Assembly (NCBI RefSeq): GCF_900142675.1
Contig: NZ_FRBS01000002.1
Location: 434,001-498,000, forward strand
Direction: 5' to 3'
DNA from: Shouchella rhizosphaerae
GTDB taxonomy: Bacteria > Bacillota > Bacilli > Bacillales > Bacillaceae_D
Length of the DNA stretch: 64,000 bases
A program made the position numbers and the translations under genes. Under the pieces are notes generated by a model that was not told where the DNA came from, made no database searches, and saw only the letters and a list, made by a program, of their open reading frames with translations. Shown piece by piece: positions 1 to 64,000 of this stretch (positions within the stretch are counted from its first letter, which is position 1; each line of letters begins with the position of its first letter).

Positions 1-338
1 CATAAACGATGTCGCGACCTTGTGCTTGTGCAAAAATGCCAGGGCCATCAGCCGCGTTTCCATAATCAATGTTGTTGGTTGACAACGCCTCCATGACAGC
101 GGTTCCTTGGTCGAATTCAATCCATTCAACCGATACATCCAGTCCTTCCTCTTCAATCCGCTCTTCCAAATAGCCACTTTCTTTCAGCACATTTAGCGTA
201 TTCCCAGTTTGGAAGCCGATGCGGATCGTTTGTGCAGCGTTTGCTTCGGATGGGGACGACGACTGGCTTCCGCACGCGGTCAAGATTCCGCCGCCTAGTA
301 AAACAAAAGCTAGAGTTAGTATTGTTGATTTACGCATG
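1..338 (-). CDS. SsuA-like ABC importer substrate-binding lipoprotein (partial)
   Basis: Lipid-anchored extracellular binding protein of an ABC importer, most like the SsuA/TauA group that binds aliphatic sulfonates; the exact ligand is not shown. The first 112 residues are visible: a basic start, a hydrophobic segment, the lipobox LTAC with the acylated Cys at residue 22, a Ser-rich linker, then IRIGFQTGNTLNVLK from residue 38 and an ALSTNNIDYG motif typical of the NMT1/SsuA fold. The ATG is chosen because GGAGGAG sits just upstream. The C-terminus lies beyond the left edge. The start overlaps the stop of the upstream VOC gene by 9 bases, so the two are probably co-transcribed; permease and ATPase genes would be expected outside the window. 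Confidence 0.85.
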
Positions 339-1163
339 TGTCTCTCCTCCGTTGAAAACATAATGCCCCCCATGAATCGTAAACAGTTCCGTTTGGCCAG
401 AGCCTGTTAACATAAGCTGAAACGGCCGTTCGCCACGTTGCTCTAAAAACTCATTCACCGGCCCTTGCCCTTTTGGTTGGGCAAATTTCAAGTTCCCTCC
501 AGGAAGCTGCAATGTGTAGATGTCGGCGTTTAGGCGTGGATCGTAAATCGAGCCTTTGTGTTCTAAGTCGAACCACTCAGCCCATTTAAAAGCCGTTTGC
601 TTTGCATCGTGGACAGCCATAAGGAAGCTGTCGATTTTCCATTGGCCAGCAGAATGAGGGGCAACGACTTGAGCTTCCTTTAATTCGTTTAATCGCTCTT
701 GGTCGGTTTCGTGCCAGTCAATAAAGAAGGGGAGGGGTAATTCGGATCCTTCTTCACCGACGAATAATAGCGACCATTCCAACAGTTTGCCATCAGGACG
801 CTTTCGGCTAAGAGGCACTGGACCATTCACGTTTAAGCCTTTTTGCTTGAATGTTTGTGCGAGCTTATTTAAATCCCGAGTGCGCAAACAAATTTTCGCA
901 AAACCTTCAGTAAATTCATCACGAACAATGGAGGAAAAAGGACTGTAGGCTACATCCTGTGCTCCTACTTTGTCAAAAAGGGCACGATCATCAATGCTTA
1001 AAAACTCAATATACTCCATGCCGAAATGAAGCAACGTATTGTAAGAGCCCCGTTTTTCATGACGACCTCCATAAACCGTGTGAAAGCCTTTATTAATAAA
1101 ACGATCTTTCAGTGTGTGTGCATCATCCACATAGTGAATCACATGATCAAAGGCAAGAGCCAT
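330..1163 (-). CDS. VOC (glyoxalase-like) family protein
   Basis: A 277-residue protein of the vicinal oxygen chelate superfamily, glyoxalase_3-like type. The N-terminus FDHVIHYVDD followed by a long stretch ending LLHFGMEYIEFLSIDD is the typical first beta-alpha-beta-beta-beta unit; a second, less conserved unit fills the C-terminal half. The catalytic reaction cannot be told from sequence. An upstream in-frame ATG exists 21 bases earlier, but GAGGAG placed 8 bases before the ATG at 1163 favours this start. It overlaps the SsuA-like gene by 9 bases, so a role near sulfonate or organosulfur uptake is a reasonable inference from context only. Confidence 0.8.
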   Translation of the reverse strand: MALAFDHVIHYVDDAHTLKDRFINKGFHTVYGGRHEKRGSYNTLLHFGMEYIEFLSIDDRALFDKVGAQDVAYSPFSSIVRDEFTEGFAKICLRTRDLNKLAQTFKQKGLNVNGPVPLSRKRPDGKLLEWSLLFVGEEGSELPLPFFIDWHETDQERLNELKEAQVVAPHSAGQWKIDSFLMAVHDAKQTAFKWAEWFDLEHKGSIYDPRLNADIYTLQLPGGNLKFAQPKGQGPVNEFLEQRGERPFQLMLTGSGQTELFTIHGGHYVFNGGETHA

Positions 1164-1582
1164 CTCCTTCACTCCTCTATTCATTTAGTAATCCTATTAA
1201 TTTTATATGATTTATAATTTTAATAAATAAAGTTTAGGGGAAGGACCTCAGTGTGTCAACAACTTTTGTTTTACAGTTATGCAAGGAACTGTTTAGAAAA
1301 AAAGGGGGATTGCAAGTTGGTGAAAAAGTGAGAAGCAAAATCGGTGTGTAAGGAGCAAGAGTGTTGGGTGAGGAACGCAGATGTCTGTAAGCATGATGCT
1401 GGTCCATTCCAACAGCGGGCTTTGCCGTTGTGGTCGACGTCAAATCTACTACATGATGAAATTTTTACCCCTATGGAAACTAAAGGAAGTTTTATTTTGC
1501 GACATCGACACTTCGATGTTGATGGAATTCTCTAGCGTATACAATAGCGGTGATCATTAAAATGGAAAAAGGGGATCTGTCA
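1164..1582. other. Gene-free stretch with one perfect inverted repeat
   Basis: No convincing gene is seen; short open frames here have no ribosome binding site and no recognisable product. The region separates two divergent genes and must hold both promoters. The only clear structure is the inverted repeat at 1502-1519. A TACAAT hexamer at 1540-1545, just before the PEP mutase family gene, is a possible -10 box, but no well spaced -35 box is clear. Confidence 0.5.
1502..1519. promoter_or_regulatory. Perfect 7-4-7 inverted repeat, possible operator
   Basis: ACATCGA, four bases, then TCGATGT. It lies about 65 bases upstream of the PEP mutase/isocitrate lyase family gene and just upstream of a TATACAAT segment, a normal place for an operator. 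The regulator is unknown. Confidence 0.4.
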
Positions 1583-2407
1583 ATGAAACAACAACATGCG
1601 ATCAAGGCAAAAACATTTCGACGTTTACACGAACAATCTTCCACCTTTGTCCTCCCTAATGCATGGGACGCAATGAGCGCAAAAATGTTTGAAGCTGGCG
1701 GTTTTCAAGCGATTGGAACAACAAGTGCCGGCATTGCGGCTTCCTTAGGTTACCCAGATGGCCAACAGCTGCCTCGCGCTAAATTGGTTGAGGTAGTAAG
1801 GAATATCGCCCATTCAGTAGCGGTTCCCGTTAGTGCCGATATTGAAGCAGGATATGGGCGATCCGTGGCCGAGGTGGTGCAAACTGTAAAAGAAGTTGTA
1901 GCGGCTGGGGCAGTCGGCATTAACATTGAAGATGGCACAGGCAACCCTAGTAAACCTGTCTTCTCGATTTCCGAACAAACAGAAAAAATCGCAGCGATTA
2001 AAGCTAGCCATACGCCCCTATTTGTGAATGCCCGTACAGACATCTATTGGCTAAAAATTGGCGATCCTTTATCCCGTTTCCAAGAAGCTGAAAAGCGTGC
2101 AATAGCTTACCAAGAAGCAGGCGCAGATTGTTTGTTTATTCCTGGGCTTACGGACAGGGAAGAAATGCAAAAAATGAGGGCGGCCATTTCGATTCCGATC
2201 AATTTGTTGGTTGACCCGGAAATGCCCGCCCTCACGGAGTTGTCGACAATAGGAATTGAGAGGCTAAGTTGCGGCTCTGCCCCATTTCGGGCAACAGCTA
2301 CATTGCTCGCTGCTATTTGCGAACAGATCGTTCACGACGAAACATTTTCCCATCTGACAAAGGATGTTCTTTCCTATAGCAGCATAACGAAAATCATGAG
2401 TCAGTAG
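1583..2407 (+). CDS. Isocitrate lyase/PEP mutase family protein
   Basis: A 274-residue TIM-barrel protein of the phosphoenolpyruvate mutase/isocitrate lyase superfamily, whose members make or break C-C or C-P bonds next to a carboxylate with Mg2+. Visible family motifs are LPNAWDAMSA at 24-33, the metal-binding SADIEAG at 84-90 and NIEDGTG at 114-120, and ARTDIYW further on. The KKCGH loop of true isocitrate and methylisocitrate lyases is absent, so it belongs to the large uncharacterised branch (oxaloacetate decarboxylase/carboxyphosphonoenolpyruvate mutase-like). The ATG at 1583 has AAAGGGGA 7 bases upstream; a GTG 33 bases earlier lacks one. It is a single-gene unit converging on sdpI. Confidence 0.82.
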   Translation: MKQQHAIKAKTFRRLHEQSSTFVLPNAWDAMSAKMFEAGGFQAIGTTSAGIAASLGYPDGQQLPRAKLVEVVRNIAHSVAVPVSADIEAGYGRSVAEVVQTVKEVVAAGAVGINIEDGTGNPSKPVFSISEQTEKIAAIKASHTPLFVNARTDIYWLKIGDPLSRFQEAEKRAIAYQEAGADCLFIPGLTDREEMQKMRAAISIPINLLVDPEMPALTELSTIGIERLSCGSAPFRATATLLAAICEQIVHDETFSHLTKDVLSYSSITKIMSQ

Positions 2408-2429
2408 ATCGGCTACTGCTTTCAAGTGC

Positions 2430-3068
2430 CTAATGGCCGACGATGCGTTTATGAAGAATATACGAATAAACCATCGGCACGACTACGATTACAACAATGA
2501 GTCCGATGGACAATACCGCACTAATGTTTCTTGGCAAAAACGGTTCGATGATAAAAAGCAAGCCTCCGCCTATAAGCAAACGCCCACCAAGACGGTGTGT
2601 TTTTCGCCAAACTTCGTCATTGCTGATGGTCCACGGCGTTTTTATGCCGATAAACCAGTTGGGCTTAATCGTCTGCATGTAGTTTCCAAGAATGATAAAG
2701 AGGATGCCTACTGCAACTGGCACGACCCGATTGATTGAAACGGGAGCACCTATGCCTGAGAGGACCGTCACAATGCTAATCGCGAGAAAAAGGGCGATGA
2801 GCACGTTGCCGATAATCGAATAGGGCCGTGTGAATTTTCTATAGTTGTCTTTCTTCGGGTCTATGCGGGGCAAGTATAGCAACATCGCATAAACGGCGAT
2901 CAGGATTCCATTAAGAAGCAAGAAGGCAGAGAATGTTGGAGCATAGCGGTCCACTTCTCCATTCACTCCCCAATGTACGGGCATTTCTGCAGGCAAGTGT
3001 TTATAAGCAAAAAGCCATACAGCGATAGAAATTATAATCGAAACAATTGGAAAGAGATGTTTTTTCAT
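2430..3068 (-). CDS. sdpI: SdpI family membrane immunity protein
   Basis: A 212-residue integral membrane protein with about six hydrophobic helices. It has the DUF1648 N-terminus, with PAEMPVHWGVNGEVD in the first extracytoplasmic loop, and the SdpI region with NYMQTIKPNWFIGIKTPWT and a WRKTHRLGG motif. In Bacillus subtilis SdpI protects against the SdpC killing factor and sequesters the repressor SdpR at the membrane. Its ATG overlaps the sdpR stop as ATGA, giving translational coupling. No sdpABC toxin genes lie nearby, so this is either orphan immunity or a family member with another job. Confidence 0.85.
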   Translation of the reverse strand: MKKHLFPIVSIIISIAVWLFAYKHLPAEMPVHWGVNGEVDRYAPTFSAFLLLNGILIAVYAMLLYLPRIDPKKDNYRKFTRPYSIIGNVLIALFLAISIVTVLSGIGAPVSINRVVPVAVGILFIILGNYMQTIKPNWFIGIKTPWTISNDEVWRKTHRLGGRLLIGGGLLFIIEPFLPRNISAVLSIGLIVVIVVVPMVYSYILHKRIVGH

Positions 3069-3337
3069 GGTTGTTTTCCCCCTTTTTCAAAAAAGCCCAT
3101 TGTCCAGGAAAGCAGCTCCTGAAATACGGTTAAGTTGAGCGAGTAATAGACGAACTGGCCTTTTTTCTCGTCATGGACAAGGTGGGCAGCCTTTAACAGT
3201 TTTAAATGCTGGGAAATGCTTGGCTTTGACACTTGAAAATGGTTGGCAATCTCGCCAGCAGTTAAATCCTGTTCTTTAAGCAAATCAAGGATTTTTCGCC
3301 TCGTTGGATCGGCCAACGCTTTAAATGCTTCGTGCAT
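3065..3337 (-). CDS. sdpR: ArsR family autorepressor SdpR
   Basis: A 90-residue winged-helix repressor, the same length as B. subtilis SdpR. It opens MHEAFKALADPTRRKIL, has the recognition helix segment VSKPSISQHLKLLK and ends with the wing QFVYYSLN. No metal-binding Cys pair of the ELCVCDL type is present, which fits SdpR rather than a metal sensor. The ATG at 3337 follows AAAGGAGG by 6 bases; an ATG 21 bases upstream has no such site. It is first in the sdpR-sdpI operon and very likely represses itself through the long palindrome just upstream. Confidence 0.87.
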   Translation of the reverse strand: MHEAFKALADPTRRKILDLLKEQDLTAGEIANHFQVSKPSISQHLKLLKAAHLVHDEKKGQFVYYSLNLTVFQELLSWTMGFFEKGGKQP

Positions 3338-3363
3338 CAGGGGCCTCCTTTCAAACACGGCAC

Positions 3364-3391
3364 ATTTAAGTAATTAAGAAATTACTTAAAT
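3364..3391. promoter_or_regulatory. 12-4-12 perfect palindrome, predicted SdpR operator
   Basis: ATTTAAGTAATT, spacer AAGA, then AATTACTTAAAT: a perfect 12-base inverted repeat 27 bases upstream of the sdpR ATG. ArsR family repressors bind such long AT-rich dyads over their own promoters. Assignment to SdpR is by position. Confidence 0.7.
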
Positions 3392-3458
3392 ACTTAACTA
3401 ACCTAAGCATACAGGAATACTGCTTAATTTTCAAGTGTGTATCCCTATTGACAGGATG

Positions 3459-3489
3459 AAAAAAAGCGTTAATTAAACGTTTGTTTAAT
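3459..3489 (-). terminator. Weak terminator candidate after the LysR gene
   Basis: Inverted repeat ATTAAAC-GTTT-GTTTAAT at 3472-3489 lies just past the LysR stop. On the minus strand it is followed, after a six-base gap, by a run of seven T. The gap makes it a weak terminator. Confidence 0.35.
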
Positions 3490-3497
3490 CGACAAGA

Positions 3498-4400
3498 TCA
3501 CTTGCCGTGCTTGAAACGTGTTCGTTTGCAATGGGAAATAAACCGTTGGACGAGTTCGTTTTGCTGCTCCTGTTTTCTTGTACAGATGGCAATGCTGTTG
3601 ACGATGGGGACATGTTCAACATAGACGCGCGCTAAATCGCCTCGTTTTATATGTTCCTTCGCTACTAAAGAGGAAACGAAATTGATGCCAAAACCGGCCA
3701 TCACAGCAGAAAGGGCTTCGTTCAATCCACTGAACTGCAAAGCAATCGTTGGCGGTTTTAGATGGTTGGCCTGGCATAACGTAAATAATTGCGCCCTTGT
3801 CGAGCTGCCTTCTTCGCGCATGACAAATGGTTCAATTACTACTTCCGCCAACGAGACTCGTTCATTGGCCAATCGATGGGAGGGAGCAGTGACAAACCAA
3901 AGCTCATCTTCTAGCCATTCATCCCAAACAAAGTCTTTCGCGCGTTTGTCGATGGTGCCAGCATATATCGCTATATCGGCTTTGTAACGGGCCAGTTTTT
4001 CAAATGCCTGTTGAGAATTGACCGTTTCGATTTGCAAATCGATTGTAGGATATTGGGCTTTGAATGCTCCTGCTAATTGTGGCAATAAAAAGTTTGCCGG
4101 AAGATATGTGGCAGCGACATGGATGTGCCCCGCGCCTACATCGCGAAATTGTTGAGCAAATGCTTCAATATGGGTTTCAACCGAGAATAACGTTTCTGCT
4201 TTGTCAGCAAGCTGTTTTCCAAATGGCGTAGGCACAATCCCCCTGCCGTCCTTTTGTAGCAAAGGTATGTTTAATTCCGCTTCAAACGCTTTTAGTTGGC
4301 TCGAAACAGCTGGTTGGCTAATGTGCAAAGCTTGTGCTGCTTTGGTGATGCTTCCCGTGCGCACCACCGTATAAAACAACCGAAGTCCGTGAAGATTCAT
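3498..4400 (-). CDS. LysR family transcriptional regulator
   Basis: A 300-residue LysR-type regulator of normal length. The winged helix occupies residues 1-60 (LRLFYTVVRTGSITKAAQAL, then ISQPAVSSQLKAFE), followed by a linker helix and a periplasmic-binding-protein-like effector domain from about residue 90. The N-terminus MNLHGLRLF resembles the CysL/YwfK branch, but the effector is not predictable. The start has GGGGAG upstream. It is divergent from the O-methyltransferase gene across a 120-base, AT-rich space, the usual arrangement for a LysR regulator and its target, so control of that gene is inferred. Confidence 0.87.
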   Translation of the reverse strand: MNLHGLRLFYTVVRTGSITKAAQALHISQPAVSSQLKAFEAELNIPLLQKDGRGIVPTPFGKQLADKAETLFSVETHIEAFAQQFRDVGAGHIHVAATYLPANFLLPQLAGAFKAQYPTIDLQIETVNSQQAFEKLARYKADIAIYAGTIDKRAKDFVWDEWLEDELWFVTAPSHRLANERVSLAEVVIEPFVMREEGSSTRAQLFTLCQANHLKPPTIALQFSGLNEALSAVMAGFGINFVSSLVAKEHIKRGDLARVYVEHVPIVNSIAICTRKQEQQNELVQRFISHCKRTRFKHGK

Positions 4401-4520
4401 TCCGTCACTCCCCGATATATAAATAATTGTTATAGATTCCTAAAAAAGATCGATTATTTTTATTGTTATGTTGAGTATACACTGGAATTGTAAGCAAAAT
4501 AACGAAAAGGGGTTGGGAAT

Positions 4521-5183
4521 GTGGAAAAGCAAACTTGGCAGCTCGTTGATTCGTATATGACGGAACGTTTGCGGATAGGGGATGAGGGTCTGGACGCTGC
4601 TTTAGCGAATAATCGCCAAAAGGGGTTGCCAGCTATTGATGTTTCGCCAACACAGGGGAAGCTTTTGACGCTGTTAGCAAGAATGAAAGGGGCCAAGCGC
4701 ATTCTTGAAATTGGTACGCTCGGCGGCTACAGCACGATTTGCTTGGCACAAGGGATGTCAGACACGGGAAAAATCGTGACGTTAGAATATGAACCCAAAC
4801 ATGCTGCTTGTGCAAAGGAGAACATTGCTTTTGCCGGTTATGCCGATCAGGTCGATATCATTATAGGTCCCGCCCTTGAAAGCCTGCCTATTCTTCACGA
4901 ACAGCAGCAATCGTTTGATTTTATTTTTATCGATGCCGATAAGCCTAACAATCCACATTACGTAAAGTGGGCGTTGAAGCTGGCTTCTCCTGGCGCGGTC
5001 CTTGTCGCTGACAACGTCATCCGTGACGGAGAGGTACTAAACCGCCACAGCACGGATCCTCGTGTCCAAGGCATCCGCACATTTGTAGAATTACTGGAGC
5101 AAGAGGAACGGATTGAGGCGACTGCGATCCAAACAGTAGGCGAAAAGGGCTACGATGGCTTTATTTTAGGGATTGTCCACTAA
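4521..5183 (+). CDS. Class I SAM-dependent O-methyltransferase, family 3
   Basis: A 220-residue methyltransferase of the caffeoyl-CoA/catechol O-methyltransferase-like family, common in Bacillus (YrrM type). The SAM-binding glycine-rich loop is ILEIGTLGGYSTI at 61-73, and FIFIDADKPNN near 135 carries the metal and SAM-contacting Asp. The substrate is unknown; family members methylate phenolic hydroxyls with a divalent metal. The start is GTG with AAGGGG about 8 bases before it; an overlapping ATG two bases upstream is out of frame. It is monocistronic and divergent from the LysR gene. Confidence 0.85.
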   Translation: MEKQTWQLVDSYMTERLRIGDEGLDAALANNRQKGLPAIDVSPTQGKLLTLLARMKGAKRILEIGTLGGYSTICLAQGMSDTGKIVTLEYEPKHAACAKENIAFAGYADQVDIIIGPALESLPILHEQQQSFDFIFIDADKPNNPHYVKWALKLASPGAVLVADNVIRDGEVLNRHSTDPRVQGIRTFVELLEQEERIEATAIQTVGEKGYDGFILGIVH

Positions 5184-5253
5184 TTGAACTGGCAATGAAT
5201 CACAATAGAAGCATTAGGGGCGTTTTTCCTTTTAATAATGGTGACACACTCAA

Positions 5254-5290
5254 AAACAGCTAGCTTCAAGGCATTTGAAGCTAGCTGTTT
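5254..5290 (-). terminator. Terminator of the alanine symporter gene
   Basis: A perfect 16-base stem (5254-5269 with 5275-5290) and five-base loop lies 31 bases after the alsT stop. On the minus strand it is followed by TTTTT. It may also stop the converging methyltransferase transcript, though the plus side lacks a T run. Confidence 0.8.
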
Positions 5291-5320
5291 CATGAAATGA
5301 TTGACTAAAAGCGTGCGAAC

Positions 5321-6778
5321 TTAACTAGCATTTTTGTCTGGCCCTTTCTCGTACGTTTCCCAGAATGTCGCATGTTGAATGCCCAACTTTTTAGGATCGA
5401 AAACAGGGTCAAGCCCTTGTTGTTTCTGAGCTTCATAATCCTTTAAGGCGATCATTGCTGGCTTGGCGAGCAGGACGATGGCAATGATGTTGATCCACAC
5501 CATTAAACCGAGGCCAATGTCGCCAAGGAGCCATGCATTTGCAGCTGTTCGGTTGGCGCCGTAATACGTCGCTCCAAGCAACAGCAACTTAATGACAACC
5601 ATTGGCCAGGCCGCATTGCGCCCGCGCATCAAATAGGCAATGTTTGTTTCGGCAATATAGTAGTAAGCCATAATCGTTGTAAAAGCGAAAAATAGGAGTG
5701 CAATCGCGACAAATCCCGTTCCAAAAGCAGGGAACACCTGGTTGATGGCTTCCTGTGTAAATTGAGGCCCAGCCTCAACGCCAGGAATCGCTTCAAACAC
5801 ATGCGTACCTTCTTCAGGCCCTTGTGTATTGTACATCCCTGTAAATAAGATCATAAAGGCAGTTGCTGAACAAACAAGCAAAGTGTCAATGTATACAGAG
5901 GCCGCTTGCACCAACCCTTGCTTAGCTGGGTGTGATACTTCGGCTGCTGCCGCGGGATGCGCGCCAGTGCCTTGGCCAGCCTCATTGGAGTAAACGCCGC
6001 GCATGACGCCCCAAGAAATAGCGCTGCCAAGCAAGCCGCCAAAGAGAGAGTCCATTCCGAACGCACTGCGAAAGATTAAGGCAATCGTTTCTGGTACAGC
6101 AGATAGGTTCATAAAAATAATGATGGCCGCCATCAACATATAGCCAATGGCCATAAATGGCACGATAAAAGCGGCGGTGTTCGCGATCCATTTAATCCCG
6201 CCAAAAATAATCAGCCCTAAAACCAATACAAGAAACAACCCAGTTGCCCAAGTCGGTATGCTAAAGGCATTATTGACAGCAGCGGCAATCGAATTGGACT
6301 GGACGCCAGGCATAAGCACAGACATCGCTACAAGGGCTGCGACTGCAAACAGAATCGCAAACCATTTTACGCCTAATCCTTTTTCAATATAGTAAGCAGG
6401 CCCGCCTCGGTATTGGCCATTTTGTTTATCTTTATAAATTTGTGCAAGCGTCGACTCAATAAACGCGCTGGAAGCGCCCAGAAAGGCAATCGCCCACATC
6501 CAAAATACAGCCCCTGGTCCGCCAAAATAAATCGCTGAAGCGACGCCAGCAATGTTCCCCGTTCCGACACGGCCTGCCAAAGCAACGGATAACGCTTGGA
6601 AAGAGGAAACGCCGGCATCTGATTTTTTGCCACTGAACATAAGGGTAAACATATCTTTTAGATGGCGGACTTGCAAAAATCTTGTTAGTAATGAAAAAAT
6701 CAATCCTACACCTAATAATGTGTAAACGACTGGTGAGCTCCACAGCACATTATTAATAAACTCTAAGACCACGTCCAC
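5321..6778 (-). CDS. alsT: AGCS family sodium:alanine/amino acid symporter
   Basis: A 485-residue membrane protein with about eleven transmembrane helices, of the alanine or glycine:cation symporter family. The signature VALAGRVGTGNIAGVASAI near residue 65-83 and GGPAYYIEKGLG near 125 are conserved in AlsT/DagA transporters. It would import alanine, glycine or a related amino acid (AlsT is also reported as a glutamine transporter in B. subtilis) with Na+, which suits an alkaliphile using sodium coupling. The start is GTG with AAGGAGG seven bases upstream. The gene stands alone with its own terminator. Confidence 0.9.
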   Translation of the reverse strand: MDVVLEFINNVLWSSPVVYTLLGVGLIFSLLTRFLQVRHLKDMFTLMFSGKKSDAGVSSFQALSVALAGRVGTGNIAGVASAIYFGGPGAVFWMWAIAFLGASSAFIESTLAQIYKDKQNGQYRGGPAYYIEKGLGVKWFAILFAVAALVAMSVLMPGVQSNSIAAAVNNAFSIPTWATGLFLVLVLGLIIFGGIKWIANTAAFIVPFMAIGYMLMAAIIIFMNLSAVPETIALIFRSAFGMDSLFGGLLGSAISWGVMRGVYSNEAGQGTGAHPAAAAEVSHPAKQGLVQAASVYIDTLLVCSATAFMILFTGMYNTQGPEEGTHVFEAIPGVEAGPQFTQEAINQVFPAFGTGFVAIALLFFAFTTIMAYYYIAETNIAYLMRGRNAAWPMVVIKLLLLGATYYGANRTAANAWLLGDIGLGLMVWINIIAIVLLAKPAMIALKDYEAQKQQGLDPVFDPKKLGIQHATFWETYEKGPDKNAS

Positions 6779-6860
6779 TGTACGTCCTCCTTAAATAAAG
6801 AGATGTTATTTAAATATTCCATGAATTTATCGAATTCTTATTTGATGGTCGGCTCCTTTC

Positions 6861-6889
6861 TTGGTTCAACTAAGTTATTTTCTTATAAT
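6861..6889 (+). promoter_or_regulatory. Sigma-A promoter of the SDR gene
   Basis: TTGGTT, 17-base spacer, then a perfect TATAAT, ending about 140 bases before the SDR start. The spacing is ideal and the orientation fits that gene. Confidence 0.6.
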
Positions 6890-7027
6890 AAACGGTATTG
6901 GCAAAGATGAAAAGAAGATCTTTGTGAATTTTGCGATTTGATTGGAAGATTTTCTGTCAGCCATTGACGCATCGTCCTTATTTGTTTTGGGAAGGATAAC
7001 AGTACTGATCCAAACAGGAGGTTGCTT

Positions 7028-7771
7028 ATGGTTGAACTAACCAACAAGGTCGTGATTATTACCGGAGGTGCGTCTGGCATTGGCCGGGCAGCGGTCGATG
7101 CGTTTTTGGCAAAAGGCGCAAAAGTGGTGATCGCTGATTTTAATAAGGAGACGGGAGAGGCTGCTGTTAAGGAATTAACAGATGCAGGCAAGCAAGTACT
7201 GTTTGTGCAAACCGATGTATCAAACGAACAATCGGTGCAAAATATGGTCGCTGAAACGGTGAAGGCCTATGAGCGCGTTGATATTCTTATAAACAATGCC
7301 GGTTTCGGTACAATGAGCCCGTCCCATGAAAGAACATACGAGGATTACGAAAAAATCGTGAAAGTATGCCAAGACGGCGTTTTTTTAGGATCGAAGCACG
7401 CGATTAAAGAAATGATTAAAACAGGCGGCGGTTGTATCATCAATACGTCGTCCATACTCGGCTCCGTCGCTCAGCCCGAGGCGCTGCCTTACAACGCTGC
7501 AAAAGGGGCAGTCAATACAATGACAAAATCGTTGGCAGTTGAATATGCAGACAAACAGATACGCGTCAACGCCGTAGCTCCTGGGTTTGTAGAGACAGCC
7601 GCCGTAAATAAGGAAGCGCTTGGCGACTTTTATGATGGCCTTGTCGCCAAACATCCAATAGGGCGGTTAGGAAAACCGGAAGACATTGCCCATGCGATGG
7701 TTTTTCTTGCCGAAAATGAATTTGTCACAGGTACAATTCTAACGATTGACGGCGGCTATACCGCTTTATAA
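7028..7771 (+). CDS. SDR family NAD(P)-dependent oxidoreductase
   Basis: A 247-residue classical short-chain dehydrogenase. TGGASGIG at 12-19 is the dinucleotide loop, an acidic D37 after the second strand favours NAD, NNAG is at 89-92, and the catalytic Tyr155-Lys159 stand in YNAAKG after NTSSILG. The C-terminus ends TGTILTIDGGYTAL, normal for the family. The substrate is not predictable; this branch is often annotated glucose 1- or acyl-ACP dehydrogenase-like. The ATG at 7028 has AGGAGG six bases upstream, better than the TTG two codons earlier. It is monocistronic with its own promoter and terminator. Confidence 0.87.
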   Translation: MVELTNKVVIITGGASGIGRAAVDAFLAKGAKVVIADFNKETGEAAVKELTDAGKQVLFVQTDVSNEQSVQNMVAETVKAYERVDILINNAGFGTMSPSHERTYEDYEKIVKVCQDGVFLGSKHAIKEMIKTGGGCIINTSSILGSVAQPEALPYNAAKGAVNTMTKSLAVEYADKQIRVNAVAPGFVETAAVNKEALGDFYDGLVAKHPIGRLGKPEDIAHAMVFLAENEFVTGTILTIDGGYTAL

Positions 7772-7779
7772 GCAGAGAG

Positions 7780-7825
7780 AAACACCGTAAAGACAGCTCG
7801 AATCGGCTGCTTTAGGGTGTTTTTT
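7780..7825 (+). terminator. Rho-independent terminator after the SDR gene
   Basis: An imperfect stem pairs AAACACCGTAAAGACAGC with GGCTGCTTTAGGGTGTTT and ends in a run of T at 7820-7825. Confidence 0.8.
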
Positions 7826-7911
7826 GGCGGTCCTAAAACTACGCCAGACTATTTCACAGTAGCCCCTTCTTATATAACGTTAATAGTGTAATCATTTTAC
7901 GTGAGGAAGAA

Positions 7912-8031
7912 ATGAGACACATACTAAGAATAAGCAAAATAATAGGTCTAAAGGCATGGTTTCTATTTGCCGATTGGTTTGCGCGCGCTCAGGAGTATCG
8001 TACTGTTCAAAAGGCTACGCAAGTGCGTTAG
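7912..8031 (+). CDS. Candidate 39-residue small protein
   Basis: A short ATG frame in a stretch that would otherwise be empty. GAGGAAGAA lies directly before the ATG and a TATAAC hexamer lies about 40 bases upstream. The peptide begins MRHILRISKIIGLKAWFLF and is basic with an amphipathic middle and an Arg/Gln-rich tail. No family is recognised. It could be a real small protein or chance. Confidence 0.3.
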   Translation: MRHILRISKIIGLKAWFLFADWFARAQEYRTVQKATQVR

Positions 8032-8100
8032 ACTAAAAGAAGGAAATGTTTAGCAAAATAGACGGTTGTTGATAGAAAAATGGGAAAAGGAGTTCAACCT

Positions 8101-8574
8101 ATGCGCTACTACTCAAAACGAGATTGGGCCATGAAAGCCATTATTGCCGCGGTTTGGCTAATCGGGATTGCCGTACTCTTTTTTATGTACACAGACGATT
8201 CAGCAACATTCTTAATGATTTATGTATTTGGCCCAATGTTGGTATTCGGCCTTGTCTTAGTAACCGCATCAATCACGAATATGTATTATGAACTGCAAGA
8301 AGAAGGCTTGTATGTGAAAGCCGGTTTTTACTCTTATTTCTTTCCATATGAAACAATGGAAAGCATTCATCCAATAAAAGGCTTTTACACTCCTGGCGTT
8401 AAAGCCGCCATGGCTTTAACAGGCGTCGCCATCAAAGTCAACGACGGCAGAGAGTTAGTCCGAATTTCTCCAGACAACGAAGCCTCATTCCGCGCCGAGC
8501 TGATGGAAAAAGCGCCCCACGTAAAGGAAATTGATGAAGCCATTTCGCAAAGGGAGGATAAAAAATCCATTTAA
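8101..8574 (+). CDS. PH domain-containing membrane protein
   Basis: A 157-residue protein with two transmembrane helices (about residues 12-32 and 38-60) followed by a small bacterial PH-like domain containing the pattern YYELQEEGLYVKAGFYSYFFPYE and the ending VRISPDNEASFRAEL. This is the common layout of short Bacillus bPH proteins of unknown function, thought to act at the membrane in envelope stress or bacteriocin tolerance. The ATG at 8101 follows AAAAGGAG by eight bases; the ATG seven codons upstream would place that site inside the gene. Monocistronic. Confidence 0.65.
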   Translation: MRYYSKRDWAMKAIIAAVWLIGIAVLFFMYTDDSATFLMIYVFGPMLVFGLVLVTASITNMYYELQEEGLYVKAGFYSYFFPYETMESIHPIKGFYTPGVKAAMALTGVAIKVNDGRELVRISPDNEASFRAELMEKAPHVKEIDEAISQREDKKSI

Positions 8575-8704
8575 ATCTAGCATTGGATCTTCCGAAGAGG
8601 GACGAGCATATCGATTTTCTTGCGCTTTTTTGTGAAAAGCTCTTTTTTGATGACCTAGCCGAACCAGGAAACGATAAATGTTAACAGTGGGGAAAGCAAA
8701 CTAA

Positions 8705-8733
8705 TTGACTCCGCGGTCAAGAATGGATATGAT
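8705..8733 (+). promoter_or_regulatory. TetR gene promoter overlapping an operator
   Basis: TTGACT, 17-base spacer, TATGAT: a strong sigma-A promoter. The -35 box is the left half of the dyad TTGAC-N6-GTCAA at 8705-8720. The expected transcription start falls at or next to the ATG at 8740. Confidence 0.75.
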
Positions 8734-8739
8734 ACCTCC

Positions 8740-9339
8740 ATGAGCAGACCAAGAGAATTTGATGTTGATCGTGCGCTGCGCCAGTCCATGGAAGTATTTT
8801 GGACGAAAGGGTTTAAAGCGACTTCCTATGATGACTTGACTAGCACGACGCAAGTGAAGAAACAAAGTTTGTATTGTGTCTTTAAAAATAAGCGCGAGTT
8901 GTTTTTACGTGCATTAGTGCTATACAGGGAACAGAGCATAGCGATGCTGGAGGCATTGGCCTCTCAGGAGGGGTCTCCTGTGAAAAAATTGGAGGCCATT
9001 TGCGAGGCTACGCTCTGTCAAAACGATGAAACGATGAGTCGAGGCTGCCTCATCGTCAATTCAGCCCTTGAATTTGGAACCGATGACGAGGAAGTCAATC
9101 GCGAGGTCGCATTGATGTTTAATCAGGTCGGCCGTGTGCTAGAGACGGTCATTCGCAGCGGTCAGGAACAGCAATTGATTACGTCTCGCCTTACAAGCAA
9201 AGCGCTTGCCCTTCACCTGAACAACGCTCTTAGCGGCGCGAAGATTATGGAAAAATCAGGTGCTCCCCGAGAACAGATCGCAGTGGTATTGCGTACAGCG
9301 CTTGCGCTTATGATGGCAGAGAATGATGGAAGCTTGTGA
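8740..9339 (+). CDS. TetR/AcrR family transcriptional regulator
   Basis: A 199-residue TetR-type repressor. The N-terminal helix-turn-helix runs through residues 8-50 (FWTKGFKATSYDDL, then KKQSLYCVFKNKRELF) and a C-terminal TetR_C domain of the CgmR/YxaF kind follows. The MSRPREFD opening is typical, which supports this ATG although no Shine-Dalgarno sequence precedes it. The promoter -10 box ends only six bases before the ATG, so the mRNA may be leaderless. The operator over its promoter recurs upstream of the Old Yellow Enzyme gene, so it probably represses both, releasing them in response to an electrophile or similar ligand. Confidence 0.87.
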   Translation: MSRPREFDVDRALRQSMEVFWTKGFKATSYDDLTSTTQVKKQSLYCVFKNKRELFLRALVLYREQSIAMLEALASQEGSPVKKLEAICEATLCQNDETMSRGCLIVNSALEFGTDDEEVNREVALMFNQVGRVLETVIRSGQEQQLITSRLTSKALALHLNNALSGAKIMEKSGAPREQIAVVLRTALALMMAENDGSL

Positions 9340-9352
9340 GTGATATATAACA

Positions 9353-9393
9353 ACATGCATGTATGATACGTTGAATGCGTGCATGTCTTTTTT
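9353..9393 (+). terminator. Terminator after the TetR gene
   Basis: ACATGCAT pairs with TGCATGT across a 20-base loop that can fold further, followed by six T at 9388-9393. Confidence 0.6.
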
Positions 9394-9400
9394 AGGAAAA

Positions 9401-9432
9401 TTCTTGACTGTGTGGTCAAGAAGGCGTATAGA
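9401..9432 (+). promoter_or_regulatory. Old Yellow Enzyme promoter with TetR operator
   Basis: Promoter TTGACT-17-TATAGA at 9404-9432. The perfect dyad TTCTTGAC-N6-GTCAAGAA at 9401-9422 covers the -35 box, exactly as at the TetR gene (TTGAC-N6-GTCAA). Confidence 0.75.
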
Positions 9433-9536
9433 CCGTATGGAAAAACGTGCGAGGGGGTGATACTTAAAAACATAGAGGGCATCAAATGATTGATTTTCTA
9501 GACTGTTCACATACAAAATGAAACCCGGAGGTAGTT

Positions 9537-10577
9537 ATGACGAATTCAACGTCCGTTCAAGCTTTGTTCCAACCGTTTTCAATTAAAAATATGAATCTGT
9601 CCAATCGGATTGTGATGGCGCCGATGACTCGCCAATTTTCACCTGGAGGCGTTCCAGGGCCTGATGTGGCCGCCTATTACCGCCGCAGAGCGGAAAACGG
9701 AGTCGGACTAATTGTGACCGAGGGTACGGTCATTGAGCATCCAGATTCGTCGAATCAGGAAAATGTCCCGCACATCTATGGCGACAAGGCATTAAACGGC
9801 TGGGCCAACGTAGTGGCTGAGGTGCACAAAGCCGGTGGCCGGATCATCCCACAGATTTGGCATATGGGTGCTCGCGGCCATGTCGGCGACTATACGGAAA
9901 ACGATGTCGCCGCCATAGTGGATGCTTTTGCGCAAGCTGCAGCGGAAGCGAAGCGGATCGGCTTTGACGGGATTGAACTGCACGGTGCGCACCAATATTT
10001 GATTGACCAGTTTTTTTGGGATCAAACGAACCCGCGCACAGATCGTTATGGCGGTGATATGGTGGAACGCACCCGCTTTGCGGTGGAGGTCATCGAAGCT
10101 TGCCGCCGCGCCGTCGGACCGGACTTTCCTATTGTGCTGCGCTTCTCGCAATGGAAGTCCAGTGACTATACGGCTAAATTGGCAACAACAGCGGCTGAAT
10201 TGGAGCAATTTCTGGCACCGTTAACCGACGCAGGAGTCGATGTCTTCCACTGCTCCACTCGCCGCTTCTGGGAACCTGAATTTGAAGGGTCTGATTTGAA
10301 TCTTGCTGGTTGGACTAAAAAGCTGACAGGAAAACCAACAATCACCGTCGGATCAGTTGGGTTGGACAGTGAATTTACGAAACTCTTCGCCGAAGGAAAG
10401 GGAGCAGGTGTCTCGAACATTAACGGGTTGATCGAGAAACTGGAACAGGGGGAATTTGATCTCGTAGCGATCGGTCGGGCATTATTAGCTGACCCTGCAT
10501 GGGCAAGCAAAATCCGTGATGGCCGTATCAACGAACTGACGCCATTTTCGCCCGACGCGGTAAAAACACTTTACTAA
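9537..10577 (+). CDS. NADH:flavin oxidoreductase, Old Yellow Enzyme family
   Basis: A 346-residue FMN-dependent ene-reductase-like TIM barrel. Visible motifs are the start LFQPFSIKNMNLSNRIVMAPMTR, the FMN-side IPQIWHMGAR at 104-113, the substrate-binding GIELHGAHQYLIDQFF at 145-160, and NPRTDRYGGD at 165-174. Such enzymes reduce activated C=C bonds with NAD(P)H. Between WHMGARGHVGD and the DAFAQAAAEAKR helix, the family usually has roughly 25-30 more residues ending PSG...MTEADI, so an internal deletion is likely here. The ATG has GGAGG upstream. TetR control is inferred from the shared operator. Confidence 0.87.
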   Translation: MTNSTSVQALFQPFSIKNMNLSNRIVMAPMTRQFSPGGVPGPDVAAYYRRRAENGVGLIVTEGTVIEHPDSSNQENVPHIYGDKALNGWANVVAEVHKAGGRIIPQIWHMGARGHVGDYTENDVAAIVDAFAQAAAEAKRIGFDGIELHGAHQYLIDQFFWDQTNPRTDRYGGDMVERTRFAVEVIEACRRAVGPDFPIVLRFSQWKSSDYTAKLATTAAELEQFLAPLTDAGVDVFHCSTRRFWEPEFEGSDLNLAGWTKKLTGKPTITVGSVGLDSEFTKLFAEGKGAGVSNINGLIEKLEQGEFDLVAIGRALLADPAWASKIRDGRINELTPFSPDAVKTLY

Positions 10578-10596
10578 AAGTAATCTTGCAACAACG

Positions 10597-10620
10597 AAGG
10601 AGCTGCGCCGCAGCTCCTTT
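10597..10620 (+). terminator. Terminator after the Old Yellow Enzyme gene
   Basis: GC-rich palindrome AAGGAGCTGCG/CGCAGCTCCTT right after the stop, followed only by a short T run (CTCCTTT), so efficiency may be moderate. Confidence 0.6.
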
Positions 10621-11088
10621 CGCGTGAGTGGCGAAATTCTTCAAAGGGAAGCAATGAAGAGTAGCGTCAAGGGATCCACATTTAAATGTTCGATAAAGAA
10701 TACGATCAAACATTCGATCTGACAGGGTTTCTCATATGAATAATAAGAGTCTGGCCGTACCTCCCACATATTTTGTTTTCGGTTGTTACGATCGGAGCTT
10801 CGCCAAACCAATTGTGCAGTCCGAACAGGAAAATAAACGACACCCGATCTTTAAAAGTGGATTACACCTTTTACGGAATGGGGGACTCCCGAATGTTTTC
10901 TGTACATGTTTAAACACGCCCTTTTTATGTTTTTTTGGCATGAACAAATTTAGTGGTAGGAGGCTTCGCTAATGTACGTCTTGGCCGCAATCAGCATTCA
11001 TGCGAATCCAAGCCAGCCACCGATTGCCCTGCATAACAACCTATCCCACTTGGCACACTAACGGTATGAATAGCCGGAGGAGCCTTTT
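10621..11088. other. Gene-free stretch before the germination operon
   Basis: No credible gene; a 78-codon frame at 10736 lacks a ribosome binding site and reads as low-complexity Phe/Cys-rich sequence. An imperfect dyad AATGTTCGAT/ATCAAACATT lies at 10685-10714. The only functional signal is the sigma-G-like promoter at 11031-11060. Confidence 0.5.
11031..11060 (+). promoter_or_regulatory. Sigma-G-like forespore promoter
   Basis: GCATA, 18-base spacer, CACACTA, matching the sigma-G pattern GHATR-N17/18-CATNHTA except for one base. It ends 28 bases before the first germination gene, where forespore transcription is expected. Confidence 0.5.
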
Positions 11089-12513
11089 ATGGATGTGTTT
11101 GGTGCCGATTATGAACAAAATAAGAAAAAATTGGTCGAGGAAATAGGCGATCAAGCCGACTTGACGATTAAATATGCGTACGCGACTTCATTGGATAAGC
11201 AGTTGACGTTTTTTTATTTCGGAGAAGCGGACATGCAAAGAATGGAGAGCTGCCTTCGCTACTTAAATGGGTTGCCAGCCGCTTATTTTAAAAAGAGGGG
11301 CAGCGAGGAGGAGTGGGCGAAACCATCGATTAGCTATGCGGAGTCTGTAGAACTGGATGTCAAAAAAGCGGTCAAATCGCTGTATTTGGATCGGGTCGTC
11401 TTGCTGGTGGAGGGCGTCCCGTTTGCGTATGTGTTGCAGTTAAAAAAGGGAATGAACCGCAACGTGGAGCAGCCGACAATTGAGCCGGTTATCCGCGGCC
11501 CGAAAGTGTCGTTTATTGAGGATGTTAACGCAAACATTGCCTTAGTACGCCAGTATGGCGATGACGAAAACCTCATTGTCGCTGAACATGTTGTCCATTA
11601 TAAAAACAAACAAAAGACGATCCGCTACATTCACCATAAAGAAAAAACAGAGCCTGCTGTTGTCGAAGAGGTAGCCGAGCGCCTGAAGGGCATTCAACAC
11701 GCCAACATTGAGGATTCTGGTAAAGTTGAAAGTTTTTTGAACAACTCGCCTTTGTACTCGCCATTTCCGCAAATCCAGACAACAGAGCGGGTTGACCTGA
11801 TTTTAGGCGGCCTAGAAGAAGGACGTGTCGCCATCTTTGTCGACGGCTCGCCGTTTGCGTTTATGGTGCCCACCACGTTTGAACAGCAACTGCAAGCGGC
11901 GGACGATTATTATGAGCGCTGGATGATTAGCTCTCTCATTCGCATACTCCGTTACATAGCTTTATTCATTACGTTGTTTGTTGCACCTGTTTACATCGCG
12001 CTTGTGTCTTTCCATCAAGGGCTCATACCGGACGAACTGTCGCTCACGATCATGAATACACGAATGAACGTGCCCTTTCCAGCGGCTGGCGAAGTCGTCG
12101 TGATGACGCTTTTTATAGAATTATTGCGTGAGGCGAGTATTCGCCTCCCTTCTCCCCTTGGGCAGACAATCGGCCTAGTTGGCGGCGTTGTTGTTGGCCA
12201 AGCTGTCGTTGAGGCCCATATTGTCAGCTCAATCATGGTCATCATCATAGCGCTGACAGCGATTTCGTCTTTTGCCGTGCCAATGTATAACTTGAGCTTG
12301 TCTTTTCGGCTTCTTAGCTTTGTCGCCATCCTCTTTGCCTCAATGTTCGGCCTGTTTGGCGTCGTTTGCTTTTTTATTGCCCTTACCATTCATTTAGCAA
12401 GCTTGCATAACTATGGCGTCCATTATTTTTCGCTTAAATTTTCATTCAAAAAACATGGCATTTACGATGCCATCCTCCGTTTGCCGACTGTACTGAAGGA
12501 TAAGAAGGGGTGA
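11089..12513 (+). CDS. Germinant receptor A subunit (GerA family)
   Basis: A 474-residue GerA/GerK-type A subunit of an inner spore membrane nutrient receptor. It has the soluble N-terminal domain (about 1-275, with LYLDRVVLLVEGVPFA and VDLILGGLEEGRVAIFVDGSPFAF), then membrane helices including RILRYIALFITLFVAPVYIAL, and the conserved PFPAAGEVVVMTLFIELLRE and LGQTIGLVGGVVVGQAVVEA segments. Together with the B and C subunits it senses germinants and triggers ion release. The ATG follows CCGGAGGAG. First gene of a gerA-gerB-gerC operon. Which germinant it detects is not predictable. Confidence 0.93.
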   Translation: MDVFGADYEQNKKKLVEEIGDQADLTIKYAYATSLDKQLTFFYFGEADMQRMESCLRYLNGLPAAYFKKRGSEEEWAKPSISYAESVELDVKKAVKSLYLDRVVLLVEGVPFAYVLQLKKGMNRNVEQPTIEPVIRGPKVSFIEDVNANIALVRQYGDDENLIVAEHVVHYKNKQKTIRYIHHKEKTEPAVVEEVAERLKGIQHANIEDSGKVESFLNNSPLYSPFPQIQTTERVDLILGGLEEGRVAIFVDGSPFAFMVPTTFEQQLQAADDYYERWMISSLIRILRYIALFITLFVAPVYIALVSFHQGLIPDELSLTIMNTRMNVPFPAAGEVVVMTLFIELLREASIRLPSPLGQTIGLVGGVVVGQAVVEAHIVSSIMVIIIALTAISSFAVPMYNLSLSFRLLSFVAILFASMFGLFGVVCFFIALTIHLASLHNYGVHYFSLKFSFKKHGIYDAILRLPTVLKDKKG

Positions 12514-12520
12514 ATTGCAC

Positions 12521-13624
12521 TTGGCCAAGACGAACGTTTATATGCAGCGGACACTGACTAATGTCCAGTTTGCGGCAGTATTGATGACGACGCTCCTCGG
12601 TGTGGGTGTGTTAAACTTGCCGCGGACGATGACCGTTAACTTAAATACGGCTGATGGCTGGATCTCGGTCCTGATTGCTGGCATAGCCGTAAGCCTCATT
12701 TTTTTGTTTAATGTCTTTGCCTTCAAGTCTCATCAGGTTGACTCGATTGACGTTTTTATGGAGAGAGCGTTCGGCAAGTGGGTAAGCAATTTTCTTTGCA
12801 TCGTGATTGCCGTTTACTTTCTCGTCCAGTCCAGTTGGCAAGTCGTGGCCATGAGCGAAATGATCCGCTATTTTTTGCTAGAAGAAACGCCCTATTATGT
12901 CGTCATTGGAATGATTGTCATTTTAAGCGCGTATGCCGTGTTTTACCCGTTTGCAACGATTGCACGCATCTGCTGTTTTTTTCTGCCGATTTCCCTTATT
13001 GTGCTCTTGCTTATTCTCGGGCTTAGTGCAGAGGAAGTGGATGTGTATCGACTACGCCCTGTCGCTCCAGAAGGGTTTGGTCCGATTTTCGCCAATGTAA
13101 CAGAGGCGCTCCAAGCTTTTCAAGGTGCTGAAGTTATGTTGCTTCTCCTCGCTTTTCTCCGAACAGGCACAAAGCCTAAGAAAAGCGGTGTACTTGCGTT
13201 TTCAACGATAACAGTGGTCTACATGTTAATTTATGGAATTGTGGTTTCCTCTCTAGGTGTGGCAGAAGTAAAAACGCTCGTGTGGCCAACGATTGCCTTG
13301 ACACAAGCTGCAGAAAGTGGAGCGTTCTTTTCTGGTCGCTTAAATTCTTTGCTGATTAGTACATGGACACTGCAATTTTTTACGACCATTGTGCTTGCCT
13401 TGTTTGCGGCAGTCCATTTGCTTGATAAACGACTGCCGATCCGTCGTGGCTATTTGTTGTTTGTATGCACTGTGCTTGTTTTTGCGATTGGCATACTGCC
13501 ACAGACGTACTACCAAATTTCAATGGTAGGCAAGTGGGAACAGTATGCTTTTTTGACTATTTTTGCGGTATTGCCATTCCTTTGTTACCTCACGGTTGCC
13601 ATCAAAAAGAAGGTGAAGGCATGA
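12521..13624 (+). CDS. Germinant receptor B subunit (GerB family)
   Basis: An APC-superfamily membrane protein of about 367 residues with ten predicted helices, the GerB subunit that probably binds the germinant. Typical features are VQFAAVLMTTLLGVGVLNLP near the start, the helix with FLVQSSWQVVAMSEMIRYF and the region FGPIFANVTEALQAFQG. The start is uncertain: TTG at 12521 and TTG at 12515 both follow AAGGGGTGA; the former has the better spacing. It begins within ten bases of the gerA stop and its own stop overlaps the gerC ATG. Confidence 0.9.
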   Translation: MAKTNVYMQRTLTNVQFAAVLMTTLLGVGVLNLPRTMTVNLNTADGWISVLIAGIAVSLIFLFNVFAFKSHQVDSIDVFMERAFGKWVSNFLCIVIAVYFLVQSSWQVVAMSEMIRYFLLEETPYYVVIGMIVILSAYAVFYPFATIARICCFFLPISLIVLLLILGLSAEEVDVYRLRPVAPEGFGPIFANVTEALQAFQGAEVMLLLLAFLRTGTKPKKSGVLAFSTITVVYMLIYGIVVSSLGVAEVKTLVWPTIALTQAAESGAFFSGRLNSLLISTWTLQFFTTIVLALFAAVHLLDKRLPIRRGYLLFVCTVLVFAIGILPQTYYQISMVGKWEQYAFLTIFAVLPFLCYLTVAIKKKVKA

Positions 13625-14745
13625 AATATAAGATCATCGCGCTACTTGGCAGTGTGCTGCTCCTTACAGGTTGCTGGGACCACACGAATATTGAAGACTA
13701 CTCACTCGTCATGGGCATTGGGCTTGGGATTGATGCAGAGGAAAAGGAAAAGGTCGGCATGCTGACGCAATTGTATCTGCCTGTTGCTGACGCCAAAGGT
13801 GTTGCCGAGCTTTCTTTTCGAAACCTTTATACAAAAGGAGAAACGGTCTTAGACGCAACGCGGGAATTGGAGTTAATTGACCAAGGAATATTAAGCGACC
13901 ATCAACTCGTGCTCGTGTTTCATGAGGATGCGTTAAGAAAGTGGCGGGCCGAAGAGCTGATTAACCAAAAAATCCGCGACGAACGGGCAAGGAGGGGCAT
14001 TCGGATATTTGTCACTGAGGTGCCGTTGCAAACACTGTTTAAGTATCCAGTAGAAGCAAGAGTAGCACCTACATCGAAAATGTTGGACGCGCTTGCGCAA
14101 AACACCGACCGCTCTACAAAAGTACTACCGCCGGTCACACTTGGGACGTTGTCTGACAACATTAATCGTGGCTACACGATGATTTTGCCAAAAGTGACAG
14201 TGAAAGACGGAAACTTGGAGCTAGACGGAGGCCAAATTTTAAAGAAAGGCGTCCATCTAGCCGATTCCCTCTCCCCTGACCAAATAACTAGCTTAAACTG
14301 GCTTACAGGCGAGGTGAAAGCGGGCGTCGTGCAGGCTAAAGTGGATGGCTACCGAGTGGTATATGAAGTATTAAGCTCTCGGATAGAGTCTGTTAAAACA
14401 ACGCTTGAAAACGACAAACTTACGATGGACATTTATGTAAAATCAGATGGACGCCTGGCGGAAAACTGGGATCCGAAAGAAAATACGTACGATCCAACGT
14501 ATTTAAAGAAACTGGAAGGGCTATTTGAAAAAACGGTAGAAACACAAGTGGACCAAATCGTCAATGACATGCAAACAAAATACGAGGCCGCTCCCTTTAA
14601 GCTTGTTAAATATGTACGCGTACAGCAATACCCATTTTGGAAAAAGAATAAAGACAACTGGGATGAAGTCTTTTCAGAGGCGACAGTCCGCTTCCATGTT
14701 GATTTGACGATTACCGACTTTGGCATTAGGGGGAAAAGGCAATAA
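13621..14745 (+). CDS. Germinant receptor C subunit lipoprotein, Ger(x)C family
   Basis: A 374-residue lipoprotein. The signal peptide ends in the lipobox LTGC (Cys18) followed by WDHTNIEDYSLVMGIGLG, the hallmark of Ger(x)C proteins. The three-domain body contains GILSDHQLVLVFHEDALRK and ends RFHVDLTITDFGIRG. It sits on the outer face of the inner spore membrane with the A and B subunits and needs diacylglyceryl modification for function in B. subtilis. The ATG overlaps the gerB stop as ATGA, with AAGGTGA upstream, so it is translationally coupled. Confidence 0.93.
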   Translation: MKYKIIALLGSVLLLTGCWDHTNIEDYSLVMGIGLGIDAEEKEKVGMLTQLYLPVADAKGVAELSFRNLYTKGETVLDATRELELIDQGILSDHQLVLVFHEDALRKWRAEELINQKIRDERARRGIRIFVTEVPLQTLFKYPVEARVAPTSKMLDALAQNTDRSTKVLPPVTLGTLSDNINRGYTMILPKVTVKDGNLELDGGQILKKGVHLADSLSPDQITSLNWLTGEVKAGVVQAKVDGYRVVYEVLSSRIESVKTTLENDKLTMDIYVKSDGRLAENWDPKENTYDPTYLKKLEGLFEKTVETQVDQIVNDMQTKYEAAPFKLVKYVRVQQYPFWKKNKDNWDEVFSEATVRFHVDLTITDFGIRGKRQ

Positions 14746-14917
14746 GTGTGAAAAAGAGGACGTGTTCGATAGAATCAAGTTGACATTTACGGAGAGGGGA
14801 GAACACGTTCAAGTTAATATCGTTCTATGTAAAGGCGAGAGAAGCTTAATTCACTATTATTCTACAAAGTGCGACAAAAACAGCTAATTGAATGATGTTG
14901 GGAAATATCCAAATTCC

Positions 14918-14946
14918 TTACAATTCGAGAAAATTCCATTTATAAT
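14918..14946 (+). promoter_or_regulatory. Sigma-A promoter of the rap-phr operon
   Basis: TTACAA, 17-base spacer, perfect TATAAT, ending 32 bases before the rap start. Confidence 0.7.
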
Positions 14947-14978
14947 AGAAAGCAACATACTTGGTTTGGGGTGATCGG

Positions 14979-16079
14979 ATGTCTACGGTAGTGCAGGCGG
15001 AAAAAGCGGGGGCGAAAATCGTTGACTGGTATAGTTGCATTATTTCGCGGTCAATCGACCAAGCGATTCTCCTTAAAGAACAAGCCAGCGCCCTCGTAAA
15101 AAACATGGAGCCAAATGACAAGATTTTAGCGTACTATTCATTAGTCGAATTTCGCCATGAAATGCTGCTCAGACAAAACGCAGGAATGGAAGAAGAAGAA
15201 CGGTTTTCGAAAATTGAACCTATCCTAGAGAATACAGTCGACCATTTACTCAAGTACCTCTATTATTTCATCAGTGGGCAAAATGAATACATCAATGAAC
15301 GTTACAAATCCGCGATCAAACTGTTTAGGAAAGCAGAGCGTTTATTAGAGTATGTCGATGACGATGCAGAAGAGGCTGAATTTTATTATTACGCAGGAGC
15401 CGTTTGTTACCGACTAAACCAATACCCTTTTGCGACCTCATATGTTGAGCAAGCTAAAACGATCTTTGACAGTCTTGGGTATGTGGATAAGGGTTTGAAC
15501 TGCCAAATCATAATTGCTGCAACTAACTCCGAAGTCGGAAAGTATGAAAAAGCGGATGAAATCTTAAAAAATGCTTTACAGCAAGCAGAAATGCACCTTG
15601 AAACGAAAGCGCTCATTCTTCGTACCCTCGGACTAAATGCAATACGGAAAAGGGAGTGGGAAGAGGCAGAACATTATTTCAAGTCCGCCTTAGCGATTAA
15701 GGAACACCGCCAATCACCAGTAAGCATGAAAAGCCAATACAATTTGGCCAACGTCTTATTTCGTTTACAGAGGGATTTGGAAGCGCGGGAGTTTTTTAAA
15801 AAAGCGGAAGTAGGCATTCTTTATTACAGAAATACAGAATATTCGGCTCGGTCTCTAGTCACAAAAGGGCTTTATATTGAAAATGGAAACTTGGCATTAG
15901 TCAATAAGGGCATCGATCTTCTAAGAGAACACTCTTTAGAGTTTGAAATTGCTGAAGTGGCTGAAGAGACGTCTGCTTACCTTGAAAAAGCAGGAAAATC
16001 ACAAGAAGCATTGAAGTATATGAAAGTCGCTTACGAAGCAAAGCTAAATCAAAATGCACTGGGAGTTGATCAAGCATGA
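14979..16079 (+). CDS. rap: Rap family response regulator phosphatase/inhibitor
   Basis: A 366-residue TPR protein of the Rap family, the usual length. Residues 1-70 form the three-helix bundle (KIVDWYSCIISRSIDQA and LAYYSLVEFRHEML) that contacts Spo0F or ComA in known members; the rest is six to seven TPR repeats (YYYAGAVCYRLNQYPFATSY, LRTLGLNAIRKREWEEAEHY, SQYNLANVLFRLQRDLEARE and others) that bind the Phr pentapeptide. The ATG at 14979 follows GGGGTGAT. It overlaps the first phr gene by four bases, as is normal for rap-phr pairs. Which response regulator it targets is unknown. Confidence 0.9.
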   Translation: MSTVVQAEKAGAKIVDWYSCIISRSIDQAILLKEQASALVKNMEPNDKILAYYSLVEFRHEMLLRQNAGMEEEERFSKIEPILENTVDHLLKYLYYFISGQNEYINERYKSAIKLFRKAERLLEYVDDDAEEAEFYYYAGAVCYRLNQYPFATSYVEQAKTIFDSLGYVDKGLNCQIIIAATNSEVGKYEKADEILKNALQQAEMHLETKALILRTLGLNAIRKREWEEAEHYFKSALAIKEHRQSPVSMKSQYNLANVLFRLQRDLEAREFFKKAEVGILYYRNTEYSARSLVTKGLYIENGNLALVNKGIDLLREHSLEFEIAEVAEETSAYLEKAGKSQEALKYMKVAYEAKLNQNALGVDQA

Positions 16080-16192
16080 AAAAACTTCTCTTGACTTTAG
16101 TGTTGGTACTTGCCTTTACTGGATTTCAAGGTCTTGCACAGTCAAATGGGAACCCAATTCAACCACATGATAAAACAGACATTGCAAGTTAA
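16076..16192 (+). CDS. phr: Phr signalling peptide precursor 1
   Basis: A 38-residue pre-Phr peptide starting MKKLLLTLVLVLAFTGFQ, a cleavable signal peptide with likely cleavage after GLAQ or LAQS. The exported tail is SNGNPIQPHDKTDIAS. The ATG overlaps the rap TGA as ATGA. Known Phr peptides are cut to five or six residues, re-imported by Opp and inhibit their Rap. Across the three copies here, QP[HD]DK is the best conserved tail segment and a candidate core, unlike the basic ARNQT/ERGMT type of B. subtilis. Confidence 0.85.
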   Translation: MKKLLLTLVLVLAFTGFQGLAQSNGNPIQPHDKTDIAS

Positions 16193-16294
16193 TTTTTTTA
16201 GCAAGAGAAAGCCTAAATAGCAAAAGCCTGAAGATGCCTGTAGATTGACCGTTTACAACCAAGAAAACCAAAAATCAATGGGGGTCGATCAGGA

Positions 16295-16414
16295 GTGAAA
16301 AAACTTCTTTTAACTTTAGTGGTGGTACTAGCATTTACAGGAACCCAAGGTCTAGCGCAGACAAGTGATGGGAATGTATTCCAACCACATGACAAAGCGG
16401 ATGGTGTTAGTTGA
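16295..16414 (+). CDS. phr: Phr signalling peptide precursor 2
   Basis: A 39-residue paralogue of the first Phr precursor with a GTG start; GGGGGT lies upstream at 16280 and AGGA adjoins the start. The signal peptide MKKLLLTLVVVLAFTG is nearly identical, and the exported tail reads TSDGNVFQPHDKADGVS. It lies 219 bases after copy 1 in a repeated unit that includes the upstream spacer. It has no promoter of its own, so it depends on rap read-through. Confidence 0.8.
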   Translation: MKKLLLTLVVVLAFTGTQGLAQTSDGNVFQPHDKADGVS

Positions 16415-16506
16415 TTTTTTAGAGCAAGTGGAAGCCTAAATTAGCAAATACCTGAAGATACCAGTAGATTGAAGCAAAAGCATAAATCAATGGGGGTCGA
16501 TCAGGA

Positions 16507-16626
16507 GTGAAAAAACTTCTTTTAACTTTAGTGATAGTATTTGCATTTACTGGATTTCAAAGCCTGACGCAAACAAGTGATGGAAATGTATTCCAACCAG
16601 ATGATAAAACGGATGGTGCTAGTTAA
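16507..16626 (+). CDS. phr: Phr signalling peptide precursor 3
   Basis: Third tandem copy, 39 residues, GTG start in the same context as copy 2. Signal peptide MKKLLLTLVIVFAFTGFQ; exported tail TSDGNVFQPDDKTDGAS. It differs from copy 2 by a few substitutions, including His to Asp in the conserved QPHDK segment, so the three peptides could signal differently. It is followed by the operon terminator at 16700-16730. Confidence 0.8.
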   Translation: MKKLLLTLVIVFAFTGFQSLTQTSDGNVFQPDDKTDGAS

Positions 16627-16699
16627 GTAGCTTTTTTCAATACAAAATGAAAATGCCTGTTAAGAAAATACGCAGTATACTAAAAAACAACACTGCTAT

Positions 16700-16730
16700 A
16701 ACAGATGGCCGGATAGCCATCTGTTTTTTT
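16700..16730 (+). terminator. Terminator of the rap-phr operon
   Basis: Stem ACAGATGGC/GCCATCTGT with a six-base loop, then seven T. The same hairpin follows hag on the other strand at 17146-17175. Confidence 0.85.
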
Positions 16731-16733
16731 GTA

Positions 16734-16769
16734 TTACCCAAGAAGGTGAAGCACTTGGTTTGTTTTAGC
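16734..16769 (-). pseudogene. Remnant of a flagellin 3' end
   Basis: Read on the minus strand this gives AKTNQVLHLLG and a stop, matching the hag ending AQANQAPQQVLQLLG with a 12-base in-frame deletion. Together with the adjoining hairpin, about 70 bases (16700-16769) duplicate 17150-17230. Beyond that the similarity stops. Confidence 0.75.
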
Positions 16770-16812
16770 CGATAGATAGAAAGGGAAACAGACTATAAAA
16801 GGAGGCGATTAT

Positions 16813-17007
16813 TTGGAAAGTAAAGAAATAAAGGTTAAAAATCATTGGGGAAAATTAACTGTTTGTTTGTTAATCGCTATTGCCATTACATTACCCGTAC
16901 AAATTTGGGTTGATAGCGGATGGAAAATGGCGTACTTTTTACCCGTATTCATGACTGCTTGGGGAATATTCTATACATGGGCTGGAAAGGAAGAAAATAA
17001 GAAATAA
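16813..17007 (+). CDS. Small two-helix membrane protein, unknown function
   Basis: A 64-residue protein with a TTG start preceded by AGGAGG at seven bases. A charged N-terminus (MESKEIKVKNHWGK) is followed by two hydrophobic helices, about 15-32 and 38-56, and a Lys/Glu-rich tail. I do not recognise the family. It stands between the true flagellin gene and the duplicated flagellin tail, in AT-rich sequence, so it may have arrived with the rearrangement. Confidence 0.6.
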   Translation: MESKEIKVKNHWGKLTVCLLIAIAITLPVQIWVDSGWKMAYFLPVFMTAWGIFYTWAGKEENKK

Positions 17008-17042
17008 AGTGATTATACATAATAGGAATTTTAAAGAATCCT

Positions 17043-17144
17043 TTGGTCGGCACTATTACTGCTGCTTTTGTTTTCTATGGAAACGATTCGTGGAAAGATA
17101 AAACGACTTATCGTGTTAAGAGAAAATTTCGTTATCTCGTTTAA
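17043..17144 (+). other. Short frame, possible gene fragment
   Basis: A 33-codon TTG frame (LVGTITAAFVFYGNDSWKDK...) that continues upstream in frame for six codons to a stop. The composition looks protein-like but there is no ribosome binding site. It could be the broken end of a second small membrane gene. Confidence 0.25.
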
Positions 17145-17145
17145 T

Positions 17146-17175
17146 AAAAAACAGATGGCCGGATAGCCATCTGTT
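17146..17175 (-). terminator. Flagellin gene terminator
   Basis: Stem 17151-17159/17166-17174 followed on the minus strand by six T, eight bases after the hag stop. Confidence 0.85.
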
Positions 17176-17182
17176 TTTTGTA

Positions 17183-18091
17183 TTACCCAAGAAGTTGAAG
17201 CACTTGTTGTGGCGCTTGGTTTGCTTGAGCAAGCATTGATTGAGAAGCTTGGGAAAGAATGTTGCTCTTTGTGTATTCCATGATTTCTTTCGCCATGTCA
17301 ACGTCACGGATACGAGACTCAGCAGCTTGAAGGTTCTCAGAAGAGTTGTCCAAGTTAGAGATCGTGTGCTCAAGACGGTTTTGCGCAGCACCAAGGCTAG
17401 AGCGTTGTTTTGATACTTGTTTGATCGCATTTTCAACAGCAGCTAGTTGTGTGTCAAAGCCTTCCTCATCTGTCGCATCTGGATCAGCAAACTTTGTCAC
17501 ATCGATATCGGAAATTTTTAATCCGTCATCGCCTTCAGTACCAAGTGCAGTAGCGCTCATGTCGCCGATTTCGATTGTAATCGTTTGTCCTTGGTTCGCA
17601 CCAATTTGGAAAGTGAAAGAAGCAGGGGCAGAAGCGCCAGCATCATCTGTTGCGCCTTTCAACAAATCTTTGCCGTTGAATGCAGTACGGTCAGAAATCC
17701 CTTTGCTTCCATCAGTCATGCCACCGATTTCTTCTTTAAGCGAGTTGATTTCATCTTGGATCGCTTGAAGGTCTTCGTCTTGGTTTGTGCCTGTGTTTCC
17801 TGCTTGTACAACAAGCTCACGCATACGTTGAAGGATGCTGTGCGTTTCGTCAAGGGCACCTTCAGCTGTTTGGATAAGAGAGATCCCGTCTTGTGCGTTA
17901 CGGCTCGCTTGATCCAAACCACGGATTTGCGCACGCATTTTTTCTGAAATCGAAAGACCAGCTGCGTCATCCCCTGCACGGTTGATGCGTAGACCAGAAG
18001 AAAGCTTTTCTTGTGCTTTTGAAGCAGCACCTTGGTTGATGCCGAGTTGGCGATGAGCGTTCATCGCAGACAGGTTGTTATTGATGATCAT
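17183..18091 (-). CDS. hag: Flagellin
   Basis: A 302-residue flagellin, the filament subunit exported by the flagellar type III apparatus. The D0/D1 N-terminus MIINNNLSAMNAHRQLG and LSSGLRINRAGDDAAGLSIS, and the C-terminus QVLQLLG after NILSQASQSMLAQANQ, are highly conserved; the variable centre (about 150-210) is short. The ATG at 18091 is preferred because flagellins start MIINNN; a GTG three codons upstream sits too close to AAAGGAAG. It is transcribed from the sigma-D promoter at 18166-18192 and ends at a strong hairpin. Confidence 0.95.
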   Translation of the reverse strand: MIINNNLSAMNAHRQLGINQGAASKAQEKLSSGLRINRAGDDAAGLSISEKMRAQIRGLDQASRNAQDGISLIQTAEGALDETHSILQRMRELVVQAGNTGTNQDEDLQAIQDEINSLKEEIGGMTDGSKGISDRTAFNGKDLLKGATDDAGASAPASFTFQIGANQGQTITIEIGDMSATALGTEGDDGLKISDIDVTKFADPDATDEEGFDTQLAAVENAIKQVSKQRSSLGAAQNRLEHTISNLDNSSENLQAAESRIRDVDMAKEIMEYTKSNILSQASQSMLAQANQAPQQVLQLLG

Positions 18092-18099
18092 AGTCGTCA

Positions 18100-18135
18100 C
18101 ACTTCCTTTTGTTTTTTGTTACCTCATCCTTGAGG
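18100..18135 (-). promoter_or_regulatory. Hag leader with CsrA-type hairpin
   Basis: On the minus strand, CCTC-AAGGAT-GAGG forms a hairpin with GGA in the loop, upstream of the ribosome binding site AAAGGAAG (also containing GGA). Two GGA sites, one looped and one at the ribosome binding site, is the arrangement through which CsrA represses hag in B. subtilis. Confidence 0.5.
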
Positions 18136-18165
18136 ATTTGTAGAAGCGCTGTGCTTCTAATTTTT

Positions 18166-18192
18166 TTATCGGATTGTCTGGAGAATTGTTTA
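18166..18192 (-). promoter_or_regulatory. Sigma-D promoter of hag
   Basis: TAAA, 15-base spacer, TCCGATAA on the minus strand: seven of eight bases of the sigma-D -10 GCCGATAA and ideal spacing. Confidence 0.85.
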
Positions 18193-18560
18193 CAGGCTTT
18201 TGAGGATTTTTTTGATCAGACCTTAGTCTCATTTAAATTTATTCTCAACAGGGAAAAGAGAGCAAGAAATTAATGCGTTTAAATGGCTAAAAGTAGCTTT
18301 TTCCAGCTTGAAAATAGAAGAAATAAAAAATAAAATCTTTGTAATAAAGGTAGATGGAAGGTCTTTGGAAGTGGTAAAATAGTTTTGCTTGATGCATTCT
18401 GGCATTATTTTAATATGTATTTAGCCTTCATGTCATATTTGTCTTTTTAAATAGACCAAAAGAATCGTTTTATGTCATGATTCTAAAAAAACCACAAAAT
18501 CCTTTAAAGTTAGTGTATATTAGTCAATAATCGACATTTTTTAGCCGATATAAGTAGAAT

Positions 18561-18692
18561 GGGTTCGGTTACGCCTTCTTTACCGTTATCAAGGAAGGTA
18601 CTCGGCCATGCTAAGGGAAGTATTATTCCTTAGGCGCATGTCGCCGCCAGCATGGTGTGAGGGGAGGTTCGATGCCTCAAGGGCTAAGCCCA
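18561..18692 (+). ncRNA. EAR (epsC) RNA, processive antitermination element
   Basis: A highly structured GC-rich leader in AT-rich surroundings. Stems visible: CCTTC/GAAGG (18574-18578 with 18594-18598), CCATGCT/AGCATGG (18606-18612 with 18649-18655) enclosing TAAGG/CCTTA and GGCG/CGCC hairpins, then GAGG/CCTC and GGGCT/AGCCC. This pattern resembles the EAR element that lets RNA polymerase pass terminators in exopolysaccharide operons of Bacillales. It stands upstream of such an operon and directly before an intrinsic terminator. I identify it by structure and context, not by alignment. Confidence 0.72.
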
Positions 18693-18710
18693 AAATACTA
18701 GAGCGAATTG

Positions 18711-18766
18711 AAAAGATAGAAAAACGCTTACATCCTTGGCGCGTGAGCCTTTTTCTATCTTTTTTA
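18711..18766 (+). terminator. Intrinsic terminator between EAR RNA and galU
   Basis: A 14-base stem, AAAAGATAGAAAAA (18711-18724) with TTTTTCTATCTTTT (18750-18763), ending in T6. It would stop transcription before galU unless the polymerase is modified. Confidence 0.8.
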
Positions 18767-18792
18767 TTTTGTCAACACGGAGGGATTCAATT

Positions 18793-19671
18793 ATGTCAAA
18801 AGTAAAAAAAGCGATTATTCCAGCAGCTGGCCTTGGAACGCGCTTCCTGCCAGCGACGAAAGCAATGCCGAAAGAAATGTTGCCAATTGTCGATAAACCG
18901 ACCATCCAATACATCATTGAAGAAGCGATTGAAGCTGGCATCGAAGACATCATTATTGTGACAGGCAAAGGAAAACGAGCGATAGAAGACCATTTTGACC
19001 ATTCATTTGAACTCGAACAAAATTTGTTCAACAAAGGCAAACTCGACATGCTTGAAAAAGTCCAAGCTTCATCAAAAGTTGAACTCCACTACATCCGGCA
19101 AAAAGAACCAAAAGGACTTGGACACGCCGTCTGGTGCGCTCGTAAGTTTATTGGCAATGAACCATTTGCTGTCCTCCTCGGCGACGATATCGTTCAGGCA
19201 GAAACGCCAGGCCTCAAACAACTCATGAATCAATACGACCAAACCGAACGCTCTGTCATCGGCGTCCAACCCGTACCGGAAAACGAAACGCACCGCTACG
19301 GCATCATCGACCCAGAATCACAAAACGGCCGCCTGTATCGAGTATCCAGCTTTGTTGAAAAGCCAAAACAAGGCACAGCACCATCCAACTTAGCCATCAT
19401 GGGCCGCTATATCCTCACACCAGAGATTTTTACGTTCCTAGAAAAACAAGAAACAGGCGCTGGTGGCGAAATCCAGCTAACCGATGCAATCCAAACATTG
19501 AACGAACAACAAAGCGTCTACGCCTACGACTTTGAAGGCAAACGTTTCGACGTTGGCGAAAAACTCGGCTTCGTCCTCACGCAATTGGAATTTGCGTTGG
19601 AGCGGGAGGAATTGAGAGATGCGTTGTTGGAGAAGATGCGGGAGTATGTTGAACTTTACTATGTTAAATAA
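18793..19671 (+). CDS. galU: UTP-glucose-1-phosphate uridylyltransferase
   Basis: A 292-residue nucleotidyltransferase that makes UDP-glucose from UTP and glucose-1-phosphate. The N-terminal signature [20 protein letters not shown] (residues 6-25), [13 protein letters not shown], the metal-site LLGDDIV and the later [16 protein letters not shown] match GalU/GtaB. The ATG has GGAGGG upstream. First gene of the polysaccharide operon; its product is the substrate of the UDP-glucose dehydrogenase that closes the operon. Its base composition is like the chromosome, unlike the AT-rich genes that follow. Confidence 0.93.
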
Positions 19672-19692
19672 TTTGTGATTGAGGAGAGATAG

Positions 19693-21519
19693 TTGTTAAT
19701 GAAGATGAAGCAAAGGTTATTAGCCCTAATATTAATCGATTCTGCAATCGTTCTCTTTTCAATTTATGTATGCAATTTTATATTAAATGCAGGGTATCCG
19801 TCGTTAACAGAAATTCTTGTTGTTAGTTCAATTGTGCTACTAGTAGTTCACCATATATGCGCCTACAAATTTAAGCTATACAAACGAGCTTGGGAATACG
19901 CGAGTGTATCAGAATTAAAAGCTATTTTATATGCTGTTACAATTTCAATAATTAGTAGCGGTTTAGTACAACTCCTATTTTTTCAAGAATTTTTTGTCCG
20001 TACTCTAATTATGACGTGGATGATGCATGTGATCTTAATTGGTGGCTCACGTATGTCTTGGCGTGTTTATAAAGATACATACACGGTAAATAAAAAAGAC
20101 GGTAAACGTACATTAATTGTTGGAGCTGGTTCGGCTGGAACAATGGTTGCACGGCAATTGAAACAAGATCAAGATACCACATTAAAACCGATTGGTTTTA
20201 TTGATGATAATTTCACGAAACATGGTTTAGAAATTTTGGAGTTGCCTGTGTTCGGTGGGACAAAAGATATTAATAAATATGTAGAGACTTATAAAGTTGA
20301 ACATATTATTATCGCCATACCCTCACTGAACAGAGAGGATTTAAATCGAATTGTTAAGTTATGCACTGATACAAAAATAAAAACGCAAACCCTCCCCCGT
20401 ATGGAAGACTTAGTGTTAGGGTCCCTCCAAGTAAGTCAATTTAAGGATGTCGAGGTAGAAGATCTACTAGGCAGAGAGCCAGTGGAACTTGATGTTGATG
20501 GCATTGCTAAATATATTTCAGGAGAAACGATTCTTGTTACTGGCGCAGGTGGATCTATTGGTTCGGAGATTTGTAGGCAGGTTGCCCGTTTCTCCCCTAA
20601 ACAATTAATTTTATTAGGCCATGGTGAAAACAGTATTTATACTATTGAAATGGAATTGCGAAGGACAGTTCCCGATTTAAGCATTGATACAGAGATTGCC
20701 GATATTCAGGATAGAGATAAAATGTATGCTATTATGCAGAAACGGCGTCCATATGTTATTTTTCATGCTGCTGCTCATAAGCATGTTCCCCTGATGGAAC
20801 GAAACCCAGAGGAAGCAGTGAAAAATAATATCATAGGAACTAAAAATGTGGCAGAAGCCGCAGATATGGCTGGAGTTAATACTTTTGTGATGATTTCTAG
20901 CGATAAAGCTGTCAACCCAACAAGCGTAATGGGAGCAACAAAAAGGATTGCAGAAATGGTCATTCAGCACATGGATATGGTAAGTGAAACACGTTTTGTA
21001 GCAGTAAGGTTTGGGAACGTTCTTGGAAGCCGCGGCAGCGTCATCCCTTTATTTAAGGAACAAATAAAAAATGGGGGACCTGTAACTGTTACTCATCCTG
21101 AAATGGAACGTTATTTTATGACCATTCCTGAAGCTTCCCGATTAGTACTCCAAGCAGGTTCACTAGCTGGGGGTGGGGAAGTGTTTGTTTTGGATATGGG
21201 AGAACCAGTTAAGATTGTTGACCTAGCGAAAAACTTAATACGATTGTCTGGTTATAGTGAAGAGGACATTGGGATTAAATTTACGGGGATTCGCCCTGGA
21301 GAAAAAATGTTTGAGGAATTGCTTGATGAAAATGAACTTCATCAAGAGCAAATTTATCCTAAAATTTATTGTGGGAAAACTCCTCCAATCAACATTGATG
21401 TGGTTTATAATTTGATTAATGACTTTTATAAAATTGATCGTAAAACGTTAAAAGGCGAAGTATTAGGAATCGCTAATTACAGTGTTGATAATTTAAAAGC
21501 TCTAGATACTGTGAATTAA
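19693..21519 (+). CDS. Membrane nucleoside-diphosphate sugar dehydratase, EpsC/CapD type
   Basis: A 608-residue protein of the EpsC/PglF/WbpM family. Residues 1-115 hold about four transmembrane helices; a CoA-binding-like Rossmann domain begins at GAGSAG near 145; the catalytic SDR domain begins at VTGAGGSIGSE near 281. The active site reads SSDKAVNPTSVMGATK near 400, the Ser-Met-Lys triad of large inverting UDP-GlcNAc 4,6-dehydratases. It would give a UDP-4-keto-6-deoxy-GlcNAc-type sugar for the aminotransferase next door. TTG start with GAGGAG six bases upstream. The composition turns AT-rich within this gene. Confidence 0.9.
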   Translation: MLMKMKQRLLALILIDSAIVLFSIYVCNFILNAGYPSLTEILVVSSIVLLVVHHICAYKFKLYKRAWEYASVSELKAILYAVTISIISSGLVQLLFFQEFFVRTLIMTWMMHVILIGGSRMSWRVYKDTYTVNKKDGKRTLIVGAGSAGTMVARQLKQDQDTTLKPIGFIDDNFTKHGLEILELPVFGGTKDINKYVETYKVEHIIIAIPSLNREDLNRIVKLCTDTKIKTQTLPRMEDLVLGSLQVSQFKDVEVEDLLGREPVELDVDGIAKYISGETILVTGAGGSIGSEICRQVARFSPKQLILLGHGENSIYTIEMELRRTVPDLSIDTEIADIQDRDKMYAIMQKRRPYVIFHAAAHKHVPLMERNPEEAVKNNIIGTKNVAEAADMAGVNTFVMISSDKAVNPTSVMGATKRIAEMVIQHMDMVSETRFVAVRFGNVLGSRGSVIPLFKEQIKNGGPVTVTHPEMERYFMTIPEASRLVLQAGSLAGGGEVFVLDMGEPVKIVDLAKNLIRLSGYSEEDIGIKFTGIRPGEKMFEELLDENELHQEQIYPKIYCGKTPPINIDVVYNLINDFYKIDRKTLKGEVLGIANYSVDNLKALDTVN

Positions 21520-21537
21520 CGTGAAAGAAGGAGAAAA

Positions 21538-22761
21538 ATGACTAAATTAAAGCGACAAATTCCTTTCTCTCCTCCTGATATAACAGACGAGGATATAAGA
21601 GAGGTTATAGATACTTTAAAGTCTGGTTGGATTACAACTGGCCCAAAAACCAAAAAATTTGAAGAGCGGATAGCGAATTATTGTATGACAAATAAGGCCG
21701 CGGCATTAAATTCTGCTACTGCTTGTATGGAAATGACTTTAAGACTTTTAGGAATCGGTGAAGGGGACGAAGTAATAACTTCAGCCTATACATACACCGC
21801 TTCTGCGAGTGTAATTGATCATGTTGGAGCAAAAATAGTTTTAGTAGATACGAAAAAAGGTTCATACCATTTAGACTACGATGCAGTTGAGAGGGCTATT
21901 ACTGAACGTACAAAAGCTATTATCGCAGTTGATATTGCGGGTGTGATATGTGACTACGAGCGTCTTTTACAAATAGTAGAAGCAAAAAGACATCTTTTTA
22001 AAGCAGAAAATTTATTTCAAGAAGCTTTTAATCGGGTAATTTTGATTGCTGATGCAGCCCATTCTTTTGGTGCAACTCGTAATTCAAAAATTAGTGGCAG
22101 TATTGCAGACTTTACCTGTTTTTCCTTTCATGCTGTTAAGAACTTAACCACAGGTGAAGGAGGCGCGGTTACTTGGAAAGCATTAAAGGGAATAGACGAC
22201 AAATTGCTATATCAACAGTATATGAACTTGTCTCTCCATGGTCAAAGTAAAGATGCGCTGGCCAAAACAAAACATGGGGCTTGGGAATATGATATTGTAT
22301 CAACTGCTTATAAATGCAATATGACTGATATTGCAGCATCGATTGGTTTACGGCAGTTAGATAGATATGATATCACTTTAGAGAAGAGAAAGCGGATTAT
22401 TAATAGTTACAAAAAACTATTAAGTAATTCGAAGATAGAACCTCTGAATCATTTTAACAAGTTTTCTAACTCGAGTGGACATCTTTTCTTGTGTAGAGTA
22501 AAAGGATTAGAGGAAAAAGATAGAAATGAGATAATTGCTGAAATGGCGGAGAAGGGCATAGCCACTAATGTACATTATAAACCACTCCCGATGCTGACAG
22601 CATATATAAGACTTGGATTTAAAATTGAAGATTTTCCAAATGCATACGAAATGTATAAAAATGAAATTTCGTTGCCGTTATATACATCCCTTAAGGATTG
22701 TGATGTTGATTATACTGCCAATAGTTTTTTGGAAATAGTAAATAAACGAGATGCCAGGTGA
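21538..22761 (+). CDS. DegT/DnrJ/EryC1/StrS family sugar aminotransferase
   Basis: A 407-residue PLP enzyme that aminates a keto sugar nucleotide. Motifs are SGWITTGPKTKKFEE near 30-45, AALNSATACMEM, ITSAYTYTASASVIDHVGA, DAAHSFGA and the PLP Lys201 in FSFHAVKNLTTGEGG. Downstream of a 4,6-dehydratase it most likely makes a 4-amino-4,6-dideoxy-hexosamine (bacillosamine- or QuiNAc4N-type). The ATG has AAGGAG upstream. Its end overlaps the ATP-grasp reading frame only if that gene starts at the earlier GTG. Confidence 0.9.
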   Translation: MTKLKRQIPFSPPDITDEDIREVIDTLKSGWITTGPKTKKFEERIANYCMTNKAAALNSATACMEMTLRLLGIGEGDEVITSAYTYTASASVIDHVGAKIVLVDTKKGSYHLDYDAVERAITERTKAIIAVDIAGVICDYERLLQIVEAKRHLFKAENLFQEAFNRVILIADAAHSFGATRNSKISGSIADFTCFSFHAVKNLTTGEGGAVTWKALKGIDDKLLYQQYMNLSLHGQSKDALAKTKHGAWEYDIVSTAYKCNMTDIAASIGLRQLDRYDITLEKRKRIINSYKKLLSNSKIEPLNHFNKFSNSSGHLFLCRVKGLEEKDRNEIIAEMAEKGIATNVHYKPLPMLTAYIRLGFKIEDFPNAYEMYKNEISLPLYTSLKDCDVDYTANSFLEIVNKRDAR

Positions 22762-22766
22762 TAAAC

Positions 22767-23882
22767 TTGAATAAAAAAGTGTTAATTTTAGGTGTAGCTG
22801 CAGTACAAAGAGATGCTATTGTAGAACTTAAAAATCAAGGGCATGAAGTACATGCTTGTGCAATGGCTAAAGATGGTCCTGGAGCTGATGCAGCTGACTA
22901 TTTTACCAAGATAAATATTTTAGATGAAGAAGCAATAATAAATTATGTTAAAAATAATAGCATAGATCTAGTATATTCAGTCGGATCTGATATAGCTATA
23001 CCAATAGCGAGCTCCATAAGCGAAAAGTTGAACTTGCCTTACTTCGTTACGAAACAAACAGCATTAATATGTAATAATAAAGATTTAATGAGAAGTACGC
23101 TGGGAAGTGATTTTTACGGCAATGTTAAATTTCAAGTTATTGAATCAGAGATTGATGATAAAGAGATTATTTTAGAGTACCCTTTTATACTAAAGCCAAC
23201 AGATTCTCAGGGACAAAGAGGAGTATTCTTAATAAAGACCTACGAAGATTTTAAAAAGAACTACCTGGAGGCAAGAAAGTATTCTAGGTCGGGCCGGGTC
23301 ATTATCGAACAATATATCTCCGGGCCAGAAATATCAGTTAATGGGTACATTGTTAATGGTGAAGTCAAATTCTTAATTTCTTCTGACAGAGAAACCTGGC
23401 CGGAGTATACGGGTTTAATTAAAAAACATGTAGTTCCATCCCAAAAGGTGTCAAATAAACTTCAAAAGAATATTTTTGAAATTGCAAGTAAGGCTTGTGA
23501 AAAACTAGGGATTTTAAATGGACCTTTTTATCTTCAGATGAAGATGGATAATGATTTACCTTATATTATCGAAATTACTCCTAGACTAGATGGTTGTCAC
23601 ATGTGGAAGTTATTAAAATATTATTCGGAAATAAACTTGATAAAGTTAACTTTTAACCATTTTTGCACCAATGATACTACCGAACTTAGCAAAATTACTT
23701 ATACAAAAAAATCTAAATTAACTCTTGAGTTTGCATGTCAAATTCCTAATACTAAAGTTAATTATGATAATTTCGCTAAAAATACATCTTCCATTTTGGA
23801 TAGTTATAAATACTACCCAGAAAATTCTGTGGTTAGACCCATAAATGGTGTATTTGAAAAGATCGGGTATTTTATTCATTAA
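22767..23882 (+). CDS. ATP-grasp family protein
   Basis: A protein of about 371 residues with an N-terminal preATP-grasp Rossmann-like domain (KKVLILGVAAVQRDAI) and an ATP-grasp fold with FILKPTDSQGQRGV, RVIIEQYISGPEISVNGY and the metal-binding YIIEITPRLDG. Such enzymes ligate a carboxylate to an amine or thiol using ATP. Beside an aminosugar pathway it probably adds an amino acid or other acid to the 4-amino sugar; that substrate is inference. TTG at 22767 has AGGTGAT before it; GTG at 22758 is the alternative start. Confidence 0.8.
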   Translation: MNKKVLILGVAAVQRDAIVELKNQGHEVHACAMAKDGPGADAADYFTKINILDEEAIINYVKNNSIDLVYSVGSDIAIPIASSISEKLNLPYFVTKQTALICNNKDLMRSTLGSDFYGNVKFQVIESEIDDKEIILEYPFILKPTDSQGQRGVFLIKTYEDFKKNYLEARKYSRSGRVIIEQYISGPEISVNGYIVNGEVKFLISSDRETWPEYTGLIKKHVVPSQKVSNKLQKNIFEIASKACEKLGILNGPFYLQMKMDNDLPYIIEITPRLDGCHMWKLLKYYSEINLIKLTFNHFCTNDTTELSKITYTKKSKLTLEFACQIPNTKVNYDNFAKNTSSILDSYKYYPENSVVRPINGVFEKIGYFIH

Positions 23883-23945
23883 GTTTACTTGGCCAGAATA
23901 ATTTAAATTCTGGTCAATGAAGGTTTTGGTCTGGAGGGATAGATA

Positions 23946-24839
23946 TTGCGAGTTGCAATTACTGGAGGCACAGGATTTCTGGGGAAAATTGTCTATTTGA
24001 AGCTGTTAGAAATGGGTTATCAGACTGCTGTTTTAACTAGAAGCTCCAGCGAAAATAATAACTATATAATAACAGATTACACGACAAACTCGTTAAAAGA
24101 AGCATTAAAAGGTTTTGATGCAGTAGTTCATTTAGCAGCAAAGAGGAGTAACGATAAGCTAATTGCTAACTACAAGGAGAATGAAACTGTTACACAGAAT
24201 ATATATGAAGCATGTGTTTATAATGAAATAAACAATATAGTATACGCTTCAACTATATCAGTGTACTCAGATATTACATGCTTACCGTGGAATGAGGAAT
24301 TGTTACCAGACCCTGTTTCAATTTATGGTATTAGTAAATTAAGTGGTGAATATTTAGGAAACTATTACTCAAGAAATTATAATCTTAACGTAAAGAATTT
24401 AAGGTTAGCTCATTTATTCGGCTTTAATGAGATTAATAATTATATGATCAACTTGTTTATTAGACAAGCTTTTAATCAGCTTACGTTAACGTTAAATACA
24501 CCGAGTAAGGCAAAAAGAGAGTTCCTATATGTTAAAGATGCCGCTAAAGCTATAGAATTAGCACTTAGAGAGAGTACACTTTGCGGGAATTTTAATATAG
24601 GCAGTGGAGAGGCGTTAACTAATTATGAAGTCGCGAAAAAAATCAATGAGTGTTTCCACAATGAAGGTAACCTAATAATAAAAGACAATGCCGCGAGCGA
24701 AACTATTAACTCTTCGTACATGGATAATAAAAAAGCAGAATTGAAATTGAAATTTACTCCTGATTATAGCTTTGATAAAGCGTTAGAAGAAATAAAGGGA
24801 TTAATGAAAGGTTTGGATAATGTACCAATTTATTATTAA
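23946..24839 (+). CDS. NAD-dependent epimerase/dehydratase
   Basis: A 297-residue extended SDR sugar-nucleotide enzyme. TGGTGFLG at 6-13 binds NAD(P), VVHLAAKRS marks the family, and the catalytic pair is Tyr127-Lys131 in SIYGISKLSGEY. The C-terminal half resembles reductases/epimerases that complete a keto or deoxy sugar (WbpV/FnlA/UDP-glucose 4-epimerase-like). TTG start with GGAGGG seven bases upstream. It overlaps the sugar transferase gene by 20 bases. The exact sugar is not predictable. Confidence 0.85.
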   Translation: MRVAITGGTGFLGKIVYLKLLEMGYQTAVLTRSSSENNNYIITDYTTNSLKEALKGFDAVVHLAAKRSNDKLIANYKENETVTQNIYEACVYNEINNIVYASTISVYSDITCLPWNEELLPDPVSIYGISKLSGEYLGNYYSRNYNLNVKNLRLAHLFGFNEINNYMINLFIRQAFNQLTLTLNTPSKAKREFLYVKDAAKAIELALRESTLCGNFNIGSGEALTNYEVAKKINECFHNEGNLIIKDNAASETINSSYMDNKKAELKLKFTPDYSFDKALEEIKGLMKGLDNVPIYY

Positions 24840-25407
24840 AAGATTGTTAGATATACTTATTGCTTTAATTTTACTTCCTATTTTAATCATTGTTTTTATA
24901 CCAGTGTTTCTTCTTATTAAATTTGAAGATGGGGGACCTGTTTTTTACACTGGTATAAGGATAGGGAAGAATATGAAGCAATTTCATATGTATAAGTTTA
25001 GAACCATGAAAGTTAACGCCCCAGACATTAGAAATGGTGATGGAACAACCTATAACTCACAAGACGACCCAAGAGTTACTAAAGTTGGGAAATGGCTAAG
25101 GGTGACAAGTTTAGATGAAATACCTCAAATAATAAATGTACTGATCGGACAGATGAGTTTTATTGGCCCAAGACCTAGTCCTTTAGGAGATAAGAGTAAT
25201 TATCCTGACGACTTTTTTAAAAAATTCGAAGTTTTACCGGGGATAACTGGATATAACCAAGCACTTCATCGGAATTCTTCAACAATGGACCAAAGAATTG
25301 CTAACGATAAATATTATGTTGAGAACATATCTTTTATTTTAGATGCGAAAATAGTAATTTTAACAATTAGGTCAGTCCTTGGTAGAAAAAACATACATAG
25401 AAATTAA
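24820..25407 (+). CDS. Undecaprenyl-phosphate sugar-1-phosphate transferase
   Basis: A 195-residue bacterial sugar transferase of the small monotopic PglC type. One hydrophobic re-entrant helix (about 6-32) is followed by the catalytic domain with YKFRTM at 58-63, LDEIPQ at 98-103 and GPRP at 116-119, the family catalytic and substrate motifs. It starts the repeat unit by moving a phospho-sugar from its UDP carrier to undecaprenyl phosphate on the inner face of the membrane; a UDP-diNAcBac-like sugar fits the neighbours. The start has AAAGG eight bases upstream inside the previous gene. Confidence 0.9.
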   Translation: MYQFIIKRLLDILIALILLPILIIVFIPVFLLIKFEDGGPVFYTGIRIGKNMKQFHMYKFRTMKVNAPDIRNGDGTTYNSQDDPRVTKVGKWLRVTSLDEIPQIINVLIGQMSFIGPRPSPLGDKSNYPDDFFKKFEVLPGITGYNQALHRNSSTMDQRIANDKYYVENISFILDAKIVILTIRSVLGRKNIHRN

Positions 25408-25427
25408 ACAAAGGTAAGGTGTGAGTT

Positions 25428-26675
25428 TTGAATAACACTTTAATACTACTAACCAATTATTATCCTTTTTTCAAAGGGGAAGAGTATTTAGAAACAGAAA
25501 TTGATTATCTGTCTTCAGAGTTTGAAAAGATAATTATTTTCCCCACTATGGCATCAAATAAGATGAAAATAAATAGACCTTTGCCTTCAAATGTGCAGGT
25601 GGTAAATATTGATATAGATTTATCGAGAGGGAAGAAAATTCAACTACTTTCTAAAACAAAAATGTATATTAACAAAGAGTTTAAACAAATTTTAAAAGAG
25701 GAGAAGCATCTAAGTATAATCAATAAATTATATTCCACTTACTTTGAAGCAAGAAGTAATTATGTTTATAGTAAGATAACAAAAGAGCTAAATAAAATAA
25801 ATTTTTCAGGGAAGAAAGTTACAATTTATAGTTATTGGTTTTATGTTACAGCTAGAGTAGCAGTAAGTTTAAAGAATAAGTACTTTAAGGATAAAGATAT
25901 ATATACAGTTTCAAGAGCTCATCGTTATGATCTATATGAAAATGAAGCCCCATTAAAATTTTTACCACATAGAAATTATCTTTTGAAAAATTTAGATCAG
26001 GTTTTTCCTTGTTCTCAAAATGGCGCTGAATTCTTAACAAATAATTACCCTATTTATAAAGATAAGATTGAAGTTAAAAGGTTAGGAACCACAAAACAAA
26101 ATATTAAAGTGAAAAAACCTAAGCAGTGTTTTCGAATTGTTACTTGTTCAGCGTTACGAAAGGTAAAAAGAGTTGATATGTTAGTGGATGCTTTGGAAGA
26201 ATTAGATATAAATAAAATAAACTATGAATGGGTTCACATTGGTAGTGGAACAGAGTTTAATAAAATCAAATCAAAAGCAGAGAAACAATTGAACAGAAAA
26301 AATTATAAATTCTTAGGTTCCCTTAAGAATAAAGAAGTAATAAAGTGGTATAAGCAAAATGATGTTAGTGTGTTTGTAAATTTGTCTTCTTCTGAAGGAG
26401 TACCAGTTTCCATAATGGAGGCAATGTCTTTGGGTATTCCAGTAATTGCCACGGATGTAGGTGGAACAAAAGAGCTTGTTAGAGACAAGGTAAATGGATT
26501 TTTACTAAATCAATATTGTAATAAAAGTGATGTGGCTAATACTCTAATTAAGTTTTATCAACTAGAAGACAACGTAGAAGAAAAAATGAGACAGTCTGCT
26601 TTAAATATGTGGATTCAAAGTTGTGATGCTGAGAAATTATATAAGGAATTTGCAATGATGTTAAGAGTATCTTAA
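25428..26675 (+). CDS. Glycosyltransferase family 4
   Basis: A 415-residue GT-B glycosyltransferase. The N-terminal domain is divergent; the C-terminal nucleotide-sugar domain has FRIVTCSALRKVKRVDMLVD, then GSLKNKEVIKWYKQNDVSVF and the family motif EGVPVSIMEAMSLG near residue 323-336, followed by GIPVIATDVGG. It adds one sugar to the lipid-linked repeat unit in the cytoplasm. TTG start with AAGGTGTGAG upstream. Strongly AT-rich and Lys/Asn-rich like the rest of the cassette. Confidence 0.87.
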   Translation: MNNTLILLTNYYPFFKGEEYLETEIDYLSSEFEKIIIFPTMASNKMKINRPLPSNVQVVNIDIDLSRGKKIQLLSKTKMYINKEFKQILKEEKHLSIINKLYSTYFEARSNYVYSKITKELNKINFSGKKVTIYSYWFYVTARVAVSLKNKYFKDKDIYTVSRAHRYDLYENEAPLKFLPHRNYLLKNLDQVFPCSQNGAEFLTNNYPIYKDKIEVKRLGTTKQNIKVKKPKQCFRIVTCSALRKVKRVDMLVDALEELDINKINYEWVHIGSGTEFNKIKSKAEKQLNRKNYKFLGSLKNKEVIKWYKQNDVSVFVNLSSSEGVPVSIMEAMSLGIPVIATDVGGTKELVRDKVNGFLLNQYCNKSDVANTLIKFYQLEDNVEEKMRQSALNMWIQSCDAEKLYKEFAMMLRVS

Positions 26676-26695
26676 TAACTTAGGCAGGAGTAAAA

Positions 26696-27925
26696 ATGAA
26701 CCAGAGTTCAAATCAATCATCAGTTATTATAATTTTAAATGCTTTTATATTAAATGTCCTGGTTAATGCTGAATATATATATAACTCTATTGGTTTTTTA
26801 TATAACCTAAAAGGTATGGCCTTAGGTTTAATAATTATACTTTTAATCGTGAGTACAATTATTAATTTCCATAAAATCAGATTTAATATCCTATGTCTTA
26901 CTATGCTTTTGTTTGCTTCCTATGTAGTCATTAGTTATTTATATATAACCCCTGCAACCTTGTATGGGTATACAAAAACAATTGGCTGCGTTGTGGCTTT
27001 CATTTTAATAACATATCCTTTAGTAACGACATATACAATGGACGATATTAGAAAGTTCCTTTACGTTTACTTTGTACTAGACATATTATTATTGATATTT
27101 GTGATTTTTTATAATGGGGCTTATGATATTAGCCAATATTCAAGACTGGAAATTGGAGAAATTAATCCTATATGGCTTGCTAGGTTAGTTGGGGAAGTGG
27201 CTATTATGACATACTTCATTCTTTCTAAGAAATGGGCTGTACTGAAGTATGTTTTAATGACTATATTATTAATTATTCTTTTGGCATCTGGTTCAAAAGG
27301 CCCGTTGATTGCATTATTGATTTCAATTATTGCAATAGATGTATTTTATTCAAATAAAAGTGTAACTCTTAAGTACTTATTAAAAACCTATTTTAAGAGT
27401 ATATTAGTAATTACTTCAGGGATCGTTTTTATTAGGTTTGTAGTATTGAATTTCTTTGATTTAGAGTACATTATTAGTAGGTTCTCTATATTGGATGCTG
27501 AATCACAGTACGGCGAATTGTCTCGAATGAATTTAATTTCCAGGGCAGTAGATTATTTTTTTGAGAATCCACTATTAGGAAAAGGTATTGGCGCATTTGG
27601 AGTTTTGACACATGGATATGACTATAGGAGATATCCTCATAATATCTTTATTGAGGCTTTAACTGAACTGGGCTTAGTGGGTTTCCTACTTATCTTGCTT
27701 TCAATATCTATTGTATTTATTTCCTTTATTAAGAGAGTGAGACTAAAAAAATACACGGAAGACCATAATTTAACATTTAGGGTCTTGGGCGCTTTGTTTA
27801 TCTTTTACTTTATAAATGCAAATGTTTCCGGCGATCTAACCTACAGTAATATGAAGTTGTTCTTTTTCATGGGGCTGTTAAATTACGCTTTTTTGGCTAT
27901 AAAAATTAATACAGGGAGAACTTGA
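26696..27925 (+). CDS. O-antigen/capsule polymerase, Wzy-like
   Basis: A 409-residue membrane protein with ten or more hydrophobic helices and a long loop containing FSILDAESQYGELSRMNLIS, followed by FENPLLGKGIGAFGV and YPHNIFIEALTELGLVGFLL, the O-antigen ligase/polymerase signature. It would polymerise the undecaprenyl-linked repeat units on the outer face of the membrane. As usual for Wzy proteins, the family is judged mainly by topology and the H-N-x-F/I-E-x-L motif. ATG with GGCAGGAG upstream. Confidence 0.82.
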   Translation: MNQSSNQSSVIIILNAFILNVLVNAEYIYNSIGFLYNLKGMALGLIIILLIVSTIINFHKIRFNILCLTMLLFASYVVISYLYITPATLYGYTKTIGCVVAFILITYPLVTTYTMDDIRKFLYVYFVLDILLLIFVIFYNGAYDISQYSRLEIGEINPIWLARLVGEVAIMTYFILSKKWAVLKYVLMTILLIILLASGSKGPLIALLISIIAIDVFYSNKSVTLKYLLKTYFKSILVITSGIVFIRFVVLNFFDLEYIISRFSILDAESQYGELSRMNLISRAVDYFFENPLLGKGIGAFGVLTHGYDYRRYPHNIFIEALTELGLVGFLLILLSISIVFISFIKRVRLKKYTEDHNLTFRVLGALFIFYFINANVSGDLTYSNMKLFFFMGLLNYAFLAIKINTGRT

Positions 27926-27933
27926 ATTAAATT

Positions 27934-28824
27934 ATGTCGAGACCTAAAGTTAGTGTTGTAATACCTACATACAACCGAGCAAACGTATTGAAACGAGCAG
28001 TTAATAGTGTACTTAATCAAACATATGACAATATTGAATTGATTGTAGTGGATGATGCGTCGACAGATGACACAAAAAGTTTATTAGAATCAATTACGGA
28101 CAAACGATTTAAATACATTAAACTTGATAAAAATTCAAAGGGGAAGTTACCTAGAAATATAGGAATAAAAAATAGTACAGGAAAATATATAGCCTTTTTA
28201 GATTCTGACGATGAATGGTTGCCAGAAAAACTGGAACTACAAATAAAAAAAATTTGTGAGTTAGACAATGAAAATTTTATTTGTTTTACAGACTTAATGT
28301 TAAATAATGGTAAAAAATTATTGGCTAAAGATCAGATAACCTATAACAACTCGACAGACATAATGGAATACATCTTAGTGCAAAACAATATTGTTCAAAC
28401 TAGCACATACTTGTTACCAACAAGTTTAGCAAAAAGAATAATGTTTAATGAAGAATTGAGTAAACATCAAGATTGGGATTTTTGCTTACGACTTAGGGAA
28501 ATGGGCGCTAGGTTTATCCATTTGAATGAGAAATTAACAGTTTGGCACGTTGATCCTAGAGAAGATAGAAAAAGTAATAATAGAGACTACAAAGCATCCC
28601 TAAACTGGTTTGAAGCAAATTTAAGCCTTTTTACGGAACGTGCAAAATATGCTTTTATTGCAAAATATTTACTTGAATTTTATCAACAAAAATATGGCAA
28701 GATATATACTATAAAAATCTTATTAAAGTCTTATTTTAATGGCTCTATAAAAAGTGTTATCTTTTTACGCAAGATAGTAAAAATAAGTCTCCCAGTTTTA
28801 TTACGGAGGAAAAATGGTAAATAA
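27934..28824 (+). CDS. Glycosyltransferase family 2
   Basis: A 296-residue GT-A enzyme. PKVSVVIPTYNRANVLKRA opens the fold, VVDDAST near 36-42 contacts the nucleotide sugar, and FLDSDDEWLPEK near 88-99 holds the DxD metal motif. A C-terminal tail with basic and hydrophobic residues may attach to the membrane. It adds a second sugar of the repeat unit; donor and linkage are not predictable. The gene overlaps the flippase gene by 11 bases. Confidence 0.9.
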   Translation: MSRPKVSVVIPTYNRANVLKRAVNSVLNQTYDNIELIVVDDASTDDTKSLLESITDKRFKYIKLDKNSKGKLPRNIGIKNSTGKYIAFLDSDDEWLPEKLELQIKKICELDNENFICFTDLMLNNGKKLLAKDQITYNNSTDIMEYILVQNNIVQTSTYLLPTSLAKRIMFNEELSKHQDWDFCLRLREMGARFIHLNEKLTVWHVDPREDRKSNNRDYKASLNWFEANLSLFTERAKYAFIAKYLLEFYQQKYGKIYTIKILLKSYFNGSIKSVIFLRKIVKISLPVLLRRKNGK

Positions 28825-30061
28825 AAGGCTTTTTAAGAATATATTCTCTTTAATAGTTTTGCAAGGTAGTAATTATATATTTCCGTTACTGACTTTTCCA
28901 TATTTGGTAAGAGTCTTAGGTGTGGGGAATTACGGTATATTGATGCTATGTACATCTATTATGATATTTATAAATGTTATAATTGATTACGGGTTTAACA
29001 TAACTGCTACTAAATATATTTCAATAAATAAACAAGATCATAACAAAGTAAATCAAAAATTTATTGATGTCCTTTCAATAAAAATAGTTTTTACGTTAAT
29101 CGCAGGGGGTATTATATTTTTTTTGTTAACTATTCTCCCTTTCGATAAAACAATGCGTATTTGTATAGGGATAAGTTATCTAATCTTATTGGGAAATACA
29201 CTTTTTCCAATTTGGTTATTCCAAGGCCTTGAAAAAATGGGTGTAATAACATATGTTAATATAATTGCGCGTTTTTTAGTTACTGTATTTGTTTTTAGTT
29301 TAGTTAATTCTATTGAGGATCTTTATTTAGCTGTTTTTTTACAAACTTTGTATTATGTAGTACCAGGTTTTTTGGCACTGTATTTTATAAAGTTCAAATT
29401 GAAATATGAAATTAAATTGTCATTCAGCCCAATAAGAATTCAACAGGAGTTAAAAGAAGGCTTTTATGTATTTTTAACTACTCTTTGGATAAATTTTTAT
29501 AATAACGGTCCTCTACTTTTAGTTGGCATGATTTCCGGTAATTTATCAGCTGGTAATTATGGAATTGGTCAGAGAATACAAAGTGCCTTCTTTGGTTTGT
29601 CTCAACCCTTTACGCAAGCTCTATATCCTTTTATTTGTAACATATATGAAAAGGACAAAAAGCATTACAATAGAATAATTAAAATAATATTAACGAGCTT
29701 TTTAATTAGCAGTCTTTTAATTGTGATTATCTTAAATAGTTTATTAGACTATATTGTTCTATTAGTTGTAGGTGAATTGAATCACACTATTGGCAAATTA
29801 GTAGGCTTGTTTTCGTATATAATTTTTTTGGGTATTTTAAACACAATTTTATCAAGAATTTTATACTCGATGAATAAACAAAAGGTATTGAATAAGGTAT
29901 ATATGATTGGTGGTCTAATTTTTCTAAGTTTATCATACCCGTTTACTTTTTTCGGCGATGAATTTGGCATGGCTTTTTTAGTAATTCTAGTAGAGTGTAC
30001 GATCTTAATTTCAAATCTTTCTATAACGTTTAAAGCATTAAAGAAGTTAAATACCGATTAG
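28814..30061 (+). CDS. Polysaccharide flippase, Wzx-like
   Basis: A 415-residue MATE/MOP-type membrane protein with about twelve helices. The N-terminus NIFSLIVLQGSNYIFPLLTFPYLVRVLG and the segment FGLSQPFTQALYPFI are typical of oligosaccharide flippases (RfbX/Wzx). It moves the lipid-linked repeat unit across the membrane for the Wzy-like polymerase encoded two genes upstream. ATG preceded by CGGAGGA. Last gene of the AT-rich cassette. Confidence 0.9.
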   Translation: MVNKRLFKNIFSLIVLQGSNYIFPLLTFPYLVRVLGVGNYGILMLCTSIMIFINVIIDYGFNITATKYISINKQDHNKVNQKFIDVLSIKIVFTLIAGGIIFFLLTILPFDKTMRICIGISYLILLGNTLFPIWLFQGLEKMGVITYVNIIARFLVTVFVFSLVNSIEDLYLAVFLQTLYYVVPGFLALYFIKFKLKYEIKLSFSPIRIQQELKEGFYVFLTTLWINFYNNGPLLLVGMISGNLSAGNYGIGQRIQSAFFGLSQPFTQALYPFICNIYEKDKKHYNRIIKIILTSFLISSLLIVIILNSLLDYIVLLVVGELNHTIGKLVGLFSYIIFLGILNTILSRILYSMNKQKVLNKVYMIGGLIFLSLSYPFTFFGDEFGMAFLVILVECTILISNLSITFKALKKLNTD

Positions 30062-30077
30062 AAGGGGTTAATACCTT

Positions 30078-31397
30078 ATGAAAAACATCGCCGTCGTCGG
30101 CACCGGCTACGTTGGCCTCGTAACCGGCGTTGCCTTGTCGGATATTGGCCATTCGGTTACGTGCGTAGACATTGATGAACAGAAAGTTGAATTGATGCAA
30201 AGCGGTGTTTCTCCCATTTATGAACCGGGTTTGTCGGAGCTAATGACGAAAAACATTAAAGCAGGTCGGTTGTCCTTTACGACTAAGCATCAACAGGCAT
30301 TTGCAGGGGCTGATGCGATTTATATAGCGGTGGGCACTCCACAGAAGGAAGATGGCACGGCTGACCTTCGCTTTATTGAAGCTGTCGCAGACCATATTGC
30401 TGAGCACCTTACCCATTATGCAGTGGTTGTCACGAAAAGCACGGTACCGGTTGGAACCAATGATTACATTAAATCTTACATTGAAAAGCATACGGATGTA
30501 CCATTTGATGTTGTCTCGAATCCTGAGTTTTTGCGTGAAGGTTCAGCGGTACATGATACGTTCCATGGTGACCGGATTGTCATCGGCGCCGACAGTGTGG
30601 TGGCAGGTGATTTGATTGAGGAAATCAACAAGCCGTTTGGCATTCCTGTTTTTCGGACGGACATTCGCAGCGCTGAGATGATTAAGTATGCGTCGAATGC
30701 GTTTCTAGCCACCAAGATCAGTTTTGTCAATGAGATTGCCAATTTGTGCGAGAAATTGAATGCGAACGTAGATGATGTTGCGAGAGGCATGGGACAAGAC
30801 AAGCGGATTGGCAATAAATTTTTAAATGCCGGGATTGGCTATGGTGGCTCCTGTTTTCCGAAGGATACGAGCGCGCTTGTGCAAATTGCCGGCAATGTGG
30901 AGCATGAATTTACACTGTTAAAAGCGGTCATTGAAGTCAATTATAAGCAACAACGCCTGCTTGTTGAAAAAGCGAGAGAACACTTTGGTTCGTTGCGTGG
31001 TAAAACGATTGCGATGTTAGGGCTGGCGTTTAAGCCGAATACGGATGATATGCGTGAAGCGGCTTCTATTATTCTAGTGCAAGAACTTATTTTAGCAGGC
31101 GCCCGCGTTGTCGCGTATGACCCGATCGCCATGGAGAATGCGAGAAACGTGCTTCCCGCCGCTGTCGACTACGCAGACAGTGCGTTTGCTGCTATTCAAG
31201 GCGCAGATACAGCTTTTGTGGTAACCGAGTGGGATGAGATTTGTGCCCTCACGCCTGGAGATTTTAAAGCGAATTTAAAAGAGCCGGTAGTGTTTGATGG
31301 GCGCAATTGCTTTAACATCGAAACGATGAAAGAAGCTGGATTGAATTACTATTCTGTGGGGCGTCCAGTTGTAAAGACGGAGAAAGAGTTAGTTTGA
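30078..31397 (+). CDS. ugd: UDP-glucose 6-dehydrogenase
   Basis: A 439-residue UDP-sugar dehydrogenase (TuaD/Ugd type). NIAVVGTGYVGLVTG at 3-17 binds NAD; the catalytic Cys259 is in GYGGSCFPKD; FKPNTDDMREAASI and the C-terminal VVFDGRNCF are conserved. It oxidises UDP-glucose (from GalU) to UDP-glucuronate, an acidic building block for the polymer. Base composition returns to that of the chromosome. A strong terminator follows, so it closes the operon. Confidence 0.94.
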   Translation: MKNIAVVGTGYVGLVTGVALSDIGHSVTCVDIDEQKVELMQSGVSPIYEPGLSELMTKNIKAGRLSFTTKHQQAFAGADAIYIAVGTPQKEDGTADLRFIEAVADHIAEHLTHYAVVVTKSTVPVGTNDYIKSYIEKHTDVPFDVVSNPEFLREGSAVHDTFHGDRIVIGADSVVAGDLIEEINKPFGIPVFRTDIRSAEMIKYASNAFLATKISFVNEIANLCEKLNANVDDVARGMGQDKRIGNKFLNAGIGYGGSCFPKDTSALVQIAGNVEHEFTLLKAVIEVNYKQQRLLVEKAREHFGSLRGKTIAMLGLAFKPNTDDMREAASIILVQELILAGARVVAYDPIAMENARNVLPAAVDYADSAFAAIQGADTAFVVTEWDEICALTPGDFKANLKEPVVFDGRNCFNIETMKEAGLNYYSVGRPVVKTEKELV

Positions 31398-31400
31398 AAT

Positions 31401-31440
31401 AAACCGCCTGTATGTCTAGCATGGACCGTACAGGCGGTTT
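31401..31440 (+). terminator. Terminator of the polysaccharide operon
   Basis: Perfect 12-base stem AAACCGCCTGTA/TACAGGCGGTTT with a 16-base loop just past the ugd stop; the stem ends in TTT without a longer T run. Confidence 0.75.
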
Positions 31441-31491
31441 AGCTTGGTCTGTTGTGAATGTTTCTTCTTTCTAAGGGGGGAGGCATGTGGT

Positions 31492-31802
31492 ATGATACTA
31501 CTTCTTTTACTGATGATTATTCTTTTCTTCGGAATATCCACTCTACTTTTCATTGGAAAAGGCGATTTTTTAATTGCCGGGTTAAATGCCATGAGCGAAG
31601 AGGAAAAGGAGAAGATTGACACAATCAGGTTGAATAGGTTCATGGGGAAAATGATGTATGTGATTTCTGGTGGATGCTATTGCTTTTTCTCTATCGTTTC
31701 TACAACTCTTCCCTTGTATTGGCGCTGGCTTTGTTGCTTCTCGTCTTACGGACTATTTTTATTGCGATTTTTATGTTTAACTTTGACTCTTTTCGAAAAT
31801 AA
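31492..31802 (+). pseudogene. DUF3784 family membrane protein, frameshifted
   Basis: The frame from ATG 31492 (GGGGAGG eight bases upstream) reads a membrane helix, then LFIGKGDFLIAGLNAMSEEEKEK and NRFMGKMM, clear DUF3784 features. Near 31670 the frame turns into Cys/Phe-rich nonsense ending at 31827, while the -1 frame continues with a good helix (SSLVLALALLLLVLRTIFIA) and ends FNFDSFRK at 31802. One missing base near 31660-31680 explains this. It is either a dead gene or a sequence error. The function of DUF3784 is unknown. Confidence 0.65.
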
Positions 31803-31850
31803 ACAGGAATGTCAGCCTCATCATTAGGAGCTGGACTCCACTGAATGACC

Positions 31851-32063
31851 CTACCTATGTTCTAAATCTATAATCTCCCGTATATCTTCAATTTCCAATG
31901 CCTCTGCAATCCTTTCAATATGGCTAAAATTAATATTTTGCCTCTTTCCATTCGCTAGCTCGCTGAGTGCGGCATGCCGAATGTCAGTTAATCTCGAGAG
32001 TTCCCTTAAAGACAAGTTGTATGTATCTAAAAGCTGTTTAATCTTTATGTTGACTTTTACCAT
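31851..32063 (-). CDS. XRE/Cro-type small DNA-binding protein
   Basis: A 70-residue helix-turn-helix protein with no other domain. It reads MVKVNIKIKQLLDTYNLS, then LRELSRLTDIRHAALSEL and NGKRQNINFSHIERIAEALE, the YozG/HTH_26 pattern. The ATG at 32063 has GAGGG upstream; a GTG four codons earlier overlaps that site. It is divergent from the small gene at 32174 with a strong promoter between them, so it may regulate that space. Target unknown. Confidence 0.8.
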   Translation of the reverse strand: MVKVNIKIKQLLDTYNLSLRELSRLTDIRHAALSELANGKRQNINFSHIERIAEALEIEDIREIIDLEHR

Positions 32064-32092
32064 AGATCGCCGCACCCTCTGCTTGGAATTGA

Positions 32093-32121
32093 TTGACTAT
32101 ATGGAAAAGTTATCATACAAT
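32093..32121 (+). promoter_or_regulatory. Strong sigma-A promoter
   Basis: TTGACT, 17-base spacer, TACAAT, ending 52 bases before the ATG at 32174. Confidence 0.75.
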
Positions 32122-32173
32122 TAATTCACAACTGGTACTCTATTGCGTACCAAAGATAGAGGGAGGCTTGGCA

Positions 32174-32380
32174 ATGGACGTATATTATATAAGGCTTTCA
32201 TTGGCGGAAATTAAATTGGACCTTCTTTCTTTTGCTTATCAGGCAGCGACCAGTGGGTTTGATGAAATCGAGCATTCGGGAGAGCAACTAACGGCCATCG
32301 TAAAAAAAGTTGATCAGTTGGACGAGGTTTTGGAACGTGTGATAAGGAAAAAGGAAATTGGGAAGATACGTGATGAATAA
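32174..32380 (+). CDS. Small hypothetical protein
   Basis: A 68-residue acidic, soluble, mostly helical protein (MDVYYIRLSLAEIKLDLLSF...LTAIVKKVDQLDEVLERVIR). GGGAGG lies seven bases before the ATG and a consensus promoter upstream, so it is very likely real. No family is recognised; the heptad-like Leu/Ile spacing suggests a short coiled coil. It is divergent from the XRE-type gene. Confidence 0.65.
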   Translation: MDVYYIRLSLAEIKLDLLSFAYQAATSGFDEIEHSGEQLTAIVKKVDQLDEVLERVIRKKEIGKIRDE

Positions 32381-32464
32381 GAGCTTTCGAGCGAATGGTT
32401 TTTCGAGGTAAAACTTTATTAAACACCGTCTTGAGAGTACTAGAATACAACGTCTATGCTATGC

Positions 32465-32510
32465 AAAAAAGCTAAATTCTCGATAAGGTGACTGGAGATT
32501 TAGCTTTTTC
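32465..32510. terminator. Bidirectional terminator
   Basis: Stem of about 16 bases (AAAAAGCTAAATTCTC with GAGATTTAGCTTTTTC), T-rich on both strands, between the converging small gene and the DJ-1 gene. Confidence 0.8.
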
Positions 32511-32527
32511 TTTCTTCTATGGAAGTG

Positions 32528-33142
32528 TTAGTCAAGTTCGATTGTATAAGCAGTCCGCCTAGCTGTCTCTGTGCCTAATCTTTTCCCAACGACGTGCAAG
32601 GCCATTTGAATTCCCGCTGAAATTCCTGCTGAGGTGATGACATTTCCTTCATCGACGTATTTAACGCCTCTTACGACTTCTACATCGGGAAAGTGTTTTT
32701 CTAACAAATTTAACGCAGCTCGGTTTGTCGTCGCTTTTTTTCCGTTAAGGATGCCAGCTTGTGCTAAGAAAAAGGCCCCTGTGCACACAGAAGCAATCGT
32801 CTTTTCCTCGTAGTTTTTTATCCAACGAATGATTTCTTCGTTATTCTGTACAAGTTGGATGGCTTTTAGAGGCCCTCCAGGAACAATGACAATGTCAAAT
32901 GCGGGTGCATTTGAAAACGAGTAATCTGGCGTTACTTTTAATCCATTATGTACAGTAATTTGCCTTCCGTCTTGGGAAACGGTACTTACTGTAAAAGGTT
33001 TTTCCGTCAAGTTGTTCGTAAACATTCTTTTTACATCCTCGCTATTATATGTGGTTAGGTTGAAAACCTCATATGGCCCTGCGAAATCCAACGCATCCAC
33101 ATAATCGAATAGCAATATTCCGACATGCTCGTTTTTGCTCAC
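32528..33142 (-). CDS. DJ-1/PfpI family protein
   Basis: A 204-residue class I glutamine amidotransferase-like protein. IVIVPGGP at 84-91 and the nucleophile elbow IASVCTGAFFLAQAG with Cys120 match the DJ-1/PfpI branch related to isonitrile hydratase and AraC N-domains. Likely a hydrolase, hydratase or stress protein; the substrate is unknown. The GTG at 33142 follows GGGGAGGG by six bases; the longer upstream frame crosses this site. Monocistronic with its own terminator. Confidence 0.82.
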   Translation of the reverse strand: MSKNEHVGILLFDYVDALDFAGPYEVFNLTTYNSEDVKRMFTNNLTEKPFTVSTVSQDGRQITVHNGLKVTPDYSFSNAPAFDIVIVPGGPLKAIQLVQNNEEIIRWIKNYEEKTIASVCTGAFFLAQAGILNGKKATTNRAALNLLEKHFPDVEVVRGVKYVDEGNVITSAGISAGIQMALHVVGKRLGTETARRTAYTIELD

Positions 33143-33292
33143 GTTTAACCCTCCCCTCTTTATACTATACCCCGGTAGTGTATAAAAGCCAACCTTTTTA
33201 TCATTCATACCCAGCTTTTCTTAATCAAACGTTTAATTAAAGTGGTCATAGGAAGCAATAAACGCTGTTTTGGGAATAGAGGCTGATCAATT

Positions 33293-33316
33293 AAAAAAGA
33301 GCCAATGATGGCTCTT
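33293..33316 (-). terminator. Terminator of the flavodoxin-fold oxidoreductase gene
   Basis: Perfect stem AAGAGCCA-ATGA-TGGCTCTT; the minus strand continues with six T. It lies 90 bases after the stop. Confidence 0.8.
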
Positions 33317-33405
33317 ACTGGTTGTAAAACCGATTGTCCGTTGCATAAGCCTTTCCCACCCGCAATTCCAGCACACACTGTTCGCAAAATAAAATTCGTC
33401 ATGTC

Positions 33406-33987
33406 TCAGGATTCATCCTTGCCATAATTCAAACCGAAGCGGTAAGCTTGATCGAGCAGCCTTTCGTAATGTTCTGGCTTTGAATCGAGTGTCTCATATA
33501 GGAATTCAACTTTGGAGTTGGAGATACCGCAATAATCGGCAATGCCTACATTGAGCAAATGCGTCATCTTTTCATCATAATCGCGCTTTTTCATCTGTTC
33601 TTTTGAAACGCCGGCCAACCCAAGCCATAACACATGCTGATGGTGAAGATGGCTCGAACCGTACGCAAACCCATTGTTAAAAACGCGATCAATATACCCC
33701 TTTAGCATCGCTGGCAAATGCCACCACCAAATTGGATAAATAAAAGCCAACGCATCATGCTTCTTTAACCGCTTTATTTCCGCTTCCACTTCAGGCGAGA
33801 AAGGCTGCTCCGCCACGGTCCAATCAGGTTCATCTATCCCTTTTAAAACAGGGTCAAAACCACTTTCATGTAAATCCAACAGCTCATACTCATGACCCGC
33901 GTCGGCTAGCCCTTGTGCGAAACGTTCAGCGACTTTAAAGGTCAAGGAATCCTTTCTTGGATGTGAAACAACCGTTAACACGTTCAT
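33406..33987 (-). CDS. NAD(P)H oxidoreductase, flavodoxin_2 fold
   Basis: A 193-residue flavoprotein of the KefF/MdaB/quinone reductase group. The FMN loop is VSHPRKDSLTFKVAE near the start, and FIYPIWWWHLPAMLKGYIDRVF near 88-109 is the family signature. It probably reduces quinones or other electrophiles with two electrons. It is divergent from the HxlR regulator 214 bases away, a common pairing (as with YodB/HypR-type regulators and their reductases), so HxlR control is inferred. Confidence 0.87.
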   Translation of the reverse strand: MNVLTVVSHPRKDSLTFKVAERFAQGLADAGHEYELLDLHESGFDPVLKGIDEPDWTVAEQPFSPEVEAEIKRLKKHDALAFIYPIWWWHLPAMLKGYIDRVFNNGFAYGSSHLHHQHVLWLGLAGVSKEQMKKRDYDEKMTHLLNVGIADYCGISNSKVEFLYETLDSKPEHYERLLDQAYRFGLNYGKDES

Positions 33988-34075
33988 GCTTATATCGTCA
34001 CGACCTTTCTCAACAGCTCATATATAGCCATCCATAATGGCTGATGCTATTATAAACAGTAAGAAAACGATCTGG

Positions 34076-34087
34076 AAGTACGTACTT
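34076..34087. promoter_or_regulatory. AAGTACGTACTT palindrome, possible HxlR operator
   Basis: A perfect 12-base palindrome in the space between the divergent oxidoreductase and HxlR genes. A second AAAGTACC lies at 34109. HxlR regulators bind such short dyads; no binding site model was applied. Confidence 0.4.
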
Positions 34088-34201
34088 TAAAGTGCTATAG
34101 GAACATCAAAGTACCCTAGGTGCATTTCATGGAAATAGACCTTTGGCCTAAAAATGAGTGGTTGTTCCAAGCAAACTTTGCCTTTGAACGGAGGGGAAGA
34201 G

Positions 34202-34573
34202 ATGGCTGAACAGACGGAAAAAAGCAGTCAAAAGAAGTACCACGTTGGCGTGGAAGTGGCTTTAGAAGTAATGGGAGGCAAATGGAAGCCGTTAATCATT
34301 TACCATTTGATGACAGGGCGGAAACGGACATCCGAGCTTCGCCGGTTAATCCCTGGCATTACCCAAAAAATGCTGACTACCCAGCTTAGAGGCTTGGAAA
34401 AGGATGAGATCGTTACCCGAAAAGTTTACAATGAGGTCCCACCTAAAGTCGAGTATGAATTAACGCCCTACGGCTGGGGACTAAAACCCGCACTTGACCA
34501 TTTATGCTATTGGGGAGAGGATCACCTGGAAAAGGTGTATGGAGACAAATCGAAAGTTTTGGAAGAATTTTAA
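34202..34573 (+). CDS. HxlR family transcriptional regulator
   Basis: A 123-residue winged-helix regulator. ALEVMGGKWKPLIIYHLMTG starts the DNA-binding core, followed by RKRTSELRRLIPGITQKMLT and the wing VPPKVEYELTPYG. The family includes redox and electrophile sensors acting through one Cys; here the only Cys is near the C-terminus (DHLCYWG), not at the N-terminal sensing position of YodB/HypR. The ATG at 34202 follows GGAGGGGAAGAG; an ATG 48 bases upstream lacks such a site. Confidence 0.87.
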   Translation: MAEQTEKSSQKKYHVGVEVALEVMGGKWKPLIIYHLMTGRKRTSELRRLIPGITQKMLTTQLRGLEKDEIVTRKVYNEVPPKVEYELTPYGWGLKPALDHLCYWGEDHLEKVYGDKSKVLEEF

Positions 34574-34610
34574 AGCGCTATAGAGTAAATTCAGGAGTTT
34601 AGAAGATAGA

Positions 34611-34637
34611 AAAGCCTTCAATCGGAGGCTTTTTTTC
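34611..34637 (+). terminator. Terminator after the HxlR gene
   Basis: Stem AAAGCCT/AGGCTTT with an eight-base loop and a run of seven T. Confidence 0.85.
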
Positions 34638-35038
34638 TTTGTAGAAAATGGAATGGTGGAAATAAAATGATGCTGTTTAATTCATGAGGGGAGAGTAGGT
34701 TTGTCCATAATAGAGTGGACACAATCACTGTTCGAAAACGATGAAGAAAAGTAAACTTACAGTTATTGAAAATCCAATTCATGACAAAAAGGGGGTTGTT
34801 TTATATCCATACCCTTATTTAAAATAGAGGGGTATGAAGCAATTTCCATTTAATAGAATGTAAGGTTGTTAGCCAAATGTTATCAAATTGGTTAAATGAA
34901 ACGGCTGAAGTAGACAAAGCGCGAACGATGAAAAGAGCATGTTAAATTTACTTTACTATCGTGTCTGTTGTCGTTTCACTATGAAGATGCAGCGCCTTCG
35001 ACGAAAGGAGCGAAGGTAGGAAAGGAGAGGAAACAACG
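34638..35038. other. Gene-free stretch before the LXG module
   Basis: No gene of normal size. It holds the promoter candidate at 34796-34825, a small dyad TGTCCA/TGGACA at 34702-34721, a 22-codon frame at 34877-34945 without a good ribosome binding site, and a CCTTCG/CGAAGG hairpin near 34992-35013 directly before the start of the DUF5082 gene. Confidence 0.45.
34796..34825 (+). promoter_or_regulatory. Possible promoter of the LXG module
   Basis: TTGTTT, 18-base spacer, TAAAAT, about 210 bases before the first gene of the module. The -10 box is good, the -35 moderate. Confidence 0.4.
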
Positions 35039-35422
35039 GTGCATGAACGAATTGTACGCCTAAAAAGCCGGAACAATGAATTAAGAGCCCGTGTGGGGGA
35101 GGCACAAGGAAATATAGAACGTTTGGAAACCGCGAGAACGACGATATCGGAAGAGAAGCCGAATGTCCAAGACAATCGTGAAACTTTGACACGCAAGGCT
35201 CTCGATGGCGATGAGTGGCGGGGAAATCGCAAAGAGGAGTACGAAGGGTTAAGGGATGACATCAAGGCGAAATTCGATGAGGCTGAAAGCCACATTGAGC
35301 AATTGCTAGAAGATATGAAGGCGAAGAAAGCACAGCTGCAATCGAGCATTGAGACGATGCAAAACACGATGATGTTGAACGAATTACTCATAAGAGAAGA
35401 GAGGGAAAAAGCCCGTGGCTGA
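35039..35422 (+). CDS. DUF5082 (YwqH-like) type VII secretion-associated helical protein
   Basis: A 127-residue, almost entirely helical, highly charged protein with long coiled-coil segments (IVRLKSRNNELRARVGEAQG, then DDIKAKFDEAESHIEQLLED). It has the length and place of YwqH/DUF5082, a small partner encoded in front of LXG effectors in B. subtilis (ywqH-ywqI-ywqJ). Such proteins are thought to form a complex with the LXG helical domain for export by the YukE/EssC system. GTG start with AAGGAGAGG upstream. It overlaps the next gene by eight bases. Confidence 0.75.
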   Translation: MHERIVRLKSRNNELRARVGEAQGNIERLETARTTISEEKPNVQDNRETLTRKALDGDEWRGNRKEEYEGLRDDIKAKFDEAESHIEQLLEDMKAKKAQLQSSIETMQNTMMLNELLIREEREKARG

Positions 35423-35687
35423 GATTTTATTTGAAAAAAGCGATGTAGAAGAGAAGTTCTCGCAATTGAAAAATGGCGCAAATGAATTTCCCGCCGACCT
35501 CGAACTTCCTTCTATTTCAACAAGTGAACTACGCACGGTTGAGCAATTCAAAGAAGTCGAAGAAATGTACCATGAACTGATCATCAGTTATATCGCTGCT
35601 CTAGGAAAAGGGGCAGAAACAGCATGGAATAATATCCAAACACTAGGGGAAGCGGATGAAGCCCTTTCGCAAAGTATGGGCTCCTAA
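35415..35687 (+). CDS. DUF5344 (YwqI-like) WXG100-type partner
   Basis: A 90-residue helical-hairpin protein (MAEILFEKSDVEEKFSQLKN, then LRTVEQFKEVEEMYHELIIS). It matches the size and position of YwqI/DUF5344, the second small partner before LXG toxins; proteins of this kind are WXG100-like and likely pair with the DUF5082 protein and the LXG domain. GTG start with AGAGGG nine bases before it, inside the upstream gene, giving tight coupling. The ending EADEALSQSMGS is flexible. Confidence 0.75.
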   Translation: MAEILFEKSDVEEKFSQLKNGANEFPADLELPSISTSELRTVEQFKEVEEMYHELIISYIAALGKGAETAWNNIQTLGEADEALSQSMGS

Positions 35688-35831
35688 CACCTAGATGGAC
35701 TCATTGTTTAAAAGTTGAAGGATCATCCTCATTCATTCACTGAAATTTCATCCTTTTGGATATTAAGAAATGGATGGAAAGAATCAAAACCGTTCACATA
35801 CAAATCGTTTTAAGAGGGAAGGAGGCCGGAA

Positions 35832-37661
35832 ATGATTCTCGATACGAATGAACTGATTACGGAAATCGAACGTTCGATTGAACAAAAACGAGATCACCGG
35901 GACCAATTGCAAACGCTTCAATCCAAAGTAGAAGCCATCTGTCAGTTAGAAACCCTCCAAGGAGAGGGAGGCGCAGCAATCAAAGACTACTTCACAACGC
36001 TGCACTTGCCTGTACTATTATTCTTCCAACAGTTTATCGAAACGCATATTAGCCAGCTCGAGACGGTGAAAGACAACTTGCTTTCCTATGACGGCGATGC
36101 CAATACCCTTGTCCGGACAGAGTTTCTGAATGAAGTGAAGATGGATTTGAACCGTGTCATCAACTATACGAGAGACTCGGCGAACATCATTAACAGCGCA
36201 TACGAATCGGTGAGTGATCTGATCCACACAGGCCGCTGGGAGTCATCAGCCCTAACAGATAAAGCGAGAGAAGCGAGGGATCAGCTTAAAGACACGGAAG
36301 ACCACTTAGAGGAAACCGACCAAAACAATCAAACCGTGCTCGAAACTTCCAAAGCCACGCTAGAACATCTCGAAGCCTTGGTGCGCAAAGTCGAAGGATG
36401 GACGACGAAAGAGGCGATGCTTTCTCAAACAACACTCAGCGATATTTCCGCCTATTTCCAGGAGGGCGAAGCCGTTCTTTCCCTGTTGGGTGTAGACCAT
36501 ATGAATGATCTACTAGATAAAATGCTAGTGGGGGTAGATGGGGAAGGATTAACAGATGTCGAACATGCACTGCTTTATCATTATCTTCATCGTGAAGTCA
36601 TTCAGGGAGTAACGAGTCTAGTAAAAGAAGACACAGCAGGATTGCAAGAACGTCTGAACTATGAAGTGCTTGTCTCAGACGATGCATTAGCAAAAGAAAT
36701 CATGATAATGGAGTTTTATATCTATGCGCCAGCAGTCAATCCAGCGCTATCTAACGACCCCGAAGAGCAGGCAATGATTCAGGCGTATACAAGTACGTTA
36801 AGAAACCATCAAGCTTCAATTGCGCATATAAGAAAGGATCACAACCATCTTGAATTAGAAGGAAACCCATTGCGCGCATTTGTAAGTAAATTGGAAGTGA
36901 AACAAGAAGGAAATGCGTCTGTGTCGATACATTCCCGTTTGGCTTTTGATCTTATGGGTTCCAGTGCAGCAATCCCCCACGCTCAATGGATAGAGAGAAA
37001 AGTGTCACCTGATGTAGATGAGGGAACGTTAAAGCAGCACGGAATGACAAAGGAAGCGTATATTAAGGAAGGTCACCATTTATTAGAGCCAGGGATCGTC
37101 CAATCGGCATCAGAAGTAACTCATTATAGGGGACAAAGTGCTGGTTTCGAGTTTGGCAGAATTCATAGGGAAGAGCGTGAGGAAGACCTTCAAAATTTCA
37201 CAGCGAATTTTGTTATTGGAAAAGTGGTAGATGCAACCGTGGGAAAAGCGGTAGATGCAGCGGTCACTGCTATAAAAATACCTGGGTTTGTCATTAAAGC
37301 GGGAAATATTGTGATGATGGTGCCTGAGCACAACGCGGAAAAGAGCGAGGAAGAACGTCAAATTAATGGAGAAAAAACAATGGAAGCAGCTAAACTGTTG
37401 AAAATGGAGGTAACGGAGTCACAACGTATGGAAATGCGAGCTCAACCTGAGCCTGAAATCCAACTTCATCCTACCCAACACACAGAAGAGATATTAAAGA
37501 GGTGGGAAGAGAAGGCGGGTGAAATAGAAATGATTGAGTACCCTGTTGAGGCGGTTAAAAATAATGAATGGGATGAAGTGTATGATGCGTTATTAGAAAT
37601 TAATTATACAGATGGTATTCGTCAAGAAGATTACGATTATATCCTTGGATCTAAAGATTAG
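35832..37661 (+). CDS. LXG domain polymorphic toxin, type VII secretion effector
   Basis: A 609-residue effector. Residues 1-220 are the helical LXG domain (MILDTNELITEIERSIEQKR, then FFQQFIETHISQLETVKDNLL), which directs export by the type VII system. The middle, about 220-450, is of unknown type. Residues about 459-500 form a hydrophobic, Gly/Val/Ala-rich stretch (VIGKVVDATVGKAVDAAV...IVMMV) that could insert into membranes. The C-terminal 100 residues are acidic, with no recognised nuclease or NADase motif. The toxic activity is therefore unknown. GAAGGAGG precedes the ATG. Lipoprotein genes downstream may give immunity. Confidence 0.82.
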   Translation: MILDTNELITEIERSIEQKRDHRDQLQTLQSKVEAICQLETLQGEGGAAIKDYFTTLHLPVLLFFQQFIETHISQLETVKDNLLSYDGDANTLVRTEFLNEVKMDLNRVINYTRDSANIINSAYESVSDLIHTGRWESSALTDKAREARDQLKDTEDHLEETDQNNQTVLETSKATLEHLEALVRKVEGWTTKEAMLSQTTLSDISAYFQEGEAVLSLLGVDHMNDLLDKMLVGVDGEGLTDVEHALLYHYLHREVIQGVTSLVKEDTAGLQERLNYEVLVSDDALAKEIMIMEFYIYAPAVNPALSNDPEEQAMIQAYTSTLRNHQASIAHIRKDHNHLELEGNPLRAFVSKLEVKQEGNASVSIHSRLAFDLMGSSAAIPHAQWIERKVSPDVDEGTLKQHGMTKEAYIKEGHHLLEPGIVQSASEVTHYRGQSAGFEFGRIHREEREEDLQNFTANFVIGKVVDATVGKAVDAAVTAIKIPGFVIKAGNIVMMVPEHNAEKSEEERQINGEKTMEAAKLLKMEVTESQRMEMRAQPEPEIQLHPTQHTEEILKRWEEKAGEIEMIEYPVEAVKNNEWDEVYDALLEINYTDGIRQEDYDYILGSKD

Positions 37662-38042
37662 TCGTTGGATTTTGAGCCTGTCTGGTATAACAACTAATCA
37701 TTTGACTTGAATTCTTTGGCATAAGATCATCCAGAGCAACTATGAACAATTTTGAACAAACCAATGCACGAAGGCAAGTAAAGCAATACCAGGCTTTGTG
37801 GAATTGGCTTTAGACAACTGCACCTAAATTATCTTGAATGTGGCTTCTGTAACGATATCGTCATAGGTTGTTTCTCTGTTGCTCAAGATTCTGACATACA
37901 AGGTAGGGGGAGCTCTATCTTAGAGTATCACTATCTCGACCTATCAGTGTATCTTATTGAAATTTAGGTATCGTCCCATAGGACGTCAGAAAAGCAAGTT
38001 AAGTTTCCCGTTGTTTAAGGCAGAAAGAGTAGGTGAATGACT
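37662..38042. other. Gene-free stretch after the LXG gene
   Basis: No gene is visible and all frames are closed by frequent stops. TTGACT at 37702 could be a -35 box but has no matching -10. No terminator hairpin with a T run is clear, so read-through from the toxin gene into the lipoprotein genes is possible. Confidence 0.4.
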
Positions 38043-38522
38043 GTGAGCAAATATAGAAAAAAGATAGTTAATGGACTGACAATATGTATGCTAGTTTTAA
38101 TTTTGCCAGGGTGCAATATAACTGAGAATGATCTTATTGGTGGCACTTGGGTAGCGACTTCAGGCTATATTGATGGAGAGGCAACGGGGGAGCCTGATTG
38201 TGGCCAGTTTGCTTTAGGAATGCGGTTTGTGGATGAAGAAACTCTTTATGTAGGGGAACCCGGTGAAGAAGAGGAGTTTGAATATGAGATTCGGGACGGA
38301 ATAGATTATTACGGGGAAGAGCGTCGTTTCATTGAGTTTTTTAATGTTAACCGTAAAGAGGAGGCACTCAAAGAGAAATCCGAGGATGAAGTGCCAAAGG
38401 GAATGTATTCTTTTGGTTCGTTTGCGATTGAGAGAGGGGGAAAGGATGCCTTTGGAATGGAGACGAGGCCGGGGAAGTCAGAGGGAAAACATTGCTATAT
38501 GGAACGCCAGGATAGTGAGTGA
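38043..38522 (+). CDS. Small lipoprotein, candidate immunity protein
   Basis: A 159-residue lipoprotein with signal peptide MSKYRKKIVNGLTICMLVLI and lipobox LPGC (Cys24). The mature part is acidic and soluble (GTWVATSGYIDGEATGE, then FALGMRFVDEETLYVG), probably a small beta-rich domain facing outward. No family is recognised. The GTG at 38043 sits six bases after AGGTGA; an ATG two codons earlier abuts that site. Its place behind an LXG toxin suggests surface-exposed immunity or an accessory role; this is inference. Confidence 0.65.
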   Translation: MSKYRKKIVNGLTICMLVLILPGCNITENDLIGGTWVATSGYIDGEATGEPDCGQFALGMRFVDEETLYVGEPGEEEEFEYEIRDGIDYYGEERRFIEFFNVNRKEEALKEKSEDEVPKGMYSFGSFAIERGGKDAFGMETRPGKSEGKHCYMERQDSE

Positions 38523-38591
38523 CGTCCCTGTTCCTGCATGAAGCAATAAGGTTGGTTCATTAACGTTGAAACGAACGAAAGGACGATCCAG

Positions 38592-39470
38592 GTGAGAAGA
38601 CGCGGACGGCACGCCTTTGTCTATGTATTTTTTGGACTGTTGACTTTTACGTCAGCGTGCGACACAGACGCGAAAGAGGATTTAACAAAAGAAGAAGCGA
38701 TTATTGCGAAAACGATCGAGCAAGCAGAATCCGTTGATTCTTATACAGTAGAAGGAGGGGTATTGGAGGATTTTATATGGGAGGATGGGAGCACTGAATA
38801 TAACTATCTTCTGGGCACAGTTTCAAGGATTGAATCCCTTCAACTCGCATACAATCAATATAGACAAGAATATAGTACTGGGGAAATAAAAACAACGGTG
38901 TTTACGGGTCAAATCTATCAAAATGAAGATGATGTTTATATAAATGTAGACGATGAGGGATGGAAAGCAAGGTCTGATCCTGATCGCTTTGAATATGAAT
39001 ACACCGATTATGAAGCGGCTATTACGTTTTTGGAGCATGTTGAAAATATTGAAGAAATGAGGATCGAAGAAACCGAAACGGAGTATGAAATTAGCTATGC
39101 CGAACCGGATGAATTTCTTTATCGGTTGAACGAGCCTCCTTCCGAGGCAACAAAAGATGGCATTACCTTTGAAGAGAACGGAAGTCCAGAGGTATTTCTC
39201 AGAATTAATAAAGGGGATTATACCGTGCAAGAGTTTACGACGAAGTTTTTTTATGAAGACAAGAACGGTGGAACAGCGAAAGGCATTACTACGTTGGAAT
39301 CTCTTTTTGCTGATATCAACAAAATCGAAGCTGAGGACCTCGAAATTCCGGAGGAAGTAATTGAAGAAGCGGAGGCAAATGAGGAGGCGGGGCAGGAAGG
39401 GAAAAGCTTGTGTAGAAGGGGTTATTTGATGCCCCTTACTCTCGCCTTAAAACGGATCAATACATATTAA
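38592..39470 (+). CDS. Lipoprotein paralogue A, LppX-like fold suspected
   Basis: A 292-residue lipoprotein: signal peptide with lipobox TSAC (Cys23), then KEDLTKEEAIIAKTIEQAES and alternating hydrophobic strands (TTVFTGQIYQNEDDVYINVD). The mature layout of a helix followed by beta strands resembles LppX/LprG-like or DUF6612 lipoproteins; that is a guess. It is a paralogue of the broken gene at 39554, sharing the first 53 bases around the start. GTG start with AAAGGA eight bases upstream. The last 30 residues are absent in the paralogue and may be read-through extension. Confidence 0.65.
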   Translation: MRRRGRHAFVYVFFGLLTFTSACDTDAKEDLTKEEAIIAKTIEQAESVDSYTVEGGVLEDFIWEDGSTEYNYLLGTVSRIESLQLAYNQYRQEYSTGEIKTTVFTGQIYQNEDDVYINVDDEGWKARSDPDRFEYEYTDYEAAITFLEHVENIEEMRIEETETEYEISYAEPDEFLYRLNEPPSEATKDGITFEENGSPEVFLRINKGDYTVQEFTTKFFYEDKNGGTAKGITTLESLFADINKIEAEDLEIPEEVIEEAEANEEAGQEGKSLCRRGYLMPLTLALKRINTY

Positions 39471-39553
39471 CCTTGGCGTATTAAAGCTAAAGTTAAGGGC
39501 AGTATTCGTTTGTAAACTGGAGAAACAGGAGGAAGGCAGAAAGGACGATCCAG

Positions 39554-40323
39554 ATGAGGTGAGGCGGAGGGCACGCCTTTGTCTATGTATTTTGGGGGTT
39601 GCCGATTTTTATGGCAGCATGCAGTATGAACGCTGAAGATGAGGACTTATCAAAAGTAGAAGCGGTTATTGCACAAATAATCGAGAGAGCTGAAATGGTG
39701 AACTCTTATGCTCTAGAGTTTGAAGTGCGTGATGATATTGCCTGGGGAGATGGAGACATAAGTTACACTCATTCCATGCTTTCAGGACTTTCATTTTCTA
39801 ATCCTCAACGTGGGTATTACCAAATGACTGAGGTAGAAGGCAACGGAGAAACAGAAACTACTGTGTTTACAGACGAAATCTATGAAGATGAAGATGCAGT
39901 CTACGTAAACTTTAATCAAGAAGGATGGATAAAATCTGAAAGCTATAATAATTATAACGAGACAGGTTTTGAAGCAATGATTCAACTATTAAAGGAAATA
40001 AAGAATACGGAAGAGATAATTATTGAAGAAAACGAGAAGACTTTTGAAATCACCTTTCCTGAAATGGTTGAATTCTATGCACAGGTGCTTTCCGTAATGG
40101 AGAGTGATGCCTTTGTGGGGACTGGAGTTCCGGAAGCATTTATTAAAATTGACAAAGAAGACTATTCGGTTCGAGAGTTTACGACAAATTTTTTTATGAT
40201 GCCAGGACAGGGAGCACATCAGAAAGAATGGTTACAATTGAATTTCGTTTTGATGATATCAACGAAATTGAAGATATAACAATCCCCGCCGAAGTCATTA
40301 AAGAAGCGGAACAAAACGAATAG
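39554..40323 (+). pseudogene. Lipoprotein paralogue B, inactivated
   Basis: Homologue of the gene at 38592. The ribosome binding site and start are intact (AAAGGACGATCCAG before ATG 39554), but codon 3 is TGA where the paralogue has AGA. Reading on in frame gives the signal peptide and lipobox MAAC, then a body alignable with paralogue A (EDEDLSKVEAVIAQIIERAE, TTVFTDEIYEDEDAVYVNF). Near 40215-40230 a one-base shift is needed to reach the conserved tail IPAEVIKEAEQNE at 40323. Two lesions make loss of function likely. A TTG at 39599 gives an open frame but without a full signal peptide. Confidence 0.75.
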
Positions 40324-40423
40324 CAAAAAAGAAGACGCGATACATAGGGAGTAAGGCTAACAGCCTGTTAGAAGAAGTCACTCGAAAGGTCAACCAATGG
40401 CGAAATCGCATCTCCGGCCAACA

Positions 40424-40457
40424 AAAAAACGCACCAAGTCGGTATGATGCGTTTTTC
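40424..40457. terminator. Bidirectional terminator
   Basis: Stem AAAAACGCA/TGCGTTTTT with T runs on both strands. It serves ydbT on the minus strand and the lipoprotein genes on the plus strand. Confidence 0.8.
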
Positions 40458-40570
40458 CGTTAGATTTAGTGGCTAGGCGATCCTGCCTACACTGTTATTC
40501 TTCAGCAGTTTTCAAACATCACTCATTGATGGCTTTTCCTTGCAGGAGTTCCCCGCCGTATGTTTGCTCT

Positions 40571-42079
40571 CTATTCAACGGTAATGTCATTTTTTCGTCC
40601 TCTGTACCATTGTAAAAAGGAATGGGCGAGTTCAACCGGCACGTCATTGATTCCTGAATGGCGCACGGGGTTTCCTCGATTGGTTGTCTCAATCGAGGCG
40701 AGGCCCAACCTTTTTTGGAGGATGTTTCGAGTGATCTTTGCTTTAATGACTTTTTCTCGTTTTGAGACAAATAAAGAGGTCGTGAATGCGCCTGTTTTAA
40801 ACTGGATAAAATGGTCGTTGATCGCATAGCGGGTATGGAAAAAATCGAACAACCTTGCGATCAATAGATAAACCAAAAGGGCTGCTGATACGATTATCCA
40901 GGACTGCTCTATATTGAAAATGGCAGGTTTAAAGTAAAATAAAGCACCGGTGGCAAGGAGCCAGAACCAACTCGGCCGCAATATGCGGAGCCACAAGGAT
41001 TTTGTTGGAAGACGAGTCATTTCTGTTGTAATCGTGTAGGACGGTAACATGTCTGATATCATCTCATAGGCTTTGTTTACTGGGAGAAACGGATAGAGCG
41101 TATTTTTTTCGAGTGCCTCTTCTCCAGAACGTAGCCCCCCGGCACTTGTTAGTTTGACTTCTGCGAGTCCGAGAAGTCTTTTTACCATGGACTGTTCTAT
41201 TTCAATGGCTTGTACCTTGTCTTTGGAAATGGAAAAGGCAGTTTCGTCGATAACGCCTCTGTTAATGTAAATATGAGTGGCATCTGAAGCGATTTCGTAT
41301 TTTCCATACTTTACATACGTTCGAATAAGTCCAAAGATCGTTGAGGCGATTATGAGCACGATGATGATGATGGCTACAATCCACCAGGAACTTGCTAGTT
41401 TGTTGATGAGTCCTTCTGTCGTATCTTCGACATGAAAAAGATCGTTGATTTTAAAATAAAATGAACCAATTAAAGGAATGAGCACCAAAAAACTTAAAGA
41501 TGTAACAGATGCTTTTAAAATGTCTCTTTTTGTCGGTTGAAAATGAATCGTACGCTCTTGAGCGGGATCCCTGGGATGCGCTTCTTCGTCATTTGGATCA
41601 TGTGATGGATGATTCCAACCGTCTAATTCCTCGTCAGTCGCCCTTTTGATGTGTGCTTCTATCTGTTCAGCTTCTGCTTTTGATAGAACTTCAAATTTTA
41701 TATGGGCATTTTCCCCTGTCATCGCGATTTCAAAATGAATCGAAGTCCTTTTAAAGACACGATGGAGGAACGAGGTGTGACGGTTGATGTTTTCGATTTT
41801 TGAAAACGGAATCGTTTGTTCCGTTTTGCTGAAAAGGCCTTTGTAAAGGTGGAAGGACTGCTCATCCAACTTGTATTTATGGGTCACCCATTTATAGATA
41901 ATCGAAAAAAGGATCAATCCAACTATGATCCAGAAAGCCATTCGCCCATATTTAATGAAGGCAGATTCGGAACCGGCCATGACGACGTATAAATAAATGA
42001 CAAAGAAAAAAGCATTTCGTACAAGGTTGATCAAGTGAAAAAGCATCGTATATGGAGAATAACGCTTGGCTTTTGTCAT
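40571..42079 (-). CDS. ydbT: PH domain membrane protein YdbT
   Basis: A 502-residue membrane protein with three bPH_2 (DUF304) domains separated by hydrophobic helix pairs, the YdbT layout. The repeated pattern is visible in YKLDEQSFHLYKGLFSKTEQ followed by IPFSKIENINR, in YEIASDATHIYINRGVIDET, and in YAINDHFIQFKTGAFTTSLF followed by REKVIKAK. In B. subtilis ydbST belong to the sigma-W regulon and protect against certain bacteriocins. A charged His/Pro-rich linker lies near 150-172. It overlaps the ydbS stop as TAATG. Confidence 0.87.
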   Translation of the reverse strand: MTKAKRYSPYTMLFHLINLVRNAFFFVIYLYVVMAGSESAFIKYGRMAFWIIVGLILFSIIYKWVTHKYKLDEQSFHLYKGLFSKTEQTIPFSKIENINRHTSFLHRVFKRTSIHFEIAMTGENAHIKFEVLSKAEAEQIEAHIKRATDEELDGWNHPSHDPNDEEAHPRDPAQERTIHFQPTKRDILKASVTSLSFLVLIPLIGSFYFKINDLFHVEDTTEGLINKLASSWWIVAIIIIVLIIASTIFGLIRTYVKYGKYEIASDATHIYINRGVIDETAFSISKDKVQAIEIEQSMVKRLLGLAEVKLTSAGGLRSGEEALEKNTLYPFLPVNKAYEMISDMLPSYTITTEMTRLPTKSLWLRILRPSWFWLLATGALFYFKPAIFNIEQSWIIVSAALLVYLLIARLFDFFHTRYAINDHFIQFKTGAFTTSLFVSKREKVIKAKITRNILQKRLGLASIETTNRGNPVRHSGINDVPVELAHSFLQWYRGRKNDITVE

Positions 42080-42570
42080 TACTCCACTTCCTTAATTCTT
42101 GCATATTGGGCAATTTGATTCCGCAACTCAACTGCCGCTTCTTTTGGCAATGCAGGTATGGTGTGAGACGATCCCATCGTTTCCACGGAAACGGAACAGA
42201 GGCCGTATTTTCTAAGAAGCGGGCCTTGCTCGGTTGCGACTGATTGGATTTTTGTCATCGGTACAAGTTCATGGGTTTCTTTTAATGCACCTGATTTTAG
42301 TTGTAAATATGCTTCATCGACATCATAGCGCCAATGTTTGTAAAGCAAGAAGGGGCGAATCACTGACCAAATCCAGCCGATAATCGTTAACACGGTCGCC
42401 CCGATTAAGAGCCATCCAACCCATTCTTTCCATAAAAAACGATCATCAAGGTAAAAAAGGATTCCCAAGATGATGAGAACGATCATATTTCCAATCGCGT
42501 CACTGATAAGCCAAACCTTGATTGCATCCTTCGATAAACGTTTCTGAGGTGCGTTTATGGGGATACTCAA
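42079..42570 (-). CDS. ydbS: PH domain membrane protein YdbS
   Basis: A 163-residue protein with two transmembrane helices (about 25-42 and 52-75) and one bPH_2 domain (WRYDVDEAYLQLKSGALKET, then VPMTKIQSVATEQGPLLRKYG). It is the partner of YdbT and the two genes are translationally coupled. TTG start with AGGTGGTGA upstream. Upstream on the minus strand TGAACC lies 16 bases before a TATAAT; this is sigma-W-like only in the -35 half, so sigma-W control is not certain. Confidence 0.85.
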   Translation of the reverse strand: MSIPINAPQKRLSKDAIKVWLISDAIGNMIVLIILGILFYLDDRFLWKEWVGWLLIGATVLTIIGWIWSVIRPFLLYKHWRYDVDEAYLQLKSGALKETHELVPMTKIQSVATEQGPLLRKYGLCSVSVETMGSSHTIPALPKEAAVELRNQIAQYARIKEVE

Positions 42571-42770
42571 ACAATCACCACCTATATTCTATGCCTATTA
42601 TACATCGCTTTAAGTGCCGGTTCATCCATCTCAATATGAGTCGCTATTTTCTATAAATTAAAACCCCTTGATAGGAAGTAGAATCAACTGTGTGTTGATT
42701 GGCAAGAGACAGTTTAGTAATGGGAATGGATGTATTTAGCACAGTAATCTGGTAAAATATCATTTTCCAC

Positions 42771-42802
42771 AAAAAACACTCAGAATGTTTCACTTCTGAG
42801 TG
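42771..42802 (-). terminator. Terminator of the CPBP gene
   Basis: Perfect nine-base stem CACTCAGAA/TTCTGAGTG followed by six T on the minus strand, 39 bases after the stop. Confidence 0.85.
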
Positions 42803-42840
42803 CAATTGAAATCAATATATACTTTTTCAACAATCGCTCC

Positions 42841-43656
42841 CTACTTCAGTAGACCGCTTAAATTATCATTTCTTTTTCTTTTATTCAACACGAGCAGGCT
42901 TGTAATGAGAATTAAATTAGCTATGGAAACAATAATACTGCCTTCAAATTTATATGTACCACCTGAAATCAACAAACTTCCTTGAAAAGTATTGATTAGA
43001 AGGTTTGGATAATCACCTGCCAAAGAAACGCCACCCAATATAATTGCCCCAACTGTATTCCAAATGAAATGGATAATTATTGGTGCCACTATTGTTCCTG
43101 TATACTCTAAAAGTAACGTTACAAATATGCTCATCGAAATAACATTAATCACTGGGATCATACCTGCTTCAAATGCGCCCCCATGCATCACGGTAAATAA
43201 AATTGTTGTTAAAATGGTTGCCACAATAACATTATATTTCTGTTTCCATAATTGATATAAATACCCTCTTACCAACAATTCCTGCATCGCAACATTCAAC
43301 AGTGATGCCAAAATCCAAATCCATATGTAATCAACACTGTTTTGACCCTGTATATTCATAGTTTTTGTAAGTAAGAAGACAGTTACTACGCTCCCTAACC
43401 ACAAGACACCTAAAACCATACCTATTAAAGAACTTTTTAAGAATCTTGGAGCTACAGGAATTGTAATTTTACCCTTTTCTACAATAAAAACGAAGACAAC
43501 TGACAACAAAACCACTACCACAAGGGGTGTAAACTCCCACCATAACCGTAAATACGCCTGACTGTTTGTATGTATATCAGGCGTAAATGATATTAAAATG
43601 GCCCAACTCATAAAAAAAATAATGGTTTTTAAAATGGTACTGGTTAACTTTTTCAT
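42841..43656 (-). CDS. CPBP family intramembrane protease-like protein
   Basis: A 271-residue membrane protein with about eight helices and the Abi/CPBP domain. Motif 1 reads MQELLVRG at 124-131, so the usual first Glu is Gln125 while Glu126 and Arg130 remain; motif 2 has His158 in FTVMHGG; motif 3 is HFIWN with His196 and Asn200. Family members are prenyl-protease-like glutamate proteases or bacteriocin-immunity proteins. The Gln replacement may weaken catalysis. The gene is clearly more AT-rich than ydbS-ydbT next to it and stands alone with its own terminator. Confidence 0.82.
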   Translation of the reverse strand: MKKLTSTILKTIIFFMSWAILISFTPDIHTNSQAYLRLWWEFTPLVVVVLLSVVFVFIVEKGKITIPVAPRFLKSSLIGMVLGVLWLGSVVTVFLLTKTMNIQGQNSVDYIWIWILASLLNVAMQELLVRGYLYQLWKQKYNVIVATILTTILFTVMHGGAFEAGMIPVINVISMSIFVTLLLEYTGTIVAPIIIHFIWNTVGAIILGGVSLAGDYPNLLINTFQGSLLISGGTYKFEGSIIVSIANLILITSLLVLNKRKRNDNLSGLLK

Positions 43657-43802
43657 TATTGATTCCTCTTTTCTACCTAAGACAAACTGTGCAGTAATCT
43701 GGTCCGTTTGCTGAATATCATACTTTTAATAGCTTAACACAAAAACAATATTTCTCTAAAATGGATAGCAAAAAGTACTGAGGAGGAAGGGGAACCGTCA
43801 AA

Positions 43803-43940
43803 GTTAACCAAATGCCTGAACAGAAAGAACGGATTAAGAGACGTAAAGAAAACCAAAGACTTGCGATGGAGAACGATATTTTAAAGCGAGCCGATGGGTG
43901 GATGGACGCTTGGAGTGAGAGGGAACGCAGTAATGGATAA
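43803..43940 (+). mobile_element. IS3-type orfA remnant
   Basis: An open stretch of 45 codons includes ENQRLAMENDILKRA, the coiled-coil segment found at the end of IS3 family OrfA proteins. No start, DDE domain or terminal repeats are found. Confidence 0.5.
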
Positions 43941-44067
43941 ACCGATTAAGATTCGCCAATTACTAGGAGCCGCTATTGCTTACGTGCCAGCCCTTTTTGT
44001 CATCAGTGGCCTCAGGGCTTTCTTTGTCGGGTTTCTCCCGCGAGCGACCATAGGATTAAAAAGATGA
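43933..44067 (+). pseudogene. ABC exporter permease fragment
   Basis: A 44-codon frame MDKPIKIRQLLGAAIAYVPA followed by a helix with LFVISGLRAFFVGFLPRA resembles a single internal segment of ABC-2 type drug-export permeases. It overlaps the IS3 remnant in another frame. It is too short to work alone. Confidence 0.4.
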
Positions 44068-44130
44068 ACTCCTTTATGTTATAGAAGCAAATGAGGAAAA
44101 CAAGCCCTAAAGGCAAGAATTCTCTATGGT

Positions 44131-44162
44131 GTCGCACTCTATGTGGTTATATCGATTGAAAG
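44131..44162 (+). repeat. Lone degenerate type I-C CRISPR-like repeat
   Basis: The first 15 bases are identical to the array repeat at 50457 (GTCGCACTCTATGTG) and the segment GATTGAAA near the 3' end is also identical. The seven differences fall mainly in the second half of the stem, destroying the hairpin. No neighbouring copy is found. Confidence 0.6.
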
Positions 44163-44258
44163 TGGCTAAGGCTTTAGTATCCCATTCTCTGCATGTCGGT
44201 GGATGTTGACATCAGGAACAGGTGGTGCGCCTGATAACTTAGGGCAATTTATCCATTT

Positions 44259-44299
44259 AAAAAGTGCAGAACCTGTAAAAGAACCACAGCGTTCTGCAC
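44259..44299 (-). terminator. Terminator of the GH4-PTS operon
   Basis: Stem GTGCAGAAC/GTTCTGCAC with an 18-base loop; the minus strand continues TTTTTAAA. It lies 85 bases after the GH4 stop. Confidence 0.75.
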
Positions 44300-44383
44300 G
44301 TTATTTATAGGGAGGGGGCTTGTAGAAGGAAAGTGTTGTTAGGTGAAATCCTCCTTGCCTGAGAAAGGGGGAATCGTTGCTCA

Positions 44384-45700
44384 CTATTGGAATTGGGGCA
44401 AATCCGTTTTGTGCGCTTCTAGCATCTCATCCAATATCTCTTTTGCTTTTACGTCGCTCGTAATTAGCGGGTTGATGCAAAGAGCCAGTAATGCTTGTTC
44501 ATAAGAACCTGTTACGGCCGCTTCAATCGCCACTAGTTCAAATGATTTGATTTGTTGGATGAGGCCATTGATCGAGTAAGGAAGTTCTCCTATAGCTAAT
44601 GGAATGGGCCCCTGCTTTGTGACAATGCAGTTAACTTCAACGACTGTATCGTTAGGGAGATTGGTAATCGCCCCTTCATTGCGGGTGTTGAGTGTTTGGA
44701 CATCCCCTTTATCGTTGTAAATGGAAGAAATTAAATTACACGCAGCATCACTGTAATAGGCGCCTCCGCGTTTTTCGAGCTGTGGTGGCTTTATGTCAAG
44801 GTCGGGGTCTTTATAGAGTTCGAACAATTCATCTTCTAATTGCTTAACGACTTCGGCGCGTGTCTTACCTTGTTTAAACTCTTCCAATTCCTTTTGCAAG
44901 ATTTCGTTCGTTTTGTAATAATAGCGATGATACGGGCTCGGTATGCAGCCAAGCGCCTTCATAAACGCCTTCTCCCAAGGGAGTGGGATGATGTTTTTCA
45001 TTGTTACTTCATGATCGGGATCTGTTACTAAGTCGATGACGTCATTCAATCTCGATTCACCGTTTACATGGACGTCAAGGCCGTAGGACATATGGTTTAG
45101 CCCAGCAAATGTAATCGTCAGTTGGTCAGGTGGGACGTCTAATAATGTCGCTATGGTCATTTTCGTGTTGATCGGTACATTGCAGACGCCGATGATTTTT
45201 TTGTGTTGACTATATTTCATGACCGCTTCTGTGACAATTCCAGCAGGGTTGGTAAAGTTGATGAGCCACGCATTTGGGCATAGTTCGTGCATTTGTTCGG
45301 CGATCTCTAATAAGACGGGAATGGTTCGGAGTGCTTTAAATAAACCACCTGCCCCGTTTGTTTCCTGGCCGATCATCCCGTGTTTTAATGGAATGCGTTC
45401 GTCTTTAATCCGAGCCTCTAATAAGCCAACACGCATTTGCGTTGTAACAAAATCGGCGTCTTTCAATGCTTCTTTTCGGTCAAAGGTGGTATAAATAGTG
45501 ATCGGCAGGCCCGCCTTTTTCACCATTCGCTTCGCCAAGTTTCCGACAATCTCTAGTTTTTCTTTTCCTTTTTCTATATCAACTAGCCACAGTTCGCGAA
45601 CGGGAAGCTCTTTATGGCGTTTTATTAATCCTTCAACGAATTCAGGTGTATAACTTGATCCCCCGCCAATCGTTACGATTTTAATGCCTTTCTTACCCAA
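44384..45700 (-). CDS. Glycoside hydrolase family 4 6-phospho-glycosidase
   Basis: A 438-residue GH4 enzyme of the 6-phospho-beta-glucosidase group (LicH/CelF/ChbF-like). It needs NAD+ and a divalent metal and cleaves 6-phosphorylated disaccharides made by the PTS. VTIGGGSSYTPEF at 9-21 binds NAD; GQETNGAGG is at 111-119, NPAG at 151-154; the metal ligands are Cys173 in GVCNVP and His203 in GLNHMS. The TTG at 45700 has GGAGG eight bases upstream; an ATG seven codons earlier is alternative. It overlaps the preceding small membrane gene by eight bases. Cellobiose, chitobiose or a related sugar is likely. Confidence 0.88.
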   Translation of the reverse strand: MGKKGIKIVTIGGGSSYTPEFVEGLIKRHKELPVRELWLVDIEKGKEKLEIVGNLAKRMVKKAGLPITIYTTFDRKEALKDADFVTTQMRVGLLEARIKDERIPLKHGMIGQETNGAGGLFKALRTIPVLLEIAEQMHELCPNAWLINFTNPAGIVTEAVMKYSQHKKIIGVCNVPINTKMTIATLLDVPPDQLTITFAGLNHMSYGLDVHVNGESRLNDVIDLVTDPDHEVTMKNIIPLPWEKAFMKALGCIPSPYHRYYYKTNEILQKELEEFKQGKTRAEVVKQLEDELFELYKDPDLDIKPPQLEKRGGAYYSDAACNLISSIYNDKGDVQTLNTRNEGAITNLPNDTVVEVNCIVTKQGPIPLAIGELPYSINGLIQQIKSFELVAIEAAVTGSYEQALLALCINPLITSDVKAKEILDEMLEAHKTDLPQFQ

Positions 45701-45998
45701 GCAGATCGCCTCCAAACACAAACGTCATTAATGCGCTCGTAGCAAAGCCGACAATAATGGCGATGCGTATTCTTTGTCTATTTAATCGTTTGTCCGTTGT
45801 TTTTCCGTCAATTTTCGTTAGTACAATGCCTATTCCAATAGCTGCAGAAATCCCTGCGCTTAGAAAGGCACTCATCGTTTCAGAAAGGTGAATGTATTTG
45901 AGTGGAATGGAAAGGAGAAGCATTCCAAAAAACAAAATCATCATAAAGACGAAAACACCTTTAGGGCTTATGCGAGGAATTAATCTTGATTGCTCCAC
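45693..45998 (-). CDS. Small membrane protein in PTS operon
   Basis: A 101-residue protein with three hydrophobic helices (about 14-34, 41-62 and 78-96) joined by a basic loop (KIDGKTTDKRLNRQRIR). No family is recognised. GTG start with AGGAGG seven bases upstream. Its place between the PTS IIC and the GH4 gene, overlapping the latter, makes co-expression certain; a helper role in sugar uptake is possible but unproven. Confidence 0.6.
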   Translation of the reverse strand: MEQSRLIPRISPKGVFVFMMILFFGMLLLSIPLKYIHLSETMSAFLSAGISAAIGIGIVLTKIDGKTTDKRLNRQRIRIAIIVGFATSALMTFVFGGDLLG

Positions 45999-46021
45999 AA
46001 GACAACCTCCTAATGACCTAA

Positions 46022-46046
46022 TGAGGGGATCGGAAGGATCCCCTCA
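46022..46046 (-). promoter_or_regulatory. Intercistronic hairpin after PTS IIC
   Basis: Perfect ten-base stem TGAGGGGATC/GATCCCCTCA with a five-base loop and no T run, 10 bases after the IIC stop. It probably protects the upstream mRNA or lowers expression of the distal genes. Confidence 0.6.
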
Positions 46047-46056
46047 GGCCCGTATT

Positions 46057-47325
46057 TTATTGCTCTTCGTTTTGTTCCATCGCAAGCATTTTTTTGTCGT
46101 AGATTCGTAGAAATGGCAAATAAATCACGACAGATATGGCAAGGTTTACTAGGACAAGAATAATGGAACGCCAATCGCCACCTGTCGCTAAATAGGCGCC
46201 TATTGGGGCCGGGAGTGTCCACGGTGCTTTTATAAATGTAGGCGATACAAGGCCAACAGAAGTCGCTAAATAGGCAATGACGGCTGTAATGATTGGCGTG
46301 ATAATAAACGGAATGACTAAAATCGGATTTAATACGATAGGTAAACCAAAAATAACGGGTTCATTAATATTAAAAATACTTGGTACGGCAACGGTTCTAC
46401 CTAGACTTTTTAAATACTTGGACCGTGCAAAAATCAACATGACAATGACTAGGCCTAACGTTGCGCCGGAGCCGCCAATCCATATAAACCATTGATATAA
46501 AGGTTCTGGGGCGATATGCGGAAGTTCACTTGCGCCTGATGCGACGGCTTCGCCATTTTTTAATAAGTATGTTTCCCATAGTGGGCGGGCAACGGAACCA
46601 ACAACAGACACGCCGTGAATTCCGAAAGACCAGAAAAATGTAATTAAAAATACGGGTACCAATACCCCAAATAAGCTATCGCCAGCTGTGACGAGTGGGA
46701 CCGTTAATTTCTCCACGAGAGCGTGCAAATTGACGCCCATAATGATTGTAATAAGCGTCATCAGCATAATGACAATCGCGACAGGGATGAGCGCTTCGAA
46801 TGAACGGCTGACGGACGCGGGCACTGCCTCAGGAAGCCGAATCGTTATATTTCTTTGTTTACATATCCTAAAGATTTCGACAGATAGAATCGAAACGATA
46901 ATCGTTACGAAAAGCCCACTTCCACCTAGATATTGCATCGGCAGCACAAAGCCTAACTCTTCAACAACAGAGGGAGTAATGGTCAACAGCAAGGAAGCGA
47001 CTGCGATTTGACCACCAGACAATGGGTCGACTTTATAAGATTGTGCTAAGTTATAGCCAATGCCGAACGCCACGTATAACGACATGATAAACATGGTCAT
47101 TCGATAAGGGATTAAAATTTGGTCAGCATTTTCCGTCGCCCATTGAGTCATTCCCCACGATTCGGGCAACGGAGGGAACGCAATAATTAAGAAGAATGAA
47201 CCGACGATAATAAATGGCAAGGAGGAGACAACTCCATCGCGTACAGCTAAAAGGTGCCGCTGTTCCGCGAGCCTTGCCATCGGGTTAGATACTCTCTTTT
47301 CCAAGAAATCAATGAATTTCCCCAT
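46057..47325 (-). CDS. PTS lactose/cellobiose family IIC permease
   Basis: A 422-residue membrane protein of the CelB type with about ten helices. It forms the sugar channel of a phosphotransferase system; the B and A components are separate genes nearby. Typical sequences are MARLAEQRHLLAVRDGVVSS near the start, FFWSFGIHGVSVVG, and SIFNINEPVIFGLPIVLNP with the Glu that binds sugar. ATG with a modest GAGAGG site about 11 bases upstream. It is transcribed with the IIB gene upstream and the small membrane protein and GH4 genes downstream. Confidence 0.92.
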   Translation of the reverse strand: MGKFIDFLEKRVSNPMARLAEQRHLLAVRDGVVSSLPFIIVGSFFLIIAFPPLPESWGMTQWATENADQILIPYRMTMFIMSLYVAFGIGYNLAQSYKVDPLSGGQIAVASLLLTITPSVVEELGFVLPMQYLGGSGLFVTIIVSILSVEIFRICKQRNITIRLPEAVPASVSRSFEALIPVAIVIMLMTLITIIMGVNLHALVEKLTVPLVTAGDSLFGVLVPVFLITFFWSFGIHGVSVVGSVARPLWETYLLKNGEAVASGASELPHIAPEPLYQWFIWIGGSGATLGLVIVMLIFARSKYLKSLGRTVAVPSIFNINEPVIFGLPIVLNPILVIPFIITPIITAVIAYLATSVGLVSPTFIKAPWTLPAPIGAYLATGGDWRSIILVLVNLAISVVIYLPFLRIYDKKMLAMEQNEEQ

Positions 47326-47349
47326 GACGTTCGCCTCTCTTTTTCTTCT

Positions 47350-47658
47350 TTATTTCACTAATTCTTGAAGCGTTTTCAACAATGTCGGACCGCCTAGTGG
47401 TGTATAGGCTTGCGGTGGAATTGGCCCACAAGGAACCCCGTATGCATCTGCTTCTTTTTTAATGTTGTCAAAACGATGTTTGATTTGCGGCGCTACCATC
47501 ACGACATCCCAGTTGTTTTCTAGCTCTGCTGCCACTTCACTTGAACCAATCGCTTTTACTTCCAGGGCTTGTCCATGTTTTTCTGCTTCTTTCTTCAGGG
47601 TGTTGACGACGATCGCGCTAGACATACCACCTGAACATACAAACAATACTTTTGTCAT
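47350..47658 (-). CDS. PTS lactose/cellobiose family IIB component
   Basis: A 102-residue soluble IIB protein. The phosphorylated Cys8 stands in VLFVCSGGMSS, and VVMVAPQIKHRFDNIK is conserved in cellobiose IIB proteins. It takes phosphate from IIA-His and hands it to the sugar bound by IIC. The ATG at 47658 is chosen for family length; a TTG two codons upstream, closer to AAGGAGA, is equally possible. First gene of the minus-strand operon, just after the promoter and cre site. Confidence 0.92.
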   Translation of the reverse strand: MTKVLFVCSGGMSSAIVVNTLKKEAEKHGQALEVKAIGSSEVAAELENNWDVVMVAPQIKHRFDNIKKEADAYGVPCGPIPPQAYTPLGGPTLLKTLQELVK

Positions 47659-47713
47659 TTCCAATCATCTCCTTCATGATTTTAAACTGTGAAGTTGTCT
47701 TTTGATTCTTTCT

Positions 47714-47727
47714 TGAAAAGGTTTTCA
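47714..47727. promoter_or_regulatory. Catabolite-responsive element (cre)
   Basis: TGAAAAGGTTTTCA is palindromic and matches the cre pattern TGWAANCGNTNWCA at all but one centre base. It lies just downstream of the minus-strand promoter, where bound CcpA would block transcription. Confidence 0.65.
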
Positions 47728-47736
47728 CTTACATGT

Positions 47737-47765
47737 ATTATAGGGTTAATGAAATAAAAATTCAA
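47737..47765 (-). promoter_or_regulatory. Sigma-A promoter of the IIB-IIC-GH4 operon
   Basis: On the minus strand TTGAAT, 17-base spacer, perfect TATAAT. Confidence 0.75.
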
Positions 47766-47844
47766 TATAGTTATAGAGAAAAGCTAATTTAAATTTCGTA
47801 TTATGTTTTTTTAATGAACGTAGAACATGTGAGGAGGAGTTACG

Positions 47845-48183
47845 ATGAACGTAGAGGTGGAAATATTCAACATGATTTCGAACGCAGGTGATGCAAAATC
47901 GATTGCTTATGAAGCGTTAAAATTAGCGCAAAACAACGATTTTCATTTAGCGAATGAGAAATTGGAAACAGCCAATAAAACGTTAGCAAAAGCACATAAT
48001 ACCCAGACAAAATTGATTCAAGCAGAAATCAATGGGGAGCATGTGGAACAGTCTTTATTAATGGTCCATGCGCAAGACCACTTAATGGCAGCTATTAGCG
48101 AGATGTCATTAATTGAACAGATGATCGCCATTCTCCGCAGGGTAGCTCAATTAGAAGCGAGATCGGAAAGTGAGAGTGTGTAA
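47845..48183 (+). CDS. PTS lactose/cellobiose family IIA component
   Basis: A 112-residue helical IIA protein. The motif LLMVHAQDHLM places the phosphorylated His at 75, and the N-terminal ISNAGDAKSIAYEAL is typical of LacF/CelC. It accepts phosphate from HPr and passes it to the IIB protein encoded on the other strand. The ATG follows GAGGAGG. It is first in a plus-strand operon with mupG and a sugar kinase, so the A component is split from IIB and IIC across a divergent promoter region. Confidence 0.9.
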   Translation: MNVEVEIFNMISNAGDAKSIAYEALKLAQNNDFHLANEKLETANKTLAKAHNTQTKLIQAEINGEHVEQSLLMVHAQDHLMAAISEMSLIEQMIAILRRVAQLEARSESESV

Positions 48184-48185
48184 AC

Positions 48186-49271
48186 ATGCAGCAGCTAGGG
48201 ATATCGATTTATCCAAATCATTCAACAGCAGAAAAGGACAAACAGTATATACACGTAGCAAACCAATACGGGTTTACACGTGTATTTACTTGTCTATTAT
48301 CAGTAGAACAAGACAACATTTTAGCTAGCTTCCAAGAGACGATTCACTATGCCAAACAGCTTGGGATGGAGGTCATATGCGATATCAATCCACGTGTATT
48401 CAAGGATTTGGGTATTTCTTATGATGATCTCACTTTTTTTAAAAACCTTGGAGCGGATGGCATCCGGTTAGACCTTGGTTTTACTGGAAACGAAGAGTCA
48501 ATGATGACGTTTAATCCTCATGGGTTGTTCATAGAAGTCAACATGAGCAATTCTACGAAATACATTGACAATATTTTAAGCTTCCAACCCAACCGCAATA
48601 AGTTAATAGGTTGTCATAATTTTTACCCTCATCGCTATAGTGGATTGTCTTATGATTTCTTTATAGAATGCAGTGAGAAGTTTAAAAAATATGGATTAAG
48701 GACGGCTGCTTTTGTCTCTTCACAGGCGGCATCGTTTGGACCATGGCCGATTGTCGAAGGGCTGCCGACACTAGAAATGCATCGTGGTTTGCCTATTGAC
48801 GTTCAAGCGAAACATTTGTTTGCCACGCGGTTGATTGATGATGTCATTATAGGCAATGCTTACGCCTCTGAAGAGGAACTTAAGCGTTTAAGCCAAATAA
48901 ACAAGGCGAAACTGACATTTAATCTAGAACTCGTTGACTCTGTGAGCGATCTTGAGAAAAAAATTCTATTTGATGAACCCCACTTTTATCGAGGCGATGT
49001 TTCTGACTATATGATCCGCTCTACCCAAAGCCGCGTTAAATATAGAGGGGAAGCTTTCCCACCCCACAATACAACAGACATAAAAAGAGGGGATGTCGTC
49101 ATAGAAAGTGAATTATATGAACAATATGCCGGTGAATTGCAAATTGCTTTAAAGGATATGACCAATTCGGGCCGGACAAATGTTATTGCGAGGATCAGAG
49201 AAGAGGAGATTTTCTTAATTGATTCCTTAAAGCCATGGGACAAATTTGCCTTTTCAGAATGGGATGGGTGA
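48186..49271 (+). CDS. mupG: MupG-like TIM-barrel protein (DUF871)
   Basis: A 361-residue DUF871 protein. The N-terminal TIM barrel opens LGISIYPNHSTAEKDKQYI and holds CDINPRVFKDLG, DGIRLDLGF and GCHNFYPHRYSGLSYDFF; a C-terminal cyclophilin-like domain has RGDVSDYMIRSTQSRVKYRG. In Staphylococcus aureus MupG is a 6-phospho-N-acetylmuramidase that splits MurNAc-6P-GlcNAc after PTS uptake. That reaction would fit here, with the kinase next door taking the freed GlcNAc, but no MurQ etherase is seen. The start is two bases after the IIA stop. Confidence 0.85.
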   Translation: MQQLGISIYPNHSTAEKDKQYIHVANQYGFTRVFTCLLSVEQDNILASFQETIHYAKQLGMEVICDINPRVFKDLGISYDDLTFFKNLGADGIRLDLGFTGNEESMMTFNPHGLFIEVNMSNSTKYIDNILSFQPNRNKLIGCHNFYPHRYSGLSYDFFIECSEKFKKYGLRTAAFVSSQAASFGPWPIVEGLPTLEMHRGLPIDVQAKHLFATRLIDDVIIGNAYASEEELKRLSQINKAKLTFNLELVDSVSDLEKKILFDEPHFYRGDVSDYMIRSTQSRVKYRGEAFPPHNTTDIKRGDVVIESELYEQYAGELQIALKDMTNSGRTNVIARIREEEIFLIDSLKPWDKFAFSEWDG

Positions 49272-49275
49272 GCAA

Positions 49276-50172
49276 ATGTACGTGATCGGGCTTGACGCAG
49301 GCGGCACGAAAACACACGGGGCTGTAATCGATCAGGAGCAAAACATTCATTTTTCGATCGAGACAGGGCCAGGAAACGTAGCTGTTGATAGCGAAAAAGC
49401 AAAAGAACATATAATGGCTGCCATACAAGCTTGTATACAAAGTAAGTACGGCAGTCTCTGTAAAGCGATTGTTTTAGGGATCGCCGGAATTGAAAAAGGG
49501 CATTTAAAAAGCGAATTCAAAACATTGGTTGAACAACACTTCCAATTGCCTGCATTGATGTTAAACGATGCCGAACTTGCGCTTTATGCCGTTCTCGAAG
49601 ACGAAAATGGGGTATTGGCAATCGCAGGCACCGGCTCCGTATTGATTGGCAAAAAGGATGCAACGATCAAAATGGTTGGCGGTTGGGGGCATCTGCTCGG
49701 GGATGAAGGAAGCGCTTATCACATCGGAATACAAGCGTTAAAGCAATTAGCCTCGGAAATCGAGCAGGGGACCATTCAAACCAAATTAGCCAAGGCTTTG
49801 GCTACTCAGTACCAATTACCCGACGCATCAGCGGTAAAGGAGTTTGTTTACTCTTCCACCAAAAAAGAAATTGCCGACATCGCCCTGTTTGTGTATCGAC
49901 GTGCACAAGACGACACAGATGCAAAAAAACTATTGGAACAAGCAGGAGAAGAACTAGCCCAGCAAGCCATTCGGTTAGTTAAACAACTTGAATTAGAAAC
50001 ATCGTCGATCCCGATCATAGTAAAAGGGAGTTTATTAGAGAAAAACGAATTTGTGCGCCACCATTTTGCCGAAAAACTAAAACAATGTTCAGCTGACATT
50101 TCGATTGTTTGTAAAAACCGACCAGCCGTAACAGGCGCTTTGCATGCATGGAAGATTTCAAGTCACCATTAA
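49276..50172 (+). CDS. BadF/BadG family sugar kinase (GlcNAc kinase-like)
   Basis: A 298-residue ASKHA-fold kinase. The phosphate 1 loop is GLDAGGTKTHG at 5-15, IAGTGSV is the phosphate 2 loop, and GGWGHLLGDEGSAYHIG is diagnostic of the N-acetylglucosamine kinase branch (MurK/NagK-like). It probably phosphorylates free GlcNAc or MurNAc produced by the MupG-like enzyme. The ATG at 49276 follows GGTGA, which overlaps the mupG stop; longer upstream frames would run into mupG. Last gene before the CRISPR leader. Confidence 0.85.
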   Translation: MYVIGLDAGGTKTHGAVIDQEQNIHFSIETGPGNVAVDSEKAKEHIMAAIQACIQSKYGSLCKAIVLGIAGIEKGHLKSEFKTLVEQHFQLPALMLNDAELALYAVLEDENGVLAIAGTGSVLIGKKDATIKMVGGWGHLLGDEGSAYHIGIQALKQLASEIEQGTIQTKLAKALATQYQLPDASAVKEFVYSSTKKEIADIALFVYRRAQDDTDAKKLLEQAGEELAQQAIRLVKQLELETSSIPIIVKGSLLEKNEFVRHHFAEKLKQCSADISIVCKNRPAVTGALHAWKISSHH

Positions 50173-50456
50173 ATAGGACCAACTTTTGTGCCTGGGCCGT
50201 TTCTTTAGAACGATTCAAGAGACAATGTTGAACCCAAGGGAAAGGATCACCTAAACGAGGATAACGAACAGTCAAAGTGCGAACCCCAAGCGCACATAAA
50301 ATCCCTCGATCACCCGCACCAAAAATGGCCTTATATATGTGTTAAAATGTACAAAGATGTAATAATATGGTCTCATTTGCTGTGCTATGATAGAAAATAG
50401 AAGCGAAATCAATCATTTTCGGTTGTTTATTTTCCGGAAAATGGGTAAATGTCGCT
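50173..50456 (+). promoter_or_regulatory. CRISPR leader of type I-C kind
   Basis: An AT-rich, gene-free stretch before the first repeat. At 50277-50318 it contains GTGCGAACCCCAAGCGCAC and then AAAATCCCTCGATCACCCGCACC. I recall a very similar block (GTGCGAACC...AAGCGCACAT...GGTTCGCAC) between cas2 and the array in type I-C loci. Here it directly follows a sugar kinase gene; the cas genes are missing. Confidence 0.65.
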
Positions 50457-50820
50457 GTCGCACTCTATGTGAGTGCGTGGATTGAAATATGTCAGACATG
50501 GCCTGATTGGCAAGCGTATATCGTCGCACTCTATGTGAGTGCGTGGATTGAAATTTTGGGCTCCTAATAACGTTTTATACATATTCTCACGTCGCACTCT
50601 ATGTGAGTGCGTGGATTGAAATGATCATCGTTTCCCCTCCTATCTATAATCCGCAGTCGCACTCTATGTGAGTGCGTGGATTGAAATTGAAATTGCGCCC
50701 TCCTGCGTAAACAGTGGGGCAAGTCGCACTCTTTGTGAGTGCGTGGATTGAAATCCCATAATCGTGTCTTTAGCATCGCCATATAGTGGTCGCACTCTAT
50801 GCGAGTGCGTCGATTGAATC
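50457..50820 (+). CRISPR. Type I-C CRISPR array, six repeats and five spacers
   Basis: Repeats of 32 bases at 50457, 50523, 50591, 50656, 50723 and 50789; spacers of 34, 36, 33, 35 and 34 bases. The repeat starts GTCGCACTCTATGTG and ends GTGGATTGAAAT, with a seven-base stem CGCACTC/GAGTGCG. Repeats 1-4 are identical, repeat 5 has one change and repeat 6 four, so the degenerate end is at the right and the leader at the left. The B. halodurans-like sequence indicates type I-C. No cas gene is in the window. Confidence 0.95.
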
Positions 50821-50893
50821 TTTTTAACAGATGCTACCGATTCCGCATCTAAAGGTCACACGTGTGTAAGTAGAGTTTGGCCCCCACTCTTTT

Positions 50894-51060
50894 TCACGCA
50901 AAAACGTCGCACTCTATTTTGAGTGGAACGATGATCACTTCTACCTCTTGTTTGATTCCTTTCCTAACAAACCCATTTTCTTCTTGTAAAAGGTCTTTTG
51001 GATAAATGCAACTACCATTCCCGTGTGGAGAGTGCAAAATGGCGTAGCCATTAAAGCGAA
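50894..51060 (-). other. Possible gene fragment ending in a repeat-like sequence
   Basis: On the minus strand an open frame reads FNGYAILHSPHGNGSCIYPK and then GIKQEVEVIIVPL, which looks protein-like, ending in sequence (50906-50931) whose first 12 bases equal the CRISPR repeat start. It lacks its own start and runs into the LysR gene. No family is recognised. Confidence 0.3.
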
Positions 51061-51926
51061 TGTGCTTTCTGGCGCAATTGGGTTGTAACGAATTGGACAA
51101 ACGCTTTGACGACAGAAAGGTCGAGTGCGGAATTGGAATAGATTAACCACGTTTTTCTTAATAGTGGGTGGTTATCAATGGCAAGGATGCGGTTGTATAA
51201 TTGGTCATGCGGACGAAGGGAAATTTGAGGGATGATTGCGTATCCTAAGCCATTGCGTACCATTTCTTTGCAAGTCTCGATACGGTCGACTTCCATCGTT
51301 ACCATTGGTGGCTGGCTAAAATGATGGTTCCACCAGTCTTTGATCATATTATCAAAGATTGGATCGGTTTTATAGGATATTCTTCCAATAGAAGGGAGAT
51401 CACCCATATGAATCTTATTCTTTGAAATTAAACACACATTTTCTTCGTTAAGAAGTATACTTTGTTCTTTCCATTCGTAGCTTCCACGGATAATGCCAAT
51501 ATGCACTTCTTTTCTTTCTAGTTTTTGTGATATTTTTGTACTCCAGCCAGTTGTAACGTTTACTTGTACATTGGGATAGACCGCAAGAAAATCTTTTAAA
51601 ATCGTTGGTAATCGATAGTGGGCGAAATGACTGGAAACACCGATCCGTAAGTGGCCTTGGATGTTTCCGGCCATGTTTAGCAGTTGGTCTTTTGTTTTGG
51701 CTAATTCATTTAACATTTTCCTTGAATATTCGACTAAATACTCGCCTTCGCTTGTAAACTGCAGTCTTTTCGTTCCCCGTTTGGCAATTTCAACCCCAAA
51801 CTCATTTTCCAAACTTCTTAGTCTGTACGTCAAGGCAGGTTGTGAAATAAACAATTTTTCGGCCGCTTTCGTTATGTTTTTCATTTCATATAATGTCTGC
51901 AACAGTTCCCAATCTTTTTCGTTCAT
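51051..51926 (-). CDS. LysR family transcriptional regulator
   Basis: A 291-residue LysR regulator. The winged helix is at 1-60 (LYEMKNITKAAEKLFISQPA, then LTYRLRSLENEFGVEIAKRG) and the effector domain follows (HLRIGVSSHFAHYRLPTILK). It resembles regulators next to peptide or amidohydrolase genes. The ATG has AGGGGAGG upstream. It is divergent from the peptide transporter-M20 cluster and probably activates it in response to a substrate or breakdown product. Its 3' end runs into debris next to the CRISPR array. Confidence 0.87.
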   Translation of the reverse strand: MNEKDWELLQTLYEMKNITKAAEKLFISQPALTYRLRSLENEFGVEIAKRGTKRLQFTSEGEYLVEYSRKMLNELAKTKDQLLNMAGNIQGHLRIGVSSHFAHYRLPTILKDFLAVYPNVQVNVTTGWSTKISQKLERKEVHIGIIRGSYEWKEQSILLNEENVCLISKNKIHMGDLPSIGRISYKTDPIFDNMIKDWWNHHFSQPPMVTMEVDRIETCKEMVRNGLGYAIIPQISLRPHDQLYNRILAIDNHPLLRKTWLIYSNSALDLSVVKAFVQFVTTQLRQKAHSL

Positions 51927-52652
51927 TGCGGCCTCCCCTAATGTTTTTTGAAATATCTTTCATTTTACTTTAAAAAAACAGAAACAAGAAGGGATCATAT
52001 TGGACCGGGAAGAAAATAGATGACCTTTTGTAAGTGTGTGGCTTATGATTTTCCTACCATTTGATTTAGTTAGGCTTACTTTCAAGAAAATATGTGTAAG
52101 ATTTCTTATCAAAAAATTTTTAAAAAGACGGATTACAGCGATTCGATAAGCGTCGATAACAGGGCTTTCGATCCCGCGTCTTTATTCAGTTATCCCACAT
52201 TGTCTGCACGCTCGTTTTTTGAAGGAATAAAACATACTTATTGAAAGCCATAGAATAAATTTATTTTATTTATCGATCTCTATTCCTTATAATCAGATGT
52301 AATTCAAAGGGGGACTGGTAGAAAGCGATTACAAAGGCGGAGGATCGCTATGTTTAATGAATGCAAAGACACATGCGAGCGAAGTGAGGATGGGGAAAAA
52401 TATCGCCTATTTTTGGAAAATTTATTCAAGTTTCTTAATAGGGGGTGTTCTGTTGGAGTTGAAAGGTGAAGAAATTCTCAAAAAGAAGGATCGGTGTATT
52501 CCTAACAACGTTGATGGACAAGTAAAAGACAACAATGGATGGAATGTTCTTTTTTTAAAACTAAGAAATACAGGGAGGGGAAGCGGAATAGGAGACTAAT
52601 AATTTTAAAATTACATTCGATTCGTATTAATGTGTATAAGGGAGGGCTTATA
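51927..52652. other. Gene-free divergent control region with long leader
   Basis: No credible gene; an 80-codon frame at 52357 has no ribosome binding site. A perfect palindrome AATAAATTTATT lies at 52254-52265, and a perfect TATAAT at 52288-52293 without a -35 box, as is usual for LysR-activated promoters. If used, the leader of the transporter mRNA is about 350 bases. Confidence 0.5.
52254..52293 (+). promoter_or_regulatory. Possible LysR-activated promoter of the peptide operon
   Basis: Palindrome AATAAATTTATT centred about 30 bases before a perfect TATAAT. The missing -35 box and the position of the dyad fit activation by the divergent LysR protein. Confidence 0.45.
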
Positions 52653-54233
52653 GTGAAGCGACCATTCTTGATGCAAATGATGCCGATTGTTGTTGGAGGG
52701 CTTTTGCTGTCTGGCTGTATGACGAATGAAGAAAACATGACCACGGCTCCAGACGCTGGAGGGGAGGGAGGTGCCTCATCTAGCAATGATACCACGCTAA
52801 CGATTGCCCAAGGCTCGGATATGGTTTCCTTTGATGTCCACGATCATAGCAACACGTCTACTGAAGCGATTCACGTCAATATGTTCAGCTATCTCGTCAA
52901 AAATGATGTGGAGGGTGAAGGGATTGTTCCTGATCTTGCGACTGATTGGGAATTGGTCGATGACGAAACGTGGCAATTTACGCTTAGAGATGATGCTGTG
53001 TTTCATAATGGCGATCCAGTCACAGCCGAAGATGTCAAGTTTACGCTTGAACGTGTCGCCAAAGACAATACGTTGCAAGAACATGAAAATTACCGCCAAA
53101 TTAACGAAGTAGAAGTGATCGATGACCACACTTTCCTCATTCACACGAATGGGCCGCAGCCAGTGATGCTCAATCGATTGTCACGTCTGGGATCAGGCAT
53201 TTTGCCGAAAGACTATATTGAAGAAAATGGTTGGGATCATTTTCTACAGGAGCCAGTCGGGTCCGGTCCTTACCAATTTGTTGAATGGGTTCGTGACGAT
53301 CGAGTCGTATTAGAGCGGTTTGATGATTATTTTGGCGGTGACGTAGCGGTGTGGGATCAACTCGTTTTCCGTTCGATCCCAGAGTCTTCTACTAGGGTTG
53401 GGGAAGTCATTGCGGGTGGTGTCGATATTGCCATGAATATTGCCCCAATTGACTGGAACCGGGTCAATGAGAACGAAGGCACGTCCATTGTCGAAGGGCA
53501 AACAAACCGAACGATGATGTTGGTTCCGAACCACCGTGAAGAATACCCGACTTCCGACCCGCTCGTACGGGAAGCGATTGATTTGGCAATTGATAATCAG
53601 GCGCTTCTCGACAACTTGATGGGCGGATCAGGAACCCCGACTTTGACACGAGTCAACCCAGGGAATTTTGGCGCAAATGAGGCGCTTCATGGCGAGTACC
53701 GCTACGACCCTGACCGTGCCAAGGAGCTATTGGAAGAAGCCGGTTATGGGGATGGGCTAGAACTGACGCTGCATTCCCCAGATGGGCGCTACTTGCAAGA
53801 TCGGGAAACAACAGAAGTGATTGCCGGGATGTTAAGCGAAATCGGGATTGATGTAAAAATCGATTTTATGGAATGGAGCGCCTATGTCGACCTTCGTGAT
53901 GCCCATGAACAGAAAGATTTATATTTGATTGGCCTTACTGGTTCATTGTGGGATGCGGCTCACCAATTGCGCCACCATACGTCTATGGTCGCAGAGGACC
54001 ATATTGGCTACAGCAATGAAGAATTTGATCAGATCTATTTAGAGGCAGAAGTGAACATGGATGAAGCCGAGCGGGAACAACAATACATTGATTTGCAGAC
54101 GATGGCGGACGAAGAGTTAATCAATATTATGCTCTTCCAGCTGGATAGTTTTTACGCTGTCAATGATCGGATTCAGTTTGAGCCTCGTCTTGATGAAATG
54201 TGGAGAGTGGAGGAAATCACATTAAGCGAATAG
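52653..54233 (+). CDS. Peptide ABC transporter substrate-binding lipoprotein
   Basis: A 526-residue family 5 extracellular solute-binding protein (OppA/DppA type). Signal peptide with lipobox LSGC (Cys22), then the Glu/Thr/Gly-rich linker, LTIAQGSDMVSFDVHDHSNT, and the family signature region FTLRDDAVFHNGDPVTAEDVKFTLERV. It captures peptides or related amides outside the cell for the permeases downstream. GTG start with GGAGGG six bases upstream. First gene of the operon. Confidence 0.92.
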   Translation: MKRPFLMQMMPIVVGGLLLSGCMTNEENMTTAPDAGGEGGASSSNDTTLTIAQGSDMVSFDVHDHSNTSTEAIHVNMFSYLVKNDVEGEGIVPDLATDWELVDDETWQFTLRDDAVFHNGDPVTAEDVKFTLERVAKDNTLQEHENYRQINEVEVIDDHTFLIHTNGPQPVMLNRLSRLGSGILPKDYIEENGWDHFLQEPVGSGPYQFVEWVRDDRVVLERFDDYFGGDVAVWDQLVFRSIPESSTRVGEVIAGGVDIAMNIAPIDWNRVNENEGTSIVEGQTNRTMMLVPNHREEYPTSDPLVREAIDLAIDNQALLDNLMGGSGTPTLTRVNPGNFGANEALHGEYRYDPDRAKELLEEAGYGDGLELTLHSPDGRYLQDRETTEVIAGMLSEIGIDVKIDFMEWSAYVDLRDAHEQKDLYLIGLTGSLWDAAHQLRHHTSMVAEDHIGYSNEEFDQIYLEAEVNMDEAEREQQYIDLQTMADEELINIMLFQLDSFYAVNDRIQFEPRLDEMWRVEEITLSE

Positions 54234-54255
54234 GGATTGAAGGCTCGGAAGGAGG

Positions 54256-54282
54256 AAGGATGAAGACCTTGCCTTCATCCTT
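54256..54282 (+). promoter_or_regulatory. Intercistronic hairpin after the binding protein gene
   Basis: Perfect stem AAGGATGAAG/CTTCATCCTT with a seven-base loop and a short T run (TTTT). Such partial terminators keep binding protein levels above permease levels in ABC operons. Confidence 0.6.
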
Positions 54283-54303
54283 TTACTATCGGGGGTGGAA
54301 CGA

Positions 54304-55221
54304 TTGAGGAAGTATTTACTGTGGCGCGTTTTGCAAATCATACCGGTTCTCTTTCTAATATCGATTTTTGTGTTTGCCTTGTTGTACCTTGCTGGGGATC
54401 CTGTTGCGTTAATGCTTCCTGAGGATGCCACCCAGGAACAAGTGGATGCACTCCGGGAATCGTTAGGGTTGGACCAGCCTTTTTATATTCAATACCTCTC
54501 CTTTGTTGGAGACGTGATACAAGGGGATTTCGGTTATTCTTATCGCTATAGCCAGCCAGCTTTGCCGATCGTGCTGGAAAGGTTGCCGGCAACGTTCGAA
54601 TTGGCCTTTGCTTCGATGATTGTAGCTGTACTGATTGCCGTCCCTCTCGGCATTCTCTCTGCGACAAAGCGAAATACAGCACTAGATGTATTCATATCCG
54701 GTGCCTCGGTATTAGGAAAAGCGATGCCGAACTTTTGGCTGGGCATTATGCTCATTCTTATGTTGGCGATTACGTATCCATTCTTTCCTGTGTCTGGGAG
54801 CGGAAGCATGGCTCATCTAATATTGCCGGCGATTACATTGGGAACAGGCTGTGCTGCAGAGATGACGCGTGTGTTGCGTTCAAGCATGCTGGAAACGTTA
54901 AACCAAGATTATGTGCGGACTGCCGTAAGCAAAGGGGTAAAGAACTTCTTTGTTGTTTATAAACATGCCTTTCGAAATGCGCTGATCCCGTTTATTACGA
55001 TTACTTTTTTGCAAGTATCGACACTTGTCAGTGGCGCCTTGATTACAGAAGTGGTCTTTTCCTGGCCGGGACTAGGGCAGCTCTTAATTCAAGCCATTAA
55101 TGGACGGGATATGGCGGTTGTGCAAGCGACTGTTTTTATCGTTGCTTTTATTGTGATTGTTGTGAACCTGATGGCCGATGTGTTGTATCGGGTTCTTGAC
55201 CCTAGGATTCAATTTGATTAG
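54304..55221 (+). CDS. Peptide ABC transporter permease, DppB/OppB type
   Basis: A 305-residue inner membrane permease with six helices. The N-terminus RKYLLWRVLQIIPVLFLISI, the periplasmic EDATQEQVDALRESLGLDQP and the EAA loop around RTAVSKGVKNFFVVYKHAFRNALIPF are typical of DppB/OppB. It pairs with the next permease. TTG start with GGGGGTGG upstream; a GTG three codons earlier lies inside that site. 70 bases after the binding protein gene, across the hairpin. Confidence 0.93.
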   Translation: MRKYLLWRVLQIIPVLFLISIFVFALLYLAGDPVALMLPEDATQEQVDALRESLGLDQPFYIQYLSFVGDVIQGDFGYSYRYSQPALPIVLERLPATFELAFASMIVAVLIAVPLGILSATKRNTALDVFISGASVLGKAMPNFWLGIMLILMLAITYPFFPVSGSGSMAHLILPAITLGTGCAAEMTRVLRSSMLETLNQDYVRTAVSKGVKNFFVVYKHAFRNALIPFITITFLQVSTLVSGALITEVVFSWPGLGQLLIQAINGRDMAVVQATVFIVAFIVIVVNLMADVLYRVLDPRIQFD

Positions 55222-55232
55222 GAGGGGACCCC

Positions 55233-56156
55233 ATGCAGACAGAACAACCGGTGAAGCATTTGCGCAACCATACGACCGAGAATAGGCTAGCCAACTGGAC
55301 GCGTAGGTGGGCCAGGCTCCTATTTAAAAGCAAGACCGGAACCATTGGCTTGATCATTACAGGATTGATCTTCTTGTTGGCGATATTTGCTCCTGTTCTT
55401 TCTCCTTACCATCCCAATGTCCAAAACTATGCTGCGATGAATGTACCGCCAGTATGGTTGGAAGGGGGAATGAAGGAACATCTTTTGGGGACAGACAATT
55501 TAGGGAGAGATATGCTCAGCCGAATCATCTACGGCACACAGGTCTCGCTTTTAGTCGGGGTTTGTTCCGTCGTGGTAGCAGGGGCGATTGGCATGTTTTT
55601 TGGATTAATCGCTGGCTATTACGGAGGGTTCATTGACAATGTGCTCATGAGAATCGTTGATGCGTTTTTAGCCATCCCTAACGTCTTGTTCATTCTTGTC
55701 ATCTTAGGCGTCTTATCCCCAGGGCTGCTGACTCTTATTTTTGTTATTGGATTGACGAACTGGGTCATTTATGCCCGGCTTGTTCGAGGAGATGTCTTAT
55801 CCATTAAAGAACGTGAATTTATTAAAGCAGCGCGGACGATTGGAACGAAAAATCCGGTGATCATTTGCAAGCATGTATTGCCGAATGTAATGCCGTCCTT
55901 TATTGTGATTTCGACTTTGAGTGTAGCCACGACGATTGTCCTCGAAGCATCGCTCAGCTATCTAGGGCTAGGTGTTCAGCCGCCTACGGTGTCCTGGGGC
56001 GGGATGTTGTCGGCGGGGAGGGATTATCTGGCCACAAGCTGGTGGATTGCTACTTTTCCTGGATTAGCGATTATGATCACCGTTTTAGGGATTATCTTTT
56101 TAGGTGATTGGTTGCGGGATGTGTTGGATCCCCGTTCCCAAACGCTCCGTTCATAG
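55233..56156 (+). CDS. Peptide ABC transporter permease, DppC/OppC type
   Basis: A 307-residue permease with the OppC N-terminal helix (KTGTIGLIITGLIFLLAIFA), the motif HLLGTDNLGRDMLSRIIYGT near 85-105, and the EAA loop REFIKAARTIGTKNPVIICK followed by HVLPNVMPSFIV. It forms the membrane channel with the OppB-type protein. ATG with AGGAGGGG upstream, 11 bases after the previous stop. Confidence 0.94.
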   Translation: MQTEQPVKHLRNHTTENRLANWTRRWARLLFKSKTGTIGLIITGLIFLLAIFAPVLSPYHPNVQNYAAMNVPPVWLEGGMKEHLLGTDNLGRDMLSRIIYGTQVSLLVGVCSVVVAGAIGMFFGLIAGYYGGFIDNVLMRIVDAFLAIPNVLFILVILGVLSPGLLTLIFVIGLTNWVIYARLVRGDVLSIKEREFIKAARTIGTKNPVIICKHVLPNVMPSFIVISTLSVATTIVLEASLSYLGLGVQPPTVSWGGMLSAGRDYLATSWWIATFPGLAIMITVLGIIFLGDWLRDVLDPRSQTLRS

Positions 56157-56199
56157 TTTAAACGGCAGCCATTCAAGTTCTCATCTAGGAGGTTAGCGT

Positions 56200-57192
56200 A
56201 TGGCACGACAGAACCGATTGTTAGAGGTAGAGAATTTAAAAACATACTTCCATACAGAAAACGGAACAGTCCCTTCTGTGGATGGTGTCTCGTTTCATGT
56301 GGATAGAGGGGAAACGGTGGCGATTGTAGGCGAATCAGGCAGCGGCAAAAGCGTGACGTCTTTTTCAATCATGGGTTTGGTGAGCCCACCAGGGAAGATT
56401 GAAGCGGGGCACATTCGTTTTGATGGAACGGAGCTTACTTCCCTGTCGGAACGGAAAATGCGAAAAGTGAGAGGCAATGAAATTGCGATGATTTTTCAGG
56501 AGCCGCTCACTTCCCTTAACCCGGTGTTTACGGTGGGCCATCAAATTTCAGAAGCGATTTTGCTTCACCAGGACACGAAAAAAGCAGAAGCGCGCAAACA
56601 AGGCATTGCTATGCTAAAACGTGTCGGCATTCCAAGAGCTGAACAAGTTTACCAGTCTTATCCACACGCTTTAAGCGGAGGGATGAGGCAGCGTGTCATG
56701 ATTGCCATGGCGTTGTCGTGCAATCCGAAAATGTTAATTGCCGATGAACCAACAACTGCACTCGATGTCACGATACAAGCGCAAATTTTGCGGCTCCTTA
56801 AAAAGATTAGCAAAGAAGTCGATACGTCGATTATTTTGATCACTCATGATCTTGGTGTCGTCGCCGAACTAGTCGACCGCGTCATTGTTATGTATGCTGG
56901 CCAAATAGTCGAACAAGCCGATGTGTATACGATTTTTAAGGATCCAAAACACCCGTATACGCAAGGATTGCTGGAAAGTACGCCTAAGATTCACGAACTG
57001 CATGATGAGCTCAAATCGATTCGCGGGGTTGTGCCCGTCCCAACAAACATGCCTACAGGTTGTCGTTTTCACCCTCGTTGTCCCCATGCGATGGACATAT
57101 GCAAGGAAAAAGAACCGATGATGGTTGATCGTGATGGGAAAGCGCAAGTGCGTTGTTGGCTCTATGCTAGTGAGAAGGAGGATGTAGGATGA
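56200..57192 (+). CDS. Peptide ABC transporter ATPase, DppD/OppD type
   Basis: A 330-residue ATPase. Walker [11 protein letters not shown] near 47-56, signature [14 protein letters not shown] near 164, Walker [12 protein letters not shown] near 182, and the C-terminal oligopeptide domain with [15 protein letters not shown]. It powers uptake together with the OppF-type subunit. ATG with AGGAGG upstream. The stop overlaps the next ATG as ATGA. Confidence 0.94.
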
Positions 57193-58223
57193 TAAAGGAA
57201 GTCGCGAATACAAAGGAGGATGACACGCTTCTTGAAATCAAAGGGTTAAAAAAGCACTTCGATGTCACAAGAAAAATTTTTGCGAAAAAGAAAGACATTT
57301 TAAAAGCAGTGGACGGTGTTGACTTTATCGTAAAAAAGGGAGAGACATTTGGGATTGTAGGCGAATCGGGGTGCGGGAAATCGACAACTGGGAATATGAT
57401 TATGCGTCTTGCCGATCCTACGGCAGGATCGATCCATTTTGAAGGAAAAGACTTGAGCAAGTTGGCCAAAAATGAACAAAGCAAGATGAAAAAAGACATT
57501 CAAATGATTTTTCAGGACCCTTTTTCTTCCTTAAATCCACGCATGAGAGTGTTTGAAATCATTGCCGAGCCATTACGGACACACAAAATAGCAACAGGAA
57601 AAGAATTGAAACAACAAGTGTATGAACTACTGGACGTCGTCGGCTTGGATCGCTCGTTGGCTAAACGTTTCCCCCATGAGTTTAGCGGCGGCCAGCGTCA
57701 GCGGATTGGCATAGCCCGCGCCTTAGCGTTGCGCCCCAAGCTTATTGTATGCGATGAACCTGTATCGGCGTTGGATGTTTCGATCCAGTCACAAGTGCTG
57801 AATTTGCTTTCAAAACTGCAGAAAGATTTTGATCTTACCTATATTTTTATTGCCCACGGCCTCCCAGTCGTCAAACATATTAGTGACCGTGTGGCAGTCA
57901 TGTACCTTGGAAAAATCGTCGAAACCGCAGCAACGGAGGAGCTGTTCAAGCATCCGAAACATCCGTATACAGAAGGATTGCTTCGCGCTATCCCTGTCCC
58001 AGATCCGACATTAAGAAGCTTGGATTCTGGGGAATTGCTAGAAGGGGATTTGCCAAGCCCCGTTAATCCACCAAGCGGCTGTCACTTTCGTACGCGGTGT
58101 CCTTATGCAAATGAGAAATGCAAAGCGGAGGCTCCTAAACTACAAGAAGTAGCAAAGGCCCACTATGTAGCATGCCATTATCCGTTGCAAGCGGGGCGCG
58201 GGGTCATCATGGAACATGCTTAA
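57189..58223 (+). CDS. Peptide ABC transporter ATPase, DppF/OppF type
   Basis: A 344-residue ATPase. Walker A GESGCGKSTTGN, Q-loop MIFQDPFSSLNPRMRV, signature SGGQRQRIGIARALAL, Walker B LIVCDEPVSALD, and the Cys-containing C-terminal SGCHFRTRCPYANEKC. The H-loop reads IFIAHGLPVV, with Gly where most relatives have Asp (AHDL). It completes the importer. ATG overlapped with the OppD-type stop, with GGAGGATG upstream. Confidence 0.93.
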   Translation: MIKEVANTKEDDTLLEIKGLKKHFDVTRKIFAKKKDILKAVDGVDFIVKKGETFGIVGESGCGKSTTGNMIMRLADPTAGSIHFEGKDLSKLAKNEQSKMKKDIQMIFQDPFSSLNPRMRVFEIIAEPLRTHKIATGKELKQQVYELLDVVGLDRSLAKRFPHEFSGGQRQRIGIARALALRPKLIVCDEPVSALDVSIQSQVLNLLSKLQKDFDLTYIFIAHGLPVVKHISDRVAVMYLGKIVETAATEELFKHPKHPYTEGLLRAIPVPDPTLRSLDSGELLEGDLPSPVNPPSGCHFRTRCPYANEKCKAEAPKLQEVAKAHYVACHYPLQAGRGVIMEHA

Positions 58224-58273
58224 AGGGAGGAGCTTATAAGATGCGTTCTTACTAGAAAAGGGAGGTGCAAATC

Positions 58274-59485
58274 GTGCAACAAACGTATGAAGCATTGAAA
58301 AACGATCCCGCCATTCAACAAGGATTGGCCTTTATTGAAGAAGATGATGAACAGACACTTGCTGAGCAAGTCGCCATGACGGAAATACCAGCGCCACCAT
58401 TCAAGGAAGCGGAACGGGCGGCGTACGTGCAACAGAAGTTCAGTGAATACGGACTAGAAGCAGTGCGGCGGGATAAGGAAGGCAATGTCATCGGCGCCTA
58501 TAAAGGGGTGGGGGATGGGCCTGTAATCGTCCTTTCCGCTCATTTGGATACCGTCTTCCCCGAAGGAACAGACACGAAGGTAAGACGGGAACGAGACAGG
58601 TTGTGTGCCCCGGGCATTTTTGATGATACGAGAGGGCTTGCGGAAATGCTATCCATCATTCGCGCTCTGCATAGGACGAATGTAAAAACAAGCGGCACCA
58701 TCCAATTCGTCGCCTCGGTAGGGGAGGAAGGAATAGGGGATTTAAGAGGTGTAAAAGCTTTTTTCGCTGACTCGCCGAACGTTGACGCCTTTATTTCTAT
58801 TGACGGAACAGGTGTAGGGCATATCGTCTATGAAGGAACAGGCAGCTGTCGTTATAAAATCACATACTCAGCAACCGGCGGGCATAGCTATGGGGACTTC
58901 GGGCTACCAAGTGCGATTCATGCCGCTGGAAGGGCAGTTGCAGCGATCGCCGATTGCCGGCCGCCAACTGAACCAAAAACGACCTTTACGATTGGAGAAA
59001 TTGCTGGCGGAACGGCAGTCAATGCGATTGCAAGCTCTGCTTCCTTTCACCTTGATGTCCGTTCGACAAGTCCACAAGCGTTGGAACAGTTGGAATCGAC
59101 TTTCTTAAAAGCATGCGAGCAAGCGGCTGAACAAGAAAATCGGCATTGGCAAAAGCACGATGTCACAGTCGATATAAAACGAGTCGGCGACCGCCCCGCA
59201 GGACGGCAAGATAAAGAGGCAACGATTGTGCAAGCTGTTGTTCAGGCAAGCAAGGAGCTAGGCATTGCTCCGACTTTGAAAGGGGCAGCGAGTACCGATT
59301 CCAATATTCCGATTCACTTAGGAATCCCGGCGGTCACTGTGGGACGAGGAGGGAATGGAGGCGGGACACATACGCTCGGGGAGTGGTTTGAACCTGTGCA
59401 TGCTTATCTCTCGCCCCAAAGAACGTTCTTGGCGGCCCTTGCCCTTGTCGGCGTCGACCAAGTGTCTCGTCCACTTCTCGCCTAG
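58274..59485 (+). CDS. M20 family metallopeptidase
   Basis: A 403-residue zinc peptidase of the M20/M25/M40 group (PepT/CPG2-like). The metal motifs are VLSAHLDTVFPEG near 87-99, GIFDDTRGLAEML near 117, and ASVGEEGIGDLRG near 149 with the catalytic Glu pair. The dimerisation domain follows GSCRYKITYSATGGHSYGDFG. It probably hydrolyses peptides taken up by the transporter just upstream. The GTG at 58274 has GGGAGGTG six bases before it; a GTG three codons earlier is within that site. Confidence 0.87.
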   Translation: MQQTYEALKNDPAIQQGLAFIEEDDEQTLAEQVAMTEIPAPPFKEAERAAYVQQKFSEYGLEAVRRDKEGNVIGAYKGVGDGPVIVLSAHLDTVFPEGTDTKVRRERDRLCAPGIFDDTRGLAEMLSIIRALHRTNVKTSGTIQFVASVGEEGIGDLRGVKAFFADSPNVDAFISIDGTGVGHIVYEGTGSCRYKITYSATGGHSYGDFGLPSAIHAAGRAVAAIADCRPPTEPKTTFTIGEIAGGTAVNAIASSASFHLDVRSTSPQALEQLESTFLKACEQAAEQENRHWQKHDVTVDIKRVGDRPAGRQDKEATIVQAVVQASKELGIAPTLKGAASTDSNIPIHLGIPAVTVGRGGNGGGTHTLGEWFEPVHAYLSPQRTFLAALALVGVDQVSRPLLA

Positions 59486-59542
59486 TCGCCTAGCAAACAC
59501 CGTCATTCCGGTAAAAAATGTATACAAATAAAGGTGGAACCG

Positions 59543-60910
59543 ATGTCCAGTCAATTGGATGCTGACAACATGAAAAAGCCAAGCAAGGCAACCTACAAAT
59601 ATGTGGTGCTCGGTGTGCTGCTGCTATTCTTGTTTGCCTCTCCTTTCTTGCCTGTTCCCGAGTCGATGGAACTGAGAGGGTGGAGCGCTCTTGCCGTGGT
59701 AACTTTAGGGATTGGACTGTGGTTTACCCATCTCCTTCCTCCGGCAGTGACTGCAATGCTTCTGATTGTCCTCTTCCCTTTGTTTGGCGTTCTAACGTTT
59801 GAACAATCAGCGGCGAGCCTAGGCAAAGAAGTGATTTGGCTAATCATCGCCATGCTAATGATGGGCGCCGCGGTTGAACGTACTGGATTGGACAAACGCA
59901 TTGCGTTCACGATCCTGACGCTGACAAAAGGAAATATCCGCCTTGTCCTACTAGCATTAATTTTTGTCGGTTTTGTGTTAACGTTTTTTCTTCCGAATGC
60001 GATCGGAAGAGTCGTCGTTTTGCTGCCGATTGCTTTAGGGGTTGTCCAGTCATTGGCAGGAACTGGCGGGCCGAACGTAGGAAAAGCGAGCATGTTTGCG
60101 ATAACGTATACACCTATTATCTGTTCAGTCGCGTTAATAACTGGGGCAACGGGCTCTGTCTATGCAGCAAGTCTGTTTGAAACGATGCTCGGCTTTGAAT
60201 GGCGTTACTTGTACTGGATGGCGGTCATGTTGCCGTCAACGCTTGCCATACTCCTTATTCTTTGGCTTGCGCTTCTATGGCTATTTCCTATAAAGGCTGG
60301 GAAGCACGCTCAAGGAAAAGCTTATTTTGAACAGGAAAAAGAAAAGCTGGGCCCAATGTCATTCCAGGAGAAGACGCTGCTCATTTTGTACGTCTTGTTA
60401 ATCACGCTATGGACAACACAAAGCGTGCATCAGCTGTCTATTTCTTTCTCCGCCGTGTTGATTGTGATTGCTTTGTACATTCCGGGCATCCAACTCATGG
60501 AGTGGAAAGAAGCAGTAGCGAAAGTGGATTGGTCCATTCCTCTCTTGTTTTCTGCTGGCTTTTCAATGGCGGAAGCATTTGAAGCAGGTGGCGTTGTTCA
60601 GTGGTCTTCATCGTTGGCTTCTGCTCATTTAAATGGATTGCCAGCGTTCACTCTTGCCGTGTCATTGTTGCTCGTTGTTGCGGCTATTCGTATCGGTTTT
60701 ACCAATTTAACTGCTATGATTGCGTCTTTGATGCCTGTGGCATTAACGTTTGCGGCAGGATCGAATGTGAACCCGGTCTGGCTGGGAATGATTTGCCTTG
60801 CTGCTTGCAGCACAGGCTTTCTGTTCCCTTCCCAGTCTGTAGGGACAATGATGACGTATGCTCTCGGTTACTATACCAGCCAGGAACTATTAAAAGTAGG
60901 AGCGACCTAA
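59543..60910 (+). CDS. SLC13/DASS family permease, C-terminus frameshifted
   Basis: A 455-residue membrane protein of the divalent anion:sodium symporter family (dicarboxylates, citrate, sulfate). Eleven or so helices are visible, with LLPPAVTAMLLIVLFPLFGV, the loop FFLPNAIGRVVVLLPIALGV and RIGFTNLTAMIASLMPVALT carrying the usual N-x-T type motifs. The frame stops at ELLKVGAT, but the -1 frame continues from about 60909 with a final helix LSVIVITLLAAFLYWPLIGL and ends at 60984, the normal DASS C-terminus. So the last helix is lost here, or one base is missing from the sequence. ATG at 59543 with AAAGGTGG upstream. Confidence 0.82.
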   Translation: MSSQLDADNMKKPSKATYKYVVLGVLLLFLFASPFLPVPESMELRGWSALAVVTLGIGLWFTHLLPPAVTAMLLIVLFPLFGVLTFEQSAASLGKEVIWLIIAMLMMGAAVERTGLDKRIAFTILTLTKGNIRLVLLALIFVGFVLTFFLPNAIGRVVVLLPIALGVVQSLAGTGGPNVGKASMFAITYTPIICSVALITGATGSVYAASLFETMLGFEWRYLYWMAVMLPSTLAILLILWLALLWLFPIKAGKHAQGKAYFEQEKEKLGPMSFQEKTLLILYVLLITLWTTQSVHQLSISFSAVLIVIALYIPGIQLMEWKEAVAKVDWSIPLLFSAGFSMAEAFEAGGVVQWSSSLASAHLNGLPAFTLAVSLLLVVAAIRIGFTNLTAMIASLMPVALTFAAGSNVNPVWLGMICLAACSTGFLFPSQSVGTMMTYALGYYTSQELLKVGAT

Positions 60911-61051
60911 CGTTATCGGTCATTGTCATAACCCTTCTGGCTGCATTTCTTTATTGGCCGCTTATTGGCTTGCCAGTTCATTAAGTGCTAAAAGCGAAGA
61001 AATTCGCTGTAAAAGGGTGGAAACCAACGCTTGTTTAAAGGAGATTAATGG

Positions 61052-62245
61052 ATGTTAAAAAATAAAAGCATAACGGAGAAGAAAAGAAACATTGAAGAAG
61101 CGGTAGATCGAAGAGACAGCGAGTTGCGGCAGCTGGCGCTGAATATTCACGCCCACCCAGAGTTGGGGTATCAAGAGTATAAGGCTTCCAACTGGCTGTC
61201 GACTTTGCTGGAAAAGGAAGGGTTTGCCGTGAAGCGAGGGATAGCTGGGCTGGACACAGCTTTTACAGCCACTTGGGCAGGGAAGGCAGGGGGGCCTGTT
61301 ATTGGCTTGTTAGCGGAATATGATGCGTTGCCACGTCTTGGCCATGCCTGTGGCCATAACCTTATTGGCACTTCTTCTGTCGGTGCAGCGCTTGCATTAA
61401 AGGATGCGTTTCCAGAACTCCAGGCAACGATCCAGGTGATCGGAACGCCAGCGGAAGAAGGATTAGGCGGGAAAGTCATTATGTGCGAACACGGGGTTTT
61501 CAATCATCTTGACGCAGCGATGATGTGCCACCCGAAAAACAAGACAATGGTCATAAGAGGCGGTCTAGCGCGGGTAGGCGCAACATTCAAATTTTATGGA
61601 AAAGAATCGCACGCAGCTTCCGCGCCAGAAAAAGGGGTGAGTGCCCTAGATGCCCTAGTGGGAGCCTATAACGCCATTAATAGTTTGCGGCAGTTTTTTT
61701 CCGATGATGTCAGAATTCATGGGGTGATTACCCATGGCGGCGATGCGGCCAATATCGTTCCTGGCTATAGTGAAGCTTCGTTCCTAATCCGCTGCAATAC
61801 GCGAAAAGAACTCGAACATGTAAAAGAAAAAGTCTACACAGCTGTGCGCCAGTCGGCCGCTGCAGTGGGTGCCACAAGCAAGATTGAAGAACATCTTATT
61901 TACGCAGAACGAAACACAAACAAAACATTGGCGAATCTTTTTAAAGAAAATTTGCAATTGATGGGCATCGAAGTCAGTCCGCCGCCACTTCAAGGGGGAA
62001 TCGGTTCTTCTGATATCGGCAATGTCAGCCAGCTTGTACCTACGATCCACCCGTACATCAAAATTGGAGAGGCAACCAACCATACCCACGACTTTACAAA
62101 CGAAACCAAGTCAGAGGGTGGGCTGAAAGGCATGAATCAAGCTGCAAAAGCGCTCGCGATGACAGCCTATGATTTATGCGAGCTACCTGGAGCGTTACAG
62201 CGCGTCAAAGAGGAGTTTGCCAACTGGCAATTAGAAAACGTCTAA
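61052..62245 (+). CDS. M20 family amidohydrolase, copy 1
   Basis: A 397-residue amidohydrolase of the AbgB/PM20D2-like branch. Metal-site motifs are LAEYDALPRLGHACGHNLIG near 89-108 and GTPAEEGLGGK near 132-142, with MMCHPKNKTM later. These enzymes cleave N-acyl amino acids or beta-alanyl/aminobenzoyl dipeptides. ATG with AAAGGAG eight bases upstream. It is about two-thirds identical by eye to the next gene, a tandem duplication. Confidence 0.88.
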   Translation: MLKNKSITEKKRNIEEAVDRRDSELRQLALNIHAHPELGYQEYKASNWLSTLLEKEGFAVKRGIAGLDTAFTATWAGKAGGPVIGLLAEYDALPRLGHACGHNLIGTSSVGAALALKDAFPELQATIQVIGTPAEEGLGGKVIMCEHGVFNHLDAAMMCHPKNKTMVIRGGLARVGATFKFYGKESHAASAPEKGVSALDALVGAYNAINSLRQFFSDDVRIHGVITHGGDAANIVPGYSEASFLIRCNTRKELEHVKEKVYTAVRQSAAAVGATSKIEEHLIYAERNTNKTLANLFKENLQLMGIEVSPPPLQGGIGSSDIGNVSQLVPTIHPYIKIGEATNHTHDFTNETKSEGGLKGMNQAAKALAMTAYDLCELPGALQRVKEEFANWQLENV

Positions 62246-62298
62246 CTTCTGTATGCATGGCTTAAAAAATAAAGCGGTAAGAAAGGTGGATGTTTCCA

Positions 62299-63489
62299 AT
62301 GGCAACAACAATATTGGCGGAAAAACAAGAGATTTTAACGGCATTGGATCAACGGGATAAGGAACTTCGAGAGCTGGCGCTCATGATTCATGCCAACCCA
62401 GAACTGTCTTTTAAAGAATACAAAGCAGCAGAATGGTTATCTGCTTATTTAGAAAAAGAAGGTTTCCAAGTAGAACGGGGCGTTGCTGGCTTAGAGACGG
62501 CGTTTACGGCCGTTTGGGAAGGCAATCCAGGTGGCCCGGTTATCGGGATATTAGCGGAGTATGACGCATTGCCAAACTTAGGCCATGCTTGTGGCCATAA
62601 TCTCATTGGCACTGCTGCTGTTGGTGCAGCCGTCGCATTAAAAGATGCCTACCCTGAATTGCAAGGAACGATTAAAGTGATAGGCACACCGGCGGAAGAA
62701 GGCGGCGGCGGGAAAATTTATATGTGCGACCACGGCACCTTCAACGATCTCGATGCTGCGATGATGGTCCATCCAAAAAACAAAACGATGGTGTTGCGTG
62801 GAGGACTAGCATGCATGACAGCGACGTTTTCGTTTTATGGAAAAGAATCACACGCCGCCTCAGCGCCAGAAAAAGGGATCAGTGCCCTAGATGCGCTCAT
62901 TCAAAGTTACAATGCCATCAACAGTTTACGGCAGTTTTTCACCGATGATGTTCGGATCCACGGAATCATTACCAAAGGCGGCGATGCGGCCAATATCGTC
63001 CCTGGACATTGTGAAGCCCAATTTATCATCCGCGCAGCCACGACCAATCGGCTCCATGAAATAAAGGAAAAAGTATATGAAGCGGTTCGCCATTCGAGCC
63101 AATCAGTCGGCGCCAAATACAAGATCGAAGAAGGCCTCATATATGCCGAGCGTAACAACAACCATGCCTTGGCAGAGCTTTTTAAGGAGAACTGGGAAGC
63201 AATGGGCATTGAAGTAGAAGATCCACCAAAACAAGGAGGAATCGGCTCCTCCGACATCGGCAATGTCGGCCAGGTGACAGCCACCATTCATCCCTATATT
63301 AAAATTGGCGAAAACACGAACCATACGTTTGAGTTTACAGAAGATACAAAGTCAGAAGGCGGCATGAAAGGCATGAATCAAGCCGCAGCGGGATTAGCGA
63401 TGACCGCCTATGATCTATGTACCAATCCAGATGCATTAAAAGCAATCCGCGATGAATTTGAAGCGTGGAAAAAGACACAAGGACGTTAG
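62299..63489 (+). CDS. M20 family amidohydrolase, copy 2
   Basis: A 396-residue paralogue of copy 1 with the same motifs (LAEYDALPNLGHACGHNLIG, GTPAEEGGGGKIYMCDHG, MMVHPKNKTM) and nearly identical blocks GIGSSDIGNV and SEGGMKGMNQAA. In the third block MMVHPKNK replaces MMCHPKNK of copy 1. The ATG at 62299 has AAAGGTGG nine bases upstream; an ATG three codons earlier abuts that site. It ends the scavenging cluster and is followed by a terminator. Confidence 0.88.
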   Translation: MATTILAEKQEILTALDQRDKELRELALMIHANPELSFKEYKAAEWLSAYLEKEGFQVERGVAGLETAFTAVWEGNPGGPVIGILAEYDALPNLGHACGHNLIGTAAVGAAVALKDAYPELQGTIKVIGTPAEEGGGGKIYMCDHGTFNDLDAAMMVHPKNKTMVLRGGLACMTATFSFYGKESHAASAPEKGISALDALIQSYNAINSLRQFFTDDVRIHGIITKGGDAANIVPGHCEAQFIIRAATTNRLHEIKEKVYEAVRHSSQSVGAKYKIEEGLIYAERNNNHALAELFKENWEAMGIEVEDPPKQGGIGSSDIGNVGQVTATIHPYIKIGENTNHTFEFTEDTKSEGGMKGMNQAAAGLAMTAYDLCTNPDALKAIRDEFEAWKKTQGR

Positions 63490-63494
63490 TCAGG

Positions 63495-63523
63495 AAGCGC
63501 CTGTTTTAGACAGGTGCTTTTTT
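63495..63523 (+). terminator. Terminator of the M20 cluster
   Basis: Stem AAGCGCCTGT/ACAGGTGCTT (one G-T pair), five-base loop, then a T run, six bases after the stop. Confidence 0.85.
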
Positions 63524-63694
63524 AGGCGCAGGGAGGATTGTAGGAAACACTGGTTCCATCATGAAAAGGATTGATGGGTCCTACACGTACCAGGGATACC
63601 CGCTCCCTTGCTCTCCAGATCCAGAGGAACGTTGTAGTAAAAACCCGAATCCATAAATAAAGGTTCGAGCTTTCCAATGGGTATTTACATACGG

Positions 63695-64000
63695 TTAGTA
63701 ACGTCTTTCCCTATTCCGAAGTACAAACAAAGCGATCGGTGCATAGAAAGGAATAATCGATAAGACAGTATGTATCCATGCTTTTTTTGCATAGGCCTCG
63801 TAAAGGCGGTATACGATGTAGATAAGCAGAATCCATAAAGTAATCGACACGAACCGATAGATGGGCTCTGGGATTTTAACTAATAAATGGATGTATAATT
63901 GATGGAAGGGAAGAAAGCGAAAGACAATGGTGACACAGCCAATGAGTAAGACCTTTATGCCCCCATTTCCTCGTAGTTTCCCTGAAATCAATTCACCGAC
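63695..64000 (-). CDS. Small membrane protein, probably running off the right edge
   Basis: An open minus-strand frame with three hydrophobic helices (GIKVLLIGCVTIVFRFLPF, a middle one with SITLWILLIYIVYRL and a third with VLSIIPFYAPIALFVL) and a basic tail. It has no recognised family. A TTG at 63991 is the first visible start but lacks a ribosome binding site, and the frame stays open to the window edge (GELISGKLRG), so the true start is probably outside. Confidence 0.6.
   Translation of the reverse strand, partial: VGELISGKLRGNGGIKVLLIGCVTIVFRFLPFHQLYIHLLVKIPEPIYRFVSITLWILLIYIVYRLYEAYAKKAWIHTVLSIIPFYAPIALFVLRNRERRY

Follow-up and report, generated by a model that had tools for sequence, protein, structure and literature searches.

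A rap gene and three tandem phr genes

The locus described here lies in the window, by which we mean the whole 64,000-nucleotide stretch of DNA that was analyzed from the genome of Shouchella rhizosphaerae (4.24 Mb in 13 contigs). It consists of a rap gene (14979..16079) that is followed by three phr genes (copy 1, 16076..16192; copy 2, 16295..16414; copy 3, 16507..16626), and all features mentioned in the following are located on the forward (+) strand. The first phr gene encodes 38 amino acids and starts with an ATG that overlaps the rap stop codon (ATGA), and the second and third encode 39 amino acids each and start with GTG. Their C-terminal tails are QPHDKTDIAS, QPHDKADGVS and QPDDKTDGAS, exactly as read in the preliminary description of the locus.

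The rap reading frame is intact from the ATG at 14979 to the stop codon at 16079 and encodes a receptor of 366 amino acids, in which the three-helix bundle (RapH_N) and the C-terminal TPR domain of Rap proteins in the RRNPPA family are both present. It matches the RapH_N profile with 88.7 bits (cut-off 27; E 2.5e-25), the TPR_12 and TPR_2 models score above their cut-offs, and the PDB entry for B. subtilis RapJ is matched over residues 5-333 (E 2.7e-30). The acidic anchor for the basic second residue of Phr peptides (D194 in RapF, D192 in RapJ) is found as E185. The asparagine that grips the peptide backbone (N227 in RapF, N225 in RapJ), described in PMC3601957 as ‘strictly conserved’ in the family, is replaced by T216 and occurs in 15 of 75 unique Shouchella Raps; given that the other features are present and that this change is clade-wide, we still assign the protein to the Rap family. 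Likewise, the residue corresponding to position 47 of RapH, given as Gln or Glu for the Raps that act as Spo0F phosphatases (PMC3035606), is D47, so that the window Rap lacks the hallmark of this subset; among the 75 Shouchella Raps, this position is Asp in 60, Glu in 14 and Lys in one. As a catalytically dead RapH is reported to block Spo0F nonetheless (PMC3035606), inhibition without catalysis is possible for a Rap with D47.

The phr genes are part of a repeat family with three copies of 149 nt, spaced by 219 and 212 nt, in which the outer copies are 64% and 87% identical to the middle copy, used as the reference. The ribosome-binding site of the first phr gene sits within the end of rap, where it is encoded by the codons for the C-terminal LGVDQ, and copies of this rap 3' end precede the second (16264..16297) and the third phr gene (16476..16509), with GGGGG Shine-Dalgarno motifs at 16280-16284 and 16492-16496, respectively. 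When paired with what we take to be the anti-Shine-Dalgarno sequence, the 22 nt upstream of the three starts yield -14.3, -15.4 and -15.4 kcal/mol, compared to a mean of -4.1 (sd 3.0; 5th percentile -9.6) for 583 22-mers of the locus. It appears that a unit comprising the rap 3' end, phr and a spacer was duplicated in tandem; because this unit includes the rap end, copies 2 and 3 have sites as strong as that of copy 1, and each, having a ribosome-binding site of its own, would be translatable without being coupled to rap.

No Pfam or NCBIfam model matches any of the three Phr reading frames above its cut-off, and they are consequently identified as Phr by their position, their leader, the motif and the covariation with Rap. 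All three are short reading frames right after rap with an export leader, as Phr precursors are, the export being putative and judged from hydropathy peaks of 3.2-3.3 (own script). The evolutionary record of these frames is informative: in three non-overlapping pairs (window copy 1 with the first S. clausii gene, window copy 3 with the second, and window copy 2 with the single gene of a sister species, G001), nonsynonymous differences are seen at 15 of 262 sites and synonymous ones at 22 of 78 (Fisher p 3.6e-7), with a weaker signal for copy 2 against copy 3 alone (Ka 0.12, Ks 0.42, p 0.034). The sole indel among the phr frames is 3 nt long, and the spacers bear others. This pattern excludes the non-coding drift that the preliminary description had allowed for, and it indicates that the copies are real genes under purifying selection rather than chance frames. 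Reading frames, repeat family and selection together confirm that one rap is followed by three complete, translatable tandem phr genes with slightly different signals, as had been proposed.

A contrary view would be that recombination at the rap end produced copies 2 and 3 as by-products, which are now little expressed and being lost. Their GTG starts and the loss of copies in orthologs would fit such a scenario, and so would the Thr that replaces Ala at the likely signal-peptidase site (judged by eye) of copy 3 and its S. clausii ortholog. We consider it improbable, however, in view of the purifying selection, the strong Shine-Dalgarno sites, the intact frames and the retention of the copy 3 lineage in three species.

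Transcription likely ends downstream of the array at a hairpin with a T-run (16700..16729). This hairpin is also found after the phr genes of S. clausii and G001, and a scan gave three terminator-like sites where 2.2 are expected from shuffled sequences. Upstream of rap, a pattern scan yielded a promoter-like CTTACA-18-TATAAT (14917..14946), which we treat as a candidate only, there being four promoter-like sites against 6.1 expected in shuffles. A ComA box search at the locus gave one match with three mismatches (1.47 expected), and a sigma-H-like pattern gave eight matches (9.95 expected). As none of these three counts exceeds expectation, we do not propose a regulator for the cassette. The 30-nt terminator hairpin and the sequence following it occur twice between 16700 and 17210 (hairpins at 16700-16729 and 17150-17179), enclosing a reading frame of 64 amino acids (16813-17007) that G001 also has; in S. 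clausii, a single hairpin is joined directly to the flagellin end.

The signals and how the receptor reads them

A scan of Shouchella genomes returned Rap matches in 11 of 13, and 95 Rap-match loci were examined downstream for phr genes, with Phr tails assigned by eye from the listings and tandem loci represented by the rap-adjacent copy. Several paralogs in the genus repeat the signal within one reading frame (DKADGR, DKGDIT, GKHDFH, GKHEFT), and these intragenic repeats set the bounds of the signal, from D/G/S/E-K onward. In this frame, the window signals are D1 K2 [TA]3 D4 [IG]5 [AV]6 S7, each with a net charge of -1, and the basic residue at position 2 that is typical near the C-terminus of Phr precursors is K2 in all three copies. 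After the last Lys, the tails in the genus usually have five (41 tails) or four further residues (18 tails). A Lys-bearing signal was found for 63 of the 68 unique Shouchella Raps with an assigned Phr, with Asp or Glu at position 4 in 54 of the 63, a count in which the script for choosing the signal Lys leans towards the rule in a few multi-Lys tails, since among several Lys it favors one that is followed by an acidic residue at the second position downstream.

These counts change how the peptides are to be seen. The preliminary description had called them unusual and acidic; they are acidic, but with their K2-x-[DE]4 pattern they are of the ordinary type for Shouchella. Nor do they stand apart from the basic peptides of B. 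subtilis in the way that had been suggested, since the same basic residue is described at position 2 of the latter (PMC3601957, PMC3601965). The proposed core QP[HD]DK was rejected because intragenic repeats elsewhere begin the signal at D/G/S/E-K, and it is K2-x-[DE]4 that is conserved instead. The difference between PHDK and PDDK concerns the residue just before D1, which probably lies outside the mature signal, and the differences that matter among the copies are T/A at position 3, I/G at position 5 and A/V at position 6. In DKTD[IG]AS, position 5 alone distinguishes copy 1 from copy 3.

On the side of the receptor, the Raps of 80 of the 95 loci (340-400 amino acids, no internal stop), corresponding to 75 unique proteins, were aligned to RapJ, and seven without Phr (L005, L043, L044, L048, L069, L086, L008) were left out of the covariation analysis. 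The first four of these seven are orthologous raps in four species with no phr-like reading frame behind any of them, possibly an orphan receptor. Three residues of the window Rap align with published peptide contacts: E185 (codon 15531..15533) with RapJ D192 and RapF D194, the former of which is described to form a salt bridge with Phr residue 2 (PMC3601965); K251 (15729..15731) with RapJ Q260 and RapF Q263, the latter being located in the cleft for Phr position 4 (PMC3601957); and A141 (15399..15401) with RapJ E147 and RapF E149 in the cleft for position 5, where G001 has Trp.

In the column of RapJ D192, 67 of the 75 Shouchella Raps have Glu, three have Asp and five have Ile. Glu or Asp is found in all 63 Raps with Lys2 signals and Ile in the five without, although this column is tied with ten others, as the five Lys-less signals form a single clade. 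The members of this clade (L059, L062, L063, L064 and L065, with signals of the form [VT][HQL]P[IVH][GA]G[HY]) have apparently lost both partners of the salt bridge jointly. Outside the genus, Asp occupies the column in 17 of 17 loci with Arg2 signals (read by eye) and Glu in nine of ten with Lys2 signals, L128 being the exception; three loci with Gln at signal position 2 (L132, L135, L141) keep the Glu.

The column of RapJ Q260 ranks first of 362 columns for association with an acidic residue at position 4. It is Lys in 54 of 54 Raps with such signals versus three of nine others (p 1.2e-6) and, after clustering at 85% identity, in 34 of 34 versus one of seven (p 1.6e-6); these Fisher tests ignore phylogeny, for which the ranking of all columns and the clustering serve as controls. 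The three Shouchella Raps that keep the Lys with a non-acidic signal all have KPGTAT, and in L052, whose two signals differ at position 4 (KTGYV, KTDYG), the Rap has Cys in place of Lys. For ten Lys2 signals outside the genus, Lys or Arg accompanies an acidic position 4 in five of six cases versus none of four non-acidic ones (one-sided p 0.024, or 0.071 when Lys alone is counted), the exception being L136, which is acidic with Gln260. Three loci from another family (L170, L171 and L172, in G092, G128 and G047) combine Gly in the anchor column with Lys260 and have signals with EHGEIRD, which lack Lys2 and have an acidic fourth residue. In the literature that we searched, an acidic Phr position 4 was nowhere linked to a Lys in the receptor. 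Given K2 and D4 in each of the three window peptides and E185 and K251 in the Rap, all three peptides are predicted to bind this receptor.

Orthologous loci and the age of the array

The orthologs of the window Rap in S. clausii AKU0647 (L014) and S. tritolerans (L015) are 92% and 91% identical to it. Copy-number variation of the phr unit in related genomes, which had been suggested as something to look for, is indeed seen, with three genes in the window, two each in S. clausii and S. tritolerans, and one in G001. In a tree of six phr sequences (120 nt), lineage A (window copy 1 and the first S. clausii gene) is split from the others with a support of 100, lineage B unites window copy 2 with the G001 gene (support 89), and lineage C unites window copy 3 with the second S. 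clausii gene (support 71). Moreover, Ks is 1.02 between copies 1 and 2, compared to 0.31 for copy 1 between species. There look to be two signal classes, I5 (copy 1, DKTDIA[S]) and G5 (copy 2, DKADGV[S], and copy 3, DKTDGA[S]), in three lineages that are older than the species split, and both classes are also kept in S. clausii and S. tritolerans. In the simplest reading, the three-gene array predates these species, and S. clausii and S. tritolerans have since lost lineage B, and G001 lineages A and C.

For G001, the import of diverged alleles, as opposed to loss from an old three-gene array, is a serious alternative. This species is the closer relative of the window species, as judged from the gene upstream of rap (Ks 0.18 to G001, 0.45 to S. 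clausii), but Ks rises from this 0.18 to 0.40-0.51 in rap codons 141-365, and the divergence between the two DNAs peaks over rap and phr. At the same time, G001 and the window agree at the rap end and in the terminator flank, and the phr gene of G001 groups with copy 2 in the tree; the two histories could also be combined. As an explanation for the differences between the orthologous loci at large, we consider import possible, if somewhat doubtful. At locus L018, gerAB was not found in the compared stretch, and the hag comparison spans 105 codons.

The receptors themselves have diverged unevenly. Residues 1-70 are identical across the four orthologs, and the nonsynonymous differences concentrate in codons 141-240, with 27.0 of 35.0 in the comparison to S. 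clausii (0 of 5000 shuffles as high) and 18.3 of 34.3 in that to G001 (P 0.0002). Since synonymous differences are also raised there (P 0.04 and 0.03, respectively) and Ka/Ks does not exceed 0.33, recombination explains this peak as well as selection does. Positive selection on rap as a whole was rejected, with Ka/Ks below 1 in every part of the gene and 0.33 at most. In the column for the position-5 cleft, Ala is found in the window and in S. clausii, which have I5 and G5 signals, and Trp in G001, which has G5 only; this is a single case.

Multiplied phr genes and the reading of the locus

Tandem phr genes are found in nine of the 78 full-length Shouchella Rap loci (78 being the number of distinct loci, because the handles L014 and L015 refer to the same positions as L016 and L017): three genes in the window locus, L001, and two each in L007, L016, L017, L020, L052, L065, L068 and L080. 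The tree of Raps requires at least five changes to tandem phr, in a count made without L020. Outside the genus, they were found in one of 50 Rap loci (L128), 36 of which had any phr-like reading frame near rap, some of them doubtful; the enrichment in Shouchella (9/78 versus 1/50, with slightly different scan criteria) is not significant (p 0.087). Intragenic repeats are a second way of multiplying the signal, and their copy number, too, changes between species: the single phr of L003 in the window genome (G000:C11) has three DKGDIT units in its reading frame, and repeats of this type (L046, L047, L045) have four units in G010 and G011 and six in G001, one of them DQGDIT. Six GKHEFT units are found in one phr frame of G006 (L066).

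One phr per rap, the arrangement regarded as usual in the preliminary description, holds as a rule, but duplications of whole phr genes have been published. They are reported in the B. subtilis group, with mention of further ones in other Bacilli, among them duplications in B. clausii drawn in figure S11A together with six B. clausii Raps (Even-Tov, 2016; PMC5199041), and a later study counts 71 Raps with two phr genes, 58 of which encode different signals, differing at position 5 or 6 (Felipe-Ruiz, 2022; PMC9765709). We found no three-gene phr array in the literature searched, figure S11A of PMC5199041 being covered by its text and legend, and a search for B. clausii or Shouchella clausii with Rap and Phr returned nothing. 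The arrangement is an expanded form of a known kind, a phr duplication, and its receptor comes from a clade that reads peptides with a different pocket.

Among characterized systems, NprR of the B. cereus group shows distant similarity to the window Rap (E 2.2e-8) and has a DNA-binding domain, whereas the window Rap matches none in the domain search; the NprX signal, SKPDIVG, has the same K2-x-D4-I5 pattern as the window signals. The B. subtilis cassettes RapJ-PhrC, RapF-PhrF and RapG-PhrG share with the window an overlapping phr gene after rap, a receptor of RapH_N and TPR domains, and a basic residue at signal position 2 opposite an acidic one in the receptor (PMC3601957, PMC3601965), a pair that in RapG-PhrG is described as the same Glu/Lys version (PMC3601957). 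They differ from it in having one phr gene instead of three, and in the window an acidic position 4 is accompanied by a receptor Lys, the anchor Asn is Thr and the catalytic Gln47 is Asp. The published two-phr loci resemble the window in their whole-gene duplication and diverged signals, as far as they are described in PMC5199041 and PMC9765709, while the window has three genes, lineages traceable over four species and identified partner positions on the receptor. Finally, the propeptides of Rap3T and Rap105 likewise offer several slightly different signals per Rap; in the account of two signals within one propeptide given by Felipe-Ruiz (2024; PMC11343458), additional cuts are needed to release them, unlike the C-terminal signals from separate genes in the window.

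We consider it probable that the locus is a Rap-Phr quorum-sensing cassette with a tandem-duplicated unit, which provides three signals in two classes for one receptor. Starting from what the sequences themselves establish (the genes and the selection on them, their ribosome-binding sites, the lineages and the covariation), the pre-peptides would be exported by a Sec-type leader and trimmed to about six or seven residues starting at Asp-Lys, i.e. to DKTDIA(S), DKADGV(S) and DKTDGA(S). They would then re-enter the cytoplasm, where all three may bind the single Rap through contacts of Lys2 with E185 and of Asp4 with K251, and this binding would turn off the action of Rap on a putative response regulator target. 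The one receptor would have two classes of signal, I5 from copy 1 and G5 from the other two copies, and the array would preserve three old phr lineages, some of which were pruned in relatives; this would fit the published model of specificity change by duplication and subsequent divergence.

The preliminary description, whose interpretation is partly supported overall, had left the choice between separate signals and a gene-dosage effect. The I5/G5 split favors separate signals, and dosage may still play a part given that copies 2 and 3 share the G5 class; the sequence does not decide between the two. If only dosage were at work, the three genes would supply more of one signal to the receptor, and the I5/G5 and T/A differences would be tolerated drift. 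Such a role would be in line with the conservation of K2 and D4, the positions covarying with the receptor, in all three copies, and with the phage receptor Rap3T, which is reported to respond alike to two slightly different peptides with affinities about fourfold apart (PMC11343458). We nevertheless regard it as rather unlikely, as both classes are retained in S. clausii and S. tritolerans, as the one ortholog with a single phr gene has the G5 class alone, together with a Trp at the position-5 pocket, and as most of the published two-phr Raps (58 of 71) are listed with different signals, at position 5 or 6 (PMC9765709).

Returning to three signals in two classes, we tentatively suggest, with more doubt than for the cassette itself, that the locus might be a living intermediate in a change of specificity. 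One receptor would here be addressed by two words, I5 and G5, from three old lineages, with subsets of them in relatives, including a G5-only species with a Trp-filled position-5 pocket; the receptor would be a member of a Rap subfamily whose pocket is charge-swapped (E185-K2, K251-D4, R215 nearby) and which does without the supposedly invariant backbone Asn. A shift in the specificity of a receptor for its signal requires changes in both partners and is therefore difficult to observe while under way; in the present case, the number of signal genes is three, two or one depending on the sister species, and the differences between receptors cluster in the peptide-binding part. Furthermore, the Lys251-Asp4 pairing predicted from covariation may offer a simple rule for matching orphan Raps with Phr peptides in alkaliphilic Bacillaceae.

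It is also conceivable that some of the copies address other receptors, with the G5 peptides acting on a Rap paralog or serving as antagonists or decoys for the window Rap. The genome contains at least eight other Raps or near-full matches, most with Glu and Lys at the two pocket positions, and B. subtilis PhrC is described to act on RapB, RapC and RapJ (PMC3601965). Yet none of the paralogs in this genome comes with its own DKxDG signal, and Raps are reported to usually prefer their own peptide (PMC11343458), which makes this scenario improbable in our view. Among the further Rap-related loci of the window genome, L010 (G000:C9:65503-66416) is a degraded rap with several stops, behind which an intact phr encodes the signal KEKVEIGG, of the type found in L049 and L050, and L012 (G000:C5:515945-516217) is a C-terminal rap fragment that is followed by a phr-like reading frame with EKVDIT.
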